Part shown: piece by piece, positions 1 through 64,000 of the stretch
How the letters are laid out: each line of letters begins with the position of its first letter
Position numbering within the stretch: the first letter of the stretch is position 1
Source: Candidatus Terraquivivens ruidianensis
Lineage (GTDB): Archaea > Thermoproteota > Nitrososphaeria_A > Caldarchaeales > Wolframiiraptoraceae
Direction of reading: 5' to 3'
Assembly (NCBI GenBank): GCA_023267975.1
Contig: JALNLA010000003.1
Location: 62,001-126,000 of the forward strand
Length of the DNA stretch: 64,000 bases
Notes under the pieces: model-generated
Database searches by the model: none
Told to the model about the DNA's origin: nothing
Seen by the model: the letters and a program-made list of their open reading frames with translations, nothing else
Program-made: the position numbers and the translations under genes

Positions 1-2364
1 CAGAAGGTGAGGGGGTCGGAGCTTGTGGGTGAAGGCTACTGGCATCCGCTCGCTGAAGAGGTTCCTGCGCATAAGGAGCATGAAAGCCCAGCCCACACGA
101 TAGTAGCCGCATCATTCGTTACGATGACGGAAGGAACAGGATGCGTGCATACCGCACCTGCGCATGGACCAGAAGACTTCGAGCTGGGGAAGTCGTTGGG
201 CATACCGATATTCTGTCCTATAAGACCTAACGGCACTTTCGCGGAAGAAGGCGGTGCTTACGCTGGTATGCATTTTAAGCAGGCCAGCGAGCGGGTTTTG
301 CAGGACCTAAAGTTAAAGGGCTTGTTAGTGAAAGAAGGAAAAATCGTTCATGCTTATCCCTTCTGTTGGAGGTGCGGAACCCCGCTCATATACCTAGCCA
401 GCCGTCAATGGTTCTTAAAGATAGATAAGATTAAGGAGAAGATGTTGGAAGAGAACAAGAAGGTGAAGTGGCAGCCTCAATGGGCTGGAATAGGCAGGTT
501 TGGTGACTGGATAGCAAGCGCAGGGGATTGGTGCATATCCAGGACAAAGGTATGGGGCACACCACTGCCCGTTTGGATTTGCACGAGTTGCGGAGCGAAG
601 AAAGTGGTGGGCAGCAAAGCTGAGCTTGAAAATGCCATGAAAAAGCCCGAAAAGGTTAGACTCCTAAGGCCTTGGATAGATGAGTTCGTTTTTAGGTGTG
701 AGAGTTGCGGCGGTGAGATGAAGAGAGACCAGTTTGTCATGGATACATGGCTGGATTCTGGTGTCGCCCATTTCGCAAGCGTTGATTATCTAAGGGATAA
801 GAGCTTATTCAACAAGCTGTTCCCTTACGATTTTATAACAGAGGCCATAGACCAGACAAGGGGATGGTTCTACACGCTACTCTTCACGTCGGTACTTTAC
901 TTTGGAAAGGCACCCTTCAGCTCTGTGCTTAACCAAGGACATGTGCTCGATAGCGAGGGAAAGAAGATGTCGAAATCTAAGGGCAACGTGATATGGGCCA
1001 TGGATGCCTTCGATAAGTTTGGCGTTGACCCCTTGAGGCTATACTTGGTTTCAAAGGCTAAACCTTGGGATACGATTAATTTTATGCCAGCAGAGGTCGA
1101 TAGAGTTGCCGAAGACCTGAACATACTTTGGAACGTCTTTGCTTTTACAAAAACCTACTTTGACCTTGATAAATTTGACCCGGAGAGATACCAAATAGGG
1201 GCGATGCTAAGGCATGCTGACCCAGTTGATAAATGGATACTCTCAAGGATAAACTCCTTAGCGAAGTTTGTGACAAACTCACTCGAAGATTTAGAGATAT
1301 ACACGGCTGCCAGGGCCCTCAGGGGCTTCATAGTTGAGGATTTGAGTCATATTTACATCAGGAGTATAAGGCGTAAGATATGGGTGGAGAAAGCGACTGT
1401 TGAGAAGCTTACGGCTTATTCTGTGCTCTTCTATTTGATGAGAAAATTAGTGGCTTTGCTGGCACCATTCATACCATATTTGGCTGAATACCTGTTCCCT
1501 GTGGTAAAGCAAAAGGATGATCCAGAGAGCATCCACCTACTAAGGTGGCCAAAGGTTGACGAGGAGTTCATAGACCAAGAGCTTGAGGATAGCATGGTCA
1601 TCGTCCAGTCCGTATTGAGCAGCATACTTGCTGCAAGACAGAAAGCGGGAAGAAAGCTCAGGTGGCCGGTTAAGTCTGTAACGCTAGTTCCAAAGACTTT
1701 GAGGGTTAAGCAGGCCCTGAACGTATTCAGGGATTATCTGAAGTCTCAGGCCAACGCTGAGGATGTTCTGATAACGGAGGTGGGTACAAGACCGAGTTGG
1801 CTCCGTAGGAAAGTCACGCCAATTCTTTCATCTCTTGGTCCTAAGTTCGGTCCGAGACTCAGCAACGTCTTGAGGGCAATCCATTCGATTCCAGCCGAAA
1901 AGCTTGAAGACGATATGCTGGATGATGGTATGGTAAAGCTCACGCTTCAAGACGGTGCGCAGGTCGAGCTAACCAACTCCGACGTGAGTTTCTCCGACGA
2001 AGTGCCGGAACACATAAGCTATGATAGCGGACGCTTTGCCGATGTTTACGTCGATTTAACCGAGACGGAACTCATCAAATTGGTGTCGTTAGCCAACGAA
2101 TTAATAAGGAGGATACAGGTCATGCGTAGAGAGATAGAGCTCGACATCGATGATGTGGTTGACTGCGTATTAACATCCGACTCCAGAGAACTGACTGAAA
2201 TTGTTGGAAGGATGAGTGATTACATCGAGGAGGAGACCAGGACAAGACTGAAGATCCACGAGTCGCCGTTTAAGCTGGGAGAGTCCTTTTACAAGAGGGA
2301 TTGGAAGATAGGCCAGATGCAGGTGAGCATAGCTTTAAGTAAAGAGCGTAAGGAAAACAACTGA
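1..2364 (+). CDS. ileS: Isoleucyl-tRNA synthetase, 5'-truncated by the window edge
   Basis: This class I synthetase charges tRNA(Ile) with isoleucine in the cytoplasm. The frame is open from the first base, so the gene starts upstream; 787 residues are visible, against roughly 1050 for archaeal IleRS. The HIGH motif is missing because it lies upstream. Visible are part of the editing (CP1) region, a CWRC motif followed by the RQWF segment, a zinc-binding insert (CTSC near visible residue 200 and CESC about 35 residues later), and KMSKS at nt 964-978. An anticodon-binding helical domain and a long C-terminal region follow. The stop lies 4 bases before rio2, so the two are probably co-transcribed. 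Identity is secure. Confidence 0.97.
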   Translation, partial: QKVRGSELVGEGYWHPLAEEVPAHKEHESPAHTIVAASFVTMTEGTGCVHTAPAHGPEDFELGKSLGIPIFCPIRPNGTFAEEGGAYAGMHFKQASERVLQDLKLKGLLVKEGKIVHAYPFCWRCGTPLIYLASRQWFLKIDKIKEKMLEENKKVKWQPQWAGIGRFGDWIASAGDWCISRTKVWGTPLPVWICTSCGAKKVVGSKAELENAMKKPEKVRLLRPWIDEFVFRCESCGGEMKRDQFVMDTWLDSGVAHFASVDYLRDKSLFNKLFPYDFITEAIDQTRGWFYTLLFTSVLYFGKAPFSSVLNQGHVLDSEGKKMSKSKGNVIWAMDAFDKFGVDPLRLYLVSKAKPWDTINFMPAEVDRVAEDLNILWNVFAFTKTYFDLDKFDPERYQIGAMLRHADPVDKWILSRINSLAKFVTNSLEDLEIYTAARALRGFIVEDLSHIYIRSIRRKIWVEKATVEKLTAYSVLFYLMRKLVALLAPFIPYLAEYLFPVVKQKDDPESIHLLRWPKVDEEFIDQELEDSMVIVQSVLSSILAARQKAGRKLRWPVKSVTLVPKTLRVKQALNVFRDYLKSQANAEDVLITEVGTRPSWLRRKVTPILSSLGPKFGPRLSNVLRAIHSIPAEKLEDDMLDDGMVKLTLQDGAQVELTNSDVSFSDEVPEHISYDSGRFADVYVDLTETELIKLVSLANELIRRIQVMRREIELDIDDVVDCVLTSDSRELTEIVGRMSDYIEEETRTRLKIHESPFKLGESFYKRDWKIGQMQVSIALSKERKENN

Positions 2365-2368
2365 GGGC

Positions 2369-3262
2369 ATGTCTTTACAGGACTTCGTTAGAAGGCTTGA
2401 CGAGCTTACGGAGGAAGATTATAGCATACTCTCTATCATGGAGAGGAATCTAAGCAAGTTTCGCGAGGTTCCGTACGAGCTCATCTTAAAAGCAGTTAAG
2501 TTCAGCGAGACAAAACTGGAGCGAGGCTTGGCTAAACTTCACTACCTCGGGCTTATCTGGAGTCCCAAAGGCAAAAAGATGGCATACATATTGAACTACC
2601 TCGGCCTAGATGCGCTCGCCCTAAGAACGCTCTCATCGAAAGGAATAGTATCAGGGTTAGGCGTACCGATTGGTGTAGGGAAAGAGGCAGACGTTTATGA
2701 TGCAATAAGCCGTGAGGGCACGAGGCTCGCGGTAAAGTTTTTCAGGATTGGAAGGCCAAGCTTTAAAAAATATGAGAGAGTTAGGGAATCTCTAATCAAA
2801 GCTCACAACTACCTCGAAGCGTCCATTAGGGCCGCTTACATGGAATTCAAGGCCTTGTCAATGCTTGCTGGAAAAGTGCCAGTTCCTATACCGGTCTATA
2901 GGACGAGGCACGTTGTTGTGACCGAGCTGTTCGAGGGTATCGAGCTTGCCTCTCTCTCTAAGCTTGAGGATGCTGAAGGCGTCTTGTTGAAGATAATCGA
3001 GGCTATTAAATCCGCGTACGAGGTAGGCGTGGTTCATAGAGACCTTAGCGCATACAACGTCTTGGTTAGAGCCGATGGAAGCATAATATTGATAGACTGG
3101 CCCCAGTGGGTGGAGATAGACCACCCGCAAGCATCCTTCTACTTAAAAAGAGACGTTGAGAACATCTTAAGTTTTTTTGCTAGGAAATGGAATGTTCGGA
3201 AGATACCTCCAAAATATGAGGAGATTATTGGCAAACTAGTCAAGAAAAGCATTAATATATAA
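2369..3262 (+). CDS. rio2: RIO2-type serine/threonine protein kinase
   Basis: RIO2 is an atypical kinase/ATPase for late maturation of the small ribosomal subunit. The 297-residue protein has the RIO2 layout: an N-terminal winged helix (about 1-85), then a RIO kinase domain. Visible motifs are a glycine-rich loop ending GKEADVYDA, the lysine in LAVKFFRIG, the catalytic loop HRDLSAYNV and the metal-binding IDWPQ. The ATG is 4 bases after the ileS stop, with GAGG just upstream overlapping that stop. The winged helix separates it from RIO1. Confidence 0.95.
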   Translation: MSLQDFVRRLDELTEEDYSILSIMERNLSKFREVPYELILKAVKFSETKLERGLAKLHYLGLIWSPKGKKMAYILNYLGLDALALRTLSSKGIVSGLGVPIGVGKEADVYDAISREGTRLAVKFFRIGRPSFKKYERVRESLIKAHNYLEASIRAAYMEFKALSMLAGKVPVPIPVYRTRHVVVTELFEGIELASLSKLEDAEGVLLKIIEAIKSAYEVGVVHRDLSAYNVLVRADGSIILIDWPQWVEIDHPQASFYLKRDVENILSFFARKWNVRKIPPKYEEIIGKLVKKSINI

Positions 3263-3293
3263 TAAGCAACAACGCATTAGGGTCAGGTGCGGT

Positions 3294-3992
3294 ATGGGCT
3301 TTTATAAAGCCTCCATAGCATTATGTATCGCGGGCATAGCCGTTGCCCTCATTCCTATAGTTCTCTACATAGCGTACTCACAAGAGCTCAGTTTTTTGAA
3401 AATGTTGGAAGTTGAGATTCTGAGCGGCGTACCAGCATATTTGGGGCTTTCATTCTTAGGCGTCATATTGACAATCGTGGGGTTGGTAACGTTTGTAAGG
3501 GCAATCAGGCGTGAGCAGGAGCCTAGCGTTCCGTATGCTAGGGCTAGGCCGATGCCCACCGTTGTAACACCAACCGTAACTAGGCCGATGCAGGTTAGAA
3601 GACCTACAGCCCAGCAGCCACCAACAGTGAGACCACTTGAGGAGGTGGTCGGGTCTATAGAAAAAGAGTTGGAGGAGGTCATACAGAAAACCGCTGTGGA
3701 GCAGCCTGCACCACCAACACCACCCCAGAAGGTTCCCCAAAAACCAACCATAAAGGTGGTCACGATGGGTGTGGACGAAGTATGCCCATCATGTGGTGCT
3801 GTAAACCCTTTGGGCCAAAAGGTGTGCACCGAGTGCGGGTCCGAGATATATGCTGAAGACCCTAATCTTCCGAGTTGCCCAGTATGTGGTGCACCTCTGA
3901 AAAACCCACATAAGCTGTCCGATAAAGTATACGTTTGTAATGTGTGTTTCAGCGAGCTGGAGATTCCAAAAGATGTTTCGAAAAAGCTTTAA
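3294..3992 (+). CDS. Membrane protein with double zinc ribbon, function unknown
   Basis: I do not recognise a named family. The 232-residue protein has two predicted membrane helices (about 5-30 and 48-70), a proline- and threonine-rich linker (about 80-155), and two zinc ribbons: CPSCG/CTECG near 165-185 and CPVCG/CNVC near 197-220. The layout suggests an anchored protein holding the ribbons in the cytoplasm, but this is inferred. The ATG follows GGTGCGGT, a Shine-Dalgarno-like sequence. A second protein with the same plan but one ribbon lies at 23846-24442. Confidence 0.75.
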   Translation: MGFYKASIALCIAGIAVALIPIVLYIAYSQELSFLKMLEVEILSGVPAYLGLSFLGVILTIVGLVTFVRAIRREQEPSVPYARARPMPTVVTPTVTRPMQVRRPTAQQPPTVRPLEEVVGSIEKELEEVIQKTAVEQPAPPTPPQKVPQKPTIKVVTMGVDEVCPSCGAVNPLGQKVCTECGSEIYAEDPNLPSCPVCGAPLKNPHKLSDKVYVCNVCFSELEIPKDVSKKL

Positions 3993-4033
3993 GTATGATT
4001 AAAATCATGTAAACATAAGAGTGCGTGATCTAC

Positions 4034-4276
4034 ATGCCAACCATCGAGAGGCCTTTGACGGTCATCACTAAGTATCTCAACAAGCCCGTTAAGGTCGTCC
4101 TGAAGAATGATTTAGTTTACGGTGGGATGATGGTCGAGTGCGATAGTTATATGAACCTCGTAATCGACAAGGCGGCCGAGTACCAAGGAAATGGTAAGAA
4201 GGCGATGTACTCGAAGGTCCTGATACGCGGGAACAACATAATCTACATACAGTTAACTCCCGTTTTAGAGGATTAA
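4034..4276 (+). CDS. Sm-like archaeal RNA-binding protein (LSm)
   Basis: Archaeal Sm-like proteins form heptameric rings that bind U-rich RNA. The protein has about 80 residues. Sm motif 1 is PVKVVLKNDLVYGGMMVECD with MNLVIDKA following, and Sm motif 2 is KVLIRGNNIIYI. An upstream in-frame GTG at 4025 is possible, but GTGAT there fits the ribosome-binding complement of the archaeal 16S 3' end, so I take the ATG at 4034. It lies between the zinc-ribbon protein and the SAM synthetase on the same strand. Confidence 0.93.
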   Translation: MPTIERPLTVITKYLNKPVKVVLKNDLVYGGMMVECDSYMNLVIDKAAEYQGNGKKAMYSKVLIRGNNIIYIQLTPVLED

Positions 4277-4332
4277 TAGTGGGCATTAGATTTATACTCT
4301 GGACGCAATGCTGGACATAGGCGGGAATTGGC

Positions 4333-5562
4333 GTGAACGGTAACATAATCGTTGAACCGCTGAAGCATAAACCTGTTAGCGAACATACCTGCGAGTTTGT
4401 TGAACGGAAAGGCTTGGGTCATCCGGACTATATGATAGACTCCGCATGCGAGGTCGCGAGCGTAGCCCTATCAAAATACTACATGCAAAATTTTGGGAAA
4501 ATTCTACATCATAACGTTGACAAGGGCCTGCTGGTCGGAGGCAGGGCGACCCCAAAGTTTGGTGGCGGTACTGTCGATATGCCAATTTACATACTCGTGG
4601 CAGGTCGTGCGACGATGGAGGTGAATAGTCCAACCGGTAAGACAAGAATACCCGTAGAGGATATAATGATGGGAGCGGTGAGGGAGTTTATTAAGAAAAA
4701 CTTCAGGTTCCTCGATGCTGAGAAGCACGTGGTGATAGATTTCAAGGTGAGGCAAGGCTCGGCCGACCTTAAGGCGATCGTAGAGGTATCCGATGAGATG
4801 CCGCTGGCAAACGACACTTCCTTCGGTGTCGGGTATGCTCCCCTAACCCAATTGGAAAAACTTGTTTACGAGTGCGAAAGGATGATAAATTCGAAGAATT
4901 TCAAAAGAGAAATCCCCGCTAGCGGAGAAGACTGCAAAGTCATGGGTCTACGAACAGGCAAGAAGATACGCTTGACGGTCGCGGACGGTATAGTTAGCAG
5001 CCTTACGCATAACGTAGACGAATACAAAGCGACGAAAGAAGCAATAAGGGAGAGGGTCTTAAACCTGGCATCAAAGTATGCTAGCGACTTTGATGTTGAG
5101 GTTTATGTGAACACGGCCGATATATTCGGGAAGCGTCCGGGAGAGGATGTCGTATACCTAACGGTCACAGGAACTTCTGCAGAGGCTGGTGACGATGGCA
5201 ACACGGGTAGGGGCAATAGGGTTAACGGCCTCATAACACCAAACAGACAGATGTCGTTGGAGGCGACCGCTGGGAAGAATCCTGTGTCGCATGTCGGGAA
5301 GATATACAACGTTGCCGCCAAGTTAACGGCAGAGAGAATATACGAGGAGACGAAAAGCGTCGAGGAAGTCTACGTGAAGATGCTCAGCCAGATAGGGAGG
5401 CCAATAGACAAACCGCAGGTTATCTCGGTTGAGTACATACCATCAAACGGATGTAGCGAGAACAGCCTAAACTATGAAATTACGGAAATAGTGAACGAAG
5501 GTCTGAGGAATATCAGGGAGATAACGAGGATAGTCTTAGAGGGCAAAACCACGTTATTCTAA
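4333..5562 (+). CDS. mat: S-adenosylmethionine synthetase, archaeal type
   Basis: It makes S-adenosylmethionine from methionine and ATP. At 409 residues it has the length and sequence of the archaeal MAT family, which is very divergent from bacterial MetK. Typical blocks are ERKGLGHPDYMIDSACE near the N terminus, HNVDKGLLVGG, FGGGTVDMPIY, and the glycine/aspartate-rich EAGDDGNTGRGNRVNGLI segment near residue 285. The start is GTG, 56 bases after the Sm-like gene, on the same strand. Its product is the cofactor used by the radical-SAM enzyme Elp3 encoded nearby. Confidence 0.96.
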   Translation: MNGNIIVEPLKHKPVSEHTCEFVERKGLGHPDYMIDSACEVASVALSKYYMQNFGKILHHNVDKGLLVGGRATPKFGGGTVDMPIYILVAGRATMEVNSPTGKTRIPVEDIMMGAVREFIKKNFRFLDAEKHVVIDFKVRQGSADLKAIVEVSDEMPLANDTSFGVGYAPLTQLEKLVYECERMINSKNFKREIPASGEDCKVMGLRTGKKIRLTVADGIVSSLTHNVDEYKATKEAIRERVLNLASKYASDFDVEVYVNTADIFGKRPGEDVVYLTVTGTSAEAGDDGNTGRGNRVNGLITPNRQMSLEATAGKNPVSHVGKIYNVAAKLTAERIYEETKSVEEVYVKMLSQIGRPIDKPQVISVEYIPSNGCSENSLNYEITEIVNEGLRNIREITRIVLEGKTTLF

Positions 5563-5586
5563 AAAGAAAGTCTGATACCTATCTCA

Positions 5587-6906
5587 TCATGCGGGTAGAT
5601 TTAGCAATCTTAGGATTGTTATGTATAGGTCGTTTTTTACTGGAAACCATATGAAAAACCAAACGAGCTGAGCAGAAACTATGGCCGTAAGTAGCGTTGT
5701 CATCCAATCACCCCATTCCTTGAATCGACCTAAGCCGATTGCAAGGGCCGGTACGGTTACGTAGAAGTAAAACGGAAAGACCCAGCGCTCTAGGATATGT
5801 GCAATCGGAAAGTATGGTAAGTATGTAAAAGCTACCCAGCTTAGGAGCAGCACTTCTCCGAAAGTAGTCCGATTTCTCTTAATGTTGAACACCAGCTTAT
5901 AGATGTAGATGGGAAAGAAAAGCCACGTTGACCACCACAAAGGGCTGTAAATCCCCCAATAGGCAATAGGATGGTAAACGACGGAGTCTAACTTAACAGT
6001 CTCTACGTAGTAAGGTGCGGGCTTAAAAGGGTTTATCGGGTTTATCCATGATAGGGGCATATCGACTTCGGACGGGTTCGTATACTTGAGCGTACTGTGA
6101 TAGTTCAGCATAAATGCAACGTGGTCAAAGGGTGTTTGGAAGGCACCGTATGCATAGTCGTAGGCCCACAGTCCCAAGAGAAAGATGGCCGCCGCTAACA
6201 GAAACACCTTACCAAGATTTCTGAGTAAAAACGAAAGCTTGCATAGCCTGCTTATCCGTCCTCTAAGGCTTTGTGCGATAACCATTACTAGGATTGGACA
6301 AAGCATGCTCAGGAAGCTGAGCTTACAAAGCAAAGACAGACCTACGAACGTGCCGGCCAGAATGTACCTCCTTCTGAGGGTAAAGTAAACCGCAACGAGG
6401 ATAAAAGCCATGGCAGGCGCATCGAGCATGGCTATTGAGCTTAAGTTGAAGGACATTATGTCCGTAGCAAACAGTAAGGACGCAATGTATCCTACTGACT
6501 TTCTGTCAGAAAGCTTCTGGGCTATAAGGCCGACCATCATTACGGATACCGCACCGGAAACCGCTATGAAGACCCTCCATCCCGCCGCGTTGCCAACACC
6601 ATCCCCCAGAAGCAGCATACCCGCCATGATGATGAGCTTGGATAAGGGAGGGTGCTCGTTGTTCGCCGCCTCTCCGCTCATGAGCTTTCTTACCGCTGGA
6701 ACGTAGTGGGCCTCGTCAAATATGAAGCTGCAACCTTCGCCTCTTATCCCCATACAGGCCTCAGGTGGTGCACGAGGGCTCGGAACATTAACTATCAGCA
6801 ACTTAACCACTAGAATCGTGACTGCCAATATTGGGATGAAGTATTTTTGGAAAAACCCGTAAATTCTGTTAAGACATACCATTAAAGGAGAGGCCTTAAA
6901 ATACAT
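5587..6906 (-). CDS. PMT-family membrane glycosyltransferase
   Basis: It resembles dolichyl-phosphate-mannose protein mannosyltransferases (GT39/GT-C fold), integral membrane enzymes that move sugar from a polyprenyl phosphate carrier to proteins or lipids. About ten hydrophobic segments are visible. The first extracytoplasmic loop has the acidic FDEAHYVPAVRKL motif followed by NEHPPLSK, as expected for the catalytic Asp-Glu loop. The start is uncertain: GTG at 6948 overlaps the end of elp3 by 29 bases, and ATGs occur at 6906 (used here) and 6882. The sugar and acceptor cannot be read from the sequence. Confidence 0.8.
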   Translation of the reverse strand: MYFKASPLMVCLNRIYGFFQKYFIPILAVTILVVKLLIVNVPSPRAPPEACMGIRGEGCSFIFDEAHYVPAVRKLMSGEAANNEHPPLSKLIIMAGMLLLGDGVGNAAGWRVFIAVSGAVSVMMVGLIAQKLSDRKSVGYIASLLFATDIMSFNLSSIAMLDAPAMAFILVAVYFTLRRRYILAGTFVGLSLLCKLSFLSMLCPILVMVIAQSLRGRISRLCKLSFLLRNLGKVFLLAAAIFLLGLWAYDYAYGAFQTPFDHVAFMLNYHSTLKYTNPSEVDMPLSWINPINPFKPAPYYVETVKLDSVVYHPIAYWGIYSPLWWSTWLFFPIYIYKLVFNIKRNRTTFGEVLLLSWVAFTYLPYFPIAHILERWVFPFYFYVTVPALAIGLGRFKEWGDWMTTLLTAIVSAQLVWFFIWFPVKNDLYITILRLLNLPA

Positions 6907-6919
6907 TCTTGCCCAACTT

Positions 6920-8512
6920 TCAGTAGAGCTTTTTAGTAACGTAAGCACCTTCCTTCACGTATCCGTGCTCGTAGTAATACTTTCTAACACCAACACCGCT
7001 TATCACGGCAACCTTTTTACACCCTTCTTCAATCGAAATCCTTTCTGCCTCGGAGAGCAACTTCGAGCCGAGACCTCTATGCTGCCAGCTTGCATCCGAC
7101 GGTTTATCACCTACTGGTGTCATCTGCCCGTATACGTGTAGCTCCCTTACCAATGCGGCATCCTCCAACTCGGGCCTCAACGATTCTGACGGTATCCTTA
7201 ACCTAATAAAGCCGAGAAGTATGTCGTTTTTCACGTCTTCGTAAGACAGGAAGTACTCCAAACCACCCGATGCCTCGTATTTTAGGACTTTTAGCTCTAC
7301 ACAATCCATGTCTGGATAGATTCCTTCCTTCAAGGCCTTATGTCCAGCCTCGCGGCACCTTATGCATCTGCAGGGCCTACCATTAACCTTTAGCTTTCTC
7401 TCGATGGTTTCCCTTAAGTTATATAACCTGTTCCCTGCAGCCGCCAACCTTAACGGTATTTCCCTCTGGACCCTGATTACCCTCACGTAAGGAGGCACTA
7501 TGCTGAGGCACTCGCAGAGAAGGTTGACCAGCTCCTCGTCCTCATAAGGCCTATACCTACCGTCACGCCACATATCGTAAAGCTCCGTGCTTGGAAGGAC
7601 GAGCGTCGGGTAAATCTTCAACATATCCGGTCTGAAGTCGGGGTTATCGAATACCTCTTTAAACATCTCTAAGTCCTTCTCGTAGCTTGAGCCTGGAAGG
7701 TTAGGCATAAGATGGTAGCATATCTTGAATGCTAAATCCTTTAATATCTTCGTGGACCTAACAACGTCAGCAACGGTATGTTCTCTCTTGCAAATTCTGT
7801 AAATTTCATCATCAAGTGCTTGGACGCCTAACTCCACTCTCGTTACGCCCATCTCGATAAGGACGTTCGCTTGTTCCATCGAAACACAATCTGGCCTTGT
7901 CTCCACAGTGATTCCGGATATCCTCCTACTGCTAGATTCGGCTTTAACCAAAGCCTCCTCAAGCGTAACGGCTTCCAAACCGGCTACTGCTTCTATACAA
8001 AGTTTCAGAAAATGTCGTTGGAACTCAATGGGAAAAGCGGTGAAGGTGCCGCCGATTACTATGAGCTCAACCTTATCAACGTCGTGACCCATAGAGCGTA
8101 AGACCTCAACCTTCCTTTTTGCCTGAAGATATGGTTCGTAAGAACTCATGCTAGCCAATCTGACGATAGCTTCCTCGCCAGTGTAGCTTTGAGGTGTGCC
8201 ATGATCGACTCCTCCAGGACAATAAACGCACCTACCGTGTGGGCATCTGCTTGGTGGCGTGACGACCGTGATGATGGACACGCCGGAGGCAGTCCTGACG
8301 GGTTTAACCCTTAGTATGCGAGCAAGTTCTCTCCTCTTGCTTTCCTCGGTAATCGCCCCTAGTATTTCCAAGTTTGATGGCACATAGCCAAGGTTCAGCT
8401 CCTTGGCGAGAGATATCTTAATGCTTGAAACGCTACCACCAACGCTCTCGTGACATCTGTCCATGAAGGCTCTTACAAACTCCTTCATTACAGCCTCCTT
8501 TGTCTCCATCAT
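6920..8512 (-). CDS. elp3: Elp3 tRNA uridine(34) acetyltransferase/radical SAM enzyme
   Basis: Elp3 makes the 5-carboxymethyl modification on wobble U34 of tRNAs, using acetyl-CoA and radical SAM chemistry. The protein has about 530 residues. The radical SAM cysteines lie in CPHGRCVYCPGG near residue 90 (C-x4-C-x2-C), followed by the QSYTGEEA block. A zinc-binding CRCIRCRE segment comes before a C-terminal GNAT domain with QHRGLGSKLL, the acetyl-CoA loop. ATG codons at 8512 and 8509 look better than the GTG at 8521, because an ACGAGG stretch precedes them. Archaeal Elp3 works alone, without the rest of eukaryotic Elongator. Confidence 0.96.
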   Translation of the reverse strand: MMETKEAVMKEFVRAFMDRCHESVGGSVSSIKISLAKELNLGYVPSNLEILGAITEESKRRELARILRVKPVRTASGVSIITVVTPPSRCPHGRCVYCPGGVDHGTPQSYTGEEAIVRLASMSSYEPYLQAKRKVEVLRSMGHDVDKVELIVIGGTFTAFPIEFQRHFLKLCIEAVAGLEAVTLEEALVKAESSSRRISGITVETRPDCVSMEQANVLIEMGVTRVELGVQALDDEIYRICKREHTVADVVRSTKILKDLAFKICYHLMPNLPGSSYEKDLEMFKEVFDNPDFRPDMLKIYPTLVLPSTELYDMWRDGRYRPYEDEELVNLLCECLSIVPPYVRVIRVQREIPLRLAAAGNRLYNLRETIERKLKVNGRPCRCIRCREAGHKALKEGIYPDMDCVELKVLKYEASGGLEYFLSYEDVKNDILLGFIRLRIPSESLRPELEDAALVRELHVYGQMTPVGDKPSDASWQHRGLGSKLLSEAERISIEEGCKKVAVISGVGVRKYYYEHGYVKEGAYVTKKLY

Positions 8513-8541
8513 CCTCGTCACTTCATAAGGTAACTCCTGCT

Positions 8542-9546
8542 TTAATCTTCTTCATCCCTTAACCTCGGCAGCACCTCAGCGTTCAGAAGTGCCATAGCCT
8601 TTTGTGGGTCAGGCCCGATAGGCGGACCGACGAGTACGTGTTCGTAACCAAGAGACAGTATGTCAAGGAGCCTCTCGGCTACCTGCTTAGGCGTTCCGTA
8701 AACTGCAAACTTATCAACATCGTCCTCGACGAAACGTTTGGCTTCTTGAAAGTCCATACACATAACCGCCGACCTAATCTTCGACGCCTTTTCTATGCAT
8801 ACGCCCAATCGCTCAAGGACGACATCGCCCGAGCCCGCAAGTATGTATGCGGCATATGGTAACGCTGCCTTTTTTGCAAGTGAAACGTCATCAGAGATTG
8901 AGACAGGTACGTGGGCTACTACGTCCATATCGGACGGGTTTCTTCCAGCGTCCATGCTCGCGCGGTATATCAGCCTAATCGCATACCTTAAAGCATCATC
9001 GTCGGAGAAGTTTACGAGTATACCATCGGCAAGGCGTGCTGCCATCTTAAGCATGCCGTCACCCTGAGCGCCCACGTATATTGGGATATTATCTGGATGC
9101 TCAAAGCCTATCTTCGCACCAACTAACTTGAATGTAGGGCTACAAACGTTTACAGACTCTCCCTTTAAGAGCTTCCTGACGGAAAACAATGCATCCCTTA
9201 CGACCCTTAGGGGGCTTGACCTTTCAAGGCCGAGCTGCGTGAGGCTTATGAGGTCGCCTGCTCCTATGCCGCAGACGGCCCTACCTTCTGCCAAATCCGC
9301 CAAGGTTAGGACGGCCTGAGCTATGTACGCTGGGTGGTGCACGTATGGGCTTAGGATTCCAGGACCTATTCTAACCCGATGGGTAACCGAAGCGACGATG
9401 GCTAAAGTAACAAAGACGTTTCTGTTGTGGTAATGGTCGCTTACCCATATCGTATCGAAGTCAAGCTCATCGGCTAGCCCAGCCATATCCCTAAGCATAG
9501 AAGTAGGCCACTTTGGCGCAAACTCTACGGAGAGTTTAATCCTCAA
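8542..9546 (-). CDS. F420-dependent LLM-class oxidoreductase
   Basis: This is a luciferase-like monooxygenase-fold protein (334 residues) closest in style to F420-dependent methylenetetrahydromethanopterin reductase. Supporting blocks are the N-terminal LADELDFDTIWVSDHY strand-helix, VTHRVRIGPGILSPYVHHPA, GRAVCGIGAGD, and the HVLVGPPIGPDP C-terminal region. These are typical of F420-binding family members. The substrate is unknown; methylenetetrahydropterin reductase is one possibility. The start is TTG at 9546 behind GGTGGGGCGTC. It lies upstream of elp3 on the same strand. F420 biosynthesis genes occur 8-11 kb away. Confidence 0.85.
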   Translation of the reverse strand: MRIKLSVEFAPKWPTSMLRDMAGLADELDFDTIWVSDHYHNRNVFVTLAIVASVTHRVRIGPGILSPYVHHPAYIAQAVLTLADLAEGRAVCGIGAGDLISLTQLGLERSSPLRVVRDALFSVRKLLKGESVNVCSPTFKLVGAKIGFEHPDNIPIYVGAQGDGMLKMAARLADGILVNFSDDDALRYAIRLIYRASMDAGRNPSDMDVVAHVPVSISDDVSLAKKAALPYAAYILAGSGDVVLERLGVCIEKASKIRSAVMCMDFQEAKRFVEDDVDKFAVYGTPKQVAERLLDILSLGYEHVLVGPPIGPDPQKAMALLNAEVLPRLRDEED

Positions 9547-9603
9547 GACGCCCCACCATTTACTGACCTTGTCCTATTTGATAGAAGAGGGTACTTTAAA
9601 GCT

Positions 9604-10392
9604 GTGTCTACAGGTATTCGATGGTTCTCAACCATGCCACGAAAACAGTTATATTATTACAGGCTTCCTAAGAGGGGCATGTTCGTCTCGAGAAGAGCGA
9701 CAGTGAAAGGATATCTATGCCATGGCTGTTATGTGCTAGGTAACAGCTACGTCGGCGATGGCACATTCATCGATACTAACGTCACGATAGGGTATCCTTC
9801 CAGAGGCAAGCTCATAAAGGCAGACTTCAAGGGTCAGCAGGTGCTGGAAGTTTTGGATGAGCTGAGTAACGGTGCCAAAATAGGTGAAGGATGCATCGTG
9901 AGACGCGGTACCGTCATTTACGAGGACGTAGAGATAGGAAGGGGCGTGGAGACGGGCCACAACGTTCTCGTGAGGTCTGGCTCGCGTATAGGGGACGGTT
10001 GCATCATAGGCACGGGAGCCCAGCTTGATGGTTCTGTGAAAATCGGTAAGAATGTCAGAGTAGAATCAATGGTATACTTGCCTCATTTAACCGAAATCGG
10101 TGACGATGTATTTTTGGGACCATACGTTAAGGTGACGAACGACCTGTATCCACCAAGCAAAAAGCTAATCGGGGTTCGGATAGAGGATGGTGCTTCGATA
10201 GGCTGCGGTGCAATCCTTCTGGCCGGTATAAGGGTCGGAAAAGGGTCCGTTGTCGCCGCTGGCGCCGTGGTTACGAGGGACGTCCTGCCCGGCGTCGTTG
10301 TCAAAGGCGTACCTGCCAGAATACATACAACCAAGGATGAATTTCTAACGAAAAAGTCTGACTATGAAAACAAGGACCCTAAGTATTTATGA
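9604..10392 (+). CDS. Hexapeptide-repeat (left-handed beta-helix) acyltransferase
   Basis: The 262-residue protein is built almost entirely of hexapeptide repeats ([LIV]-G-x4), for example IGEGCIV, IGRGVETG, IGDGCIIG and IGKNVRV. It ends with the typical ILLAGIRVGKGSVVAAGAVVTRDV and GVPARI segments. Such proteins are usually trimeric acetyl- or acyltransferases acting on nucleotide sugars. An N-acetyltransferase or serine acetyltransferase-like role is possible, but the substrate cannot be told. ATGs at 9634 and 9679 are alternative starts; the beta-helix pattern begins shortly after the second. Confidence 0.85.
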   Translation: MSTGIRWFSTMPRKQLYYYRLPKRGMFVSRRATVKGYLCHGCYVLGNSYVGDGTFIDTNVTIGYPSRGKLIKADFKGQQVLEVLDELSNGAKIGEGCIVRRGTVIYEDVEIGRGVETGHNVLVRSGSRIGDGCIIGTGAQLDGSVKIGKNVRVESMVYLPHLTEIGDDVFLGPYVKVTNDLYPPSKKLIGVRIEDGASIGCGAILLAGIRVGKGSVVAAGAVVTRDVLPGVVVKGVPARIHTTKDEFLTKKSDYENKDPKYL

Positions 10393-10526
10393 TCTTCATA
10401 GAGGTTGAAGATAACTGGGTAGCCCTATATAAATCAACTACTCACAAATAAGAGGCTGACATAACCTAAAAAGGTTAAGTTTAAATTCACAAAAGTTAAT
10501 TTATATTCCGCTAAGGAGAGTGGGTA

Positions 10527-10835
10527 ATGCCAGATATCTGCCCGCGTTGTGGACTACCCACATCGATATGCGCTTGCGAGACGATAAGCCGTGAACAACA
10601 ACACGTTAGGGTAAAACTAGAGCTGAGGAAGTGGGGCAAAGTGTCTACTATCATAGAGGGCTTGGACGGTAGCAAAAAGGACCTAACGGAGATAGCGTCA
10701 AAGTTGAAGTCAGCGTGTGCATGCGGTGGCGGTCTAAAGGACGGTGTGATAATTCTTCAAGGAGACCACAGGGAGAAGGTAAGAGAGCTTCTAGTGGGTA
10801 TGGGTTTACAGCCCGAAAACATCGACGTAATATAG
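10527..10835 (+). CDS. eif1: Translation initiation factor aIF1 (SUI1 family)
   Basis: aIF1 helps choose the start codon on the small ribosomal subunit. The 102-residue protein has an N-terminal cysteine cluster (CPRCGLPTSICAC) and the SUI1 core (KWGKVSTIIEGLDG, then KLKSACACGGGLKDGVIILQGDHREKV). Its ATG is preceded by AAGGAGAG, a good ribosome-binding site. TATA-like stretches (TTTAAATT and TTTATATT) lie in the 134-base gap upstream. Confidence 0.97.
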   Translation: MPDICPRCGLPTSICACETISREQQHVRVKLELRKWGKVSTIIEGLDGSKKDLTEIASKLKSACACGGGLKDGVIILQGDHREKVRELLVGMGLQPENIDVI

Positions 10836-10849
10836 ACAATAAAACAAGC

Positions 10850-11809
10850 TCAGCTAGCTGCAGAGGTAGGGGTGGATGTCACACCCTCTAGGACATCCTT
10901 TAGGCCCTTAAATCTATTCCGAACTGTCACTTCTGTCACACCTGCCGCTCTTGCGATATCCTTCTGCGTCACATTCTGGCCCGTCTCCTGACATGCCATG
11001 TAAAGCGCCGCAGCCGCCATGCCGACAGGGTCCTTTCCGACGGTTGCACCCTTCGAGGAGGCTTCAGCCAACACTTTGATAGCCTCTTGGACGACTTTCT
11101 CTTCTAAGCCTAGCTTCGACGCTATCTTGTAGAGGTAAATCTTGGGGTCAGCGACTGGTACTCTAAGGTTCAGGTACTTCAAGAGTAGACGGTAGCCCTG
11201 GGCTATTGTTTTCCTCTTCACTACAGGATAGGCTTTCTCGAACTCCCTCAGGTCCCTCGGCGTATCCATCATCCTACATGCTGCATACGTTGCGGCAGCC
11301 ATTATGGACCTTATTGACCTTCCCCTAACAAGTCCGGCCTTCAACGCATTCCTATATATCAGCATAGCCCTCTCCGCAACAGCCTTCGACAGATGCAACT
11401 TGTCAGCATATATTTCAAGGATGTTCACTGCTTGCTGAAGGTTCCTAGTCTCTGAGGTGTTAACCTGCGAGATTGCATCGAGCTTTTTGAGCCTTAGCAT
11501 CTTCTCCTTAACTTCTTTGGGGAGCTTCCTTCCCGCCGCATCCTCATCCACCTTTTCGATGACCGACGACAGACCATGGTCTCTGTACATTATAGAGAGC
11601 GGCGCGCCGACCCTGCTGCGACTCTCATCCTCTTCGTCTATGTTCCTCCACTCAGGACCCCAATCGACGTCCCTCTCAAGGATGACGTAACCGCAGACTG
11701 GGCAGCTTACCTCACCAGTCTTAGCATCGGTTATCAGCGCCGTGTTTCCGCATTCTGGACATACCATGTCATCCTTCCAGCCTCTTATCTTTAGCATACG
11801 CTTTCCCAT
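10850..11809 (-). CDS. tfb: Transcription initiation factor B (TFB)
   Basis: TFB binds the TBP-promoter complex and recruits RNA polymerase. The 319-residue protein has an N-terminal zinc ribbon (Cys17, Cys20, Cys36, Cys39), the B-reader/linker region containing DDES-like EEDESRSRVGAPLS, and two cyclin-like repeats (about 110-205 and 210-305). The second repeat has the helix-turn-helix QKDIARAAGVTEVTVRNRFK that reads the BRE. It is convergent with the aIF1 gene. A strong TATA box lies upstream at 11851-11862. Confidence 0.97.
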   Translation of the reverse strand: MGKRMLKIRGWKDDMVCPECGNTALITDAKTGEVSCPVCGYVILERDVDWGPEWRNIDEEDESRSRVGAPLSIMYRDHGLSSVIEKVDEDAAGRKLPKEVKEKMLRLKKLDAISQVNTSETRNLQQAVNILEIYADKLHLSKAVAERAMLIYRNALKAGLVRGRSIRSIMAAATYAACRMMDTPRDLREFEKAYPVVKRKTIAQGYRLLLKYLNLRVPVADPKIYLYKIASKLGLEEKVVQEAIKVLAEASSKGATVGKDPVGMAAAALYMACQETGQNVTQKDIARAAGVTEVTVRNRFKGLKDVLEGVTSTPTSAAS

Positions 11810-11850
11810 CCCTTCCTTACGACCGGGACCGGACGTTACCTCTCACCTAA

Positions 11851-11862
11851 TTTTTATATAAG
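11851..11862 (-). promoter_or_regulatory. TATA box of tfb
   Basis: Read on the minus strand this is CTTATATAAAAA, a near-consensus archaeal TATA element about 40 bases before the tfb ATG. It lies in the 236-base gap shared with the divergent cysS gene. The rest of that gap is A+T-rich and contains no ORF I can support. On the plus strand TTTAAGAATA around 12008 may serve cysS. Confidence 0.5.
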
Positions 11863-12045
11863 GGTTACGAAATCTACAATTGTTACTGTATATGTAGTAT
11901 ATAAATATTTCGCTTCATGGCGATAAACGATATAACACACGAATTACCCGTCAAAAGCCGACACTTACACCGTTCGTCGAAAAGCCGGAGTTTAGGAAGT
12001 TAAAGTTTAAGAATATTAGTAGCCACCATCAAGCAGCCCTCGAGT

Positions 12046-13494
12046 ATGGGAATAAGGGTTTACAACACGCTTACCAAGCGACTGGAAGACTTCAAGCCTT
12101 TTGAGGACAGGCTTGTAAAGATGTACGTATGCGGGCCGACCGTTCAAGACGTGGCCCATCTGGGTCATGCGAGAACCTACATAGCCTTCGACGCCATAAT
12201 AAGGTTCCTTGAGTACCGAGGGTATAGAGTATTTTATGTTAGGAACATTACGGACGTAGGGCACATAAGGGAGGAGTCTGGAAGGGACAGGATACTCGAG
12301 GGTGCCGACAGGGAGAGGCTTGAGCCGATGGAGCTCGTGGACAAGTACATGCTGATGTTCTTCGAGGACATGGATGCCTTGAAGCTCAAGAGACCTAACA
12401 TACAGCCTAGGGCAACGATGCACATATTGGACATGATTGAGATGGTCAAATCGCTGATAGAGAAAGGATATGCGTATGAAGTGAACGGCAACGTATACTT
12501 TGATGTCTCTAAATTTCCAGACTACGGTAAGCTATCCGGAACAAAGTATGAGGAGCTCATTAAACATAGGGTAGAGCCCGACCCGAGGAAAAGGAACCCG
12601 GCTGACTTCGCGCTTTGGAAGAAAGCTGAGAGAGGCTATCTTCTGAAGTGGCCAAGCATCTGGGGCGAGGGTTTCCCTGGATGGCATATAGAATGCTCGG
12701 TCATGAGCATGAAGTATTTGGGACCGCAGATAGATATCCACGGCGGTGGCCAAGAGCTTATACTGCCCCATCATGAGAACGAGATAGCCCAATCAGAGGC
12801 TTTTACTGGTAAAAAACCTTTTGTTAAGTATTGGCTCCATACTGGTTATCTAACGATAGCTGGCGAGAAAATGTCTAAGTCCTTGGGAAACTTCATAACG
12901 ATAAAGGAAGCATTAAAAAAGCATGACGCGGATGTCGTAAGATTTTTCGTACTTTCCTCACACTACAGAAGCAACATAGATTACAACGAGGAAGCCATGG
13001 AGAGGGCCGCAGATGCTGTTGATAGGATTAGGTCAACACTCAAAGAACTATACTATATGAAGGATGGGGCTCAGGCTCATTCTGAAGAACATGAAACAGC
13101 GTTAGGCATTTGTGCAGAGATGAGAGAGAAGTTCATAGACGCCATGGAGATGGATTTCAATACGCCTGAGGCACTTTCCGCGCTCCATGAATTGATACGT
13201 AAAGCCAACATGTATCTATCATCAGGGACGACGACAAAGGCAGGGATTGATGCCTACTACAACACGATATTGGAACTTTGCAACTCGGTAGGTCTTCTGC
13301 AGGATTTTAAGCCGGAGGCAGAACTGGAGAGCGTAATCGCTTCAAAGGTTTTGCAGATATTGCTTAACGTCAGAGGAGAATTAAGGAAGATGGGCGCGTA
13401 CGACCTGAGTGACCGTATTAGAGAAAGTCTTAAAGATATTGGGATATTTGTTGAAGATACGAAAGAGGGCCAAAAAGTGAAGTTAAAGAAATAA
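12046..13494 (+). CDS. cysS: Cysteinyl-tRNA synthetase
   Basis: This class I synthetase charges tRNA(Cys). The 482-residue protein has the HIGH-type motif HLGH (residues 38-41) within the CGPTVQDVAHLGHARTY block, the catalytic-zinc ligands (Cys29, the Cys in GWHIECSVMS, and the HHENE segment), and KMSKS at 275-279. A C-terminal helical anticodon-binding region follows. A direct cysteinyl-tRNA route means this archaeon does not depend on the SepRS/SepCysS pathway. Confidence 0.97.
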   Translation: MGIRVYNTLTKRLEDFKPFEDRLVKMYVCGPTVQDVAHLGHARTYIAFDAIIRFLEYRGYRVFYVRNITDVGHIREESGRDRILEGADRERLEPMELVDKYMLMFFEDMDALKLKRPNIQPRATMHILDMIEMVKSLIEKGYAYEVNGNVYFDVSKFPDYGKLSGTKYEELIKHRVEPDPRKRNPADFALWKKAERGYLLKWPSIWGEGFPGWHIECSVMSMKYLGPQIDIHGGGQELILPHHENEIAQSEAFTGKKPFVKYWLHTGYLTIAGEKMSKSLGNFITIKEALKKHDADVVRFFVLSSHYRSNIDYNEEAMERAADAVDRIRSTLKELYYMKDGAQAHSEEHETALGICAEMREKFIDAMEMDFNTPEALSALHELIRKANMYLSSGTTTKAGIDAYYNTILELCNSVGLLQDFKPEAELESVIASKVLQILLNVRGELRKMGAYDLSDRIRESLKDIGIFVEDTKEGQKVKLKK

Positions 13495-13551
13495 CGTTTC
13501 GTTAATTTTTTATATTTCTTGCAATTATGTAAAGAACGACGGTGTTGTAAA

Positions 13552-14253
13552 CTGAAGGCTGTCATCCTTGCGGGAGGTTATGGGAAAAGGCTTAGACCTT
13601 TAACCGAGAATATTCCAAAACCTCTGCTCAACATCTTAGGAAGACCAATACTCCGATGGCAGTTTGAATGGTTGAAGGCTCATGGTATCTATGAGATAAT
13701 AATATGCACCGGTCACTTGAAGGAGAAGATAATGGAGGATGTCGGCAGCGGCCAGAAGTTTGGTGTAAAGGTAGGTTACGCAGTGGAGGATGAGCCATTA
13801 GGGACGGGTGGTGCGCTTAACAACGCAATACATTTACTCAACAAAGAAGAGACGTTCATCGTAATTAATGGCGATGTCTTAACTGACTTAAATCCTACTG
13901 AGCTAACTAGGACTCTTAGAGATGATGTCGTCGGAGCCGTGGCAGTTATACCTTTACCGTCGCCATACGGCATAGTGAGTTTCAATACCGATACGCTTAA
14001 CATAATCGAGTTTAAAGAAAAGCCTAGACTGTTCGATTACTGGATAAACGCTGGCGTCTATGCGTTTACCTTTAAGGTCTTTGACTACCTACCGCAACAG
14101 GGTGACTTAGAAAAGACCACTTTCCCAGAGCTGGCAAGCCGAGGGCTACTTAAGGCCGTGCCCTTCAGTGAATGTAAGTGGATGAGTATAGATACCCACA
14201 AGGACCTTGAGGATGCGGAAAAGCTCGTGAAAAGCATGGGCTTTAATCTTTAA
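13552..14253 (+). CDS. Sugar-phosphate nucleotidyltransferase
   Basis: It belongs to the family that joins a sugar 1-phosphate to a nucleotide (mannose-1-phosphate guanylyltransferase or glucose-1-phosphate thymidylyltransferase type). It has KAVILAGGYGKRLRPLTENI, then KPLLNILGRPI, VEDEPLGTGGAL and INGDVLTDL, where the Asp binds metal. No C-terminal beta-helix is present. The start is unusual: no ATG or GTG lies near the expected Met-Lys-Ala-Val. The frame offers TTG at 13519 or CTG at 13552; CTG gives the family N terminus and has GGTG about 8 bases upstream. The specific nucleotide and sugar are unknown. Confidence 0.88.
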   Translation: MKAVILAGGYGKRLRPLTENIPKPLLNILGRPILRWQFEWLKAHGIYEIIICTGHLKEKIMEDVGSGQKFGVKVGYAVEDEPLGTGGALNNAIHLLNKEETFIVINGDVLTDLNPTELTRTLRDDVVGAVAVIPLPSPYGIVSFNTDTLNIIEFKEKPRLFDYWINAGVYAFTFKVFDYLPQQGDLEKTTFPELASRGLLKAVPFSECKWMSIDTHKDLEDAEKLVKSMGFNL

Positions 14254-14756
14254 AGTCTTCTTGCCATTACGTATGCGTCCTCACCGTCTATGTAGTAGTG
14301 CTCCTGCCTCTCTACTTTGTAGAAGCCAAGCTTCTCATACATTGTGATAGCGGGTTCGTTGGAGACCCTCACCTCTAAGTAAACCTCATAACAGTCATAC
14401 TCATTCTTCAGTGCCTCCGTTGCACACTTCATCAAAGCGCTGCCTATGTGCATCCGTCTGTAATCCGGAAGGACGGCTATAGAAACTATGTGGCCTGCCT
14501 TTTTCAACTTAAACTTGTCTATCTTCGAAAATATCCTTTCTATCCTACACATCACGTAACCTACTATCTTCCCATTATGTTCTGCGACGAAGAACGCTCT
14601 TGGAGCATCTCTATAAAGAGCCTCAAAGAAAGAGAAAGTATAATTTTCCGGAAGACATAGCCTGTTGATGTGCATCACTTGAAGCAAGTCGTTTGGAGTT
14701 GCGTTCCTTATGATGACGTTCGGCGGGACTTCGACGCATCTTGAAAGGTCTTCCAT
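14250..14756 (-). CDS. rimI: RimI/Ard1-type N-terminal acetyltransferase
   Basis: This GNAT-fold enzyme (168 residues) transfers acetyl groups to protein N termini; archaeal members have a broad substrate range. Visible are the family N-terminal IRNATPNDLLQVMHINRLCLPENY, motif A IVSIAVLPDYRRMHIGSALM, and the C-terminal ITMYEKLGFYKVERQEHYY, which closely follows archaeal Ard1/RimI proteins. It converges with the nucleotidyltransferase gene with a 4-base overlap. Confidence 0.9.
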   Translation of the reverse strand: MEDLSRCVEVPPNVIIRNATPNDLLQVMHINRLCLPENYTFSFFEALYRDAPRAFFVAEHNGKIVGYVMCRIERIFSKIDKFKLKKAGHIVSIAVLPDYRRMHIGSALMKCATEALKNEYDCYEVYLEVRVSNEPAITMYEKLGFYKVERQEHYYIDGEDAYVMARRL

Positions 14757-14835
14757 GTACGCACCACCAACGCTTACCTTTTGCTCGGAGTCAAATAAAG
14801 ATATTTATTGAGGCTTAGTACAAAAGTTTTTGTAG

Positions 14836-15942
14836 ATGCCTTTGCCCGAATACGGCTTGGAGGACTTAGAAAACATAAAGTCCCTTGTTATGAAAAGATT
14901 CACGGTCGAGGGCGTATTTTTTGACGAGGGCATCCTATCTTTTGCTATAAAGGAACGCTACATTAAGGAGCCATTTAAAGCGATAGTTTTTGACCTGAGA
15001 AAGATCGGGTACGTTCCCACAGCAGTTCAGGATAACGATAGGATACTCATAAGGGTGTTTCCTTATAGAAGGGTCGTCGAGAAAACGAGCAGGATGCCTT
15101 TAATACTATTCTTTGTGACCATCGGTACGGTGCTTATAGACGGCTACATGCGCTCTGCGTCTTATGCTGATATATTCTCGAGAGTGTTCGGTCGGGTTAG
15201 CGTCATGGACATACTCTTAAACACATTACTTTTCACCGTTGCCCTTATGTCTATAATAGGCCTACACGAGTTCGGCCATCTACTTTCAGCCAAAGCTAGC
15301 GGCATGGGTGCAACGCCTCCGTACTTCATTCCAGGAGTACCAGGTATTATGCCGACTTTTGGCGCAGTCATATTCCAAAAAGACCCGGTGATAAACAGAG
15401 ACAACTTGTTCGACAGCGGTATAAGCGGCCCTATCACGGGATTCATCGTAAGCATAGCTGTAACCATCGCTGCTTTTCTGACGGCTAACTGGTTAAATGT
15501 ATCAGAATATGAGATTGTCCAGACATTAATCGCGAGAGAGGGCGGGGTGTTTTTACCTTCGCCGCTTATATTTTATCTAATCAGGCCCCTCTTCGGTAAA
15601 CCAGACATGGTTCCTTTCTTTTCCACGCTCGGTTTTGCCGCATGGCTCGGCATGGTGGTGACGGCGATAAACCTATTCCCCGCATGGCAACTGGATGGTG
15701 GTAGAATCTTTAGGCCGCTACTATCGAGAAGGCAATATATCATAGCCTCCTATGCTTCGGCACTCATCCTGATAATAATGGGATACTTTTTACTTGGTAT
15801 ATTAATCCTGCTCATGTCTTCCCGGACGCCTGATATAGTACCGCTTGACCAGGTCACGCCGCTATCGAACAAAAGGAGGCTGGCCTTTCTAGGAGTCCTC
15901 GGGATTCTTGCCTTGACGCTCGTTCCCCTCTCCTTCTTCTGA
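14836..15942 (+). CDS. Site-2 protease-like membrane metalloprotease (M50)
   Basis: M50 proteases cut substrates within membranes. The 368-residue protein has a soluble N-terminal domain of about 85 residues, then six or so membrane helices. The zinc-binding HEFGH lies at 144-148 in the third helix, and the third ligand is in NLFPAWQLDGGR (279-290). All catalytic residues are therefore present. The substrate is unknown; family members cut anti-sigma factors or clear signal peptides. A degenerate relative occurs at 25377-25916. Confidence 0.9.
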   Translation: MPLPEYGLEDLENIKSLVMKRFTVEGVFFDEGILSFAIKERYIKEPFKAIVFDLRKIGYVPTAVQDNDRILIRVFPYRRVVEKTSRMPLILFFVTIGTVLIDGYMRSASYADIFSRVFGRVSVMDILLNTLLFTVALMSIIGLHEFGHLLSAKASGMGATPPYFIPGVPGIMPTFGAVIFQKDPVINRDNLFDSGISGPITGFIVSIAVTIAAFLTANWLNVSEYEIVQTLIAREGGVFLPSPLIFYLIRPLFGKPDMVPFFSTLGFAAWLGMVVTAINLFPAWQLDGGRIFRPLLSRRQYIIASYASALILIIMGYFLLGILILLMSSRTPDIVPLDQVTPLSNKRRLAFLGVLGILALTLVPLSFF

Positions 15943-17127
15943 TACAGAGACCCTTGTTGCATCTGGAATTAACAGTATGCTGCATTCCTTTCCCTTTATC
16001 CTCAAAGCATAAGAGAGTGCATCAGATAGTGTGTCGAACGCCTTAGCCCCCAAAAGTCTCTCCACATATGCCTTAGGCAGCGTTGAGACCAAGGCTATCC
16101 TATACTTTCTGGACAGGAGCTTAAACTTGTTGATGATTGCCGCCTCATGGTTGATTATACTCGACGGATGGTACTCGTCCTTCTCTACTGCATACTTACT
16201 CAGCTCTGCTGCAAAATCGGGACCGCCCAACCCGTCAGCACACTCACCCGCCAAAATTATGATACCGTCATTTTTTATGACGTGCTCAAGATTTCCTAAA
16301 GCCTGGAATGTGTTCATCAAAGTTGAGTCGTAAGGTGCACCTCCCGGGCTCGCTATGACTATGTCTGCCCTGTTCTTCAGCCTTATCGTCAGAACATCAT
16401 GGGCTGAATTATATGCAGACCTTACAACATGCTCGGGCTGGCCTGCAAAAACGTTTACTAACCCTTTCCTATTCGAGTGAACTGTTTGGAAAGCAAGGCT
16501 AGGCTGGAGGTTTTTGGCAACTTCCCATAGACTTTCTAGACTTTTAGAACGTTTTGGTCTCGACTTTGCGTATGTTACGCCCATAATCGTTACGTGTCTG
16601 CAATCGAGCAGACCGTAGACGCCATGATGCTCCGTGGGTGAGAGCACCAGCTTCAGGTCGCTACCTAGATATTCATGATGTACTTGGAGGCCACTAGCAT
16701 CATCTAAAACCCATTCATGGGACTCCGAGTAACGGTCCACCACGATTACGTTGACATTGGTAGCATAAGGACCTTCGAGGTTTGTAAAATGTTCGACCTC
16801 CTTCTTGCAGTATCTCCAAGGTGAAAGCAATACGTTAAAAGGTGTTTCGTTATCCTTGTGCTGAATTATGAATTCTGTTAGCTTTCTGTATATGCGTAAG
16901 AAGCTTTCGGTGGGTAATTGGGTATCAACCAGTAGAGAAACTTTCTTGGATGAGCGAATTAAATTTTCGAATTCCTTATGCCCTAAATTTTCTATGGCTG
17001 ACTCCACTTCTGCTTCAACGTTCTCAACCTCAGTCGGCCTGCTCGGCTCAGCCACAAAGTATTGCGTTTCTGACGGTATATCAACAAACACTTCTGTCTT
17101 GCCGTACTTTAACCAAAGCTCAACCAA
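15889..17127 (-). CDS. LarA/DUF2088-like protein with altered catalytic motifs
   Basis: The 412-residue protein resembles the lactate racemase LarA family, most clearly in the C-terminal region (ASPGGAPYDSTLMNTFQAL, then IIILAGECADGLGG). The residues I expect for nickel-pincer chemistry are not conserved. The DxTRP motif reads DTQLPTE, the histidine after the next strand is replaced (SPWRYCKK), and the SGGxK-type motif is replaced by LLDCRHV. It may therefore be a divergent member with another activity. It converges with the site-2 protease gene, overlapping it by 54 bases, and is divergent from the F420 genes. This is a family-level call only. Confidence 0.7.
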   Translation of the reverse strand: MVELWLKYGKTEVFVDIPSETQYFVAEPSRPTEVENVEAEVESAIENLGHKEFENLIRSSKKVSLLVDTQLPTESFLRIYRKLTEFIIQHKDNETPFNVLLSPWRYCKKEVEHFTNLEGPYATNVNVIVVDRYSESHEWVLDDASGLQVHHEYLGSDLKLVLSPTEHHGVYGLLDCRHVTIMGVTYAKSRPKRSKSLESLWEVAKNLQPSLAFQTVHSNRKGLVNVFAGQPEHVVRSAYNSAHDVLTIRLKNRADIVIASPGGAPYDSTLMNTFQALGNLEHVIKNDGIIILAGECADGLGGPDFAAELSKYAVEKDEYHPSSIINHEAAIINKFKLLSRKYRIALVSTLPKAYVERLLGAKAFDTLSDALSYALRIKGKECSILLIPDATRVSVSEEGEGNERQGKNPEDS

Positions 17128-17193
17128 ATCGCTACAACCTTCCTATAAGGGATTGGTAAGACTGATATAAGTGGTTAGATATATGTAAACATT

Positions 17194-17823
17194 GTGAGGG
17201 GGCCCTGGGAGATTCTTTCGTTCATATCCTCGAGAGCTAGCGCCAAGATTCCAGGCGAGGGGGAAGTCTCGCTCGAGGAAGTTATCAAGGCTCTGGAGGT
17301 TGCAACGTCTGCGCCGTCAGCGCATAATGCTCAACCTTGGAGGTTCGTCGTCGTCAAGGAACCTAGGGTAAAAGAAAGATTGATAGAAGAGATGGCAATA
17401 GCATGGCGCGAGGACTTGAGGAAAGATGGTCTAGATGAGAAGAGCATAGATGAAATCGTAGGGGCTTCGACAGAGAGAAGTATGAAAGCCTCGGTAATTA
17501 TCGTCGCATGCCTTACCATGGAGGACATGAATAAGTACCCTGACGATAGACGGAGGATGTATGAGTACACCATGGCTGTTCAATCGGTTGCTGCTGCGAT
17601 AGAGAACATGCTCTTGGCGTTTCATGCGATGGGCATATCGGCTTGCTGGAGGAGTAGTGCGCTTTTTGCTCCAAAGGCCGTGAGGAAGGTTCTGAACGTT
17701 CCAGATTCTTTTGAACCGCAGGCAATCGTAGAAGTTTCACGTGGAGGGGTTTCCTCGAAGCCTCCCAGAAAACCATTAAGCGAGGTCGCATGCCTAAATT
17801 TTTGGGGGAGTGCGATACGATAA
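17194..17823 (+). CDS. Nitroreductase-family flavoprotein, FbiB-like (F420 synthesis)
   Basis: The 209-residue protein resembles the FMN-binding C-terminal domain of FbiB, which reduces dehydro-F420-0 during coenzyme F420 synthesis. Visible are ATSAPSAHNAQPWRFVVV (flavin-binding N-terminal segment), SVAAAIENMLLAFHAMGISACW, and the PPRKPLSEV C-terminal region. Its 3' end overlaps the start of cofD by 34 bases, a strong sign that the two work together. The start is GTG at 17194. The assignment to this F420 step combines family resemblance with context; a different nitroreductase activity is not excluded. Confidence 0.82.
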   Translation: MRGPWEILSFISSRASAKIPGEGEVSLEEVIKALEVATSAPSAHNAQPWRFVVVKEPRVKERLIEEMAIAWREDLRKDGLDEKSIDEIVGASTERSMKASVIIVACLTMEDMNKYPDDRRRMYEYTMAVQSVAAAIENMLLAFHAMGISACWRSSALFAPKAVRKVLNVPDSFEPQAIVEVSRGGVSSKPPRKPLSEVACLNFWGSAIR

Positions 17824-18755
17824 CGGCCCTTGCTGGCGGCGTCGGTGCTGCTAAGCTTCTTGACGGGCTCTCCTCAATAGTCCAGCCAGACAAGCTGACG
17901 ATAATCGTGAACACGGGAGATGATTGTGAGTTCTATGGCCTACATATCTCGCCCGACCTTGACATAATCGCTTACACCTTGGCGGGATTAGTCGACGAAG
18001 AGAAAGGGTGGGGAATTAAGGATGACACGTTCAACTGCCTTGAGATGCTCAGAGTTTATGGTCACGATACATGGTTCAAGCTCGGCGATAGGGACCTAGC
18101 AACCCATATTCACAGGACGGTGATGCTAAGGTCTGGTTACAAGCTCTCCGAGGTAACGAGGGACATATGCGCCAAGCTTGGTCTTAGGCAGAAAATCATA
18201 CCTATGAGTGACGATTACTTCGCAACGAAGATAAGAACCGATAAGGATACGATACATTTCCAAGAATACTTGGTGAAGAGATGCTCCTCCGATGTCGTTC
18301 GCGAGATCATATACGAGGGTGCAGAGAACGCAAAGCCAGCGCCGGGCGTGATAGAGTCGATAATAGATGCCGAAATCGTTATTGTATGTCCAAGCAACCC
18401 TCTAGTAAGTATAGGTACAATACTTGCCGTTAATGGCGTACGTCAAGCCCTGAAAGAGACTAAAGCCAAGAAGGTTGCTGTTTCTCCGATAATCGGCGGC
18501 ACGGTCGTCAAGGGACCTGCTGACAAGATGATGAGGTCTCTAGGAATCGAGGTCTCAGCTTCCAGCGTAGCTAAGCTCTACTCTGACTTTTTGGACATAT
18601 TTGTAATGGACGAGGCCGATGCTCCACTCGTGAAGGAGGTTGAAAGATTGGGTATAAAGGCCGTGGTAACTGATACGTTAATGAAGGCAAAAGAGGATAA
18701 AATCAGGTTGGCAAGGTTCATCTTAGGTGTTGCCTCAACGTTTAGAAAAGCCTAA
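17790..18755 (+). CDS. cofD: 2-phospho-L-lactate transferase CofD
   Basis: CofD transfers the phospholactate (or phosphoenolpyruvate) moiety from the activated LPPG/EPPG to Fo, giving F420-0 or dehydro-F420-0. The 321-residue protein has the N-terminal LAGGVGAAKLLDGLSS loop, IVNTGDDCEFYGLHISPDLD and WFKLGDRDLATHIHRT, all highly characteristic. Its start is inside the end of the FbiB-like gene. Its 3' end overlaps a convergent dehydrogenase gene by 4 bases. Confidence 0.96.
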   Translation: MPKFLGECDTITALAGGVGAAKLLDGLSSIVQPDKLTIIVNTGDDCEFYGLHISPDLDIIAYTLAGLVDEEKGWGIKDDTFNCLEMLRVYGHDTWFKLGDRDLATHIHRTVMLRSGYKLSEVTRDICAKLGLRQKIIPMSDDYFATKIRTDKDTIHFQEYLVKRCSSDVVREIIYEGAENAKPAPGVIESIIDAEIVIVCPSNPLVSIGTILAVNGVRQALKETKAKKVAVSPIIGGTVVKGPADKMMRSLGIEVSASSVAKLYSDFLDIFVMDEADAPLVKEVERLGIKAVVTDTLMKAKEDKIRLARFILGVASTFRKA

Positions 18756-19765
18756 GGCACTAAGACGGCCCTCGCCCTGACCTCACCCATCTTCAGCTTC
18801 TTGAGGACGTCGTTCACCTTTTCTAAGGGATACTTTTCGCATATAGCCCTTATCTTTCCGGTACGCGCCAGCTCTACCACATCCCTCATCATCCACCTAG
18901 AGCCGATTACTGAGCCAACTATTTTTTTCTCTTCGTGGAAGAAGAAGTCACCGAGCTTAACATGAACGCCCATGACTACCGTTCCGGACGGTTTCGTAGC
19001 TCTTATTGCTTGCTCCGCCGCTGTATCCGAGGGCGCGAAGACTATGCTGGCATCGACGCCGCCTAGCCTCCTTATCTCGTTCACAGGGTCGCTGGTTGAC
19101 GAATCTATTATCAAGTCAGCCCCTAATTCTTCCGCAACCTTCAGATGGTTTTTGTTCCTACTAACAGCTATCACTTCAGCACCATAGAGCTTGGCTATTT
19201 GGATGACCATATGACCCACTCCGCCTATGCCGAAAATCGCCGCCCTCTTTCCCGGCTTTAAATCCGCTTTAAGTACTGCTCCGTAAGCCGTCACGCCGGG
19301 ACAGAAGAATGGTGCGGCCTCAATGGGGTTTAGGCTATCGGGAAGGGGATAGACGTATCGCCAGTCGGCAAGGAGGTATTCAGCGTATCCACCGTCAACC
19401 GTCTCACCAGTTATCTTCTTGCTGGAGCATAGATGCTCGAGTCCCCGTAGGCAATACTCACAATTACCGCAGGCAGTCCAGAGCGGCTGAATGCCAACCC
19501 TCTGTCCGATCTCGAAAACTTCCACACCCTTTCCGATCTCGCTTATCTTTCCAACTATTTCGTGTCCAGGTATTATCGGCAACTTAGACGGTAAACCATA
19601 CTTGACCCAGTCTCCCTCGATCATGTGAAGGTTAGACCTGCATACACCACATGCCTCTACTTTAACCAAGACGTGTCCATCCTTCGGTTCAGGCATGGGT
19701 ATATCTTCGATAGTAAGCGGATTCTCCTCGACGGGTCTTGGTTTATAGAGAAGTGCGGCTTTCAT
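18752..19765 (-). CDS. Zinc-dependent alcohol dehydrogenase
   Basis: A medium-chain dehydrogenase (337 residues). The catalytic zinc ligands are in CGVCRSNLHMIEG and PGHEIVG. The structural zinc is held by four cysteines in CGNCEYCLRGLEHLC. The Rossmann fold has FGIGGVGHMVIQIAK. The sequence is close to archaeal NAD(P)-dependent alcohol dehydrogenases; the natural substrate is not evident. It is convergent with cofD, so it is not part of the F420 operon. Confidence 0.92.
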   Translation of the reverse strand: MKAALLYKPRPVEENPLTIEDIPMPEPKDGHVLVKVEACGVCRSNLHMIEGDWVKYGLPSKLPIIPGHEIVGKISEIGKGVEVFEIGQRVGIQPLWTACGNCEYCLRGLEHLCSSKKITGETVDGGYAEYLLADWRYVYPLPDSLNPIEAAPFFCPGVTAYGAVLKADLKPGKRAAIFGIGGVGHMVIQIAKLYGAEVIAVSRNKNHLKVAEELGADLIIDSSTSDPVNEIRRLGGVDASIVFAPSDTAAEQAIRATKPSGTVVMGVHVKLGDFFFHEEKKIVGSVIGSRWMMRDVVELARTGKIRAICEKYPLEKVNDVLKKLKMGEVRARAVLVP

Positions 19766-19827
19766 GCTTAATGGGTTTTCATTATGCTTTATAAAAATTC
19801 TCGGCGCTATACAGGTCAGAAAGTATC

Positions 19828-20152
19828 CTAGCTTATTCTTTTAATCTCCTCGTAAGCTTCTTTTAGCATGTCATCGTAGTTGGCCGCCCTTCTTTCAATA
19901 TCATCCATCATCTTAAGCAAAAGTCGAGTTCTTTCTTCAGATACAAAGCTATTATAATTCTTATTCAAAAACTTTACGCCCAACGTTTTCCTAAATAGGT
20001 TTTGAGTTCTGTTTCTTCGGGATTGTGCACTCTGAGCTGAAAGAAGTATTTTTAACTCTACATATTACTTCATAAATTTCCTCCAAAGAAGTGTCCTTTT
20101 TGCAGAAGGGTACAAATCCTCGTATATTACTGGAATCACCCTTTATCCCCAT
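19828..20152 (-). pseudogene. Frameshifted small protein gene (or +1 frameshifted gene)
   Basis: I found this by translating the 434-base gap between the dehydrogenase and cofC. On the minus strand, ATG at 20152 follows AGGGGAT and opens a 53-codon frame ending with TAG at 19991-19993. The +1 frame is open across that stop and continues to TAG at 19828-19830. Joining the two after residue ~47 gives one protein of about 107 residues, with an N-terminal half containing DTSLEEIYEVICRVK and an acidic/basic helical C terminus containing RRAANYDDMLKEAYEEIKR. The codons are more A+T-rich than the neighbours. I do not recognise the family. It could be a decayed gene, a sequencing error, or programmed frameshifting. 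Confidence 0.5.
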
Positions 20153-20199
20153 AAAATCCCCTAATGATAATTAGCGCCTAAATTTTTTACTTTTAGTTT

Positions 20200-20889
20200 A
20201 TGCTTAGTAGGAAATTTAATATTTACCAAGTTAAACTTAAACTTACCTTGTTTGAGTTTGCAATAATCCCAGTCAAGAAGTTGGCGGACGCGAAGTCGAG
20301 GCTTAGAAAACTGCTTAATCAACAACAGCGTCGGCGCCTGATTCTCACGATGCTCGAACTGGTTGCTAACGCGTGCCTTGAGGCCGGTCTGAAAAGGGTG
20401 TACGTAATCGGAAGCGACCCCGAAGTCGAGACGCTGGTTAAGCGAAAGAGTCTGTCTTTCATACCCGACATATGGTGTGGACTTAACGAGTCGCTTGAAA
20501 GTGTCACCGATATGCTCTATTCAAGGCATGGAGGAGGTTTTGTTATATTCCCATGCGACCTCCCGCTAATCTCGCCGGAAGATGTGAAGATCGTGGGAAG
20601 GTTATTGGAGCATAACGATGTCGTGATCTCTCCTTCTTTGGGATTGAAAGGTACAAACGCCTTGGCGATGAGGGAGGCGCGCATGATCAGGATGCAGTAC
20701 GGGGCTTCAAGCTTCCTTAAACATCTATCTTCAGCCATGGCATGTGGTAAGAGAGTGGCGATATACGCATCGCTCCGTGTAGGTCTGGATGTAGACGTAC
20801 CCAAAGACATGGCAAAGCTCAAAAGGTTGTCAAAATTAGGTTATGAAAACTTTAAAGAACTCAGAGCCTTGGACTATTTACGCCTATGA
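20200..20889 (+). CDS. cofC: 2-phospho-L-lactate guanylyltransferase CofC
   Basis: CofC activates 2-phospholactate (or phosphoenolpyruvate) with GTP, giving the substrate of CofD. The 229-residue protein has the family N terminus AIIPVKKLADAKSRL followed by LNQQQRRRLILTML. It also has FPCDLPLISPEDV with the metal-binding aspartate, and the C-terminal GLDVDVPKDMAKL. The annotated ATG adds about 15 residues before the conserved part; a TTG at 20245 is an alternative. It lies about 1.4 kb from cofD on the same strand. Confidence 0.93.
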   Translation: MLSRKFNIYQVKLKLTLFEFAIIPVKKLADAKSRLRKLLNQQQRRRLILTMLELVANACLEAGLKRVYVIGSDPEVETLVKRKSLSFIPDIWCGLNESLESVTDMLYSRHGGGFVIFPCDLPLISPEDVKIVGRLLEHNDVVISPSLGLKGTNALAMREARMIRMQYGASSFLKHLSSAMACGKRVAIYASLRVGLDVDVPKDMAKLKRLSKLGYENFKELRALDYLRL

Positions 20890-22247
20890 AATTTCTTCCT
20901 TAGCACGTAGAAAATTGCGAGCGCCACTGGTATAAGCAAGAGCAATTCTGAGACGAGTATGTAAATCTGTGCTCCAGTTCCCTGCCCTTCGCCTTTTTGT
21001 AACTCAATACCAACTATGACACCGTCCTTTACAGTTACATTTCCAGCTTTAAGGTAGACAACGTTGCCTACCGCATCGGACGCAACGACCTTTATCCTAA
21101 CGATTCCCTCCTTGATTCCTATGCTCTCATCACCAGCGTATCTTTTGTCTTGGACCGGATTCATTTCGAAGGTAGAGTTCAGGACGAGCTTTCCATCCAT
21201 GTACTGCTCCACGATCGCCATAACGTAACTTACATCACCCTCTCTATCATCGATGTCGGCAAATGTTCTAAACTCTTTATCGCTGATCTTCTCAACCCAT
21301 GCGAGCTCTATCGTAGGCGGTCTAGAAATTGTTACCACACCTATGGCATTCCTTGTTATGTCGATGAACCAGAACGTGTTATCTGGACCTTTAGTAGGAT
21401 GCCATGGTGAGGTAAACCCTAAACGAATTTCGTCCACGTTTCCATCAAATACTTCACCCGCCGAGTTCCTTGGTCTGCAGAAGTAAACGACGGAGCCGTA
21501 ATCTGTTGAAAGAAGGGGCGGAGCGACAACTGTTCCAGCTGGTAGAGCTATCTTCTTGGCTAACCTTAAGTCCTTTGTTATACCGATCAGGTAACCTTCG
21601 ACAGTCACGGCCCAAACACCGCCGTCATTCGCCGGCGCTACAAGGTACGTCTGGTTTCTGACTTCGTATGTTTTGACAGAGCCAGATACTGTGTCAACGA
21701 GTAGCAAGTTCCTGTAGGATTTGTCTATAACCCAGAGCCTTCCGTCAGACTCGGCTATGACGCCTTCGCCCGTGGCAACGTTCACGTCCAGCTCCTTCAA
21801 TATCTTCATCTCGGAAGGTGAGAAGAGTATAACCTTAGGAGTATCAGGAAGGGTAAACCATATGCCCTCTTTCGTTGGGTACATGTCCACGACGTCTGCC
21901 TTAAGCTCGAGCGTCCTTACGTCGAACGTCTTCGGGTCTATAACAGCAACGGATTTTACCTTCTCAAGAGCCACGACGACCACTCCTTCATAGTATAAAA
22001 TCTTAGATGGAAAGCTTGGTAGGTTTATCGCTACCATTTCACCGGTCTTCGGCATGAAGAGAACGACCTCCATCCTAGACGGTAACGATAGCCAGACCTT
22101 CTCTTGACTTTCAACGGCTATATGCGTGGGCAGGTCTCCTCTAAGTTGAAACTCGTGGTAGCCTAAGACCTTGATGGACATAGCTGGCTGAATGGTCGTA
22201 GGCAACAATAAGGCCAAGACTGTTATTAATATGATTGCTATCCTCAT
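20874..22247 (-). CDS. Membrane-anchored beta-propeller surface protein
   Basis: The 457-residue protein has an N-terminal signal peptide (hydrophobic residues about 4-24). Repeated 40-45-residue blades follow, with patterns such as GIWFTLPDTPKVI, GRLWVIDKSYRNLL, GGVWAVTVEGYLI and NTFWFIDITRNAIG; these resemble NHL/virginiamycin-B-lyase-like propellers. An immunoglobulin-like region (about 310-410) is followed by a C-terminal membrane helix (about 425-448) and a basic tail. It is probably anchored outside the cell by that helix. Function is unknown; protein or sugar binding is a guess. Confidence 0.72.
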   Translation of the reverse strand: MRIAIILITVLALLLPTTIQPAMSIKVLGYHEFQLRGDLPTHIAVESQEKVWLSLPSRMEVVLFMPKTGEMVAINLPSFPSKILYYEGVVVVALEKVKSVAVIDPKTFDVRTLELKADVVDMYPTKEGIWFTLPDTPKVILFSPSEMKILKELDVNVATGEGVIAESDGRLWVIDKSYRNLLLVDTVSGSVKTYEVRNQTYLVAPANDGGVWAVTVEGYLIGITKDLRLAKKIALPAGTVVAPPLLSTDYGSVVYFCRPRNSAGEVFDGNVDEIRLGFTSPWHPTKGPDNTFWFIDITRNAIGVVTISRPPTIELAWVEKISDKEFRTFADIDDREGDVSYVMAIVEQYMDGKLVLNSTFEMNPVQDKRYAGDESIGIKEGIVRIKVVASDAVGNVVYLKAGNVTVKDGVIVGIELQKGEGQGTGAQIYILVSELLLLIPVALAIFYVLRKKFHRRK

Positions 22248-22270
22248 CGTGTGGTTTACTATCTACTGTA

Positions 22271-22278
22271 TTTATAAA
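22271..22278 (+). promoter_or_regulatory. TATA box for leaderless glycerate kinase transcript
   Basis: TTTATAAA lies 25-32 bases before the ATG at 22303. In archaea transcription starts about 22-27 bases after the TATA centre, so the message would begin at or very near the start codon. No Shine-Dalgarno sequence precedes this ATG, which fits a leaderless mRNA. The spacing also argues against longer upstream starts in the same frame. Confidence 0.5.
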
Positions 22279-22302
22279 TGTTCATGTAATCTTTCTTGCG
22301 AC

Positions 22303-23691
22303 ATGAGAAGAGGGCTAATAAAAAATGTTGATGAGCTACTCGAAGGTTACTCGGGGCCCGAAAGAAAGCTCAGGGAAGACCTGCTTAGCTCAGCGGAGAA
22401 GGCCATAAGAGCGGTACAACCAGACGAGCTTCTACGTAAGAAGTTCAGGCTGAAAGGGAATACCTTGATGGTTGGTGATTTAAAAGTCGAACTCACAGAT
22501 TTCGATGAGGTTGTCGTTCTGGGGGCTGGCAAGGCCACCCACGTAATGTGCCGCTACGTTGAGCAGCTCTTAGGCCATAGGATAACAAGGGGACTCATAA
22601 TAGTACCGCATAGCGTTGTAAATGATTACATATCTCCCAACGTAAAGATCAGAGGAGGTGGACACCCTGTACCAGACAAGGAAGGGTACGAAGCTGCTAA
22701 GGAGCTTGTTGAAATTGCGCAAAGCACAGGACCTAAAAGTTTAGTGCTAGTGCTCATTTCAGGCGGCGGTTCTGCCCTCATGCCTTTGCCGGCAGAGCCC
22801 GTAACCTTAGAGGATAAAGTGGAAATTACAAAGGCACTTCTAAAGTCTGGTGCCACGATTGACGAGATGAATCTCGTGAGGAAGCACCTTTCTATGGTGA
22901 AGGGTGGTTGGCTTGCCCGTCATCTATCGAAGGCGAGAACCATATCGCTCATACTTTCCGACGTAGTTGGCGATAAGCTGGAGGTTATCGCCTCAGGACC
23001 CACATCACCTGACCCGACTAAGTATGCCGACGCTGTCTTGGTTTTGAAGAAATACGGTCTTTGGGGTTCTTCACCTTTGAGCATAAAGGTCAGACTAGAG
23101 CGCGGTATGGGTGGCGAGTTGCCAGAGACACCGAAGCCAGACGATGTAGCATTCTCAAAGGTCCACAACGTAATCATCGGCAGCTGCTCCGATGCATGCA
23201 ACGCTGCCTTCTCTGCACTCACGAGATTAGGCTACAACACAATTTATTTGACGCATAGGCTTAAGGGTGAGGCGCGCTACGTCGGTCAGACATTGGCTAA
23301 GTTTATACTTGACGTAAAGCTAGGAAGAACGATGGGGTCTACTGCTTTGGTATTAGGAGGCGAGACCACAGTAACCGTGAAGGGTAAGGGAGTTGGCGGT
23401 AGAAACCAAGAACTGGCGCTCTCGGCGGCTATCGAGTTGGAGGGCTCGAAAGGTTGCGCATGTCTGTCCATAGGGACTGATGGTCTGGATGGGCCGACAG
23501 ACGCAGCAGGTGCCATAACCGATTGTTGGACGCTCAATAAGGGCAGAAATGCAGAATACGAGGCAAGGGCGTTTCTGGAAGACAACGACTCCTACACGTT
23601 CCTGAAGAGAGTCTCCTGCCTAATCTTTACTGGTCCTACGGGCACGAACGTCGGCGACCTTGTCCTTTTGGGGAGGTTTAAACGCCCTTGA
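22303..23691 (+). CDS. Glycerate 2-kinase (MOFRL/GckA family)
   Basis: It phosphorylates glycerate to 2-phosphoglycerate, a step of non-phosphorylated or semi-phosphorylative Entner-Doudoroff pathways in archaea. The 462-residue protein has the family blocks VVVLGAGKATHVM, RGGGHPVPDKEGY, LVLISGGGSALMPLPA, MNLVRKHLSMVKGGWLA and the C-terminal MOFRL region with GGETTVTVKGKGVGGRNQELALS and IGTDGLDGPTDAAGA. An open frame reaches 111 bases further upstream, but that part overlaps the divergent propeller gene and contains the TATA box, so I use ATG 22303. Confidence 0.94.
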   Translation: MRRGLIKNVDELLEGYSGPERKLREDLLSSAEKAIRAVQPDELLRKKFRLKGNTLMVGDLKVELTDFDEVVVLGAGKATHVMCRYVEQLLGHRITRGLIIVPHSVVNDYISPNVKIRGGGHPVPDKEGYEAAKELVEIAQSTGPKSLVLVLISGGGSALMPLPAEPVTLEDKVEITKALLKSGATIDEMNLVRKHLSMVKGGWLARHLSKARTISLILSDVVGDKLEVIASGPTSPDPTKYADAVLVLKKYGLWGSSPLSIKVRLERGMGGELPETPKPDDVAFSKVHNVIIGSCSDACNAAFSALTRLGYNTIYLTHRLKGEARYVGQTLAKFILDVKLGRTMGSTALVLGGETTVTVKGKGVGGRNQELALSAAIELEGSKGCACLSIGTDGLDGPTDAAGAITDCWTLNKGRNAEYEARAFLEDNDSYTFLKRVSCLIFTGPTGTNVGDLVLLGRFKRP

Positions 23692-23845
23692 GAGACACCG
23701 CATGACCAACATCCAAAACGGGGTTAAAGATACATGCATATGTTTGAAGAAATACGCAAAAAATGTTGCTCGATTTTCATGATAACACTTTTTAAGCCCA
23801 GCTGTCTATTTAAATATTAGAATAAAAACGCAGAGATGGAAATAT

Positions 23846-24442
23846 ATGGTCTCGCCCATCAGACTGGTGGTTGCAACGTCCACTTCATTCGCAATCATGT
23901 TATTATTCTCATTTGTTGAACATTTTAGCGGTGGAATGCGTGAATTAATTGCGGTATCTGGTGTTTTGGTTTCAGCCATCTTGGTTAGCCTACTGGCTCG
24001 GTCACTGATCGTCAGCGTTATCGGCATGCTCGTAGGTGGAGCCATTGCCATGCTCCTTGCGCTTTCGAGTCCATATATCTTTAACATCCAACTTCAACTT
24101 TGGAACCCACTCGCCGTGCTTGTCGTTTCGGGGGTGTTTGGAAGATTGTTGCTAGTCGGTATAGCAGTTGGCATCTCGGCCGGCATCTCTAGCATCTTAA
24201 GAGGTTTTGAACACCCGAAGAAAGAGGTAACACCTCCTGCTGAAGAACTGGTAAGAGAGGTCGTTGAAGCTAAAGAAGAAAAGCCTGAGCCTGTAACCAT
24301 CCCTCCGCCGGCGAAGGAAGTTACTGCTCCGGAAGTTGTCGAGAAACCAATCGAGACGGTAACCTGCCCGCACTGCAAGGAAGATATACCACCGGATGCC
24401 CTCTTCTGTCCTTTATGCGGAAAAAGGGTTAAAGAGAGTTAA
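23846..24442 (+). CDS. Membrane protein with C-terminal zinc ribbon, function unknown
   Basis: The 198-residue protein has three or four membrane helices in its first 115 residues (about 5-24, 32-50, 52-78 and 86-112). A Glu/Pro/Val-rich linker follows, then a single zinc ribbon (CPHCKEDIPPDALFCPLCG) at the C terminus. TTTAAATATT about 30 bases upstream is a likely TATA box. It resembles the protein at 3294-3992 in plan but not obviously in sequence. No function is assigned. Confidence 0.7.
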   Translation: MVSPIRLVVATSTSFAIMLLFSFVEHFSGGMRELIAVSGVLVSAILVSLLARSLIVSVIGMLVGGAIAMLLALSSPYIFNIQLQLWNPLAVLVVSGVFGRLLLVGIAVGISAGISSILRGFEHPKKEVTPPAEELVREVVEAKEEKPEPVTIPPPAKEVTAPEVVEKPIETVTCPHCKEDIPPDALFCPLCGKRVKES

Positions 24443-24475
24443 AGTAGTTATAATATTGACTGTGGCGAGCGCTCC

Positions 24476-25390
24476 ATGCTGGCAAGGCCATTGGCCGCTG
24501 ACAGCTTCGGAACAAGAAGCATGTGTGCGTTTGTTGATACCGGAGACCTGAGCATAGTAATAGACCCAGGAGCGGCGCTCGGTCCTTGGAGATATGGACT
24601 TAAACCGCATCCAAAAGAGGTCAAAAAGCTTGAGGAGTATAAGGCGGAAATCGTCAGGTCAACGTCAAAGGCCGACCTAGTAATAGTTACGCACTACCAT
24701 TACGACCACATACCAAGACCTTATGAAGATGTAGCATGGCTCAAGGGTAAGACGGTCATGGTGAAAGACCCTGAGAACAACATAAACTTCAGCCAAAGGT
24801 CAAGGGCTCATCTATTCTTAGAGCAATTACGGAGGGTTGGTTGTAAGGTATCAGTCGCTGACGGACAAAGCATTAAAATTGGCAATACTTCGATAAAATT
24901 TTCAAAGGCAGTACAGCACGGTAATTCTCCAAAGCTTGGATATGTCATAGAAATCTGCATAAGTAAGGGCAACGAGTGTTTGGTCCATACGTCCGACGTC
25001 GAGGGCTTGGTAGATGAGCAACAGCTTAGCTTCATCGTCCAGAACAAACCGGACATCATCATATGTGATGGGCCCATGACCTACATGCTCGGTAGCAGGT
25101 TTACGGAGAAAGACCTGGAAAAATCGATAAAGAACCTCATGAAGGTCGTAGCTTTATGCCGTCCAGCTTTCCTAGTACTCGACCATCACCTCATCAGGGA
25201 CCTAAGTTGGAGAGACAGGATTAATGCGCTGATAACGTATGCGGAGAGTTTTAACACGTCTGTTTGTACCGCCGCTGAGTTCTCTGGGTTAAGCTACGAG
25301 CCCTTAGAGGCCATGCGGAAAGCGTTGTATGAGTCCTGTCCACCAGATAAAGAGGAAGGTATTAAGGCAAGTGAGGATGAAAACGTTTAG
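24476..25390 (+). CDS. UPF0282-family metallo-beta-lactamase-fold hydrolase
   Basis: The 304-residue protein matches archaeal UPF0282 proteins from the N terminus (RPLAADSFGTRSMCAFVDTGDL, where the family has a SxGxRSM motif) through IDPGAALGPWRYGLKPHPKE. Metal ligands are in the HYHYDHIPRP motif (HxHxDH), with later histidines in VLDHHLIRD. The substrate is unknown. It overlaps the next membrane-protein gene by 14 bases, so the two are probably co-translated. Confidence 0.88.
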   Translation: MLARPLAADSFGTRSMCAFVDTGDLSIVIDPGAALGPWRYGLKPHPKEVKKLEEYKAEIVRSTSKADLVIVTHYHYDHIPRPYEDVAWLKGKTVMVKDPENNINFSQRSRAHLFLEQLRRVGCKVSVADGQSIKIGNTSIKFSKAVQHGNSPKLGYVIEICISKGNECLVHTSDVEGLVDEQQLSFIVQNKPDIIICDGPMTYMLGSRFTEKDLEKSIKNLMKVVALCRPAFLVLDHHLIRDLSWRDRINALITYAESFNTSVCTAAEFSGLSYEPLEAMRKALYESCPPDKEEGIKASEDENV

Positions 25391-25916
25391 CATTCTGACC
25401 GGGAATATCCTATCCTTCTTCATGGGCGGCATAGCCCTTTGCGCCTCTTACGTTGCTACTGGTTACACTTCGCCACCTTTAAGACCGCTCATACTAGTAC
25501 TATGTTGGTTGCTTCTCTTCTACTTTACACACTCTCCAGCCCACTACTTTGCTGGCAGGTTACTCGGTATCAGATTTAAATATTATTTTCTAGGAATATC
25601 GCGTATCTCAAAATCAGGCATGCCGCTCCTGTCCCAGATAGCTGAAAAATTTCCATACGTCATGGGCGTGCGTATTGACAGGTCGAGTATGAAAAACGTC
25701 AGCAAGAAGAGGGTTGCGGTTATGTACTTGGCTGGACCCCTTACGTCCATCTTTGCATCTTCTCTTGTATTGTTGATATACCAAACTGTCGGCGTGAGCA
25801 TGCTTGAAAGCGTCATCCTAGCATTTTTAATTTTGGGCAATGCCGTAGTCTCGCTTTACTTTAGCAAAAAGTACGGGTGTATAGCCAAAGCCCTTAAAGC
25901 ACTACAAGTTAGTTGA
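25377..25916 (+). CDS. Integral membrane protein, degenerate M50-like
   Basis: The 179-residue protein has about four membrane helices. In the second, HSPAHYFAGRLLGIRF (from residue 52) sits where M50 site-2 proteases have HExxH followed by a similar helix. Later MYLAGPLTSIFASSLVLL resembles the conserved AGPLxN helix of M50 enzymes. The catalytic Glu is absent (HSPAH, not HExxH) and no LDGG motif follows, so I infer an inactive relative. The ATG at 25377 follows GTGAGG; an earlier in-frame start at 25329 would lie deep in the preceding gene. Confidence 0.65.
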   Translation: MKTFSILTGNILSFFMGGIALCASYVATGYTSPPLRPLILVLCWLLLFYFTHSPAHYFAGRLLGIRFKYYFLGISRISKSGMPLLSQIAEKFPYVMGVRIDRSSMKNVSKKRVAVMYLAGPLTSIFASSLVLLIYQTVGVSMLESVILAFLILGNAVVSLYFSKKYGCIAKALKALQVS

Positions 25917-25929
25917 GGGTTCTTAGGCT

Positions 25930-26190
25930 CTATTCCTTCTTCTCTTCTTCTTGCTCTGGCTTCGTCTCCGTTGTCAACTCCGGCAGGGGTTCGGGAGTCG
26001 GTGTGGTCGCAAGCGTATAACCTATCCATGCCAGTATTACGAGGATTACGCCCACGCCGAGGAAGGCGGTTATTTGTATCGTTAAAAGTTGCCAAGCCGG
26101 TGGCGATAGGAAGACGAGCCAAAAGTAAAATACTAAAACCGCAATACTTACTACCAGTACGAAAGCACCAATCGCTTGGTCTCTGTTCAT
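25930..26190 (-). CDS. Small two-helix membrane protein
   Basis: The 86-residue protein begins MNRDQAIGAFVLVVSIAV, has two membrane helices (about 7-29 and 37-61) and ends in a Thr/Pro/Glu-rich charged tail. I do not recognise a named family with certainty. It is convergent with the membrane protein before it and divergent from lhr. Codon use matches the neighbours and the ATG is well placed, so it is probably real. Confidence 0.65.
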   Translation of the reverse strand: MNRDQAIGAFVLVVSIAVLVFYFWLVFLSPPAWQLLTIQITAFLGVGVILVILAWIGYTLATTPTPEPLPELTTETKPEQEEEKKE

Positions 26191-26263
26191 ACCCCATCAG
26201 CATAACGTGAATGGATTTAAATTTATCGGTAACGAAAATCACGGTAAGGAAGGGACGGGGCAG

Positions 26264-29125
26264 GTGGGCAACTTATCTAGTGACGACGTCTTAGAGTTGT
26301 TGGCAAAGCCTGTCAGGGTTGCTTTCATCGAAAGGTTTGGAGAGTTAACCCCACCTCAGATCGAGAGCATACCGAAGATATTAGATGGTAAGAACCTACT
26401 GCTGATGGCGCCGACCGGTACTGGAAAGACTGAGGCAGCCCTCCTTCCCATACTAAGCAATTTGCTGTTAAATCCTGGGCTTCCAGGAATAAAGGTGCTT
26501 TACATAACACCGCTACGTGCCCTCAACCGGGATATGCTGGAAAGGTTTGACTGGTGGGCCAAGAAACTGGACATCAGGGTATCCGTCAGGCATGGGGATA
26601 CCGCTCTCATGGAAAGGAGGACACAAACCCTCAGCCCTCCAGACATACTGATAACGACCCCTGAGACTCTTCAAGCAATCTTGTGCGGAAAGGTCCTCAG
26701 AAAGCACTTGAAGGGCATAAGGTGGGTCATCGTAGACGAGGTCCACGAGCTTGCCACAGACAAGAGAGGCGCGCAGCTCTCCATAGCGCTGGAGAGGCTC
26801 TTGGAGATAGTCGGTTCCGAGTTTCAGAGGATCGGCCTCTCTGCTACGGTCGGTAGCCCCGAGGCGATAGCTAAGTTCCTAGTCGGGCCCGGAAGGAAAT
26901 GCGAGGTCGTAGGAGTCCCAGTAGCCAAGGGCATGACGATAGACGTCCTTTATCCTACGCCGGAAGACGAGGATGTCACGCTAGCTGAGGAGCTAGCAAT
27001 TCTGCCGGACGTGGCATCAAGGCTCAGGACGATAAGGAGGCTCGTAGAGTCGCACGGCTCGACGTTGATATTCACGAATACGAGACCGTTGGCTGAAATC
27101 TTGACCAACAGGTTCAGGGCATGGGACGAGAGCTTCAGCGTGGGGATACACCACGGCTCCTTGGCAAAGTCCGCAAGGATATCGACGGAGCAGGGGTTGA
27201 AGGCCGGTACACTGCTGGGTATAGTCTGCACATCATCTCTGGAGCTCGGGATAGACGTAGGCAGGATAGACCTCTGCATACAGTATAACTCGCCTAGGGA
27301 GGTGACGAGGCTCATACAGAGAGTCGGCAGGAGTGGACATAGAATAGGAAGGGTCGCAAAGGGCGTCATCTTGGTCATGGATTCGGATGATGCCCTCGAG
27401 TCCATCGTCATAGCCAGAAGGGCTCTGTTGGAGAGGCTAGAAGAGGTTAGGATACCTACGAACTGTCTCGATGTTCTGATGCACCAACTGGCTGGGCTCC
27501 TGATAGAGTATAGCCGTGTCAACGTCGAAGATGCGCTAAGGATATTCAGACGGGCATACGGTTTCTCAGAGCTCGACAAGAGCATGCTCATGAGAGTCCT
27601 TGAACACATGAAGGGATTGAACATCTGCGTGCTTACTGAAGACGGTTATTTCTGGAAGCCCGTTAACTCTAAGCCCCTTTACGACTACTACTTCGGAAAC
27701 CTGTCCATGATACCCGAGGAAAGACAGTACTTGGTCGTCCAAGAAAGTACTGAAGAACCCGTAGGCATACTGGACGAGGAGTTCGTCGCCGAGTACGGCG
27801 AGTCCGGTACGAGGTTCATACTACTCGGTAAGGCATGGGAGATACTCAGCACACTCGGTGAGAGAATCTATGTTAGGAAGTTGGATGAGTACGAAGGTGC
27901 GGTGCCTTCGTGGGTAGGCGACGAGATACCAGTTCCCTACGAAGTCGCGGAAGAGGTTGGTAACTTAAGGGCAGAGTACGAAGAACGACTCCGTAATAGT
28001 GAACCGCATGACGTTATCTGTCTCGACATAGCGAGAAGGTATGGCGTATCGGAAGGCCTCATCTCGAGGAGCATGGCTGAAGTTAGGACGCATATCGACT
28101 CAGGAATACCCGTGCCCACAAACAGGAGAATACTCGTGGAGAAAGCAGGAGAATACATGATCATACATATACACGGAGGACTAAGAATAAACAGAACCCT
28201 AGCTAAGGTTGTGTCGTTTATAGTATCCGAAAAAGTCGGCATGCCTGTTGCCGTTCAGCAAGACCCGTACAGAATCGTCATAAGGTCAAAATACGTTTAC
28301 CCAGAGCTTATCCTTGAGGCCTTCAAAAGTTTATCGGGAGAAATATTCGGTGAAACCTTAAGAAAAGCGATTGAAGGCTCAACGCTATTCAGGAGGAGGC
28401 TCGTTCACGTAGCAAGAAAGATGGGCGTCATCAGCAAAGAGGCGAGTATACTTGACGTCAGCCTTTCAAAAATCGCTGAGATACTAAAGGGTACGGTGGC
28501 ATACGACGAGGCGATGTCCTACTGCTTATTCCAAGACTTTGATGAACACGGCACACGTGAACTTCTTCGCTCCATATCCACAGGAAGCTACGAAGTTATA
28601 ACCTACTCGCCGCCCGATGCGGTAAGTCCCTCACCCTTAGCGCTGCTCACGCTCAGGCGTTACCAAGAAGCTTACGAGGCAGTATCTTCAGACAGGATTG
28701 AGAGGCTTGTGGTGATGGCCGTAAAGGCAAGGTTGATGAACGAGGCGGGCATTCTCGTATGCTCCGACTGCTATCAGTACTTCGATAAGGTAGCTGTCAA
28801 GGACGTCGATGAGAGGCCATCATGCCCTGCATGTGGCTCGAGGAAGCTTGGCTTCCTGAAGGTTGAAGTAGAGGATGTTTACGGTTTGGTATCCAGAAAG
28901 GGCAAGCCCGTAAGCAGAAAAGAGAAGGAGTTGCTTAAGGACATAGAGAAGAGCTCGGAGTTGGTGGAGAAGTACGGGAAGGCAGCCCTCGTGGCACTAT
29001 CGGGAAAGGGCTTTACCGTGAACGACGCTGCTAAGGTTTTAGAGAAGGAAGGAGGTTTAACGAATAGGCTTATAGGATACATAATCGAGGAGGAGAAAAA
29101 GAGGCTGGTTGCTACGTTCAGGTAG
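26264..29125 (+). CDS. lhr: Lhr-family superfamily 2 DNA/RNA helicase
   Basis: Lhr-type helicases unwind DNA or DNA-RNA hybrids and are linked to repair. The protein has about 953 residues. RecA domain 1 has Walker A (APTGTGKTEAALLP, about 49-62), TPLRALNRDM, DEVH box (VDEVHELATDKRG) and SAT (LSATVGSP). Domain 2 has TNTRPLAE and RVGRSGHRIGR. A winged-helix and Lhr core follow. A zinc ribbon (CSDCYQYF...CPACGSRKLG) lies near the C terminus. I use GTG 26264 because GGAAGGGACGGGG precedes it and the 19 residues before overlap a TATA-like TTTAAATTTA. Confidence 0.93.
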   Translation: MGNLSSDDVLELLAKPVRVAFIERFGELTPPQIESIPKILDGKNLLLMAPTGTGKTEAALLPILSNLLLNPGLPGIKVLYITPLRALNRDMLERFDWWAKKLDIRVSVRHGDTALMERRTQTLSPPDILITTPETLQAILCGKVLRKHLKGIRWVIVDEVHELATDKRGAQLSIALERLLEIVGSEFQRIGLSATVGSPEAIAKFLVGPGRKCEVVGVPVAKGMTIDVLYPTPEDEDVTLAEELAILPDVASRLRTIRRLVESHGSTLIFTNTRPLAEILTNRFRAWDESFSVGIHHGSLAKSARISTEQGLKAGTLLGIVCTSSLELGIDVGRIDLCIQYNSPREVTRLIQRVGRSGHRIGRVAKGVILVMDSDDALESIVIARRALLERLEEVRIPTNCLDVLMHQLAGLLIEYSRVNVEDALRIFRRAYGFSELDKSMLMRVLEHMKGLNICVLTEDGYFWKPVNSKPLYDYYFGNLSMIPEERQYLVVQESTEEPVGILDEEFVAEYGESGTRFILLGKAWEILSTLGERIYVRKLDEYEGAVPSWVGDEIPVPYEVAEEVGNLRAEYEERLRNSEPHDVICLDIARRYGVSEGLISRSMAEVRTHIDSGIPVPTNRRILVEKAGEYMIIHIHGGLRINRTLAKVVSFIVSEKVGMPVAVQQDPYRIVIRSKYVYPELILEAFKSLSGEIFGETLRKAIEGSTLFRRRLVHVARKMGVISKEASILDVSLSKIAEILKGTVAYDEAMSYCLFQDFDEHGTRELLRSISTGSYEVITYSPPDAVSPSPLALLTLRRYQEAYEAVSSDRIERLVVMAVKARLMNEAGILVCSDCYQYFDKVAVKDVDERPSCPACGSRKLGFLKVEVEDVYGLVSRKGKPVSRKEKELLKDIEKSSELVEKYGKAALVALSGKGFTVNDAAKVLEKEGGLTNRLIGYIIEEEKKRLVATFR

Positions 29126-29126
29126 T

Positions 29127-29576
29127 ATGGTGAACCGCTGCATGGGTAAGGAATATCCGAAGATGCCGGTGGTCGCCGTAGGTGCGCTGATACTTCAAGA
29201 CCACAACATACTTCTAGTTAAGAGGACGAACGAGCCCGGTAAAGGAAGGTGGTCCATCCCGGGCGGTACCGTCGAAATCGGGGAGTCGTTGAGGGATGCT
29301 GTGGTCAGGGAAGTTTACGAGGAAACCGGCCTCGTGGTTGAAGTGCTCGAATTACTGGACGTTGTCGAGGTCATCAGGAAGGATGAGGTCGGTAACATAG
29401 CCTTCCACTATGTAATCCTCGATTACTTGGCTAAACCAGTTGGTGGTACACTCGTGGCTGCTTCGGATGCCTCGGATGTTCTTTGGGTACCTATCGATGA
29501 GGCTATGAAGATGGAAATTACAGATAGCCTAAGAGCCATGCTTCAAAAGCTAATGAAGAAGGGGTTCTTCGTCTAA
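29127..29576 (+). CDS. Nudix hydrolase
   Basis: Nudix enzymes cleave nucleoside diphosphates linked to another group. The 149-residue protein has an intact Nudix box (GGTVEIGESLRDAVVREVYEETGL), with the GRWSIPGG strand before it. It resembles ADP-ribose pyrophosphatase or 8-oxo-dGTPase-type members; the substrate cannot be read. The ATG is one base after the lhr stop, behind AGGTAG, suggesting co-transcription with lhr. Confidence 0.9.
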   Translation: MVNRCMGKEYPKMPVVAVGALILQDHNILLVKRTNEPGKGRWSIPGGTVEIGESLRDAVVREVYEETGLVVEVLELLDVVEVIRKDEVGNIAFHYVILDYLAKPVGGTLVAASDASDVLWVPIDEAMKMEITDSLRAMLQKLMKKGFFV

Positions 29577-30193
29577 GTCTTCTCTTCAACCTCATCTTTA
29601 GCCTGGGAGGGTGAAAGGTCCATTATAGCCTTCAGTAACTCCTTTTCGTCCACCTCCGCCAGCGTTCTCCACCCGACCTTTATCATGCTGTCCTCAGCCC
29701 TTATAAGATACCCTTTCCTGACGAAGCGCTCTATGGCGGCCTCTACCTTCCACCTCGGAAGCTTTACCTCGATGAGTTCCACCAGCTCTTTCTCAGTAGC
29801 CTTACCACCCTTTGTGAATATGTAGGAGAGTGCCGCCGCTAGGACGGCCACGTCGTCTATATTCCAGCCTGCGGCCACTATGTCAGCAACCGAGAGTGGT
29901 TCTGAGAGTGTGATGAAGAACCTAGCCCTATCGAAGTCCTCCTGTGCTGGATTATCACCTAAAGGCTGGTCGAACATTATCTTTACCCTAAGGCCTATGC
30001 CATTCAGCTTACTATTCAGCGCATCAATTATCTTGAGATAATTCCTACCCAGCCTCCTCCGCAGCTCCCAGCCCCTGACACCAGGAAGTCTGTGGCTCGA
30101 GAAGAGGAGCATGCTGGCGGCTATCGCTAACTTCCTGCCAGTTCGCTCGGTTTCATTCTTTTTTTCTTCCAAGACCTTTAGACACCTCTCCAC
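29573..30193 (-). CDS. MAGE/Nse3-like kite subunit of an SMC complex
   Basis: The 206-residue protein appears to be two winged-helix domains. The C-terminal half strongly recalls the MAGE homology domain of eukaryotic Nse3. ALSYIFTKGGKATEKELVEL (121-140) corresponds to the LSxIFxxGxxxxEEELWxxL helix pair, RFVRKGYLIRAED to the VRQxYLxY strand, and GWRTLAEVDEKELLKAI to WGPRAxAExSKxKVLExL. The N-terminal half (RGWELRRRLGRNYLKIIDAL) looks like the first wing. ScpB and JetB are structural relatives (kite proteins). It is third in an SMC-kleisin-kite operon, overlapping the kleisin gene by 41 bases. The start is GTG 30193 or TTG 30172. The family call rests on pattern recognition and context. Confidence 0.72.
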   Translation of the reverse strand: MERCLKVLEEKKNETERTGRKLAIAASMLLFSSHRLPGVRGWELRRRLGRNYLKIIDALNSKLNGIGLRVKIMFDQPLGDNPAQEDFDRARFFITLSEPLSVADIVAAGWNIDDVAVLAAALSYIFTKGGKATEKELVELIEVKLPRWKVEAAIERFVRKGYLIRAEDSMIKVGWRTLAEVDEKELLKAIMDLSPSQAKDEVEEKT

Positions 30194-30944
30194 TTTTTAT
30201 GGAAACTACGAGCGCCGCTATTTTTTCTCTCTTTTGCTTCGAAGGATACGGTATCACCTTCATCTCTCCGGTAAGAGGATTCTTCTTTATTTCTGCCAAG
30301 CCTTCCGTGACCATGAAGCTAAGCACATACGCCTTCCACACGGTGTCTTCGAAGGTGTACGCACTCACTATAGACCAGTAGTCCACCTCGCCGCTGCTTC
30401 CTGCCATCATGATGCACCTATCATGCATCTTCTTTATTTCCTCTTCCAACTCAATGCCTTTTGCATATCCGACCTGGCCCGCGATACGCTGTGCATCCTC
30501 CCGCGCTATTGGAAGCTTTTCAAGAACCCTAGCTCTTGGCGGTAGCATCAAAAAATATTCCATTCCCTGCCTTAACCTATAAAGCGTAAGTTGCTCGGCT
30601 TTGACGATGGGCCTCCAGCTCCTCGCGAGCGCCGTAGCCAACTGCTTCGACTCGGCAGAAGCAATCTTAAGCGATACAAGTTGACTGTCTATGAAGAGTG
30701 ACGACGCCCTCTCCTTAAGCCATCTCTGTTGCAGCGATATCAGGACAGCTATCTTGTAAAGCGTCTCAGCATCAAGGACTATAGTATCCAAATCCCTTTG
30801 CTCTACCAGTATGCGCCTCAGCCTCATCAGGAGCTCCTTCACGTTAACTGAGAACGGGTCCAAGCCCCTTTTCTCGATGGACTCGCAAAGCGCTATTATC
30901 CTCTCCAGCTCCTCCTTGCTCACCATCTTCTTTTCATGAGACAT
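30153..30944 (-). CDS. ScpA/Nse4-like kleisin subunit of an SMC complex
   Basis: The 263-residue protein fits a kleisin, which bridges the two SMC heads. The N-terminal segment (about 18-85) follows the ScpA pattern: IEKRGLDPFSVNVKELLMRL, then a DAETLYKIAVLISLQQRWLK helix like the ScpA helix that packs on the SMC neck. The C-terminal segment (about 190-232) has a winged-helix pattern, SAYTFEDTVWKAYVLSF then MVTEGLAEIKKNPLTGEMKV. This resembles the ScpA domain that binds the SMC cap. It lies 6 bases after the SMC gene and overlaps the MAGE-like gene. No annotated family is obvious from sequence alone. Confidence 0.68.
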   Translation of the reverse strand: MSHEKKMVSKEELERIIALCESIEKRGLDPFSVNVKELLMRLRRILVEQRDLDTIVLDAETLYKIAVLISLQQRWLKERASSLFIDSQLVSLKIASAESKQLATALARSWRPIVKAEQLTLYRLRQGMEYFLMLPPRARVLEKLPIAREDAQRIAGQVGYAKGIELEEEIKKMHDRCIMMAGSSGEVDYWSIVSAYTFEDTVWKAYVLSFMVTEGLAEIKKNPLTGEMKVIPYPSKQKREKIAALVVSIKSGEVSKGLGRKKE

Positions 30945-30950
30945 ATTGTA

Positions 30951-32738
30951 TTACCTTTCCATCACACCGACAGAAGACCTTCCGCTGACGTTTTGAACGA
31001 TGATGACGTTCACGTCCTCGTCCACATTTATGTAACCAGGCGTTATTATTATGTACTGGACGGATGGGTCGCCTTTAGCCGTTGCCGTCAGCATCTTTAC
31101 CATTCTCTCCCTATTGAGAGGGTCCAAGTGAACGTCAAACTCGTCGACGGCCCTGAATGATGACTTAACGTACTTCTGTAGCGCAAGAAGGAAGGCGAGT
31201 GTCGCCACTATCCTCTCACCACCACTCTGCGTGTGGGAGTCTAAGAGTACGGGTTCAACGCCCCTAAAGCCGACGTAAAGGTCGAGGGATGCTTTCTCAA
31301 GGTCTTCCAAGTTGCGTAGGGATATCTTACCGCTTGCATCAACTGATTTCAGTATTTGGACGTAAGCCGGCTCGACTTCTGCTATAAGCTTTCTTAAGAA
31401 CTCCCTCCAAACCTCCTTTCTATGCTCAACTTCTTCCTTTGCCTTCTCTATGTTCTCGGATAGTTGCTTGGCTTTCATCTCAACCTCGCTGTACTTGGCG
31501 TCCGCCAAAAGGTACATTTCTTCGGCATTCGGCGTCACGCTACCCAAAGAGCTCATCTGGACTTCTAAGATCTTCAAATCCTCTTGAATCTCTATCGGTT
31601 TTCTACTGGTCTCGACACGAGGTCCTTTTAGCTCAGCCTCGGACATCTGGGATGCGAGCTTCGTCTTCAGCTCGCTCAGCTGGGACTTTAGCTTCCTCAT
31701 CTCAGACTCTATTAGACGTGTCTTGAACCTTGCGATCCCCTCTTGGACTTTCTCATCAACTAGCTCGTCTATCAGCCCATCTATCGTTTTTTCTAAATCA
31801 TCCAAAACCTCAGACGTTTGGGGTCCTACCCCCCTTAGCTGGTGTATCGTATCACGAATTCTCCCACGTAAAACCTCGGCTTCTGAGCTGTGCTCCTTAG
31901 CTTCCTTGTCTAAATCCTCAACCTCTAAGACAAGGGACGCAATCTTATCCTCAATCCTCTTTATATCGTTCTCCAAGGCTATAACTTGAGACCAAGCAAG
32001 CTCCCGCTCAAGCTCAACCTTATGACCCTCAAGCCTCTTGAGCTTCATCAGCTTCTCATACTCCTCTCTCCAATACTCCACGGTCGCCCTCGCTTCCTCC
32101 AGTGTTTTCTTGAAGCTCACTTCTTCGGTCAGCAGCATGTTCAGCTTGGCCTCAGCATCCATTATCCTCTCCCTGAGCCTCGATGCGCCGACAGCATCCT
32201 CAACCATCTGGAGCTTCTCGACGCTGCTCTTGGTCACGAACTGCTCTATCATATTCTGGTGCATTATGATGAGCATGTTGTTAGGGTTGATGCCTACTTG
32301 CTTAAGCAAGTGCTCGACCTCGGCCTTCGCCATAAACCTGTTGTTCACGTAGTGCCAGTAGTCTCCATTTCTTTTAAGGTACCTGGCGATGGATACTGTG
32401 TCCGTGTTTATTGTTCTAAAAGGTCTTTTTCTGTCATAAGCACTATTGTTGAATACGACAGTGACCCTGGCCACATCCTTTCCGCGACGTATTAGGTCGC
32501 TTAGCCGCTCACCCCTCTCCGTGTAAGTCTGACCAAGGGCCACGGATATGCCTAAGAGTATTGAGGACTTCCCGGCGCCGTTGGGCCCCATTATGACGTT
32601 AAGACCAGGCCTCAGCGGTATCCTAGAGTACTCGTGAGACATAAAGTTCTCTAGGATTACCTCCTTTATGTGCGGCAGGTACTCGGCCCTCTGCTCCAGC
32701 TCAAGCCTCTCAGTGGGTCGCTCGTCCGAATTTTCCAC
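30951..32738 (-). CDS. Compact SMC5/6-like ATPase
   Basis: The 595-residue protein has complete SMC head motifs: Walker A GPNGAGKSS (51-59), a Q-loop-like HQNMIEQF (160-167), signature QSGGER (504-509), Walker B AVDEFDVHLDP (530-540), and QYIIITP (561-567). NFMSHE, RGERLSDLIRRGKDVARVTV, the HTQSGGERIVATLAFLLALQ block and the QYxxITP end resemble SMC5/SMC6 more than bacterial SMC or Rad50. The coiled-coil arms (about 190-300 and 330-455) are very short and I see no normal ~150-residue hinge; eukaryotic SMC5/6 have about 1000-1100 residues. The GTG start follows GGAGGAGAG. It is first in the operon. Confidence 0.85.
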   Translation of the reverse strand: MENSDERPTERLELEQRAEYLPHIKEVILENFMSHEYSRIPLRPGLNVIMGPNGAGKSSILLGISVALGQTYTERGERLSDLIRRGKDVARVTVVFNNSAYDRKRPFRTINTDTVSIARYLKRNGDYWHYVNNRFMAKAEVEHLLKQVGINPNNMLIIMHQNMIEQFVTKSSVEKLQMVEDAVGASRLRERIMDAEAKLNMLLTEEVSFKKTLEEARATVEYWREEYEKLMKLKRLEGHKVELERELAWSQVIALENDIKRIEDKIASLVLEVEDLDKEAKEHSSEAEVLRGRIRDTIHQLRGVGPQTSEVLDDLEKTIDGLIDELVDEKVQEGIARFKTRLIESEMRKLKSQLSELKTKLASQMSEAELKGPRVETSRKPIEIQEDLKILEVQMSSLGSVTPNAEEMYLLADAKYSEVEMKAKQLSENIEKAKEEVEHRKEVWREFLRKLIAEVEPAYVQILKSVDASGKISLRNLEDLEKASLDLYVGFRGVEPVLLDSHTQSGGERIVATLAFLLALQKYVKSSFRAVDEFDVHLDPLNRERMVKMLTATAKGDPSVQYIIITPGYINVDEDVNVIIVQNVSGRSSVGVMER

Positions 32739-32916
32739 TTTGGGGGCTCTCCTCCCTTGCCTTTGATTTTAACCGTAGTATATTTGGATTATCGGGAAGG
32801 TTACTGAAAGACAGGAGCCCTTAAACTTTGAGACCAGGAGACCTTATATTTCTGGCCATAACTAGATGGACGTGACGTAATGCTTGAGTGCTCTGGCTCG
32901 TGGTTAAAAAATTACA

Positions 32917-34005
32917 TCATTTTTGGTGAATCCAGGATGGCTCTTCAAGCAACTGCTTCAATTTCTTCAGGAACCTTGCAGCTGGTGCACCATCAACCAC
33001 CCTATGGTCAAAGACCAACGTTAAGGGACACACAAGCCCTACGCGAATTTGTTCGTCCTTTACGACGGCCTTCTTCGAGACCTTTCCTACGCCGAGTATC
33101 GCTATGGCTGGCGGGTTTATTATAGGTGTGAAGAAGTCAACGCCCTCCGTTCCCAAATTCGATACCGTGAAGGTATGCCCCTTGAGCTCATCCAAAGACA
33201 AGCTACCCTTCATCGCCTTATCCTTAAGCACCTCGATCTCGGCGCTTATCTCGGCCACGTTTTTTTCGTCGGCCCTCTTGATTACAGGTGCGTAAAGCCC
33301 GTGCGGCGTGTCAACGGCTACGGCTATGTTTACCTCTCGTATGTATTTGACCTCATCTTCCTCAAAGATCGCATTCATAGACCTATCCTCGCTGAGGGCC
33401 TTGGCTGCTGCTTTGACGAAGAGCGCTGTTAGAGAAACTTTCTCGAAACCCCGCTCCCCCCTCATAGATTCTAATAGAGTAACCACAGGCTCAGCGTCAA
33501 ACTCAACCATTAGAGCAACGGGTATGCTCACGTGGAAACCGATACTGAGCTTTTGAATCATGGCTTTCCTGAATGGTGTGAGCTTAACGCTACTCAGCAT
33601 TTCAGGCATAGCCTCTGCACGCTTGCCCAACTCCTCCACTGCCCTCAGCACATCTTCCCTCGTTATCCTACCTTCGGGTCCGGTGCCCTTTACGACCCTT
33701 AGGTCTATTCCATACTCTGCCGCGAGCTTTCTGGCCGCCGGCGATGCCTTAATCCTCTCCTCTACCTCGGCCTCTTCACCTATCTCGGCTATCGGCTCGC
33801 CTACCTTTGCCTCCTCGCCCTCCTGCTTGAGTACCCTGAGTAGGATTCCGTCAATCGGTGAAGTTATCTCGAACGTAGTCTTCTCACCCTCGATGACCGC
33901 TACAGCCTCGCCCTCCTTCACCCTATCGCCTTCCCTTTTCAGCCATTCGACTACCTTACCGCTTTCCATCGCGGGGTCTATCCTCGGCATAAAAATCTGC
34001 CTCAT
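32917..34005 (-). CDS. 2-oxoacid dehydrogenase E2 (dihydrolipoamide acyltransferase)
   Basis: E2 is the core of a 2-oxoacid or acetoin dehydrogenase complex and passes the acyl group from lipoate to CoA. In order: a lipoyl domain (about 1-75, with the lipoyl lysine in EGEKTTFEI), a peripheral-subunit-binding domain (ASPAARKLAAEYGIDL...GPEGRITREDV), and the catalytic domain ending in FDHRVVDGAPAARFL with the active-site His. ATG 34005 gives the family N terminus; an upstream start adds six residues. It overlaps or abuts the E1-beta stop, so the operon order is E1-alpha, E1-beta, E2. No E3 or lipoate ligase is in the window. Confidence 0.93.
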   Translation of the reverse strand: MRQIFMPRIDPAMESGKVVEWLKREGDRVKEGEAVAVIEGEKTTFEITSPIDGILLRVLKQEGEEAKVGEPIAEIGEEAEVEERIKASPAARKLAAEYGIDLRVVKGTGPEGRITREDVLRAVEELGKRAEAMPEMLSSVKLTPFRKAMIQKLSIGFHVSIPVALMVEFDAEPVVTLLESMRGERGFEKVSLTALFVKAAAKALSEDRSMNAIFEEDEVKYIREVNIAVAVDTPHGLYAPVIKRADEKNVAEISAEIEVLKDKAMKGSLSLDELKGHTFTVSNLGTEGVDFFTPIINPPAIAILGVGKVSKKAVVKDEQIRVGLVCPLTLVFDHRVVDGAPAARFLKKLKQLLEEPSWIHQK

Positions 34006-34009
34006 ACCT

Positions 34010-34990
34010 TCAGCTCCCCCCAAGGAGGCCTAAGACTGCCTTGACAACGTCCTCCTTATCTGGCATGTATTCTTGCTCAAGCTTTTGGGAGAACGGGACG
34101 GGAAGGTCTGGGCAGTTGAGCCTTACCGGTGGAGCGTCAAGGTAGTCGAAGGCCTCTTCTATGACCCGAGCTACAATCTCAGCCGCTATACCGCCGGTCT
34201 TCACACTATCCTCCGCGACTATCAGCCTACCGGTCCTCTTGACGGAGTCAAGTATCGTCTGAAAGTCCATAGGATATATCGTTCTCGGGTCTATCACTTC
34301 AACCTCCACACCCTTTGCCGAGAGCTCTTCGGCCGCGCTGAGCGCTTCCCTTACGAGTCTCGCTATCGCCACCAACGTAACGTCCCTTCCTTTTCGCTTC
34401 ACGTCGGCTCTGCGCAACGGTATCACATACTCCTCTTCAGGAACGGGGGCCTTCCATCTATATAGGACGCCCGTCTCGACGAAAAGGACGGGGTTATCAT
34501 TCCTTATCGCTGACTTCAGCAACCCCTTCGCATCGTAAGGCGTCGAGGGCATGACCGTGATGAGTCCAGGAACCTGTAAGAACCATGCGCCCAAGAATTG
34601 TGAATGCTGTGCTCCATGGACCCTTCCTAAACTGTACTGCGTCCTCAGGACCATCGGCACCTTCAGCTGTCCAGCACTCATGAAGCGCATCTTGGCGGCT
34701 TGGGTTACCAGCTGGTCCATGCATATGGGTATAAAGTCGAAGTACATTATCTCAGCAACAGGTCTTAGGCCCATGAGGGCAGCACCTATCGCCACGCCCG
34801 CTATCGCTGCCTCCGATATCGGCGTATCCCTGACCCTTTCGGGCCCGAACTCCTTCAGCAACCCCTCAGTAACCTTGTACGCGCCACCGAATACTCCTAC
34901 GTCCTCACCCAGCACAATTACCCTCTCATCCCTCAGCATCTCTTCTCTAAGGGCTTCGCGCAAAGCTTCTGCATAGGTTATCTCTCTCAT
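34010..34990 (-). CDS. 2-oxoacid dehydrogenase E1 component, beta subunit
   Basis: Paired with the alpha subunit, this subunit completes the thiamine-diphosphate enzyme that decarboxylates a 2-oxoacid or acetoin. The protein (about 326 residues) has EALREEMLRDERVIVLGEDVG near the N terminus, DTPISEAAIAGVAIGAALMG, MRTQYSLG-like RTQYSLGRVHGAQHSQ and VEVIDPRTIYPMDFQTI. ATG 34990 is preferred to 34999. Its end overlaps or touches the E2 start. It has the short length of acetoin or branched-chain E1-beta proteins; the substrate cannot be fixed by sequence. Confidence 0.93.
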   Translation of the reverse strand: MREITYAEALREALREEMLRDERVIVLGEDVGVFGGAYKVTEGLLKEFGPERVRDTPISEAAIAGVAIGAALMGLRPVAEIMYFDFIPICMDQLVTQAAKMRFMSAGQLKVPMVLRTQYSLGRVHGAQHSQFLGAWFLQVPGLITVMPSTPYDAKGLLKSAIRNDNPVLFVETGVLYRWKAPVPEEEYVIPLRRADVKRKGRDVTLVAIARLVREALSAAEELSAKGVEVEVIDPRTIYPMDFQTILDSVKRTGRLIVAEDSVKTGGIAAEIVARVIEEAFDYLDAPPVRLNCPDLPVPFSQKLEQEYMPDKEDVVKAVLGLLGGS

Positions 34991-35002
34991 GAGGCTCAAC
35001 CC

Positions 35003-36031
35003 CTATACATAAACGAACTCATATAGCTTAGAAAAGTCCAAGACCCTGCTACCCTTAGCAAACTCAACGGCCCGATTCACCTCCAACCTGACCTCAGTAT
35101 TCATGCGCTTAAAATCCTCTTCATTAATTAGACCGGCCTTTAGAAGGTTCTTGTAGAACATTTCTATCGGGTCCCGCTTAAGCCATACCTCGACCTCTTC
35201 CTTTGGTCTATACTCCGCCTTGTCGTAAACGCCGTGGCCCTTCATCCTGTACGTTCTACATTCGAGAAAGACTGGAACTCTCTCCCTTCGTATGTGTTTT
35301 GATGCTTCGAGCGTGGCCTTGTATACCGCCATGACATCGTTTCCATCAACCATGTAGCTCTTTATACCGTAGCAGGATGTTCTCGCTGCTATGTTCTCTC
35401 CAGCAAAGGCTCTTGTGAGGTGCGTGCCCATCCCATAGAGGTTGTTTTCACATACCAGAAGCACCGGAAGCTTCCATAGGGAGATTATGTTCATGGCTTC
35501 ATGAAAGGCGCCAGTGTTCGTGGCACCGTCGCCGAAGAAGGTCGTCACAACTTTGTCCTCGTTTTTCATTTTGACGGCCAAGGCTGCGCCCGCAGCTATG
35601 GGTATTCCACTACCCACTATGGCCGTTGCATAGATCACGTTCCTTTCTAGACATATCGCGGCGTGCATCGAGCCACCCAACCCCTTACACGTTCCAGTCT
35701 CTTTACCGAAAAGCTCGGCCATCAGCATATCCATCCGTACGCCTTTTGCGAGTGCGTGCCCATGGCACCTATACGTCGTAACGAAAGGGTCATCATCCCT
35801 CAGAGCAGCCGCTACGCCCGTTGCGATTGCCTCCTCACCTAAATACAGATGCGACGGCCCTATAAGAGATCCCTCGACGAGGAATAGTTCCTCTACCTTT
35901 TCCTCGAATATCCTCATCTCGAGCATCTTCCGAAGTATCCAGAGAAGCTTATCCCTTGATGCTAAAGACCCGTATTCTGTGTAATCTGGACCCTTGATGT
36001 AGGGAATTTTATCGAAGTTATGTGAAGACAT
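35003..36031 (-). CDS. 2-oxoacid dehydrogenase E1 component, alpha subunit
   Basis: The 342-residue protein holds the thiamine-diphosphate motif GDGATNTGAFHEAMN...VCENN. It also has SHLYLGEEAIATGV, YRCHGHALAKGV, FGKETGTCKGLGGSMH and IVGSGIPIAAGAALA, all typical of the alpha subunit. These blocks look closer to acetoin dehydrogenase (AcoA) or pyruvate dehydrogenase than to branched-chain E1-alpha, but I cannot settle the substrate. It is first in the operon, 12 bases or less before E1-beta. Two zinc dehydrogenases follow on the far side of a divergent promoter. Confidence 0.92.
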   Translation of the reverse strand: MSSHNFDKIPYIKGPDYTEYGSLASRDKLLWILRKMLEMRIFEEKVEELFLVEGSLIGPSHLYLGEEAIATGVAAALRDDDPFVTTYRCHGHALAKGVRMDMLMAELFGKETGTCKGLGGSMHAAICLERNVIYATAIVGSGIPIAAGAALAVKMKNEDKVVTTFFGDGATNTGAFHEAMNIISLWKLPVLLVCENNLYGMGTHLTRAFAGENIAARTSCYGIKSYMVDGNDVMAVYKATLEASKHIRRERVPVFLECRTYRMKGHGVYDKAEYRPKEEVEVWLKRDPIEMFYKNLLKAGLINEEDFKRMNTEVRLEVNRAVEFAKGSRVLDFSKLYEFVYV

Positions 36032-36131
36032 ATTTTCTTTTATTAAAAAATAAAATATAACTCTTTAGCTACAGAGCGCACCCGTAGAACTTTAGAGCAT
36101 ATTAAATGAACATCCATACTGAGGTAAAATG

Positions 36132-36139
36132 TTTATACG
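36132..36139 (+). promoter_or_regulatory. TATA box of the zinc dehydrogenase at 36166
   Basis: TTTATACG lies about 27-34 bases before the TTG start at 36166, the spacing expected for a short-leader or leaderless archaeal message. The 134-base gap it sits in separates the divergent E1-alpha operon from this gene and is A+T-rich. Confidence 0.4.
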
Positions 36140-36165
36140 AATTAACCATTGCTTAAAAAGATGGC

Positions 36166-37188
36166 TTGAAGGCGGCATTCATTTCATCATCAGGAGGTAA
36201 AGTTGAACTTAGGGATGTCGAGGTACCTAAGATATCCGAGGGCGAAATACTCGTGAGGATGCGGGCATGCGGCATCTGCGGGACAGACCTTGAGAAAGTT
36301 TATGGCAAACCCGTAACGAAACCGACTATAGGCCATGAGGTTGTAGGTACGGTCGAAGAATCAAACACGGATAGGTTCTCAAAAGGTGACAGAGTTTTCG
36401 CTCATCATCATGTGTCGTGCAACAAATGCTATTACTGCTTAAACGATTCGCCGACTATGTGCAGCCTATTCTCCGAAACGAACATAGACCCCTGCGGTTT
36501 TGCAGAATTCTTTAGAGTACCTGCCGTTAATGTGGAGATGGGTGCTGTGCTGAATTTACCAGATAACGTGAGCGATGAGGAAGGGACTTTCATAGAACCG
36601 GCCGCGTGCGTTCTCAGATGTTTAGAAAGGTGTAGGTTCAGACACGGTATGAGTGCAGCCGTTATAGGCCTTGGACCGGCTGGTGCGATCTTCGTAAAGA
36701 TATTGAGAGAGCTTGGTGCATCCTTCATAGTAGCTGCCGATGTCGTGCCGTTTAGGGTAAAGTTTGCGGAGAAGATTGGGGCAGACATCTCTATAAACAC
36801 GGCGACGGAAAGATTGGACGACGTATGTAGAAAGGCTACCGAGGGGCGGGGCGTTGACATCGCGGTCGTTGCAACCTCATCTTCGAAGGCCATACCTGTA
36901 GCGCTCGAGGCCGTTAGGAAAGGGGGTACGCTATGCTTGTTCGGTGCCCCAGAAAAGGGAGCCATAGTTGGGTTGGACATCTCGAACATATTCATCCGTG
37001 AGATAAGCCTTGTCACAAGCTACTCCACGACAGAAAAGTACACAAATCTATCGCTCTCACTAATAGCGTCGGGTAGGATAGGCTATTCCGACCTCATCAC
37101 GCATAGGTTTAGGCTGGAAAACGTTGACGAAGCTTTTAAGACGGCAATTGACGCATCCAATGCCATGAAGGTCATCGTTAGACCTTAA
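36166..37188 (+). CDS. Zinc-containing alcohol/polyol dehydrogenase
   Basis: A 340-residue medium-chain dehydrogenase. Catalytic zinc ligands are in ACGICGTDLEKVYG and IGHEVVG. The structural zinc cluster is CNKCYYCLNDSPTMC. The nucleotide-binding loop is IGLGPAGAIFVKIL. The family includes threonine 3-dehydrogenase, sorbitol dehydrogenase and 2,3-butanediol dehydrogenase. The start is TTG at 36166; a nearby ATG at 36161 is in another frame and meets a stop after two codons. It is convergent with a second similar gene (4-base overlap). Confidence 0.9.
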   Translation: MKAAFISSSGGKVELRDVEVPKISEGEILVRMRACGICGTDLEKVYGKPVTKPTIGHEVVGTVEESNTDRFSKGDRVFAHHHVSCNKCYYCLNDSPTMCSLFSETNIDPCGFAEFFRVPAVNVEMGAVLNLPDNVSDEEGTFIEPAACVLRCLERCRFRHGMSAAVIGLGPAGAIFVKILRELGASFIVAADVVPFRVKFAEKIGADISINTATERLDDVCRKATEGRGVDIAVVATSSSKAIPVALEAVRKGGTLCLFGAPEKGAIVGLDISNIFIREISLVTSYSTTEKYTNLSLSLIASGRIGYSDLITHRFRLENVDEAFKTAIDASNAMKVIVRP

Positions 37189-38222
37189 AACCTTATGGCT
37201 ATCTTTATGTCCTTTCCTTCCTTTAGTCTGTGAAATACGTCTAAGATGTTATCAAGCTTGACCTCGCCAGTAACCAAATCCCTCAACCTTAGCTTTTTCG
37301 ATTCTATCAAACGTAATGCCCTTATTACGTCCTGCGGCGTATGGTGAAAAGAGCCTACGACCGTTAGCTCTCCGTAATGGACTTTGTACGTATCGAAGTT
37401 GGCCGACGTGCCAGAGGGGCAGCCACCGAATAGGATTACGGAGCCGCCTTTCCTCGCAAGATTCAGCGAGCGTTCCCATGTATCCGTCCTGCCAACCGCC
37501 TCAACCACGACGTCTGCTCCCAGCCCATCCGTCAAATCCTTTACCCTTTGAACGGCATCTTCCTTAGATGCGTTGATTGTTATGTCCGCCCCGAGGCGTG
37601 CCGCAAAATCTAACCTCTCTTCAACGACGTCTATTGCGACGACCTTGCCTGCACCTCTCAAGCCAGAAAGCATGATGTGGAATAGACCTATTGGTCCAGA
37701 GCCTATCACAGCCACAGCGTCACCCACATCTATATGTACAAGTCTGTGCGCCCTGACGACGCATGAAAGGGGCTCGAGCATAGCGGCCTCTAAGTACTCG
37801 ACTCCATCCTTTATCTTGTATAAATTAAAGCTGGCTACACGTTGCGGTAGCTTAACATACTCAGCATATGCCCCGTCGATTCCAAACCCTAATATCGACT
37901 CGTCAAGGTTTTCGCATAGGTTAGGATTTCCGAGTTTACAGTAAACGCAGTGACCGCAAGGAGCCGAGTTAACGGCCACGACCCTGTCACCATGCTTAAC
38001 CAAGTTAACACCGTCGCCGATGCTCTCAACCACTCCAGAGAACTCATGGCCCATGACTACGGGTGGCTTAGCTTTTGGATGCCCCCTCATGAACATCTTC
38101 AAATCCGTGCCACAGCTGAGTGCTACGACGTTCTTTACGACCACCTCACCTTGTCCTGGCTCCGGCTTATCCCTTTCGACCACCTTAACGCTTCCCGGAC
38201 CGTAAAAAACGGCTGCCTTCAA
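37185..38222 (-). CDS. Zinc-containing alcohol/polyol dehydrogenase
   Basis: A second medium-chain dehydrogenase (345 residues). It has CGTDLKMFMRGHPKAK and MGHEFSG for the catalytic zinc, four structural cysteines in CGHCVYCKLGNPNLC, EPLSCVVRAHRLV, and the Rossmann loop IGSGPIGLFHIMLSG. EPLSCV and GHEFSG are typical of the sorbitol/threonine/butanediol dehydrogenase branch. The start is TTG, as in the neighbour. Beside an acetoin-like E1/E2 operon, a butanediol or acetoin role is tempting but unproven. Confidence 0.9.
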   Translation of the reverse strand: MKAAVFYGPGSVKVVERDKPEPGQGEVVVKNVVALSCGTDLKMFMRGHPKAKPPVVMGHEFSGVVESIGDGVNLVKHGDRVVAVNSAPCGHCVYCKLGNPNLCENLDESILGFGIDGAYAEYVKLPQRVASFNLYKIKDGVEYLEAAMLEPLSCVVRAHRLVHIDVGDAVAVIGSGPIGLFHIMLSGLRGAGKVVAIDVVEERLDFAARLGADITINASKEDAVQRVKDLTDGLGADVVVEAVGRTDTWERSLNLARKGGSVILFGGCPSGTSANFDTYKVHYGELTVVGSFHHTPQDVIRALRLIESKKLRLRDLVTGEVKLDNILDVFHRLKEGKDIKIAIRF

Positions 38223-38291
38223 ACTGGCCCTGATTGTTCAACTGTGATATATATTAATTACTTTCACCACGACGATGATGAACGGTTGAGT

Positions 38292-38642
38292 TTATTTGTA
38301 CAACTCGTCGGCACCCCTTACACAAACAAAGACAAGCGGCTCTTTGTCAACGTTCTTAAACTGGTGGAATTCGTTACAGGCGATGAAGATGCAGTCGTCC
38401 TCTTTTATCTCTGTCTCAAAGCCCTCCCCAACCAGCACACCCTTTCCTTTCAAAACAAAAACCTCGTGCTCGTAGTTGTGCCTATCCGGCGGCGTGCAAC
38501 CTCCACTCTCAACGAAGTAGCACCTCATGAAGAACTTGTTAGCACCAACCTCCTTGCCTATTAATCTCTTGACGTATGTCTTCTTTGCGCCCTCATGCAT
38601 AAGAGGCTGGGAGTCAACTTTACTCAGACTTGTGATATACAT
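38292..38642 (-). CDS. Small cupin-domain protein
   Basis: A single-domain cupin of 116 residues. Cupin motif 1 is HNYEHEVFVLKGKGVL (HxxxHE), and motif 2 is in FIACNEFHQFKNVD, with one histidine. Metal binding is therefore likely. Cupins of this size include isomerases, dioxygenases and sugar-binding proteins; I cannot say which this is. It lies upstream of the zinc dehydrogenase on the same strand, so the two may be expressed together. Confidence 0.82.
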   Translation of the reverse strand: MYITSLSKVDSQPLMHEGAKKTYVKRLIGKEVGANKFFMRCYFVESGGCTPPDRHNYEHEVFVLKGKGVLVGEGFETEIKEDDCIFIACNEFHQFKNVDKEPLVFVCVRGADELYK

Positions 38643-38724
38643 AATAATTGTAAGCGTTTCTGGGGGATATAAACTAATACGTGCAACAACTGTTCATTTT
38701 ATTTGTCTATAAAATCGATAATGG

Positions 38725-38967
38725 CTAGCTCCTCCAGAAGTGCGGCACGCTCGGCCCTATTGCTGGCGGTGAGGCCTTGCGTCTTCTTCTACCATGGTTA
38801 GCATTGTATCTGGCCTTACGACGTCTCTTTATGAAGTCCCTAACGATTGTCGAAAGCCTTGGTATCAACCTCTCAGCGCCCATCCACAACGTTATCATTA
38901 TGATTGAGAAGACTATGGACTCGATTATTAGACTCAGCATAACGGCCACCAGAAACCTCAATACCAT
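38725..38967 (-). CDS. Small single-helix membrane protein with basic tail
   Basis: The 80-residue protein has one long hydrophobic helix (about 3-30) followed by a strongly basic tail (KRRRKAR, then HGRRRRKAS). I prefer this frame to the overlapping plus-strand ORF because its codons (ATA, AGG and AGA rich) match the neighbouring genes. I see no ribosome-binding site, and no family is recognised. Moderate to low confidence that it is translated. Confidence 0.45.
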   Translation of the reverse strand: MVLRFLVAVMLSLIIESIVFSIIMITLWMGAERLIPRLSTIVRDFIKRRRKARYNANHGRRRRKASPPAIGPSVPHFWRS

Positions 38968-39312
38968 ACCGGACGCTTTAACGTTTTTGTTTTACGAATT
39001 TCCTTTTTTACGTCTTATTTTTGGCTAAGGAGTATTCTATAATCCTAGTTTCTCCAAGAGAGATTTTCTATATTGAGTCAAACCGCGAGTCCTCGTTATA
39101 ACGGCCGGGCTTTAAAGTGCCAAACGTCGAATGCTACGTTGCTTACAGAAATGGCATACATGGTTGCTTTAACCAATTTGGACACGCGTATACGTTAATC
39201 CGACTCAAGAATTCTCGATTTTGATATCACGGCGGGCTTTCAACAAGCATTAACCCACGAAAGTTTAATGAATCTCCGATTAATGGTAATGTACAGACGG
39301 AGGAGCCTGCTT
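38968..39312. other. Non-coding gap with an imperfect direct repeat
   Basis: This 345-base stretch holds no ORF I can support. Two related segments stand out at 39075-39116 and 39202-39243. Each starts GA(G/C)TCAA, has a central CTCG and ends in CGGC(C)GGGCTTT followed by two As. They are 127 bases apart. An AGTTTAATGA element near 39261 could be the promoter of the next gene. The repeats may be regulatory or chance. Confidence 0.35.
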
Positions 39313-39732
39313 ATGACCAAGATTGAGACGAAGACGACGCTCGAAAAGTTCAGGAGGTTCGTGATAAGCAATTGTTGCGCATCCTTCATCCCTAAGGAGT
39401 ACATGGAAGACCCTACCATTTTCCCAGAAAGGGACCCTTCAGAAGGTGCAATCCATGTAGAGGCAGTCTCTAAGGTGTTCCTTGACCAAATCAGAAACGT
39501 GAGGTTCGTGAAGGTAGCTGATGTCCTCGGTGTCCTGTACTCTTCCAAGAGCGGCAACACGAATTTAAAATGGAGGCAGACCAAGGGCAACGTTGGCAAG
39601 CTCACTGGCGATGCCTCCCCCAACTCCATAGTGAACCTCCTACATGCTGGCATACTAACGTCCAGCCAGATACAGCAGATGCTTTCTACGCTGAAATCAT
39701 CCCAGCAAGATACGGAAAGTGAGGAGGGTTAA
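39313..39732 (+). CDS. Conserved-looking hypothetical protein
   Basis: The 139-residue soluble protein has no motif I recognise. It is mixed in character, with an N-terminal helical part (TKTTLEKFRRFVISNCCAS), a central charged/aromatic region and a C-terminal helical part (NSIVNLLHAGILTSSQIQQML). The ATG at 39313 has GGAGGAG about 7 bases upstream, which favours it over the in-frame ATG at 39268. An antisense ORF covering part of it is likely a shadow. Confidence 0.6.
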   Translation: MTKIETKTTLEKFRRFVISNCCASFIPKEYMEDPTIFPERDPSEGAIHVEAVSKVFLDQIRNVRFVKVADVLGVLYSSKSGNTNLKWRQTKGNVGKLTGDASPNSIVNLLHAGILTSSQIQQMLSTLKSSQQDTESEEG

Positions 39733-39829
39733 CCAGCGTACCATGGGGGCATGGGCCGATAGTACCCTGCTGTTTTTTGTCCGCTTTGCCGGAAAAATTT
39801 TTCTGCCGGGATGAACTAATTGCATAAGC

Positions 39830-41146
39830 CTACTCAGCCAGCTGTACAACGTCCCTGTAGTCCTCGATGTACTTGTTGACGTATCCCATGCCTGGCGGTA
39901 TGGTCAGGTATGGGTTTACCTTCGTACCAACAAGCATGCAACCCTCCCTTATCCTGACGGCGTTCCCGATGACCGAGTATTCGCCGATATACGTCGGATT
40001 GTTCCGAGAGGATTCAACGGTTGACTTCCTACCTATGATGCTATCCACTATGCAGGCGTTGTCACCGATCTTCACGGCATCCATTATCGCAGACCTTTCA
40101 ATCCTGACATTCTCTCCTATTATGCAATAGTTGTCTATGCAGGAGTCCCGTATCACAGTATGTTCGCCTATTCTTGTATGTTTGCCTATCAAGGCCGAAC
40201 CTTCGATGGTTATCCTGCCGTCCCTGTACTTTTTCAGCATGTCGTCCCTGATCTTGTTGGACTCCTCCTCGTATTCTTGTACCCATACGTTCCTATCCAA
40301 AGGGATCATCTTCTCTGACATTCTGATATCGATTGAACCTTTAAGTATCTCGAGCATGGCCCTCAAGTATTCCTTTGGGTTACCAACGTCGTACCAAACA
40401 TTTATCTCGTAACCGTACACCGGAAAGCCTTTCTCCACAAGGTACGGTATCAGGTCGTAGCCGAAATCCAATCTTTTTCTTTCATCCAAAATTTTCTTTA
40501 CTTCGTCACTTCCGACTATCTTTCTTACCTCGGGTGCTAGCAAGTATATTCCAGCGTTTACCAGATTGCTCGGAGCCTTTTCAGATGTCGGCTTCTCTAT
40601 GAAATTTTTTATTCTCATCCCTTCGTCGACATCAGCTACACCGTACTCCTCCACGTTTTTTACCCTAAAGAGGGCAATAGTCATCAGTGCGTCCTTCTCC
40701 TCGTGCCACTTCATCAGGTCCTCAAGGTTTATGTCAAAGATGTTATCACCTTGGACGACTATCACGGGTCCGTTGATGTCGTAATACTCAACGTTTAGCC
40801 TGTACGAGTCAGCACTCCCTACGTCATCCATGTTCGGCTGGTGCATTATGTGGATCCTTGGGTTTACACCATACTTCGCGGAGAACCCGACACCATCACA
40901 AAACTGGTCAAAAAGGTCCGTGTAGTTCGTATAACCTTGCTCGCCGAATATGAAATTCCTTACACCCTGCCTTGCCAGCGTGAGTATCGGAAACTCTATC
41001 AGTACCCTGTTCATGAACCTTATGCATGGCTTAGAGATGTCGTATGTTAATGGCCTTAGCCTTTTTGCCACACCTCCGACAGGTATGAAGCACGTCAGGT
41101 CCTCAGCTTTCATAGAAGGAATAATTCTGAAGATATGTATATACAT
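39830..41146 (-). CDS. Nucleotide-sugar pyrophosphorylase with beta-helix domain
   Basis: The 438-residue protein has an N-terminal nucleotidyltransferase domain (IPVGGVAKRLRPLTYDISKPCIRF, then QGDNIFDINLED and NAGIYLLAPEV) and a C-terminal left-handed beta-helix of hexapeptides (about 310-425: IGKHTRIGEHTVI, IGENVRIERSAIM, IGEYSVIGNAVRI). This layout matches archaeal glucose- or mannose-1-phosphate nucleotidyltransferases; the beta-helix may add acetyltransferase activity. The signature loop starts PVGGVAKRLRPLT instead of the usual LAGGxGTRLxPLT. ATG 41146 overlaps the archaemetzincin stop (TAATG), suggesting coupled translation; ATG 41113 is also possible. Confidence 0.88.
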   Translation of the reverse strand: MYIHIFRIIPSMKAEDLTCFIPVGGVAKRLRPLTYDISKPCIRFMNRVLIEFPILTLARQGVRNFIFGEQGYTNYTDLFDQFCDGVGFSAKYGVNPRIHIMHQPNMDDVGSADSYRLNVEYYDINGPVIVVQGDNIFDINLEDLMKWHEEKDALMTIALFRVKNVEEYGVADVDEGMRIKNFIEKPTSEKAPSNLVNAGIYLLAPEVRKIVGSDEVKKILDERKRLDFGYDLIPYLVEKGFPVYGYEINVWYDVGNPKEYLRAMLEILKGSIDIRMSEKMIPLDRNVWVQEYEEESNKIRDDMLKKYRDGRITIEGSALIGKHTRIGEHTVIRDSCIDNYCIIGENVRIERSAIMDAVKIGDNACIVDSIIGRKSTVESSRNNPTYIGEYSVIGNAVRIREGCMLVGTKVNPYLTIPPGMGYVNKYIEDYRDVVQLAE

Positions 41147-41661
41147 TATCTAAGCTTGCTCGTGCACCGTGCGCATGGCATGTAGCCCTTGACATCCGTG
41201 TCGTATATCCAATTACTGAAGTGCATCACGCACTTTGGGTCACTGCAGTGCTGAAGCCCAAGAAGATGCCCGACCTCATGGCATGCCTCCTTAACAGTTC
41301 TATCGCGGTAAAGCGATTCATCATAAGGTAAATCGTAAAACCTCGGGTCGAGCCTGTAGGTGGAAACGACGGCGACGCCCTTCAAGGCTATGCCAAAGCA
41401 GTAATTCAGCCCGGGCGCATAAACGTCTACATCAACTAAAGCCAGCAGGAGCTCATCATGCTTCTTCATCTTGGAAAGTATTTCGGCAATGGATACGGCG
41501 TTATGTTGTCTTCGCAAAGCGTTAAAGCTCTGGGGCGTAACGCTGAATGTCTTTTCATCTACCACAACATCAAGTCCATAAACTTCCTTCAGACGCTCCG
41601 CGACGACGTACGTGATCCTTTCTAAAGGTGTTGACTTAATTATCCTAAGCTTTCGCATCAT
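41146..41661 (-). CDS. amzA: Archaemetzincin zinc metalloprotease
   Basis: The 171-residue protein has the archaemetzincin active site HEVGHLLGLQHC (His128, His132, His138), then CVMHFS. A second zinc site is suggested by cysteines 139, 144, 163 and 166 (CxxxxC and CARC). The family is widespread in archaea; its natural substrate is unknown. It is translationally coupled (TAATG) to the nucleotidyltransferase gene and divergent from the AK6-like gene. Confidence 0.95.
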   Translation of the reverse strand: MMRKLRIIKSTPLERITYVVAERLKEVYGLDVVVDEKTFSVTPQSFNALRRQHNAVSIAEILSKMKKHDELLLALVDVDVYAPGLNYCFGIALKGVAVVSTYRLDPRFYDLPYDESLYRDRTVKEACHEVGHLLGLQHCSDPKCVMHFSNWIYDTDVKGYMPCARCTSKLR

Positions 41662-41702
41662 TCTTTATGGGAACCGAATGTTTATTAAGTTTGAACTACT
41701 AC

Positions 41703-42299
41703 ATGGAGACGTTGGCAGACCTATACTTAATAGCCGGCGTTCCTGGTGTCGGTAAGACGATGATAGGATCTTTAGTGGCAAAGATGATGCGTACAAGGTT
41801 TATCGACTTGCCAGATTTTGTGAAATCGGAGAGACTTTATACGGCATACGATAAGAGCAGCAAGTCCTACATCGTTGATGTTAGGACGCTCTCGGCTGCT
41901 CTTGGTTCGGTCATAGAGGAAGAGATTAGGCCACCGATCGTCGCTACACATATAGCATTCAAGCCCAGGGGCTGCAGAGTATTGAAAGTCGTGGTACTCA
42001 GGAAAAATCCGCTAAGGCTGCTCGCCACACTACGCTCCCGTGGGTACCCTGCCCAAAAGGTTGCTGCAAACGTTGCGGCAGAACTTATGGATGAGCAATA
42101 CGTTGAGTTCACACATAAATTCGATGGTTCAAGGGTTGCTCAACTCGACGTTACGCATTTGGGGCGTTATGAGGCAGCAAAAAAAGCAGTAAAGCTACTA
42201 TCTTCAGAGAGCAGCGGTGACACGGTTGACTGGGTTTCTCTGTTAGAAAGAGGTAGCAAACTTAATAAGTTATTGTTGTTTCTTTCCAAGTACAGCTGA
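41703..42299 (+). CDS. AK6/Fap7-like adenylate kinase
   Basis: AK6 (Fap7) proteins are P-loop ATPase/nucleotide kinases needed for small ribosomal subunit maturation. The protein (about 198 residues) has the P-loop GVPGVGKTMIGSLVAKMM and FIDLPDFVKSERLYTAYDKSSKSYIVD, where the D-x-x-x-x-S-x-x-V-D motif is typical of the family. VVVLRKNPLRLLATLRSRGYP follows. ATG 41703 is used because a TTTATTAAG element lies about 15-20 bases before it; ATG 41667 would start in the promoter. The match is good, though a generic P-loop kinase is an alternative. Confidence 0.82.
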   Translation: METLADLYLIAGVPGVGKTMIGSLVAKMMRTRFIDLPDFVKSERLYTAYDKSSKSYIVDVRTLSAALGSVIEEEIRPPIVATHIAFKPRGCRVLKVVVLRKNPLRLLATLRSRGYPAQKVAANVAAELMDEQYVEFTHKFDGSRVAQLDVTHLGRYEAAKKAVKLLSSESSGDTVDWVSLLERGSKLNKLLLFLSKYS

Positions 42300-42311
42300 T
42301 GTAGGTCCTAT

Positions 42312-43340
42312 TTACTTCTTCAACAACTCTCTGGCTTTCTCAGCTATGGCCTCTGCCATCTCGGATGTCTTGGCAGTACCACCCAGGTCGTACGTGACCT
42401 TCTTTCCCTCGGCGATGATGGTCTCCGTGGCATCGAATATAGCCTTTGCCGCCTTAACCTCGCCTAAGTATTCCAGCATCCATGCGCCCGACAGGATCAT
42501 GGCCGTCGGATTCACCTTGTTCATGCCCTTATACTTTGGTGCGCTTCCGTGTGCCGGCTCGAACATTGCATAGTTATCGCCAAAGTTTGCTGAGTATATG
42601 CAGCCGATGCTGGCAACGAGTCCTGAAGCTTCCTCTGAAAGGATGTCCATGAATAGGTTGGTCCCGAGTATCACATTCTTGTTGAACCTTTCCGGATTTT
42701 TCACGAGTTGTTGTGCCATATTATCAACAAAATACTCTTCGTAGGATATACCAGGGTAATCTTTCGCAACCCTCTCCACGGACTCCCAGAACATTCCGTC
42801 GGCCTCCTTCATTATATTCCTCTTTGTAACGACTATCACCTTACTCCAGCCCTTTGACTTGGCCATCTCGAACGCCCTTCTGGCCACCCTCTCGGACTGC
42901 TTCCTAGAAATCTTCCTGATAGCTATGGCGCAGTCGTCGGATAGCCTGGCGTCGATTCCGGTGTATAGACCCTCAGTCCCCTCCCTGACACATATAAAGT
43001 CAAGCTCGCCGAAGCGTTCTTGTAAGCCTTTGAAGGTCTTAATCGGTCTCACGTTAGCGTATAAGTCAAACTTCTGCCTAATGCTGACGGCGACACTCCT
43101 CGGCATGCCTCTCTCCCAAGGCGTCGTGGTCGGAGCCTTCAAGCACGCATCGGACTTCTCCAAAACCTCCCAAGTTTCAGGAGGTATCAGGGACGGGCCT
43201 CCGTGTGTTTGCCACCACTCAAGACCAGCTTCTACTGGAATAACCTTAACGTTAGGTTTGACCGCATCTAATACCGTTAGAAAAGCCCCAGCAAGCTCTG
43301 GTCCGACACCATCTCCCTTTATTAAGGCAACATTTTTCAC
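42312..43340 (-). CDS. Isocitrate/3-isopropylmalate dehydrogenase family enzyme
   Basis: A beta-decarboxylating dehydrogenase (342 residues) acting in the TCA cycle or leucine/lysine-type pathways. It has IKGDGVGPELA, a substrate-binding region with IRQKFDLYANVRPIKT, the VREGTEGLYTG block, and DNYAMFEPAHGSAP. Isocitrate dehydrogenase is favoured slightly by the VRPIKT and REGTEGLY patterns, but the specificity residues cannot be read with confidence. The start is GTG behind GGTGAGGA. Confidence 0.88.
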   Translation of the reverse strand: MKNVALIKGDGVGPELAGAFLTVLDAVKPNVKVIPVEAGLEWWQTHGGPSLIPPETWEVLEKSDACLKAPTTTPWERGMPRSVAVSIRQKFDLYANVRPIKTFKGLQERFGELDFICVREGTEGLYTGIDARLSDDCAIAIRKISRKQSERVARRAFEMAKSKGWSKVIVVTKRNIMKEADGMFWESVERVAKDYPGISYEEYFVDNMAQQLVKNPERFNKNVILGTNLFMDILSEEASGLVASIGCIYSANFGDNYAMFEPAHGSAPKYKGMNKVNPTAMILSGAWMLEYLGEVKAAKAIFDATETIIAEGKKVTYDLGGTAKTSEMAEAIAEKARELLKK

Positions 43341-43411
43341 TAAATCCTCACCATATTAAAAGCCAACATATTCATGGTTAAATTCTTTTTGGTTATTTGT
43401 TAAAATCATTT

Positions 43412-43957
43412 TTATTTCACGGGCCTTCGCTTTAACTCGGCACCACACTTCGTGCAGACGCTTAGGCTGCTGACGCCGTACTCGCTTCTGCACATAGGAC
43501 AATAGGTTATCCAGGTTACCTGCTTTCTGATTCCTGGGTGAATCATGCCGATCGTCTTTATGGCCATACGCCTCGCAAGGTTTTGGATGCTGTAGTCGTC
43601 GCTTATCACGACAACGTCCAAACCCGCCCTGCTCTTCTCTAAGGCGAGCGCCAAAACGTCCAAGTCCGTTCGGGATAGTCTAACCCTATCGCCAGTCGAG
43701 GTGGCAACTTCCTCCACTTCCTTGATACTCGTCTCGGATGGGCTGGAAACCTCCAGTTGACCACTATCAACAGCAACCTCCACGATGTTCTTTACAGACT
43801 CATCGTGCATAACTTCTGACAAAACGGAGGGCGTAGTCGCGAACTCCTTCTTAGAAAAGTCCGTCTGGCCCGCTATGAGAGCCGTTGAATCAAGAACGTA
43901 TATCGTTGACTTTCTGTTAACGTCTTTAGCGGAGACGTTTCTTAAGCCGTCTGGCAA
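43412..43957 (-). CDS. nob1: Nob1-like PIN-domain endonuclease
   Basis: Nob1 makes the final cut at the 3' end of 16S rRNA. The protein has an N-terminal PIN domain (VLDSTALIAGQ with the catalytic Asp, later SRTDLDVLALAL and VVISDDYSIQNLA with the other acidic ligands) followed by a zinc ribbon (CPMCRSEYGVSSLSVCTKCG). The frame is open into the end of NAD kinase. TTG 43984 or TTG 43957 are possible starts; AGAGGG favours the second, which overlaps NAD kinase by 32 bases. Confidence 0.92.
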   Translation of the reverse strand: MPDGLRNVSAKDVNRKSTIYVLDSTALIAGQTDFSKKEFATTPSVLSEVMHDESVKNIVEVAVDSGQLEVSSPSETSIKEVEEVATSTGDRVRLSRTDLDVLALALEKSRAGLDVVVISDDYSIQNLARRMAIKTIGMIHPGIRKQVTWITYCPMCRSEYGVSSLSVCTKCGAELKRRPVK

Positions 43958-44726
43958 AGCTGCATTCCCTCTTAACGCGGACAAAACGTATAGACTGTTC
44001 AGACTTGCTTATGGTAAGCTCGCTCGTATCCAAAATCTCCTTAATCTGACCATCGATTAGCACATGAATCCTCGGAACCTTAAACCTGAGGACTATCGCG
44101 CTATCAACGGGCAGCACAAGCGAGTTCATTCTTGTAAGCGGGCATACGGGCACAATAACGGCAGCCTTGAGCCTATGGTCAACGGCTGGACCTCCTGCGG
44201 ACATGGCGTAAGCCGTTGAGCCTAGCGGCGTCGAGATTATGACCCCATCGGCCACACCATCGAGCAAAGTATATTCATTCTGCACCACCTCAAACTCGAT
44301 GACCTTACCGATGCTTTCGCTTGAAACGTAGACCTCGTTGACTACGTCCCCCAGCTTTCTCTTTCCCACGAAAGCCGAAAGCTTCATCACCTCTTCGACG
44401 CCAAAATTCCCTTTGAGTATGTCGTCCAGGGCGTCGGATGCTTCCTCGGGATTGAGTTCTGAGAGATAACCGCCCCTGCCGAAGTTCACTCCTAATATGG
44501 GTATCCTGTAGTCGTATAGGGAGTGTACGCTCTTCAGTAGGGTACCATCGCCACCGAGGATTACGACGAGGTCTGCGATTATCTTACTTCCCATGTTCAT
44601 GATGTGCTCCGAGTCAAAGACTTCACTCTCAGTCCCTAGGACGCTTAAACGCTTGGATAGCTCACTAGCCATCTCTGCGGCTCCAGCCTTTCTTGGTGCG
44701 TAAATTATCGCCACTTTCTTAATCAA
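43926..44726 (-). CDS. nadK: NAD kinase
   Basis: It phosphorylates NAD to NADP. The 266-residue protein has the GGDGT motif (VVILGGDGTLLKSV), NFGRGGYL, GVADGVIISTPLGSTAYAMSAGGPAV and the later LPVD and GQIKEI segments. The start is TTG at 44726. Its end overlaps nob1, suggesting one operon. Confidence 0.95.
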   Translation of the reverse strand: MIKKVAIIYAPRKAGAAEMASELSKRLSVLGTESEVFDSEHIMNMGSKIIADLVVILGGDGTLLKSVHSLYDYRIPILGVNFGRGGYLSELNPEEASDALDDILKGNFGVEEVMKLSAFVGKRKLGDVVNEVYVSSESIGKVIEFEVVQNEYTLLDGVADGVIISTPLGSTAYAMSAGGPAVDHRLKAAVIVPVCPLTRMNSLVLPVDSAIVLRFKVPRIHVLIDGQIKEILDTSELTISKSEQSIRFVRVKRECSFARRLKKRLR

Positions 44727-44792
44727 CGGCCTTTTACTCTCCTCAACCTGCCTCTATTTCGTTAACTATAAACGTTAAGCTTTAGAGATTTC

Positions 44793-46079
44793 TTAAGGGG
44801 TCGTCAACTCTTCAAAGAGTAACGGTTTTGAAAGGTGCCTGCGTGCGGAGGGCGGTACCTCATAAATGCCCGGTGTCAGAGTTCTATGCTCTTCAACAAA
44901 CGTCTTTAACCCTTCTGGTAACCTATTCCCGCACCTCGGGCATCTGTAACCTTTGCTCTGGCCTAGAGACTCCATCTTCTTTCCACAGACGTTGCAGGAT
45001 GGTGGAGACGTGCGAACGAATTTTGCGAGGCTTATCACTCGTATCTTTTCTAAGTTTATCGTCAAATGCATGCCAAGCTTTGACTTTACACCGCCGTAAA
45101 CCCTTACCCTGTCACCAGGTCTCAGGGAGCGTACTACGTTTCTGAAAGACTTTGTAGGTTCAAAGGCCGTGCACTGTATCGTTCCCGTATCATCCATTAA
45201 GGTGAAGAACACGTGACCGCCAGGTATAACTCTGGGTAGGTCAGCAACAACCCCTTCGACAGACACTGATGTGTTCTCCTCTATTTCCGCAATCTTCACC
45301 TCTTGTATGTGCAAGTCTGTCGCTTGGTTCGTCTCAAAAAGCAGTAACTTTTCAATTGGCTCCAATATTCTTAAAATTGAGAATGCGTAAAAGGCCACGT
45401 CTGGGTCGAGCGACCTAATGCCCAAGAGCACTGGGCAGGGAGTATGCGGCGTTATCCTAGTTTCATTCGTCTCGTAATCAAAGTTGTCAAAGGTCCATGG
45501 CCTTGTCACCATGTCCATCCTGATGACGGAGCTATCATCAACTCTCCTGAACGTACCCCAGTTCTGCCTAACCCTGTATGCTATGAGTTCGTAAGTTTTT
45601 CTAGCAATCCTATCCATGCCCACAGCCGCCAGCGCACCTATGACACCCCTCTTTCCCTTCAGCGCATGGAGTTCGGCTCCGACAATCGAGGCGACGGAAA
45701 AAGCGTCCTCTACGGACACCATTCGTCTCACGACGGCCATGGAGAAATTTCTTAATTCCTCCGGTATCTCTTCGCTTACGTAGAACACGACGCCAGGTTC
45801 GGTACCCTCACATTCCAGCTCAGCCAATTCGGATACTCTCCTTAAAACAACATCCTTGACCAAATACAACTTTTTTGGGTCAACCCTAAACCTCAGAGCC
45901 ACCGCTGCGTTACCTCTCGTCTTGTAGGGACAGTTTGGGTTAAGACGGACAAGCTGGGGCCTCATCATAGGAGTTAGGCCCATTTTCAGCAGATCGTCAA
46001 AGATGGCAGCGGCTACGTACGTCGTGCACATCGCCTTCTTAGAATCGGTATCGTCAATACCAATATGCAATGTTACCAA
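44793..46079 (-). CDS. tiaS: tRNA(Ile2) 2-agmatinylcytidine synthetase TiaS
   Basis: TiaS adds agmatine to C34 of tRNA(Ile) CAU so that it reads AUA codons. The 428-residue protein begins HIGIDDTDSKKAMCTTYVAA, the family hallmark. GVIGALAAVGM, an OB-fold domain (VSVEGVVADLPRVIPGGHVFFTLMDDTGTIQC) and a C-terminal zinc ribbon (CNVCGKKMES...CPRCG) follow. The start is TTG at 46079 or nearby. ATA codons are frequent in this genome, so the enzyme is expected to be important. Confidence 0.95.
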   Translation of the reverse strand: MVTLHIGIDDTDSKKAMCTTYVAAAIFDDLLKMGLTPMMRPQLVRLNPNCPYKTRGNAAVALRFRVDPKKLYLVKDVVLRRVSELAELECEGTEPGVVFYVSEEIPEELRNFSMAVVRRMVSVEDAFSVASIVGAELHALKGKRGVIGALAAVGMDRIARKTYELIAYRVRQNWGTFRRVDDSSVIRMDMVTRPWTFDNFDYETNETRITPHTPCPVLLGIRSLDPDVAFYAFSILRILEPIEKLLLFETNQATDLHIQEVKIAEIEENTSVSVEGVVADLPRVIPGGHVFFTLMDDTGTIQCTAFEPTKSFRNVVRSLRPGDRVRVYGGVKSKLGMHLTINLEKIRVISLAKFVRTSPPSCNVCGKKMESLGQSKGYRCPRCGNRLPEGLKTFVEEHRTLTPGIYEVPPSARRHLSKPLLFEELTTP

Positions 46080-46124
46080 CTTAGCCTTGGATTTTAGATG
46101 CCTAAACCATAAATTTAAGTCTAA

Positions 46125-46841
46125 CTATGAGAGTTTTAGGAACGATAGAACCTTGCACTTTAATCCCAACTTCTTCTTCAGTTCCTCTGCAGAGTTATTG
46201 ACGGAGAATATCGTAAATATACCAACAACCTTAGCTTTTGACCTCTCCACGAACCTTATCATCGCCTCGACAGTCGCGCCAGTCCTCACGATGTCGTCCA
46301 CTATGAGTACGTTTTCGTCCTTCTTGATTGAACCTTTGGGTATGTAGAAAGTTTTAAAAAGGACTGGCGAGAACATCGCCTTCTCCTCAAAGAACTCCTC
46401 CACGCCTACCTCCTTGGTTCCCTTAGCCACGACGACTGCTTTGACACCAAGCTCGTTCCCAAGCTGGATTGCGAGAGGTATGCCGTCCACAGCAGCCGTC
46501 AGTATCTTGTCGACCTTGACGAACTCGAACTCGTTAACTACGCTCTTTGCAATAAGTTGCTGGAGGCTGGTGTCGTAGCACACAGAAGTGAGGTCGTAAG
46601 CGCCGTTCCTCTCCATGACCTTTGACCTGAGTATATCGCGAATGTATTTCTCGCTAAAGGCTTCTATTATCATCTCAGCCTTCTCGACGCTCGGTATGAC
46701 GTGACCATTTATGTACCTACTCAAAACGCTCGGCGGTAGGTCTATCATCTTCGAAATCTCTTTGTAAGTGTAGTTCCTCTTCAGAACCCTTAGTATCTCG
46801 ACGGCAAAAATCTTCATTTTCGCCGAAGCCAGTTTGTTCAC
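46125..46841 (-). CDS. gfcR: HTH-phosphoribosyltransferase regulator (GfcR-like)
   Basis: The 238-residue protein joins an N-terminal helix-turn-helix (YKEISKMIDLPPSVLSRYI, about 25-45) to a type I phosphoribosyltransferase domain with the PRPP loop VLIVDDIVRTGATVEAM (about 187-203). This is the plan of archaeal GfcR/PurR-like regulators, of which Haloferax GfcR activates sugar-catabolism genes. Its targets here are unknown. GTG 46841 and ATG 46817 are candidate starts. It is divergent from nurA. Confidence 0.9.
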   Translation of the reverse strand: MNKLASAKMKIFAVEILRVLKRNYTYKEISKMIDLPPSVLSRYINGHVIPSVEKAEMIIEAFSEKYIRDILRSKVMERNGAYDLTSVCYDTSLQQLIAKSVVNEFEFVKVDKILTAAVDGIPLAIQLGNELGVKAVVVAKGTKEVGVEEFFEEKAMFSPVLFKTFYIPKGSIKKDENVLIVDDIVRTGATVEAMIRFVERSKAKVVGIFTIFSVNNSAEELKKKLGLKCKVLSFLKLS

Positions 46842-46954
46842 GAGTATGTTAATGCTCGTTGCGTTATTTATAATTTCTTAAGCCACGCACAGTAAACAAC
46901 GGGTTTAGGAATGGAATCTATACTCAAGCTTTATCTTAGACCATACCCAACCTT

Positions 46955-47842
46955 ATGCCAATGACGCTGAAGCAGCTTTTTGAGCGCGCAAACTTGCTTA
47001 AGCAAAGGCTACGGGAAGAGGAGGGTAGCGAGAGATATCAAGCGTGGTTGAAGAGGGCAAAGAATGTCTGGAGGCCGTACCAGCCTAAGAAGGTTAGGAA
47101 GAAAATTGCGGCAGTCGATAGCGGATGGAATTACAGAATGTACGGCGGGTTTTACCTCTATACCATTAGGGCTATGGCCGTCGCACCATCATCAGAAACC
47201 GTTACGGAACCCGTGGTAGAAGTTGACATAATACCGATGGGGGTTGAGGACTCAGGCATAAGACCCGAGTTGTACATGCAAGGAGTGGCCGAATGTTATG
47301 AACACGACTTAGCATCAAAAGCATCAAAGTTTTCGGATATTGTTTTAGTCGACGGGTCTATCTTAGCGAGACTAAACGCGATGGATATCTTAAAAAAGGT
47401 CAGGCTCTTAAAAGATTACGTAGTTTACATGAGGCCGCTGAAAAATGCAAGGAACATACTCTTCATATCGAAGTACTCCCAAGACAGGAGACTTATACGT
47501 GGAGGGGTTGGAGACGTTTACTACATCAACAGGGCAACGAGAGACATCGGGTATACGGAGCCCATAATATCCGAGAAGGAGGGGGTGATGACATCAGTCT
47601 TCTACGTTAGGTTGTCAGAAAATTCCGATGCGATGCACGTGGAGGTCCCTGCCATAGTCAACTCCGAATACGTCAAATCCGTAATTGACGCACTGTATGG
47701 CACGGCAGTCAAGGGATACCCGTACGCCCTTATGGTTGCCCATGAGATGGCCTCAGTACCCAACGATCTTATGGATATGGTCGTCGAGGCAGCAGGGCTC
47801 GCCGCTCTTCCGACGGCTAGGGAGGTGCTCGAGGTTGGTTGA
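46955..47842 (+). CDS. nurA: NurA 5'-3' nuclease
   Basis: NurA is the nuclease partner of HerA; with Mre11-Rad50 it resects DNA ends for recombinational repair. The 295-residue protein has the acidic motifs AVDSGW (Asp55) and VLVDGSILARL, the metal-binding sites of the family, plus a C-terminal aspartate in YVKSVIDALYG. It opens the nurA-herA-mre11-rad50 operon. Two in-frame ATGs at 46955 and 46961 are equally possible starts. Confidence 0.95.
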   Translation: MPMTLKQLFERANLLKQRLREEEGSERYQAWLKRAKNVWRPYQPKKVRKKIAAVDSGWNYRMYGGFYLYTIRAMAVAPSSETVTEPVVEVDIIPMGVEDSGIRPELYMQGVAECYEHDLASKASKFSDIVLVDGSILARLNAMDILKKVRLLKDYVVYMRPLKNARNILFISKYSQDRRLIRGGVGDVYYINRATRDIGYTEPIISEKEGVMTSVFYVRLSENSDAMHVEVPAIVNSEYVKSVIDALYGTAVKGYPYALMVAHEMASVPNDLMDMVVEAAGLAALPTAREVLEVG

Positions 47843-49325
47843 AATCGGTATCGTGGTCGGCGAGGCAAGACCCGAAAGGATAAAATTCTTCACGAAAGAG
47901 GCGGTCAGGGTCGGAGAGTTCGTCGTGACAGATACTGTGGACGGGCGAGTTTTGTACTTGGTAGAATCCTCTAAGCTGGAGAGTAAGCTTCTGTCGAGTG
48001 TGGGTGACTACATAACGGCAATTGAGGCAAAGGAAGCAAGTAAGGCTAACCCTAGGGACGTTGTGAGGTATTGTGCAGCAAGGGCCGTCGGGCTTATCGA
48101 GGGAGTTTTGAAGGGTAGGCGCGTTTATCCCACCCTACCGCCTGAGCCGGGCTCGGCCGTCTTCCTAGCCGAAGACGATTTGCTAAGGCAAATATTCCAT
48201 AATGATTCGAGGGAGTGGGTTGAAGTTGGAAGGTTGTTGAGGAGGGATGGGGTTATAGTTTCGATCAACTTGAACAAGGTTGCCTCCAGGCACCTTGCGA
48301 TATTGGCAGCTACCGGCAAGGGGAAGTCGAACCTATTAGCACTCCTAGCAAAGGAAACAGCGGAGAAGAATGGAACCATGATAATCTTAGACTATCACGC
48401 AGAGTATTGTAAACTGAAGATTGAAAAAGCGAGGTTCGTGACTCCGAGGATCAATCCGAGACATCTAGACTCTGAGGAGTTGGCAGATATGCTCGACATA
48501 AGGAGTGACGCAACGAGGCAAAGGGGCATACTCGGAAGGGCATACAATAAAAATGTGGCGAGCTCACCGAACTTCTGGGAAGCTCTAAAGAAAAACCTTG
48601 AGGATATTGTAGAAAACGAAGAGACGGACTTTCAAGCTAAGGTTACCGCTGAGAGGGTCCTGGAGATAATCGATAGGGGGCTCGCGATAAAGGGTAACAT
48701 ATTCAATACAGAGACGGAGAGCCCGCTAGACATCATCGAGCCCAACAGGATAAATGTGTTAGACCTCTCGGGATTCACAGAAATCCAAGCTCAGATAATC
48801 GTTGCGCGCTACTTAACGGAAATCCTGAATGACAGGAAGAACGCAACGCTCGGCAGGAGGTCAAGGTTCAAATCGCCCGTAGTCATAGCGGTCGAGGAGG
48901 CTCATACGTTCATACCGTATGACAGAAAATCCAAATGTTCTGATGTGTTAGCTAGAATAGCGAGGGAAGGTAGAAAGTTCGGTGTCTCGCTGATTCTAGT
49001 CTCACAAAGACCCTGCAAGCTGGACGCGGATGTCGCGAGCCAGATGGGTAGCTTCGCCGTATCTGGCTTGACCCATCCAAAGGACCAGGACTTTGTCATG
49101 GAAGTGACTGACGAGGTCTCGACGGAGCTAGGCGCATCATTACCAAGCCTTAACACTGGCGAGATGATACTCGCAGGTCAATGGGTAACAGTACCGGCAC
49201 TCGTTAAGGTGGACCTCATAGAAGAGAAGGTCATAGGCATGGACTTAAACGCGATAGAAATGTGGGCCGAGGACGTCAATGTGGGATACAGAAGGATATC
49301 GACGGAGGAACTCATCAGACTATGA
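47835..49325 (+). CDS. herA: HerA bipolar DNA helicase/translocase
   Basis: HerA is a hexameric FtsK-like ATPase that works with NurA in end resection. The 496-residue protein has an N-terminal HAS barrel (about 1-140). Walker A is ATGKGKSN (159-166). A Walker B-like block reads VVIAVEEAHTFIP, and a sensor/Arg-finger region reads LARIAREGRKFGVSLILVSQRP. The frame is open 150 bases further upstream, but the TTG at 47835, overlapping the nurA end by 8 bases and preceded by GGAGGTGCTCGAGG, gives the proper N terminus VEIGIVVGEARP. Confidence 0.95.
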   Translation: MVEIGIVVGEARPERIKFFTKEAVRVGEFVVTDTVDGRVLYLVESSKLESKLLSSVGDYITAIEAKEASKANPRDVVRYCAARAVGLIEGVLKGRRVYPTLPPEPGSAVFLAEDDLLRQIFHNDSREWVEVGRLLRRDGVIVSINLNKVASRHLAILAATGKGKSNLLALLAKETAEKNGTMIILDYHAEYCKLKIEKARFVTPRINPRHLDSEELADMLDIRSDATRQRGILGRAYNKNVASSPNFWEALKKNLEDIVENEETDFQAKVTAERVLEIIDRGLAIKGNIFNTETESPLDIIEPNRINVLDLSGFTEIQAQIIVARYLTEILNDRKNATLGRRSRFKSPVVIAVEEAHTFIPYDRKSKCSDVLARIAREGRKFGVSLILVSQRPCKLDADVASQMGSFAVSGLTHPKDQDFVMEVTDEVSTELGASLPSLNTGEMILAGQWVTVPALVKVDLIEEKVIGMDLNAIEMWAEDVNVGYRRISTEELIRL

Positions 49326-50437
49326 TTATCGGGCACATGTCCGATACGCATCTCGGAGCTTATGCGGGAAAGGACGATGAGAGGGAGCAAGATTACTACG
49401 ACGCTTTCCGGGAGGCTATCGAGGTATTTGTAAAGGACCACGTCAAGTTGGTCATCCACTCGGGCGACATACTGGACTCTCCCAAACCATACGGAACCGC
49501 CATGAAGGTTCTTGTAGAGGGCGTTAAGCTACTGGATGAAAGAGGCATACAGTTTCTATTTACATTGGGTGAGCACGACATATCTAACGTTCCAAGCACG
49601 CCCCACCCTTACCTCCTTGACGTTCTGGGGGTCGCTAAGTATGTTGGAACAGGAGAACCTGTCATTATCGACGACGTAGTTGTAGCCGGCCTTCACAAGC
49701 ATAAGAGAGTTGAAAGGGAAATGTTATGCAAAAAGCTTGACGAGGTTGCTAGAAGGGTGAGCCAAACGGACGGAAAAAGAAGAATCGTTGTCTTACATCA
49801 AGGACTTACGGGGTTACGTGAGTTTGTGGGCGAGATATCCAAAGACGATATCCCAGCAGGCTTTGATTACTATGCGATGGGGCACTTCCATGTGCCCTAC
49901 GAGTTCAGATGCGGTAAAGGGTTGGGTGCATACCCAGGAGCGACCCATTGGGTGGACTGGGACGACCCCGAGACCACTTCCATCAACTTAGTTGACCTTT
50001 CCGGTGATGAGCCTAGGATAAACATAGTTAGATTAAAGACCGTAAGACCAAAGATAGAGAAGGATACAAAGCTCGAAGAGCTGGATGGCATTTTACAAGA
50101 GCTAGCATCCTCTATACGTGAAAACCGTAAGAAGCCTTGCCTCCTACTAAAAGTCGAAACCGACAGACCCTTTGACCCTAGGCCGTCTGAAGATTCGTTA
50201 AAGAACCACTACATCGTCACGATTAGGCAAGTCTTGAAAAAGGTGGGCGGAGAGGTTCTGCAGGAGGCTCCAGACGTGAATGCCGAGTTGGTGAGGTTGA
50301 CGGAAAACGTTATAGGAGACAAGGATAAAGCCGAGTTTGCGCTCTTCGAATTACTCAAGGCCCTTAGCGATGAGGATTGGAGGAAGGGGGCACTTGAGCT
50401 CGTCTGGAATGTCTTCAAAGAGGGAAAGCTAAAGTGA
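49322..50437 (+). CDS. mre11: Mre11 nuclease/phosphodiesterase
   Basis: Mre11 processes DNA ends together with Rad50. The 371-residue protein has HMSDTHLGAY (motif 1), IHSGDILDS (motif 2), LGEHDIS in the place of the usual GNHD motif, VLHQG and YAMGHFHVP (GHxH motif). The GEHD variant replaces the metal-binding Asn with Glu. ATG 49322 overlaps the herA stop as ATGA, and its 3' end overlaps the rad50 GTG start (GTGA), so all four genes are tightly coupled. Confidence 0.95.
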   Translation: MIIGHMSDTHLGAYAGKDDEREQDYYDAFREAIEVFVKDHVKLVIHSGDILDSPKPYGTAMKVLVEGVKLLDERGIQFLFTLGEHDISNVPSTPHPYLLDVLGVAKYVGTGEPVIIDDVVVAGLHKHKRVEREMLCKKLDEVARRVSQTDGKRRIVVLHQGLTGLREFVGEISKDDIPAGFDYYAMGHFHVPYEFRCGKGLGAYPGATHWVDWDDPETTSINLVDLSGDEPRINIVRLKTVRPKIEKDTKLEELDGILQELASSIRENRKKPCLLLKVETDRPFDPRPSEDSLKNHYIVTIRQVLKKVGGEVLQEAPDVNAELVRLTENVIGDKDKAEFALFELLKALSDEDWRKGALELVWNVFKEGKLK

Positions 50438-52719
50438 TCACTAGGGTTTTCCTCAAGAATTTCATATCACATAAGGAGACTTCCCTGAACCTAGGGCCAG
50501 GTCTTCACGTCTTCGTGGGCAGAAATGGTTCTGGAAAGACTTCTGTCATAGATGGAATAACTTATGCGCTCTTCAGCAAGCATGGAAGGGGAGGTAACAC
50601 CAACATAGCTAGGGATGGGACACCCGGAGGTCTTGTAGAGGTTGAGGTAATGCTCGGCGGCAGGACGTACTTAGTCGGTAGGAGCTTCGACCGTCAAGGT
50701 AAGCTGGAAGAAGCGTACCTAAGAGTTGATGGAAAATCCTTGGTGAGGGGCGAGAGAAAGAAGGAGGACACGGTAACTAAAAAGGTCGAGGAAATCTTGG
50801 GCATGGGATACGAAAGGATGAGAGCATCCGTAATCATTCAGCAAGGAGAGATTGACAGGATACTTTCTTGGCAACCGAAGGAGATAAAGGCACTCTTCGA
50901 CGACCTCCTAGGTCTTAGCATGATGGAAAACGCTTACATGAAGATGGGTAGCGTGATTAAGGATTTCGAAGAAAGAATAAGAGAGGAGACGGAATACTCG
51001 GTTGACGAAGCCGACAGGGTCAGTAAAGAAATCTCAGAATCTGAGTTGGCTCTAAACAATCTTAACGAGGAATTAAGAAAGGAAGAGTACCAACTCACGG
51101 AGTTAAAGAAAAAGTGTGAGGGGATGGAGGTTAAGCTAGAAAGGATGGAGCACTATAAAGAAGCATACTCTGATGCTTTATCCAAAGTTAATTCTATCAA
51201 GGCCATCGTTAGGGATTGGATAAAAAGAAAAGAGGCAGAGCTTGAGAAGTGTGCATCAATATTAAAACTGATAGAAAGGATGGACGTGGTCAATGATAGG
51301 GTCAATAAAAAGAATAAGCTAAAAGAAGAAATCACAAAGTTAGAGACGGAGATTGAGCATTTAGAGAAGGAAATAAACAGGGTCGAGGGCGAAAGGGTAG
51401 AAGTTGAGAAGAAGTTAAATGCCCTGGGAGAAAAAGAGGTTAGGGGAAGGATGTTTTCTGAGCTCCTCAAAGAGGTCGATAGCGAGACGGCTGAGCTCGT
51501 CAGGTTGGCCGTAGAGTTCGGCAAGGCATTAGCAACGGGAGACGGAAGAGAAATTACTCTGAAGAAGTCTGTGGAGGACAAAAGGAAAGAGATAATCGAA
51601 CTTTTTAGAGAGTCGTATACATCTGGGCTCCAGACATACTCCGAGGACCTAAAGGCCAAAAGGAAGACCTTGGGCGAGGAGAAAGAGGCCCTTTCATTAA
51701 AGAGAGAGTCATCAATGGTGATGTTAAATGCTAAGAAGAAAGAATTCGCTCAACTCTCTAAACTGGATGGTAAAGATGTTGAAGAGTGGCAAGAAGAAGT
51801 TAGGAGGGCTAAGGCAACCTTAGAGGCAATTGGCATCGATAGCCCAGAGAGGCTTGGTCTTGAGAAGACGAAGTTAGAGCGCATTAAGAACATCCTTGCG
51901 TCAATTCCAGAAGACAGCCTTCCAGACCTTGAATTGCTTAACGCCCTAGCCGTGACGGATGAGGTTGCTCAGATGGTAAAGAACGCTAATGCCACGATAT
52001 CAGAGGCCAGGGCCTTTGATAAGGAGCGATACGGGGAGCTTAGGAAATCCTACGATGAGCTTCAGAAGAATATTGGCGTGCTGCAGGGTGAGCTTGAGGG
52101 GATTAAGAAAGACATCAAGAAGGAAGAGGATAAGCTTAGAAAGCTCAAGAGCGTCACATCCATCCTTCAGGATGCCAAGAGGTTCCGAGATTTCCTCATG
52201 GATGTTAGGGATAAGGTGTACCATAGGGATGGTCCCGTGCTTAAGTCCCTCAGATCGTGGGCCATCAGCGAGACGTCCAGGCTTGCCACTAGGCACCTAG
52301 AGATGTTCAACATTAACGTTGACGGTGTGAGGCTAGAGGAAGTAAAAAACGAGCTCGAGATTAAATGCTATCAGAGAGGGCGGGAAGTCGATGCTGATAG
52401 GCTTAGCGGTGGTGAGAAGGTTGCCGTGGCGCTTGCCCTTAGACTTGCCATCGGCGATATCTTGGGCGCGAGAAGGTTAGGCTTCTTCATACTCGATGAG
52501 CCGACCGTGCACCTCGATTCCGAGAATAAGAAAAGGCTTGCGGAAGTCTTCTCGGCGCTTAGCAAAGGGGTCAGGCAGGTAATCGTAATCACGCACGACG
52601 AAGAAGTCTTCGAAGAAGCTGAAGCTGCATTGTATAAATTTGAAAGAGGAGCAGGAATAGAGGAGCACACCAGAGTGGAGCCCCTAGGAAAAATAACAAT
52701 AGGTCTAACAAAAAGCTAA
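50434..52719 (+). CDS. rad50: Rad50 ATPase without a zinc-hook motif
   Basis: Rad50 holds DNA ends and controls Mre11. The 761-residue protein has NFISHKETSL, Walker A GRNGSGKTS (29-37), Q-loop IIQQGEIDRIL, signature RLSGGEKVAVALALRLA (656-672) and Walker B LGFFILDEPTVHLD (682-695). Long coiled-coil arms run about 170-330 and 400-600. The normal apex CxxC zinc hook is absent: the only cysteines are 228, 273 and 645, none in a CxxC. The protein is also shorter than P. furiosus Rad50. The start is GTG, overlapping mre11 by 4 bases. Confidence 0.95.
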   Translation: MITRVFLKNFISHKETSLNLGPGLHVFVGRNGSGKTSVIDGITYALFSKHGRGGNTNIARDGTPGGLVEVEVMLGGRTYLVGRSFDRQGKLEEAYLRVDGKSLVRGERKKEDTVTKKVEEILGMGYERMRASVIIQQGEIDRILSWQPKEIKALFDDLLGLSMMENAYMKMGSVIKDFEERIREETEYSVDEADRVSKEISESELALNNLNEELRKEEYQLTELKKKCEGMEVKLERMEHYKEAYSDALSKVNSIKAIVRDWIKRKEAELEKCASILKLIERMDVVNDRVNKKNKLKEEITKLETEIEHLEKEINRVEGERVEVEKKLNALGEKEVRGRMFSELLKEVDSETAELVRLAVEFGKALATGDGREITLKKSVEDKRKEIIELFRESYTSGLQTYSEDLKAKRKTLGEEKEALSLKRESSMVMLNAKKKEFAQLSKLDGKDVEEWQEEVRRAKATLEAIGIDSPERLGLEKTKLERIKNILASIPEDSLPDLELLNALAVTDEVAQMVKNANATISEARAFDKERYGELRKSYDELQKNIGVLQGELEGIKKDIKKEEDKLRKLKSVTSILQDAKRFRDFLMDVRDKVYHRDGPVLKSLRSWAISETSRLATRHLEMFNINVDGVRLEEVKNELEIKCYQRGREVDADRLSGGEKVAVALALRLAIGDILGARRLGFFILDEPTVHLDSENKKRLAEVFSALSKGVRQVIVITHDEEVFEEAEAALYKFERGAGIEEHTRVEPLGKITIGLTKS

Positions 52720-53432
52720 GAGCCGCTACCCAGTCCGAGATAGAGCGTCGAGAGCTGTGAATGGGTTAGGAGTTCGTTGCATGCTCCTTCGAACGAGAGC
52801 CTTCCGCCCACCAGCAGATAAGCCCTATCGCCTATCTCGAGGGCTTTTCTAGCATTCTGCTCTACTAACACTATCGTTATCTTCATGGTATCCCTCAGCT
52901 TAACTATCTTTTCGAGTACACTATTGGCGACCTTTGGCGCGAGCTCGCTCGTGGGTTCATCGAACATCATGACCTTGGGTCTCCTCAAGAGTGCCATAGC
53001 CATCGCGACCATCTGCCTTTCGCCACCACTCAGTAAACCGGCTTTGGTTCGCCAATACTTCTTCACGACTGGGAACATGTCGCAGACCTCCTTTAACCTC
53101 TCTGCCCTCTCGGATTTATCGAGAGTGTAGCCCGCCATCATCATGTTCTCCTCCACACTAAGGTTCTCGAATACCTTACCGAGCTGGGGTAGGTAAGCTA
53201 TGCCGAGCTTGGCTATCTCGTGTGGGGGTTTACCGACGAGTTCTGTGTCCTCGAACTTCACGGACCCGGAATAAATCGTGGCTAGCCCGAATATGGACTT
53301 CAGTAGCGTGCTCTTTCCGCTTCCGTTGGGTCCGACTATTGTGTTTATCTTCCCAGGGTGAAAGTTGGCTGAGACATCGAAGAGCACTTGGAGCTTACGG
53401 TAGCCGGAGTTCAGATTCTTGATTTCTATCAT
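52716..53432 (-). CDS. livF: Branched-chain amino acid ABC transporter ATPase LivF
   Basis: One of two ATPases of a Liv-type importer. The 238-residue protein has Walker A GPNGSGKSTLL, LGIAYLPQLGKVFENLSVEENM, signature LSGGERQMVAMAMAL, Walker B MMFDEPTSELAP and VEQNARKALEIGD, all typical of LivF. It is last in the minus-strand livK-livG-livF operon, convergent with rad50 with a 4-base overlap. The permeases lie on the opposite strand. Confidence 0.93.
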   Translation of the reverse strand: MIEIKNLNSGYRKLQVLFDVSANFHPGKINTIVGPNGSGKSTLLKSIFGLATIYSGSVKFEDTELVGKPPHEIAKLGIAYLPQLGKVFENLSVEENMMMAGYTLDKSERAERLKEVCDMFPVVKKYWRTKAGLLSGGERQMVAMAMALLRRPKVMMFDEPTSELAPKVANSVLEKIVKLRDTMKITIVLVEQNARKALEIGDRAYLLVGGRLSFEGACNELLTHSQLSTLYLGLGSGS

Positions 53433-53438
53433 GAGCCA

Positions 53439-54200
53439 TTATCCCCCGAGGTAGGCATCGATAACCCTTCTATCCGAGACTACCTCTTCTGGCTTACCGA
53501 ATGCGATCATCGAGCCTGCCGCCATTACGTAAACGTAGTCAACGTAGCGAAGAGCGATGTCAAGCCTATGCTCTATGGTAAGGACCGTTAGGTTCTTTTC
53601 ATCCTTAAGCTTCCTGAGAGTTTTGAATATGTCATGGGCTAGTACCGGGTTTACACCAGCTATCGGCTCATCCATTATCAGCAGTTTCGCGCCAGCCATG
53701 AGTGCCCTCCCGACCTCCAAGAGCTTCATTTGCCCTCCGCTCAGCTTTTCAGCCTCCTGATTCCATAAGTGGCCTAGGTTGAGGAATTTGAGGAGCTCGA
53801 AAGCCCTCTCGACGGCTTCCTCTTCAAACTTTCTCCACCCATTCCTCCTCAGGGATGAGAGAAACCCCTCCCCAGGATTGCCGGGATGAACGACTAGCAT
53901 GTTTTCCAGAACCGTAAGCTTTCTGAAGGGTTGCGGTATCTGGAAGGTCCTGGATACACCGAGCCTAAATACCTCATGGGGTGGGAATCCTGTTATATCC
54001 GTACCGTCGAAGAGTATCTTTCCACGATCCGGCTTGTATACCCCTGTCACCAAGTTGACTAGGGTAGTCTTGCCGCTTCCGTTAGGTCCTATTAGAATCG
54101 TTAAAGTATTCTTCTCTACGTCCATGCTAACCCCCGCTACGGCTACAAGACCCCCAAAGCTCTTCATGACGTCCCTGATTTTCAGCACGCTCTCAGGCAT
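53439..54200 (-). CDS. livG: Branched-chain amino acid ABC transporter ATPase LivG
   Basis: The second ATPase of the Liv importer. Walker A is GPNGSGKTTLVNLVTG, the signature is LSGGQMKLLEVGRALM, Walker B is LLIMDEPIAGVNP, and TIEHRLDIALRYVDYV completes the ATPase. ITGFPPHEVFRLGVSRTFQIPQPF and the long helical insert are typical of LivG. ATG 54200 is used; the first five residues from 54215 look unconserved. It lies between the binding-protein gene and livF. Confidence 0.93.
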   Translation of the reverse strand: MPESVLKIRDVMKSFGGLVAVAGVSMDVEKNTLTILIGPNGSGKTTLVNLVTGVYKPDRGKILFDGTDITGFPPHEVFRLGVSRTFQIPQPFRKLTVLENMLVVHPGNPGEGFLSSLRRNGWRKFEEEAVERAFELLKFLNLGHLWNQEAEKLSGGQMKLLEVGRALMAGAKLLIMDEPIAGVNPVLAHDIFKTLRKLKDEKNLTVLTIEHRLDIALRYVDYVYVMAAGSMIAFGKPEEVVSDRRVIDAYLGG

Positions 54201-54245
54201 ATACGCGCATAACATAAAAAATGGGGGTTTAAAATCTTTTTCACG

Positions 54246-55526
54246 TTACTTCCAGAGGATTTCGGCGGTCGCTCCATAGTATGTTCCTGTGACCTGCCAC
54301 TCGTACGTTCCGGGTTTGGTCTCGACAATCTCCGTTAACTCGTAGTCTGCTCCGATCCTGTCGCCCGTCTCATCCAGCATTAAGTGACCACTCGCGCCGT
54401 AATAGTGTCCTAATATCTGAGGCATTGCAGAGATTATAGCATCGGCACTGTATTCGTTAGCAGCGAGCAAGGCGAGGGCAATAACCCAAACCGCATCATA
54501 AGTGTTGTAAGCATACGGCTCAGGAGGTCTGCCAACCGTCTTACTGATCTTTTCTAGAAGCTCTTGGTATTTTGGTGTCTTGGTAGGAGCAAATATCGGG
54601 CTCACGAACCTGACCTTAGTCGAGAACTCTGCCGTCTTCGCCTCCTTAATAAGGGAGCCCTCGTAAGCTGTTCCGTCACTTCCGAACCACTTCACGTTCC
54701 ATAGCACATCATATTCCCTTGCTGATAGCATGAAGGTCGTTGCCTCGCCGTAGGTTATCAGCTGAACCATTATCTTCTCGGGCGGCACGCCCTGCTCGAC
54801 CAGCTTGTTGACTTCCGAGTTCAAGCTGGCGACCTCAGCTGAGTAATCCGGAGCGGCTTCAGCAATTCTGAATTTGCCGGCAACCGTTATGCCGAGTTCG
54901 TTCGCAGTCTTCTCCGCGACTTCCGCCAACCCATCACCCCATGGATTCGCCAGATAGACTAGAAATATGTGGGTCGCTCCGATCATCTTGGCAAATTTAG
55001 GACCTATCGGTCCTTGGTACAAATCATTGGGACAGAACCTATAGATGTAGTCACCCTTTATAGATAGAGCGGGTGAGGTTGACGACTGCGATATGACGAG
55101 GATTTTGTTCGAGTCCGCATACTCTTTTAACTTCATAACCTCCCCACTCCCCATCGGCCCTATGACGACCTTGATGCCCTTTGCGTGTAGGCTCATCAGC
55201 TTCTCCAGTGCGACCTCAGGTTTCGTTTCTGTATCCTCAACGTAAAGCTTCAGCTTCCAGTTGGCCCCTACTTGCGTGAGGAAAGCGTTAACTTCGTCCA
55301 CAGCTGTTTGGATGGCCACCCTATCGTTCTCACCAAAGGCGCCTAAAGGTCCACTCAACGGTAGCAAAGCACCGATAGGTACCTCGCCGCTTAAACCAAC
55401 CACAGGGGTCACGGGAGCGGTAGGCGTTACATAGGGCGTTACCACGTATCCTACAGCTATACCGACCAGTAGCATCACTACAGCAACCGCTACAGCTACG
55501 ACTGTTGTTACACCTTTTTCCATCAT
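54246..55526 (-). CDS. Liv-type ABC transporter substrate-binding lipoprotein/protein
   Basis: The periplasmic-type binding protein (about 426 residues) of the Liv importer. It has an N-terminal membrane segment or signal anchor (VVAVAVAVVMLLVGIAVGYVV), then a Thr/Pro linker. The ligand-binding domain starts PIGALLPLSGPLGAFGENDRVAI, followed by GPMGSGEVMKLKEYADSNKILVISQSS. The family binds Leu/Ile/Val, other amino acids, amides or urea; the ligand cannot be read. ATG 55526 and 55523 follow AGGATGAG; a longer frame begins at 55559. Confidence 0.9.
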   Translation of the reverse strand: MMEKGVTTVVAVAVAVVMLLVGIAVGYVVTPYVTPTAPVTPVVGLSGEVPIGALLPLSGPLGAFGENDRVAIQTAVDEVNAFLTQVGANWKLKLYVEDTETKPEVALEKLMSLHAKGIKVVIGPMGSGEVMKLKEYADSNKILVISQSSTSPALSIKGDYIYRFCPNDLYQGPIGPKFAKMIGATHIFLVYLANPWGDGLAEVAEKTANELGITVAGKFRIAEAAPDYSAEVASLNSEVNKLVEQGVPPEKIMVQLITYGEATTFMLSAREYDVLWNVKWFGSDGTAYEGSLIKEAKTAEFSTKVRFVSPIFAPTKTPKYQELLEKISKTVGRPPEPYAYNTYDAVWVIALALLAANEYSADAIISAMPQILGHYYGASGHLMLDETGDRIGADYELTEIVETKPGTYEWQVTGTYYGATAEILWK

Positions 55527-55562
55527 TTTCTCATCCTGCTTTAAACTTATTAGGACCACTAT

Positions 55563-55598
55563 CTGGTTTATAAAGCTTTGGCTAAGGTTATTAACCAG
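55563..55598. promoter_or_regulatory. Shared divergent liv promoter with inverted repeats
   Basis: The gap between livK and livH holds one TATA-like TTTATAAA (55567-55574), which is self-complementary and could serve both directions. An 11-base palindrome GGTTATTAACC lies at 55586-55596. The outer CTGGTT (55563-55568) and AACCAG (55593-55598) also form an inverted pair. A regulator binding here could control both halves of the transporter; none is encoded beside it. Confidence 0.4.
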
Positions 55599-55611
55599 TC
55601 CATTAGAGTGG

Positions 55612-56553
55612 ATGCGTCGGCAGGGAAGGATAGGATTGAGTCTTCTCCTCGTGAAAGATGCCGTGATCTTCAGCTCGCTGCTGATGATGCTTAGCGCAGG
55701 GTTGACGTTAACCTATATGACGACAAGGGTCCCAAACTTCGCCCATGGAGACTTTGCTACCCTGAATGTATACGCGAGTCTCGCATTGGTTCGGCTATTT
55801 AACATTAGCCCGTATCTCGGCACGATCCCGGCGTTCATGTTGGGAGGCGTGGTCGCTTTGGTGCTCTACTTGGCGGTGTTAAAGCCTTTAATGGATAGGG
55901 GTGCGAATTACGTGACCCTAATGATCGCGACGATAGCATACGACATGATCCTCATATCGCTAATTAACATATCTGCCGATTATCTTAACAGGGTCCACAA
56001 GCTTATCACGAGGTTATTCCAATTGAGGGGTTTTGACGTTGAGGTCTTCGGGCAGCCAGGATTGTTTGTGATAGCTCCCATCCTTGCTTTCGCTATGATA
56101 ACATCACTATACTTCTTCCTAAACAAGACAAAGTTTGGGGTGGCGATGAGGGCCGCAATAGAGAACCCTTCCTTGGCAGAGGTGGTCGGGATAAACATCA
56201 ACTTAACGTACGCGATCTCATGGTTCATTTCAGGCGGACTGGCAGGAGTTGTCGGTGTCCTTATGCCACTTTACATGACCTGTAATCCAGACATAGGGAT
56301 AAGGTTGCTGATCAGCATATTCGCCGCAAGCATCTTGGGAGGTTTAAGTAACATATACGGAGCTTTTCTTGGAGGTGCAGTGATAGGTTTGGCCGAGGTA
56401 TTGGGGACCGGTTACCTCTCGATGAGCCTTGGGCCGTGGATCGTTCCATACCGTCCCGTTATACCGTTAATCATAATGATGCTGACGCTACTCTTCGCTC
56501 CGAGGGGTTTGGCTGGTATAAACTGGAAGAGGCTCATGGGAAAGGTGGGCTAG
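55612..56553 (+). CDS. livH: Branched-chain amino acid ABC permease LivH
   Basis: An inner permease subunit (313 residues, about eight helices). It has GLTLTYMTTRVPNFAHGDFAT (the NFAHGD motif of LivH), AMRAAIENPSLAEVVGININ and GGLSNIYGAFLGGAVIGLAE. It is followed one base later by livM. Position and sequence support a role with the divergent livKGF genes. Confidence 0.93.
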   Translation: MRRQGRIGLSLLLVKDAVIFSSLLMMLSAGLTLTYMTTRVPNFAHGDFATLNVYASLALVRLFNISPYLGTIPAFMLGGVVALVLYLAVLKPLMDRGANYVTLMIATIAYDMILISLINISADYLNRVHKLITRLFQLRGFDVEVFGQPGLFVIAPILAFAMITSLYFFLNKTKFGVAMRAAIENPSLAEVVGININLTYAISWFISGGLAGVVGVLMPLYMTCNPDIGIRLLISIFAASILGGLSNIYGAFLGGAVIGLAEVLGTGYLSMSLGPWIVPYRPVIPLIIMMLTLLFAPRGLAGINWKRLMGKVG

Positions 56554-56554
56554 G

Positions 56555-57622
56555 ATGCCGCTCCCCATCCCACTCACATTTCTCGTAGACTTGCTGACGC
56601 TCTTCGGTCTATTCGCGATAGTCTCCATGAGCTTGAACCTTGAGTTTGGATACGCTGGGATACCGAACTTTGGTAAGCTGCTAGCTGTCGCGGGAGGTGC
56701 TTTCTTCGTCGGAGCTATTCCTGGTAGAGTTATCGCGTATCTGCTTAACGTACCTACGGAGCTCGACTTCTTCAGAAACAACCTTGAGGTCGTATCCTCG
56801 ATTAATCAAGTCTTGGCATCCAACCCCATCATCTCGGTCTGCTACCTTTTGGCATCGCTGGCAGGAGCGGCGTTGGCTGGAGCGGCTCTGGGATACGTCG
56901 CATCCTATCCTGGAATAAGGCTTAGGGGCGATTACCTCGCAATGACCCTTCTGGCTATGGCTGAGGTGCTGAGGGTTGTAGGGGATAACTGGGAGCCGTT
57001 CATCGGAGGTAGTTTAGGTGTCCGTATACCCGACCCGTTCAGGTCGGTCAGCGGAGAGTACAGGCCGCTCTACGTGGCTCTGACGATACTTGGAGTAACC
57101 GCGGCGATATTCGTCTACTTAGAACTCGTTAGCAGATCGCCCCTCGGTAGGACGCTTAGGGCTATAAGGGACGAGGAGCTCTCGGCCAGAGTTTATGGGA
57201 AAGACGTCGATAGGTTGAGGATTAAGACGCTGGTCGTTGGATGCGCGATAGCCGCAATCGGCGGAGCACTGTATTCGTTCCTCACGGCGAGCGTATCAGC
57301 CCGCGATTTCAACAGGGTCACGCACACCTTCTGGCCATGGGTTATGGTGATTGTCGGAGGGGCCGGCAATAACCTTGGAGCAATCGTAGGAGCCGGTATA
57401 TTCGTGACGCTCCGGAAGCTCATAACGTTCTACAAGAGCTACTTCGAGGTGTTTGTTCCGTTCGACGTCGTCTGGCTCGAGTACATGCTACTCGGGCTCG
57501 CACTCATCCTAGTCCTGCTTTACAGGTCTGAAGGGTTGATGCCAGAGAGGCCTACGAAGACCCTGAAGTATGAGGATATCGCTAAAGCGATTGCGCGCAT
57601 CAAGCCTAAAGAAAAAACGTGA
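56555..57622 (+). CDS. livM: Branched-chain amino acid ABC permease LivM
   Basis: The second permease subunit (355 residues, nine or so helices). The family pattern SMSLNLEFGYAGIPNFGK, GIRLRGDYLAMTLLAMAEVLRV, ELVSRSPLGRTLRAIRDEELSA and GGAGNNLGAIVGAGIF is clear. The ATG is one base after the livH stop. It ends 50 bases before the convergent ModE-like gene. Confidence 0.93.
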   Translation: MPLPIPLTFLVDLLTLFGLFAIVSMSLNLEFGYAGIPNFGKLLAVAGGAFFVGAIPGRVIAYLLNVPTELDFFRNNLEVVSSINQVLASNPIISVCYLLASLAGAALAGAALGYVASYPGIRLRGDYLAMTLLAMAEVLRVVGDNWEPFIGGSLGVRIPDPFRSVSGEYRPLYVALTILGVTAAIFVYLELVSRSPLGRTLRAIRDEELSARVYGKDVDRLRIKTLVVGCAIAAIGGALYSFLTASVSARDFNRVTHTFWPWVMVIVGGAGNNLGAIVGAGIFVTLRKLITFYKSYFEVFVPFDVVWLEYMLLGLALILVLLYRSEGLMPERPTKTLKYEDIAKAIARIKPKEKT

Positions 57623-57672
57623 AGTTCGTTTAGCTGGCGACGGGTTTCCATCGATGTGATCGCAGGAACCGT

Positions 57673-58755
57673 TTAACTGCTCACCATCTTGCCGATTTCA
57701 CTCGTTATCCTATATCCCTTCATCCGCTTTACCGCTTGCGTGAACTCCCTAGACGTCAGAAGTTTGAGTAGCTCTCTTACCGTTTCCCTTCTCATGGCTT
57801 CTTTTAGGATTGCTAGGTCGTACCATTCCCAGATGAGTCTCGTAAACTGTAAGCCGTAGAGTTCTGCGGCGTACCTCACGGTTATGCCTACGTCAGCAGC
57901 TCCCGTTGCTATCTCCTTAGCAACTTCAACATGCGTCTTAACTTCCCTGTCGTAGTTTCTGACGAGTCGTGGTACATCGGCCGGGTCTACGCCTCTGTCG
58001 AGCGCTGCCTGCTTGAGCAAATGGTCTAACAAAGCCCTCGTGCCCGAGCCTGGGTTTCTGTTTATGAGCCTAAGCTTGTGGTCCAGTAGGTCCGAGATCC
58101 CGTCGATTCTCGTGTCGAGCCTGAACGCTATGCCGAGTTCCCGCTGATAACCTCTGATGACTACAGCCCTACCCTCGAGCCAGTACCGGCCTAGGAAGGG
58201 TACGTTGTACTTGCCCGTAGCAGGGTCTAATAGATGAACTCCGGCTACGTGGGCGTCGCCCATCATGAGCGCTGCTAGACCGCCTGCCGAGCCGAGCCAA
58301 GAGACCTCGACGTCTAGGTCAGGCTTCCTCGCCTTGAGAATTCCGATGAGTACCTCTAGCGCTGGGTCGTTGCTTCCCATCACGGCCAAGTCGGGCATGC
58401 TTCCCGTGACCCTCGTATCTGACGCTGTTCTGAGCGTGCCACCAAGCTCAGCCTCGGCACCAAAGTAAAGCCTAAGGAGTTCCTTACCGAGCTTCGTGAG
58501 CTTCGCGCCTCCGCCTCCTGGGCCACCACGCTTGGCTTCGAGTAGCTTGCCGCCGAATATTTCTTCAACCCTCGTCAGTCTCTCCCAAGTCCTCGCGTAA
58601 GGCACGCCGACGACCCTGCACGCTGTCAGTAGTGAGCCTTTCTGCTCGATTTCGCGTAACACTTTGGCCAACTTCGAATCTAAAATGAGTTCACCTTTCC
58701 ACTCTAAGAATACCTCAGCCCTAACCGTTAGGTCCTGTAGACGTAACTCTTTCAA
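57673..58755 (-). CDS. ModE-like transcriptional regulator with PBP-like ligand domain
   Basis: The 360-residue protein has an N-terminal ModE-type winged helix (about 17-100: LILDSKLAKVLREIEQKGSLLTAC, PYARTWERLTRVEE, then EAKRGGPGGGGAKLTKLGKEL). A C-terminal periplasmic-binding-protein-like domain (about 120-340: GSNDPALEVLIGIL, NRNPGSGTRALLDHLL) follows; the latter would sense tungstate, molybdate or another small ligand. It is divergent from tupABC with a ModE-like inverted repeat between, so it probably controls tungstate uptake. The TTG start has a TATA element about 25-30 bases upstream. Confidence 0.88.
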   Translation of the reverse strand: MKELRLQDLTVRAEVFLEWKGELILDSKLAKVLREIEQKGSLLTACRVVGVPYARTWERLTRVEEIFGGKLLEAKRGGPGGGGAKLTKLGKELLRLYFGAEAELGGTLRTASDTRVTGSMPDLAVMGSNDPALEVLIGILKARKPDLDVEVSWLGSAGGLAALMMGDAHVAGVHLLDPATGKYNVPFLGRYWLEGRAVVIRGYQRELGIAFRLDTRIDGISDLLDHKLRLINRNPGSGTRALLDHLLKQAALDRGVDPADVPRLVRNYDREVKTHVEVAKEIATGAADVGITVRYAAELYGLQFTRLIWEWYDLAILKEAMRRETVRELLKLLTSREFTQAVKRMKGYRITSEIGKMVSS

Positions 58756-58777
58756 GGCAGTATATAGTCGTTATCTT

Positions 58778-58788
58778 TTTTATAAAAA
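58778..58788. promoter_or_regulatory. TATA element between the regulator and tupA
   Basis: TTTTATAAAAA reads almost the same on both strands. It is about 25 bases from the regulator's TTG start (58755), fitting a near-leaderless message there, and about 50 bases from the tupA ATG. Another A+T-rich element, TTTAAAAATA at 58791-58800, may be the tupA TATA box. Confidence 0.4.
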
Positions 58789-58800
58789 CATTTAAAAATA

Positions 58801-58826
58801 ACCGTTATCTCAAAAAGAATAACGGT
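58801..58826. promoter_or_regulatory. ModE-type inverted-repeat operator before tupA
   Basis: ACCGTTAT, a 10-base spacer, then ATAACGGT: the two 8-base arms are exact inverted repeats. The CGTTAT/ATAACG core matches what is known of ModE operators (CGTTATAT...ATATAACG in E. coli). Another CGTTATC half-site lies at 58769-58775. The right arm overlaps the tupA ribosome-binding site GGTGATG (58824-58830). Binding there would block tup expression when the metal is plentiful; that mechanism is inferred. Confidence 0.7.
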
Positions 58827-58834
58827 GATGTTAT

Positions 58835-59734
58835 ATGAAGATGAGATGGGTAGCCATAGCGCTCGCTGTCATAGTTGCCGTTTCCATTTTGTTCCTTTTC
58901 ATTTACCGAAGAGAACATTATGAAGGCACGCTCCGTATCACAACGACCACGAGCCTATACGCCACAGGCATTCTCGACAAGCTGGCTGAAGAGTTCAAAC
59001 AGAGGCATCCGAATGTTTCTATCCAGTTCATCGCGGTCGGTAGCGGCGAGGCTTTGCGAAGAGCCGCGCAGGGCGATGCCGAGATAGTACTTTCACATGC
59101 ACCAAACCTCGAGAAGCAATACCTCGACGATGGGACGCTGAAACCCGGCAAGATATTCGCATACAACTATTTCATCATAGTTGGGCCCGGCGACGACCCT
59201 GCCGGTATAGCGGGCATGGACCCTGTTAATGCTATGGCCGCTATCTATGCCGCGGGTGAAAATGGCAAGGCAGTATTCGTATCCAGGGCAGACAACTCAG
59301 GGACGTATGCTAGGGAGCTGGTGCTATGGTCGTTGGCTGGTGTTAACCCGTTAGGTAAGTCGTGGTACTTAGAACTGGGAGCGGACATGGCGCAAACCTT
59401 GATGGTGGCGAACGAGAAGGAAGCTTACACGCTCAGTGACATCAGCACGTATCTTAAGTTCAGTAGTAGGTTGGGCGAGCTTAAATCGCTCGTTGACAAA
59501 GGAGACATGCTAATTAATGTATACTCCGTGTATGTGGTTAACCCGGCAAAGATTATTGGCGTGAATGAAGGGCTAGCCGAGACCTTCGTGGAGTTCATAC
59601 TCTCAGAAGAGGGGCAAAAAATAATCGACAGCTACGGCATCACCGAGTTCGGTAAACCTTTGTTCAAAGCGGCTAAAGGCGACCTGACAGGAGAGCTCAA
59701 GAATGCTTGGGAAAATCTGGCTAAATTTGGATAA
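58835..59734 (+). CDS. tupA: Tungstate ABC transporter substrate-binding protein TupA
   Basis: The 299-residue protein has an N-terminal membrane segment or signal anchor (AIALAVIVAVSILFLFIY) and the TupA hallmark RITTTTSLYATGILDKL, whose Thr-Thr-Thr-Ser binds the oxyanion. ADNSGTYARELVLW and VNVYSVYVVNP-type segments follow. It heads tupABC and lies close to aor, a tungsten enzyme, which supports tungstate over molybdate, though both oxyanions can fit. Its ribosome-binding site overlaps the operator. Confidence 0.9.
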   Translation: MKMRWVAIALAVIVAVSILFLFIYRREHYEGTLRITTTTSLYATGILDKLAEEFKQRHPNVSIQFIAVGSGEALRRAAQGDAEIVLSHAPNLEKQYLDDGTLKPGKIFAYNYFIIVGPGDDPAGIAGMDPVNAMAAIYAAGENGKAVFVSRADNSGTYARELVLWSLAGVNPLGKSWYLELGADMAQTLMVANEKEAYTLSDISTYLKFSSRLGELKSLVDKGDMLINVYSVYVVNPAKIIGVNEGLAETFVEFILSEEGQKIIDSYGITEFGKPLFKAAKGDLTGELKNAWENLAKFG

Positions 59735-59767
59735 TTTCTGTAAATGCTTTGAGCGGAGGTTACGGCT

Positions 59768-60406
59768 GTGTGGCAAGAGATAGCTGAGGTTGTTACGAGG
59801 TCCATACTCATTTCGGGTACGGCTACGTTGTTTGCTGCATTTTGGAGCGTGCCTATAGCTATGATGCTGACGGCTAAGGATTCTAAGTTCAGGGTAGCGT
59901 TGCTTGACGTTACAAACACGCTCGTCGGTGTTCCGACAGTCCTAGTCGGCCTCGTACTTTATCTTTTGTTTTCACGCTCGGGTCCTTTGGGTTTCCTTGG
60001 TATACTTTACACACCCACCTCAATCGTCATCGGTGAGGCCGTTCTAATTACCCCCATCATAATCTCACTTAGCGCCTTAGTGCTCCGTGAGACGAAGGCT
60101 AAGGTTTGGGAGATGGCTGTCTCGATAGGTGCAACTGAAAGACAAGCGTCGGTTACGATGGTGGCCGAGTCGCTTCCAAGGCTCCTGATGGCAATCCTCT
60201 TGGGTTTCAACAGAGCGATAGGCGAACTCGGCGTAGCCCTAATGCTCGGAGGCAACATTAAAGGATTCACGCGCGTTATGACAACAGCGATAGCCCTAGA
60301 GGTCTCGAAGGGTGAATTCGAGCTTGCCTTAACGCTCGGAGGAATACTGCTTCTTGTGACGTTTACAATAACGGCAATCGTCGGGAAGGTGGGCAAGGTT
60401 AGATGA
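59768..60406 (+). CDS. tupB: Tungstate ABC transporter permease TupB
   Basis: The 212-residue membrane protein has about five helices and the EAA-type loop ISIGATERQASVTMVAESLP that contacts the ATPase. FNRAIGELGVALMLGGNIKGFTRVMTTAIAL is typical of TupB. The GTG start at 59768 follows GGAGGTTAC. Its stop overlaps the start of tupC (ATGA). Confidence 0.92.
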   Translation: MWQEIAEVVTRSILISGTATLFAAFWSVPIAMMLTAKDSKFRVALLDVTNTLVGVPTVLVGLVLYLLFSRSGPLGFLGILYTPTSIVIGEAVLITPIIISLSALVLRETKAKVWEMAVSIGATERQASVTMVAESLPRLLMAILLGFNRAIGELGVALMLGGNIKGFTRVMTTAIALEVSKGEFELALTLGGILLLVTFTITAIVGKVGKVR

Positions 60407-61059
60407 TAGAGCTAAAGCTGGTCTCGTTTGCCTACGTAAGCGAAGACGTCATCAGGGATGTGAACCTTGTGTTCAGTCCGGGTGTAACCGCGGTCGTGGG
60501 TCCGAACGGCTCGGGAAAGACGACTTTGCTGAAGCTGGCCGCCGTCATCTACAGGCCGCGAGTAGGCGAAGTCCTGATAGATGGTGTCAACCCTTGGTCC
60601 ATGTCCGAGAAGGCCAGGGCATCGGTTAGACGGGATGTTGTATACGTGCATGAGAAACCCATAATGCTCAGGGGCAGCGTCGCCGACAACGTCGCCTACG
60701 GTCTGAGGGTCAGGAACGTACCTGCTGATGAGGTTGTCGTTAAAATAGAGGAGGCGCTTGAGGCACTCGGCATCAAGCACTTGGCCCACGAGAAAGCTCA
60801 AACGCTTTCTGTCGGACAGCAACAGAAGGTAGCCCTAGCTAGAGCCTTGGCCGTCAGACCAAGGAACTTGCTGCTCGATGAGCCTACGGCAAACCTGGAC
60901 AAAAGTGGTCGGGAAAACTTCATGGAGTTAGTAAAAGAGTTAAGAAGAAAAGGCGTTTGTATAGCCGTTGCGACGCACGACAGGCTTCTCGCCATGGAGC
61001 TGATGGACAGGCTCGTCCTCGTAGAAAATAGGACGACCAAGTTCATCAAAAACCCATAG
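60403..61059 (+). CDS. tupC: Tungstate ABC transporter ATPase TupC
   Basis: The 218-residue ATPase has Walker A GPNGSGKTT (33-41), a Q-loop/MLRGSVADNVAYGLRVR region, signature LSVGQQQKVALARALAV, Walker B LLLDEPTANLD and the H-loop ATHD. No C-terminal TOBE-like regulatory domain is present, as usual for TupC. The ATG overlaps the tupB stop by 4 bases. Confidence 0.93.
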   Translation: MIELKLVSFAYVSEDVIRDVNLVFSPGVTAVVGPNGSGKTTLLKLAAVIYRPRVGEVLIDGVNPWSMSEKARASVRRDVVYVHEKPIMLRGSVADNVAYGLRVRNVPADEVVVKIEEALEALGIKHLAHEKAQTLSVGQQQKVALARALAVRPRNLLLDEPTANLDKSGRENFMELVKELRRKGVCIAVATHDRLLAMELMDRLVLVENRTTKFIKNP

Positions 61060-61072
61060 CATACTGGCTGAT

Positions 61073-61486
61073 TCAATCGACGTATTTCGCGCACTTATAG
61101 CAATAGTGCTTTTTATACTGGGGTATGTATGTCGCCTTTTCGCCGCAAGTAGGACACTTTACGCCGCTAGATTTAACAATGGACTTCAAGGACTCACCTA
61201 TCCCGCCCAGCTTCTCCGTCACCGTTTGGGGAGTAGGCTTAGGCACCTCTAAGGGCGGTGCTGATGGTGCCTGTATCTCAACTTTCTCCTTCAGTAGAAG
61301 GATATCGCCAACTGTATTCACATTTGCCCACGGTACATACTCTATGGTCCCGTACTTGGTCTGTACCTGAAGGGCTACCTCATTCCTGTCTATAATCAGC
61401 TCGACGTCGTTTATCGTTCCTACTAACGTTCCATCTGGGTTGTAGACCTGCTTACCGATAAGCTGACTTCTGGTTAAGCCAGACAT
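61073..61486 (-). CDS. PRC-barrel protein with C-terminal zinc ribbon
   Basis: The 137-residue protein has an N-terminal PRC-barrel (about 4-65: LIGKQVYNPDGTLVGTINDVELII). A proline-rich linker and a zinc ribbon (CPTCGEKATYIPQYKKHYCYKC) follow. PRC-barrels occur in RimM and archaeal CdvA and serve protein-protein contacts. Its partner here is unknown. It is convergent with tupC. Confidence 0.8.
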   Translation of the reverse strand: MSGLTRSQLIGKQVYNPDGTLVGTINDVELIIDRNEVALQVQTKYGTIEYVPWANVNTVGDILLLKEKVEIQAPSAPPLEVPKPTPQTVTEKLGGIGESLKSIVKSSGVKCPTCGEKATYIPQYKKHYCYKCAKYVD

Positions 61487-61532
61487 TGTATGTGTTTGCC
61501 ATTTAGCTACTTATAAGCGTTGCCGTAATAAA

Positions 61533-61709
61533 CTACGACCGAGATTGATTCTTTAAAATATCTGGTTTTGCGACGTAAACCCCGGTGGACCTAGAGGGAA
61601 CGTATAGGCGTACGTTGTACTCACCATACATGTATTTATCTAAACCTCTAAACCGAATTTTCCATACGTTAGAAGTTATGGAGAACCTTATACCATAAAA
61701 ACTGGTCAC
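61533..61709 (-). CDS. Small unlisted ORF, function unknown
   Basis: I found this while reading the 291-base gap between the PRC-barrel gene and the coiled-coil surface protein. A GTG at 61709, preceded by GTAGGGT, opens 58 codons to TAG. The predicted protein is rich in beta-type residues and aromatic amino acids, with blocks such as YGIRFSITSNVWKIRFRGLD and RLYVPSRSTGVYVAKPDIL. Codon use resembles the neighbours. No family is recognised, and it could be a remnant of a larger gene. Confidence 0.4.
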   Translation of the reverse strand: MTSFYGIRFSITSNVWKIRFRGLDKYMYGEYNVRLYVPSRSTGVYVAKPDILKNQSRS

Positions 61710-61777
61710 ACCCTACAACTTTCGATATAGGATATGACCAGGTATTAGGAATTGGTGGGGTTTAACTTGGTCTCCGC

Positions 61778-62605
61778 TTAATTATGAACACTCCTACCAA
61801 CGGAGGGCGGGGGAGGAGGCGGCAGGCTCTTTACTTTCCGCTTAATCACGAATGATAATACCGCTATTGCTGATGTCAAGGCTGCTACCGCTATTAGGAC
61901 CATTCTCTGCAAGTCGAGACTACTAAGCTGGCTTTCAAGTTGTTTAGATTTATCCTGAAGTTGTGTTAGCTCTGCCTTTAAAGCATCCCTCTCAGAGGAT
62001 ACTTTAGATAATTCTTCGGACACTTTAGCGTAATTGTCTTGGGATTCGGCGAGAGCGTTATTTAATGTCTCAATTTCCTTGGACATGTCGCTGTATGCTT
62101 TTACGAATCCCCATGCTTGAGATGGTGTTAAGACTAAGAATCTCATCGTGACCATCGGCTCTTTGTTGAAGTATGTTACCACAGTCCACATTCCTGTGGA
62201 TTCTTCACCGATCTTTCCAGCAACCTGTATCCTCGACCAAGTATACACATTAGTAAAAGTCTTACCTACCTCGTCCTTAATTTCACTTGAAGCATACAGC
62301 TTACCGTCGGGACTGTACCATTCAGTTCTTAAAATGAATGGACCACTTATCTGCTTGAATTTAATATAAGAGTATGCGTAATCATCTACTGTTAAGAATA
62401 CTCCTCCAAACTCCGATTCTGTTTCGAATACTGGTTGATTTATTGGCTCACCTTTATCGTTTAAGCCTCTCGCAAGGGTATAATAATCTATATCGTAACT
62501 TGCTGCACTAACCACTGGTCCCAAAGACATCAACGCTATCGCTAAAATCGATAGGATGGCAAAAACGTAGATCGTTTTCCCCTTTATTTCTAGGACTTTT
62601 TTCAT
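61778..62605 (-). CDS. Surface protein with coiled coil and C-terminal membrane anchor
   Basis: The 275-residue protein has a signal peptide (about 10-35), a folded extracytoplasmic domain (about 36-165, with ESEFGGVFLTVDDYAYSYIKF), a coiled coil (about 170-232, NNALAESQDNYAKVSEELSKV and ALKAELTQLQDKSKQLESQL), a membrane helix (about 234-256) and a short basic, proline-rich tail. This plan suggests an anchored surface protein with the coil near the membrane. Function is unknown. Confidence 0.7.
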   Translation of the reverse strand: MKKVLEIKGKTIYVFAILSILAIALMSLGPVVSAASYDIDYYTLARGLNDKGEPINQPVFETESEFGGVFLTVDDYAYSYIKFKQISGPFILRTEWYSPDGKLYASSEIKDEVGKTFTNVYTWSRIQVAGKIGEESTGMWTVVTYFNKEPMVTMRFLVLTPSQAWGFVKAYSDMSKEIETLNNALAESQDNYAKVSEELSKVSSERDALKAELTQLQDKSKQLESQLSSLDLQRMVLIAVAALTSAIAVLSFVIKRKVKSLPPPPPPSVGRSVHN

Positions 62606-62812
62606 GAGTCGGGATGTTTAGACCACTATATAAAGGATTAAACCTCATCAGCTTCGTTACAGGCGCCACATCAACGTCCTTCTCTATACGTATCTTCTTA
62701 TTATCTCATACTCTCAACAAGCTTACGATAATCTATCGTTCCTCTTAGACCATCGATTAACCGAATGAAGAGTCTTCGCTCCAGAATTACCACCAATAAC
62801 GATTCATGAGCA

Positions 62813-62887
62813 TAGCGGGGGATGGATTTGAACCATCGATCTCCGGGTTATGAGCCCGGCGGGTTATCCTGGCTACCCTACCCCGCT
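62813..62887 (-). tRNA. Initiator tRNA-Met (anticodon CAT)
   Basis: The minus strand folds into a full cloverleaf of 75 nt including discriminator A73: acceptor AGCGGGG/CCCCGCT, D-stem GGGT/ACCC, anticodon stem CCGGG/CCCGG with loop CTCATAA, and T-stem GATGG/CCATC with TTCAAAT. The A1-U72 pair and the three G-C pairs in the anticodon stem are the identity marks of archaeal initiator tRNA. No intron is present, and CCA is not encoded. Its 3' side faces a 207-base gap before the coiled-coil protein gene. Confidence 0.95.
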
Positions 62888-62975
62888 CCAGAACTAATCG
62901 AGAGCCTACCTAAATAAATACGTTAAGGCATAGAGATTGCAAAATTTTTATTAAAGAAAGGTTTTGCCTTAAAAC

Positions 62976-64000
62976 ATGTTAGGCTACAATAAGCTTTCCT
63001 ACGTCGACCTTCAGTCTGGTAAGGTAGAGGTAAAGGATGTCGACGAGACGCTCGCATATGGTTTTATAGGCGGTCGCGGATGGTCAGCCTACATCTTGTT
63101 CAAGGAGCTCGATAACATAGCTGATGGTCTTCATCCTTCCAACGTGCTGGTCGTCGCAACTGGACCGTTGACCGCCGTGCCATTCCAGAGCGGTGGAAAG
63201 ACGACGTTTGCGGCCATAAGCCCACAGACCGGTATGTACGGCGACAGCAACGTAGGCGGCTTCTTTGGTTACAAGATGAGGAGAGCCGGAATAGATGCGT
63301 TAGTGATTAGGAATAAATCATCACGGCCTGTTTACTTGCTCGTGGCCGACGGTAAGGTAGAGGTTCACGATGCGGAAAGGCTCTGGGGCCTCAACTCACA
63401 AGAGACGGATACGAAGTTAACGAGTGAGTACGGCGATTGCTCAGTTGCATCGATAGGCACGGCGGGTGAGAAGCTTGTGAAGTTCGCTTGCGTTAACGTA
63501 GACTGGTCGAGGAAAGGAATGCGGCATGCTCAGGCAGGAAGAACGGGGATGGGTGCTGTCATGGGCTCGAAGAAGTTGAAGGCGATAGTTGCGATGGGTG
63601 ACAAAGACGTTAAGGTCGCGGACGAGGAAAGACTAAGGGAGGCATCGAGGAAGCTTCAGAAGATGGTAAGGGAGAGCGTAAACTACGATGCTTGGAGAAG
63701 GTACGGAACGATGGGCACGATCGAGTGGTCGAATAAAGCCGAGTGTCTCCCGACTTACAATTTTCAGAGAACAGTTTTCGAGTATGCAGAGAACATAGGC
63801 GGTAACGCCATGGATAGGGTGAGGTTGTTTACGAGGGCTTGCTCCAACTGCATAATTCCGTGTGAGCATGTGATTCGGTTTAAGCTAAACGGAGAAGGTA
63901 AGGTTGGTGTTGAGTACGAGACGGCGGCCATGATGGGTTCAAACCTTGGGCTGAAAAGTATCGAGGAGGTTGCAAAGGCAAACTACCTTTGCGACTACTA
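62976..64000 (+). CDS. aor: Aldehyde:ferredoxin oxidoreductase (tungsten), 3'-truncated
   Basis: AOR oxidises aldehydes to acids and passes electrons to ferredoxin, using a tungsten-bispterin cofactor and a [4Fe-4S] cluster. The window ends inside the gene; 341 of about 600-620 residues are visible. It shows YVDLQSGKVEVKDV, FIGGRGWSAYILFKEL, VATGPLTAVPFQSGGKTTFAA and the first three cluster cysteines in RACSNCIIPCEHV (289, 292, 296). The gene is oriented away from the initiator tRNA, about 2 kb after the tungstate transporter. The exact AOR subfamily cannot be told from this part. Confidence 0.93.
   Translation, partial: MLGYNKLSYVDLQSGKVEVKDVDETLAYGFIGGRGWSAYILFKELDNIADGLHPSNVLVVATGPLTAVPFQSGGKTTFAAISPQTGMYGDSNVGGFFGYKMRRAGIDALVIRNKSSRPVYLLVADGKVEVHDAERLWGLNSQETDTKLTSEYGDCSVASIGTAGEKLVKFACVNVDWSRKGMRHAQAGRTGMGAVMGSKKLKAIVAMGDKDVKVADEERLREASRKLQKMVRESVNYDAWRRYGTMGTIEWSNKAECLPTYNFQRTVFEYAENIGGNAMDRVRLFTRACSNCIIPCEHVIRFKLNGEGKVGVEYETAAMMGSNLGLKSIEEVAKANYLCDY

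Follow-up and report, generated by a model that had tools for sequence, protein, structure and literature searches.

A minus-strand operon in the window (the whole 64,000-nucleotide stretch that was analysed) encodes an SMC ATPase of the Smc5/6 clade, an Nse4-like kleisin and an Nse1/Nse3-class kite, and we consider it highly probable that these make up a complete, minimal KITE-type SMC-kleisin complex, separate from canonical Smc-kleisin-ScpB (Table 1). The SMC, kleisin and kite genes are three successive ORFs (32738-29573), and their coordinates agree with those of the sequence-only reading, which had placed an SMC5/6-like ATPase, a kleisin and a kite in one archaeal operon; all three ORFs are present and each assignment is supported by independent tests. 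A gap of 6 bp separates the SMC and kleisin genes, and the kite ORF overlaps the kleisin ORF by at most 41 bp. Chance is ruled out as an explanation of the trio, because the SMC was found at an E-value of 3e-69 or better in 42 of the 44 genomes that belong to the same order or are more closely related, and the three genes co-occur across the phylum.

Table 1. Features of the operon, in positions of the window.
Feature	Position	Strand	Basis
Shine-Dalgarno-like GGGAGGAG ahead of the SMC start codon (GTG)	32749..32756	-	Sequence reading; putative function
SMC ATPase gene, Smc5/6 clade, 595 aa	30951..32738	-	PDB match, profile, tree
Walker A GPNGAGKSS, residues 51-59	32562..32588	-	Sequence; near-invariant across 30 relatives
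Short coiled-coil arms and tip, residues ~195-455	31374..32156	-	No recognisable hinge, no zinc hook
ABC signature SGGER, residues 505-509	31212..31226	-	Invariant in SMC alignment
Walker B FRAVDE	31140..31157	-	Motif table
ITP motif, switch position	31038..31046	-	Motif table
Nse4-like kleisin gene, 263 aa	30153..30944	-	Pfam Nse4_C, PDB profile, Foldseek
Helical domain at the kleisin N terminus, residues 2-133, predicted to bind the SMC neck	30546..30941	-	AlphaFold2; putative role, from kleisins
Winged helix at the kleisin C terminus, residues 163-232, predicted to bind the SMC cap	30249..30458	-	Foldseek, Nse4_C match
Kite gene, Nse1/Nse3-class, 206 aa, tandem winged helix, no RING	29573..30193	-	AlphaFold2, Foldseek
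Kite second winged helix, residues 112-173, MAGE-matching part	29675..29860	-	Pfam MAGE 115-183; AlphaFold2 model

The top PDB match of the SMC was yeast Smc5 (9.6e-35), and its profile found human SMC6 best (E-value 4e-65), ahead of canonical archaeal Smc (5e-47). In the tree the archaeal proteins formed one clade with Smc5 and Smc6 of human and yeast (support 100/96), with the canonical SMCs outside, and are placed as the sister group of Smc5/Smc6; the clade was retained when either Smc5 or Smc6 was left out (support 95/89 and 100/100). The motif table agrees with this placement in two respects: the Walker B run FRAVDEFDVHLDP is like human Smc6 FRCLDEFDVYMD and human Smc5 FRVVDEINQGMDP, and the ITP motif is common to the SMC and Smc5/Smc6, whereas canonical SMCs mostly have ISL, VSL or ITL at that position. 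Only one SMC of the Smc5/6 clade was found in the genome. Two other compact families were tried and rejected as identities for the protein, ASRP (coalescin, Sph), with an NCBIfam score of 64.7 bits against an equivalog cut-off of 300, and arcadin-4, with 39 bits against a cut-off of 860.

The arm-and-tip region of the SMC is ~254 residues long, compared with ~828 in the canonical SMC of the same genome. Pfam SMC_hinge matched none of 30 family members (E-value 0.01), and the CxxC zinc hook is absent in all 24 members examined. It is possible that a diverged hinge is present, because Pfam likewise finds no hinge at E 0.01 in the canonical SMC of the same genome, but little space remains for one. 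SMC_hinge was found in an Asgard relative whose genes run in the same order, and for this reason the missing hinge looks like a loss. The short arms and unrecognised hinge, and the NurA-HerA-Mre11-Rad50 cluster 14-20 kb off, would also suit an SMC that forms no ring and works as a repair ATPase in the manner of Rad50 or RecF, regulated by the kleisin and kite. We regard this as very unlikely, as the 24 members have no zinc hook, the genome carries its own Rad50, and the kleisin and kite are kept strictly together with the SMC.

For the kleisin, Nse4_C was the best family in its own Pfam search, above ScpA, with a match to residues 196-230 that scored under the curated cut-off; across the family Nse4_C matched 19 of the 31 members, with a best E-value of 3.5e-7. 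Yeast Nse4 was likewise the top hit of the PDB profile search (6e-5, with ScpA at 0.17-0.24), while iteration of the kleisin search also reached the canonical kleisin of the genome. The AlphaFold2 model is weak (pLDDT 70, pTM 0.38); Foldseek placed Nse4 best at 2.3e-3, no match reaching 1e-3, and aligned the C-terminal winged helix to that of ScpA (4i99) with a TM-score of 0.81 by target length. The protein is thus a kleisin, as had been proposed, and of the Nse4 class rather than "ScpA-like": the family-wide Pfam counts and the PDB profile agree in setting it nearer to Nse4, the evidence from the fold being weaker.

A profile search of the PDB with the kite found nothing significant, its best hit being the MAGE-domain protein 7dg2_C at 0.053, and a comparison of folds was therefore needed. 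The AlphaFold2 model (pLDDT 86.9) matched MAGE or Nse1-Nse3/Smc5/6-complex chains in all of the top 11 Foldseek hits against the PDB (7dg2_C at 2.9e-6, 7dg2_A at 2.7e-5), with ScpB at rank 40. MAGE was the sole Pfam family found in the kite (residues 115-183, E-value 0.0039, 17.4 bits, under the curated 25), and MAGE (14 of 29) and SMC_Nse1 (13 of 29) were the two commonest families among its relatives. For both kleisin and kite, then, the assignment draws its strength from counts across the family, from profiles and from fold, the single-protein Pfam scores being under the curated cut-offs. The proposed match of the C-terminal half of the kite to the MAGE domain was borne out by these results, and its assignment as Nse3-like was correct as to the Nse3/MAGE class and too narrow as to Nse3 alone, since Foldseek found the likeness to Nse1 to be about equal; because of this equal likeness, the kite may represent an undivided ancestor of Nse1 and Nse3. 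One kite gene only was found in the genome, and the protein has no RING, with a single cysteine in 206 residues. An in-frame GTG-type start is possible a few codons into the kite ORF, near where the same-genus relatives begin.

The same genome also encodes, on another contig, a canonical SMC-kleisin-ScpB operon in which ScpB adjoins the canonical SMC. It could be argued that our operon is a diverged second copy of this Smc-ScpAB (bacterial-type condensin) and that its likeness to Smc5/6 arose by convergence or fast evolution, given that the gene order is the same in both and that the kleisin profile touches ScpA and, by iteration, the canonical kleisin. Against this, the two SMCs are split with strong support even without Smc5 or Smc6, Nse4 and Nse1/Nse3 outscore ScpA and ScpB for the kleisin and kite in sequence and fold, and the genome has a true ScpB at another locus; we would give such a copy a very low probability.

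Among 151 genomes of the phylum, the SMC and kite were found together in 67 and both were absent in 80 (Fisher p 5e-38, a value that overstates independence as the genomes are related), and in 60 of the 67 the SMC, kleisin and kite are adjacent and in the same order. All 26 loci compared run SMC, then kleisin, then kite (25 at +1/+2, one shifted by one), and the order is kept in 13/13 named archaeal loci with intact flanks. The expected co-occurrence in relatives was therefore seen and, with winged-helix/MAGE matches for the kite and kleisin matches for the kleisin, none of the findings that might have overturned the sequence-only reading was made. The operon is no rarity: many TACK archaea possess the module, and Asgard genomes contain variants of it. 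Across the 26 loci no fourth same-strand gene adjoining the trio is conserved, which bears on whether the operon is a Wadjet/MksBEF-type or Lamassu-type defence system for recognising the DNA of plasmids or viruses: KITE-SMC architecture is shared with Wadjet and human Smc5/6 itself restricts extrachromosomal DNA (PMC10586767), but no nuclease (JetD-type) or other effector gene is conserved beside the operon, its near-universal and vertically consistent presence in the order differs from patchy defence islands, and the SMC falls in the Smc5/6 clade. We therefore consider a defence system very unlikely.

Of the SMC complexes of eukaryotes, Smc5/6 is the least well understood, and the question of its origin is open; to our knowledge it is also the only one of them to retain kites. 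The predicted archaeal complex shares with the eukaryotic core (Smc5, Smc6, Nse4, Nse1, Nse3) its SMC clade, motifs and classes of kleisin and kite, and differs in having one SMC rather than two, one kite rather than two, no RING, no recognisable hinge and an arm-and-tip region of only ~250-360 residues, all encoded within a single three-gene operon. By analogy with Smc5/6 and other KITE complexes we infer a working scheme for its stoichiometry, physical assembly, DNA clamping and cellular role. Two short SMC copies would pair via their ATP-bound heads and via their arm tips, and the kleisin would form an asymmetric bridge between the heads, with the N-terminal helices binding one head at its neck and the C-terminal winged helix binding the other at its cap. 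A dimer of the kite, seated on the kleisin's short linker, might keep DNA against the engaged heads, and ATP hydrolysis could open and close this clamp, leading to DNA entrapment or short-step movement. The complex would presumably serve genome maintenance, acting for example on intermediates of recombination, on stalled forks or on extrachromosomal DNA.

A 2023 review recognises as KITE complexes only Smc5/6, Smc-ScpAB and MukBEF/MksBEF/Wadjet (PMC10512200). Smc-ScpAB has the same composition and order, its kite being ScpB where ours is of the Nse1/3 class, with an Nse4-class kleisin. Archaeal Smc complexes were argued in 2020 to be mostly without kites (PMC7055376); the SMC-kleisin pairing of such Smc-ScpA is common to our operon, in which the kite is, however, strictly co-retained with the SMC. 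ASRP, arcadin-4 and Rad50 are also compact archaeal SMC-superfamily ATPases, and the operon SMC is without a CxxC hook. SMC5/6-related proteins are indeed known from archaea: the archaeal "SMC5/6-related SMC" of Yoshinaga and Inagaki (2021) groups with SMC5 and SMC6 of eukaryotes in a single clade, the same tree position as ours, and their work as described in PMC9389158 deals with the SMC only, a kleisin not being mentioned there. What the operon adds is the kleisin and kite partners; these are apparently new, as our literature search, whose coverage did not extend to van Hooff et al. 2024 (bioRxiv), found no archaeal Nse3/Nse4 complex and no archaeal operon with an Nse4-like kleisin and an Nse1/3-like kite.

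The operon had been put forward as a candidate ancestor or minimal form of SMC5/6. With one SMC, one kite and no RING it is minimal; "ancestor" is too strong a term, as the archaeal proteins are sister to Smc5/Smc6 in the tree and the absence of the hinge looks like loss, and the operon is better taken as an archaeal sister that has undergone reduction. Each of the three proteins resembles its Smc5/6 counterpart most, and on this basis we lean slightly towards a functional archaeal core (Smc5/6-type SMC, Nse4-type kleisin, single Nse1/3-type kite) that predated eukaryotes, with Smc5/Smc6 and Nse1/Nse3 as later duplications of its SMC and kite, and with TACK archaea keeping a hinge-less, short-armed version capable of SMC action without a classical hinge. 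If true, Nse4- and Nse1/3-type subunits date from before eukaryotes. The three-protein version would offer a tractable minimal system for structural and single-molecule work and, given its very short arms and lack of a recognisable hinge, a test of which SMC motor parts are dispensable. In those Asgard genomes with SMCs of ~1125 residues the kleisin and kite scores are weak. The zf-Nse domain (Nse2 SUMO ligase) had no match in the genome, or in any control genome either.

The repair-type neighbourhood of the operon we count as support for the complex. A gene of the Lhr helicase family is convergent with the operon in this genome, and an opposite-strand family homologous to Lhr helicase was found at 11 of the 26 loci. 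The NurA-HerA-Mre11-Rad50 genes lie at 46955-52719, so that the stated presence of Mre11-Rad50 within 20 kb holds here. The distance is 11-14 kb in the same-genus genomes G001, G003 and G005 and about 130 kb in G036; the proximity recurs within the genus and is no general rule.

The three genes proposed to form an SMC operon were found as open reading frames where the sequence-only reading had placed them, with a 6-bp gap between the SMC and kleisin genes and a short overlap between the kleisin and kite genes. The 178 bp upstream of the operon contain a Shine-Dalgarno-like sequence (GGGAGGAG). The host genome (1.3 Mb, 97% complete) encodes three clear SMC-type ATPases by SMC_N search: a 1161-residue canonical frame on another contig (C6), the operon SMC and the Rad50 of the window. 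Directly after the canonical SMC come a gene of kleisin size and a bona fide ScpB, so the window operon encodes a second predicted SMC complex of this host and not its sole one.

Features of the operon and its surroundings in the window
Feature	Position	Strand	Remark
SMC ATPase gene	32738-30951	-	ORF in window sequence
Kleisin gene	30944-30153	-	ORF in window sequence
Kite gene	30193-29573	-	ORF in window sequence
Convergent gene	29109-29576		bounds operon at 3' side
Lhr-family helicase (DEAD, DEAD_assoc, WH_Lhr)	26207-29125	+	convergent with operon in host genome
NurA, HerA, Mre11-like phosphoesterase and Rad50 genes, one run	46955-52719	+	14 kb from operon
Pyruvate/2-oxoacid dehydrogenase-type E1 alpha, E1 beta and E2 genes	32917-36031	-	just upstream of operon; by eye from translations

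The ATPase had been read as SMC5/6-like, and structure match, profile ranking, trees and motifs all point to Smc5/Smc6. Its top solved-structure match was yeast Smc5 (9.6e-35), with canonical Smc behind (3.9e-24), and with a profile of 30 relatives human SMC6 (4e-65), yeast Smc5 and yeast Smc6 all outranked canonical Smc (5e-47). A tree built from the head domains of 53 sequences (the eukaryotic ones taken from search outputs) grouped 24 archaeal operon SMCs, Smc5, Smc6 and a pair of Asgard proteins in one supported clade; three more Asgard proteins branched next to this clade and the canonical SMCs were separate. Because Smc5 and Smc6 are both long branches, the tree was rebuilt with each left out in turn and two long Asgard rows also dropped; support for the archaeal-eukaryotic group was 95/89 when Smc5 alone was kept and 100/100 when Smc6 alone was kept. 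The arginine of a FRAVDE-type Walker B and ITP at the switch position occur in 24/24 archaeal rows of the motif table and are common to Smc5 and Smc6 (except yeast Smc6 at Walker B), while canonical SMCs have an FYxxDE-type Walker B and mostly ISL, VSL or ITL at the switch; at the sequence level, these motifs agree with placement in the Smc5/6 clade.

None of the 30 members of the SMC family has a recognisable hinge. The arm-plus-tip region spans ~254 residues in the window SMC, 345-362 in some other lineages and ~828 in the host's canonical SMC. A hinge is present in an Asgard relative whose genes stand in the same order, so the simpler reading is that the TACK lineages lost theirs.

That the 263-residue protein is a kleisin is well supported; it had been read as ScpA-like, but Nse4 ranks ahead of ScpA by sequence. 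Nse4_C was by far its commonest Pfam family (19/31 members, best 3.5e-7), and its profile matched yeast Nse4 (6e-5) and human EID3/Nse4 (4e-4) and then ScpA (0.17). The predicted model is modest (pLDDT 70, pTM 0.38); its Foldseek list was headed by Nse4, ScpA, cohesin and condensin kleisin chains, and its C-terminal winged helix superposes on ScpA (TM 0.81 by target length). A position nearer Nse4 than ScpA is supported by sequence and less so by fold.

The MAGE/Nse3-like character suggested for the kite was supported. MAGE and SMC_Nse1 were its two commonest Pfam families, and the first 11 PDB neighbours of its good predicted model (pLDDT 86.9) were MAGE proteins or chains of Nse1-Nse3 or Smc5/6 complexes (2.9e-6 to 1.3e-3), with the other kites MukE and ScpB lower (ranks 23 and 40). 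As the protein lacks a RING and its gene is single in the host genome, a kite homodimer in place of Nse1 plus Nse3 is the likely form.

Across 151 genomes of the phylum, the SMC was carried by 70, the kite by 68 and the kleisin by 69; SMC and kite were both present in 67 and both absent from 80. Four genomes were discordant: G318 and G300 are 70-77% complete, the kleisin of G361 is cut by a contig end, and the SMC match of G275 is a partial frame. The genes lie close together in the same order in 60/67 genomes. Among the remaining seven, G339 has a wider gap, G278 is split across contigs, and in five from families f3 and f10 the genes have moved apart with all three still present; that the trio is kept even where synteny is lost makes the case for a functional link stronger. 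Bathyarchaeota, Thermofilales, Methanodesulfokora and one uncultured Thaumarchaeota genome are among the named carriers, and all 13 named carriers with intact flanks have the three genes in order; labels of metagenome bins, e.g., Hadesarchaea or Hodarchaeaceae, could be incorrect. Asgard genomes hold at least four clear trios (SMCs of ~760-840 residues; one trio cut by a contig end).

SMC5/6-related SMCs are already known from archaea, according to a passage of PMC9389158 that cites Yoshinaga and Inagaki (2021). Our literature search found no paper pairing them with a kleisin of the Nse4 type and a kite of the Nse1/3 type, and a 2024 preprint on SMC origins, outside that search, may do so. By a strict test the predicted archaeal complex is not the eukaryotic Smc5/6 complex, because it lacks the SMC heterodimer, second kite and RING of the latter and has no recognisable hinge; it belongs to the same clade but is simpler, and probably works like Smc5/6. 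With KITE complexes in general as template (PMC10512200), one kleisin would bridge the two heads of an SMC homodimer, and the kite dimer would clamp DNA against the engaged heads. A role in genome maintenance is suggested by the Smc5/6 clade, near-universal presence in the host's taxonomic order and the convergent Lhr-family helicase; an opposite-strand family including homologues of this helicase lay near the operon at 11/26 loci. An Mre11-Rad50 operon had been noted within 20 kb, and corresponds to the NurA-HerA-Mre11-like-Rad50 run, whose Rad50 has similar spacing from the SMC operon in other genomes of the host genus.

In Asgard archaea, a AAA+ ATPase gene lies directly upstream of the SMC5/6-like gene at three loci (L133:7573-8964, L136:7759-8958 and L139:3987-5066), with a PF00004 match of E 7e-26 in L133 and weaker matches in L136 and L139. 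Its product is a possible extra partner of the SMC5/6-like protein; no such upstream gene was seen in the window. In addition to the canonical SMC, Asgard genomes (loci L132-L134, L136-L143 and L147-L149) seem to hold SMCs of several other kinds; their ~830-, ~1000- and ~1125-residue groups were separate clades in the head-domain tree, where the ~1000-residue group had a long branch within the Smc5/6 clade. Finally, a 1305-residue canonical SMC at another locus (L061:155-4072, minus strand), also found in genome G049, carries GRNGSGKCIAPWTIIERPWGG at Walker A, which looks like an intein in the P-loop.

Follow-up and report, generated by a model that had tools for sequence, protein, structure and literature searches.

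A Rad50 protein without a zinc hook and with a predicted helical hairpin at its apex in the archaeal genus Candidatus Terraquivivens

The CxxC motif of Rad50 has been described as invariable (PMC1533848) and as conserved in all domains of life (PMC9569753). In human Rad50, a Cys-to-Gly change in the hook opens the arms, while in yeast the joining of the arms is restored when the MukB hinge is put in place of the hook (PMC6969161). These engineered human and yeast proteins, like the one described here, are without a working hook of their own, but they are laboratory mutants, whereas the change reported below is a natural one. Some homologues of LmuB, a Rad50 relative of the Lamassu defence system, are likewise hookless (PMC10586767), although LmuB is a defence protein of ~650 aa and not the Mre11-partner Rad50 of an operon. 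A similar loss of the apex dimerisation module is found within the SMC superfamily in the hinge-less proteins of ocean bacteria (PMC12153180), which however belong to the SMC lineage and not to Rad50. A search of open-access papers, with most subscription journals outside it, returned no earlier report of a hookless Rad50 linked to Mre11.

The protein described here is encoded in a 64,000-nucleotide stretch of the Candidatus Terraquivivens ruidianensis genome (contig JALNLA010000003.1, positions 62,001 to 126,000), hereafter called the window, to which all gene coordinates refer. Since the lineage appears to have removed the hook naturally while keeping Mre11, the Rad50 heads and a conserved apex, the role of the hook becomes testable, and its purpose, whether metal tethering or simply the joining of the tips, could be addressed in comparisons among natural proteins rather than mutants.

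The Rad50 gene and its operon

The rad50 gene, delimited from the open reading frames, family models, solved heads and motifs, occupies positions 50434–52719 of the forward strand, starts with GTG and codes for 761 aa. On the basis of the motifs and structure models, the N-terminal half of the head with the Walker A motif and the Q-loop comprises residues 1–189 (50434–51000, +), and is followed by an N-terminal coiled-coil arm (residues 190–333; 51001–51432, +) that AlphaFold2 predicts as one helix. The models and a conservation scan place a putative apex hairpin at residues 341–402 (51454–51639, +), where it would replace the zinc-hook domain, and its turn, GDGR at residues 369–372 (51538–51549, +), falls at the hook position of the relatives in the apex model and two alignments. 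The C-terminal arm is modelled at residues 403–596 (51640–52221, +) with a conserved break near 441–449, and the C-terminal half of the head, carrying the LSGGE signature, Walker B and the H-loop, covers residues 597–761 (52222–52716, +).

The cysteines of the whole protein are residues 228, 273 and 645 and form no CxxC, exactly as the sequence-only reading had it, and the middle of the protein, also as claimed there, is free of them. A scan found no cysteine within residues 290–440, which makes a zinc-thiolate hook impossible in the middle of the protein, and neither cysteine nor histidine within residues 330–420, which excludes an apical zinc site of the classical kind; substitute Cys or His ligands are ruled out there, as the window protein has none. 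Both Rad50 family models and the solved structures of Rad50 heads match the protein, and all of the Walker A, Q-loop, LSGGE signature, Walker B and H-loop elements are present in a head that is split around a long predicted coil. The best-scoring model families are the NCBIfam Rad50 equivalogs NF041034 and NF003034, which give 220 and 208 bits, short of the curated scores of 1000 and 700, whereas the arcadin-4 (Rkd4) model NF053563 gives 65 bits against a curated 860. Together with the family models and motifs, the neighbouring mre11 gene and the tree of heads described below bear out the earlier claim of a genuine Rad50 without a CxxC hook: the window protein is a Rad50 by lineage, but does not have the feature that defines the canonical zinc-hook Rad50.

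The partner nuclease gene mre11 (49322–50437, +; NCBIfam Mre11_Sulfo, E = 1.1e-44), with a probable ATG start, overlaps rad50 by 4 bases, and a check of its active-site motifs found the phosphoesterase motifs intact, motif III being GEHD. Further upstream lie the ATPase gene herA (47835–49325, +), the exact start of which is uncertain within an open reading frame of 47685–49325 and which has orthologues at L039–L041, L044, L075 and L076, and the end-resection nuclease gene nurA (46955–47842, +; Pfam NurA, E = 1.1e-13), which adjoins herA in the hookless relatives too. The order nurA-herA-mre11-rad50 is common to the genus, to Archaeon HR02 and to the single-contig genome G024, and the adjacency of mre11 and rad50 is kept in relatives. 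The Mre11 proteins encoded beside hookless Rad50s match that of the window at 1e-106 or better, as opposed to about 1e-32 to 1e-36 where the neighbouring Rad50 is a different one of the order, and, judged from these matches, Mre11 co-travels with Rad50. Of the 9 hookless-type Mre11s checked, 8 have this GEHD as their motif III, where the listed hook-type archaeal ones have GDHD. The CPLC Rad50s of other Caldarchaeales (e.g. L053, L054, L056) come from the same order and are likewise encoded beside mre11, but possess a zinc hook, are about 800 aa long, belong to a different clade and have an Mre11 more distant from that of the window.

Distribution and origin of the hookless Rad50

A hookless Rad50 is present in all six genomes of Candidatus Terraquivivens (Caldarchaeales), with 61–71% identity to the window protein across the other genomes of the genus; in G002 the gene is divided between two contigs. 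Outside the genus the hookless protein occurs in genomes G010, G024 and G032, and the named carriers there are Archaeon HR02 and isolate SKYB129, while Ca. Wolframiiraptor gerlachensis holds a partial copy. G024, presumably Ca. Caldiarchaeum subterraneum, consists of one contig of 1,680,938 bases. The consistent absence of the hook from 6/6 genomes of the genus is not explained by sequencing error, and a frameshift or assembly error, for which the sequence-only reading had suggested checking the reads, is ruled out by the equally hookless genes of the genus and of the three genomes outside it. In an automatic count, at least 68 distinct Rad50 or Rad50-like proteins sampled from this one phylum carry CPxC in the middle. 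The motif is missing from the hookless clade, among which the window protein is listed twice, and from a single further protein, whose apex is hydrophobic. A separate reading, a sample of the same scope, found CPxC in 38/38 proteins from many families, and both counts argue against a chance absence of the hook.

It is very improbable that the missing hook is an artefact after all, or that a second, hook-bearing Rad50 performs the tethering. The genomes compared are mostly metagenome assemblies, that of the window being 97% complete, and one genome, G017, does have a hookless copy alongside a hook-bearing one; however, the hookless protein is found in several families, including on the 1.68 Mb single contig, and no second Rad50 was found among the six genomes of the genus, where the remaining hits are an SMC-like protein of 605–612 aa, an SMC of ~1160 aa and short ABC ATPases. 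The contig with the hookless copy in G017, in turn, is titled cov_3 and measures 6.4 kb, and that copy may stem from contamination during binning. Seven Caldarchaeales genomes that are 90–97% complete (G022, G027, G028, G030, G031, G034 and G038) gave no strong match to canonical Rad50, which may be absent from them or very divergent.

In the tree of heads, which left out SMC and arcadin-4 sequences, the window protein lies among the sampled Rad50s, and all hookless proteins form one clade (support 98/99). The clade groups with the hook-bearing CPVC Rad50s of family f7, although the support of 89/95 is slightly below the strict threshold. Archaeal AmoA is encoded by the genomes of f7 and of families f41 and f45, which are therefore ammonia oxidisers, and a profile of the Rad50s from the three families aligns to the hookless protein over 666 columns (E = 2.8e-111). 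These Rad50s differ from the hookless one in having a CPVC apex, and those of f7 have shorter arms (692–701 aa in total). Several f7 proteins (L019, L021, L023–L028, L030) contain an extra CxxC, such as CEGC or CQGC, which precedes the CPVC hook by about 58 residues.

Since the hookless proteins make up a single clade and their nearest relatives are hook-bearing, the simplest reading is a single hook loss on the stem of the clade, and as the loss is clade-wide, it is not recent. Within the clade, the hookless proteins of families f1, f2 and f4 cluster together (99/96) and separately from the genus, which itself also belongs to f1, and relatives within these same families retain a CPLC Rad50. 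This suggests that the operon either has been transferred between lineages or was differentially lost.

The apex of the coiled coil

The alignment of related archaeal Rad50s that the sequence-only reading had proposed as a means of marking the apex puts the hook on the GDGRE turn of the window protein. In the MAFFT alignment, LQDGKCPVCDSHVD of the hook-bearing relatives pairs with TGDGREITLKKSVE of the window Rad50, and HHalign likewise lays the hook on DGREIT, with the second cysteine shifted by four residues. In both alignments the CPVC of the relatives falls on DGREIT. In the MAFFT register the position of the second cysteine is a leucine in every hookless protein, while the first is variable. 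The apex had been expected within residues 330–540, where it is indeed located, but it does not spread across this range and instead occupies approximately residues 341–402, with the tip at 369–373.

AlphaFold2 models the apex fragment as two helices, 341–368 and 373–459, connected by a turn at 369–372 and with high confidence around the turn, in a single-chain model built from nine sequences. The full-length model, also a single chain, shows the same topology at lower confidence and a break at 334–338. The apex is thus predicted to be a tight metal-free alpha-helical hairpin. An SMC-type globular hinge is unsupported, as the models are of a helical hairpin and find no fold match; in a search against solved structures the apex model gave no significant match to any fold (best E = 0.066), including the known dimerisation folds. 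Compared with the arms, the hydrophobicity of the apex is not clearly higher. In the coil, the best-conserved stretch of 62 residues coincides with 341–402 to within a few residues, with conservation of 0.31 against 0.21 between clades and 0.64 against 0.51 within the genus, a level attained by about 1% of circular shifts. That no other part of the coil is as well conserved as the tip favours a retained function of the apex.

The explanation that we consider best is that the arms meet through metal-free helix packing at their tips, to which we assign a probability of roughly 0.5, with apex dimerisation being what we infer from the conserved hairpin. The ancestor would have been a hook-bearing Rad50 like those of present-day ammonia-oxidising archaea; it would have lost its CPxC zinc clasp, its apex turning into a metal-free alpha-helical hairpin. 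The resulting protein, the sole Rad50 detected in the genus and paired with Mre11 in the nurA-herA-mre11-rad50 operon, would most likely assemble into an Mre11(2)-Rad50(2) complex via the Mre11 dimer and ATP-driven engagement of the heads, and the tips of the arms would most likely still be in contact by helix packing of residues 341–402. Such packing is suggested by the conserved apex, the hairpin model, both alignments, the intact head and Mre11 motifs and the conserved operon, and also by the replacement of the hook with an unrelated dimerising module in yeast (PMC6969161). It is weakened by an apex that is not clearly hydrophobic, by the lack of a fold match and by the nine-sequence basis of the model.

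The choice posed by the sequence-only reading, between a different apex fold and a loss of tethering, is a reasonable one. Tethering at the apex may have been lost, with the Mre11 dimer and the ATP-engaged Rad50 heads sufficing and the hairpin merely closing the coil, a serious rival that we regard as somewhat less probable. All zinc ligands are gone while the head and Mre11 motifs are intact, the apex is neither enriched in hydrophobic residues nor similar to a dimerisation fold, and for one function, the activation of ATM by human MRN, the zinc-hook connection is reported to be dispensable (PMC3642328). A mere end loop, however, would not need the highest conservation of the whole coil, seen both between clades and within the genus. 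The conservation could also reflect a partner protein, which further weakens the case for self-packing: the hairpin might bind another protein, or DNA, that links two complexes as a substitute for the hook, and the conserved surface motif of the tip, with no obvious signature of self-association, would suit such a role. This is unlikely, as no candidate partner was found and the operon consists of nurA, herA, mre11 and rad50 only. If metal-free packing of the tips does hold, the proteins would represent a further natural mode of joining the Rad50 arms, a helical hairpin having evolved in thermophilic archaea where the hook had been, which we propose tentatively and at a little under even odds.

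Other apex variants and an SMC-type cassette

A Rad50 of the CPLC clade (L074, 2449–4872; the same gene as in L038) lacks CxxC, has a moderately hydrophobic apex hairpin and is encoded beside herA and mre11, and possibly represents a second, independent hook loss. SbcC-like ATPases (L071, L072, L073 and L145) are also without a hook and have a strongly hydrophobic segment resembling a membrane hairpin at the coil apex, and in L071–L073 the gene adjoins that of an Mre11-like nuclease. Genera g4 and g5 of the same family (L064, L066, L068, L070) encode a Rad50-like protein of ~660 aa with CPTC, and its gene adjoins an Mre11-like gene of its own wherever the latter is recognised.

Elsewhere in the window, positions 29573–32738 of the reverse strand hold a conserved three-gene cassette of an SMC-type ATPase and two small genes. 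One of the cassette genes is weakly similar to Nse4, with Nse4_C found in 6 of 10 homologues and Nse4 as the top PDB hits of its profile (E = 0.006), and another to MAGE/Nse3 (7 of 11 homologues, best 1.2e-4) or to Nse1, all of them components of the Smc5/6 complex. The cassette is possibly a minimal Smc5/6-like complex, a reading that serves as a lead only because both Pfam matches obtained with the proteins of the window itself fall below the curated cut-offs. The SMC-type ATPase itself (595 aa; TIGR02169, 1e-59) seems too short to include a hinge and has matches in 70 of the 151 genomes of the phylum.
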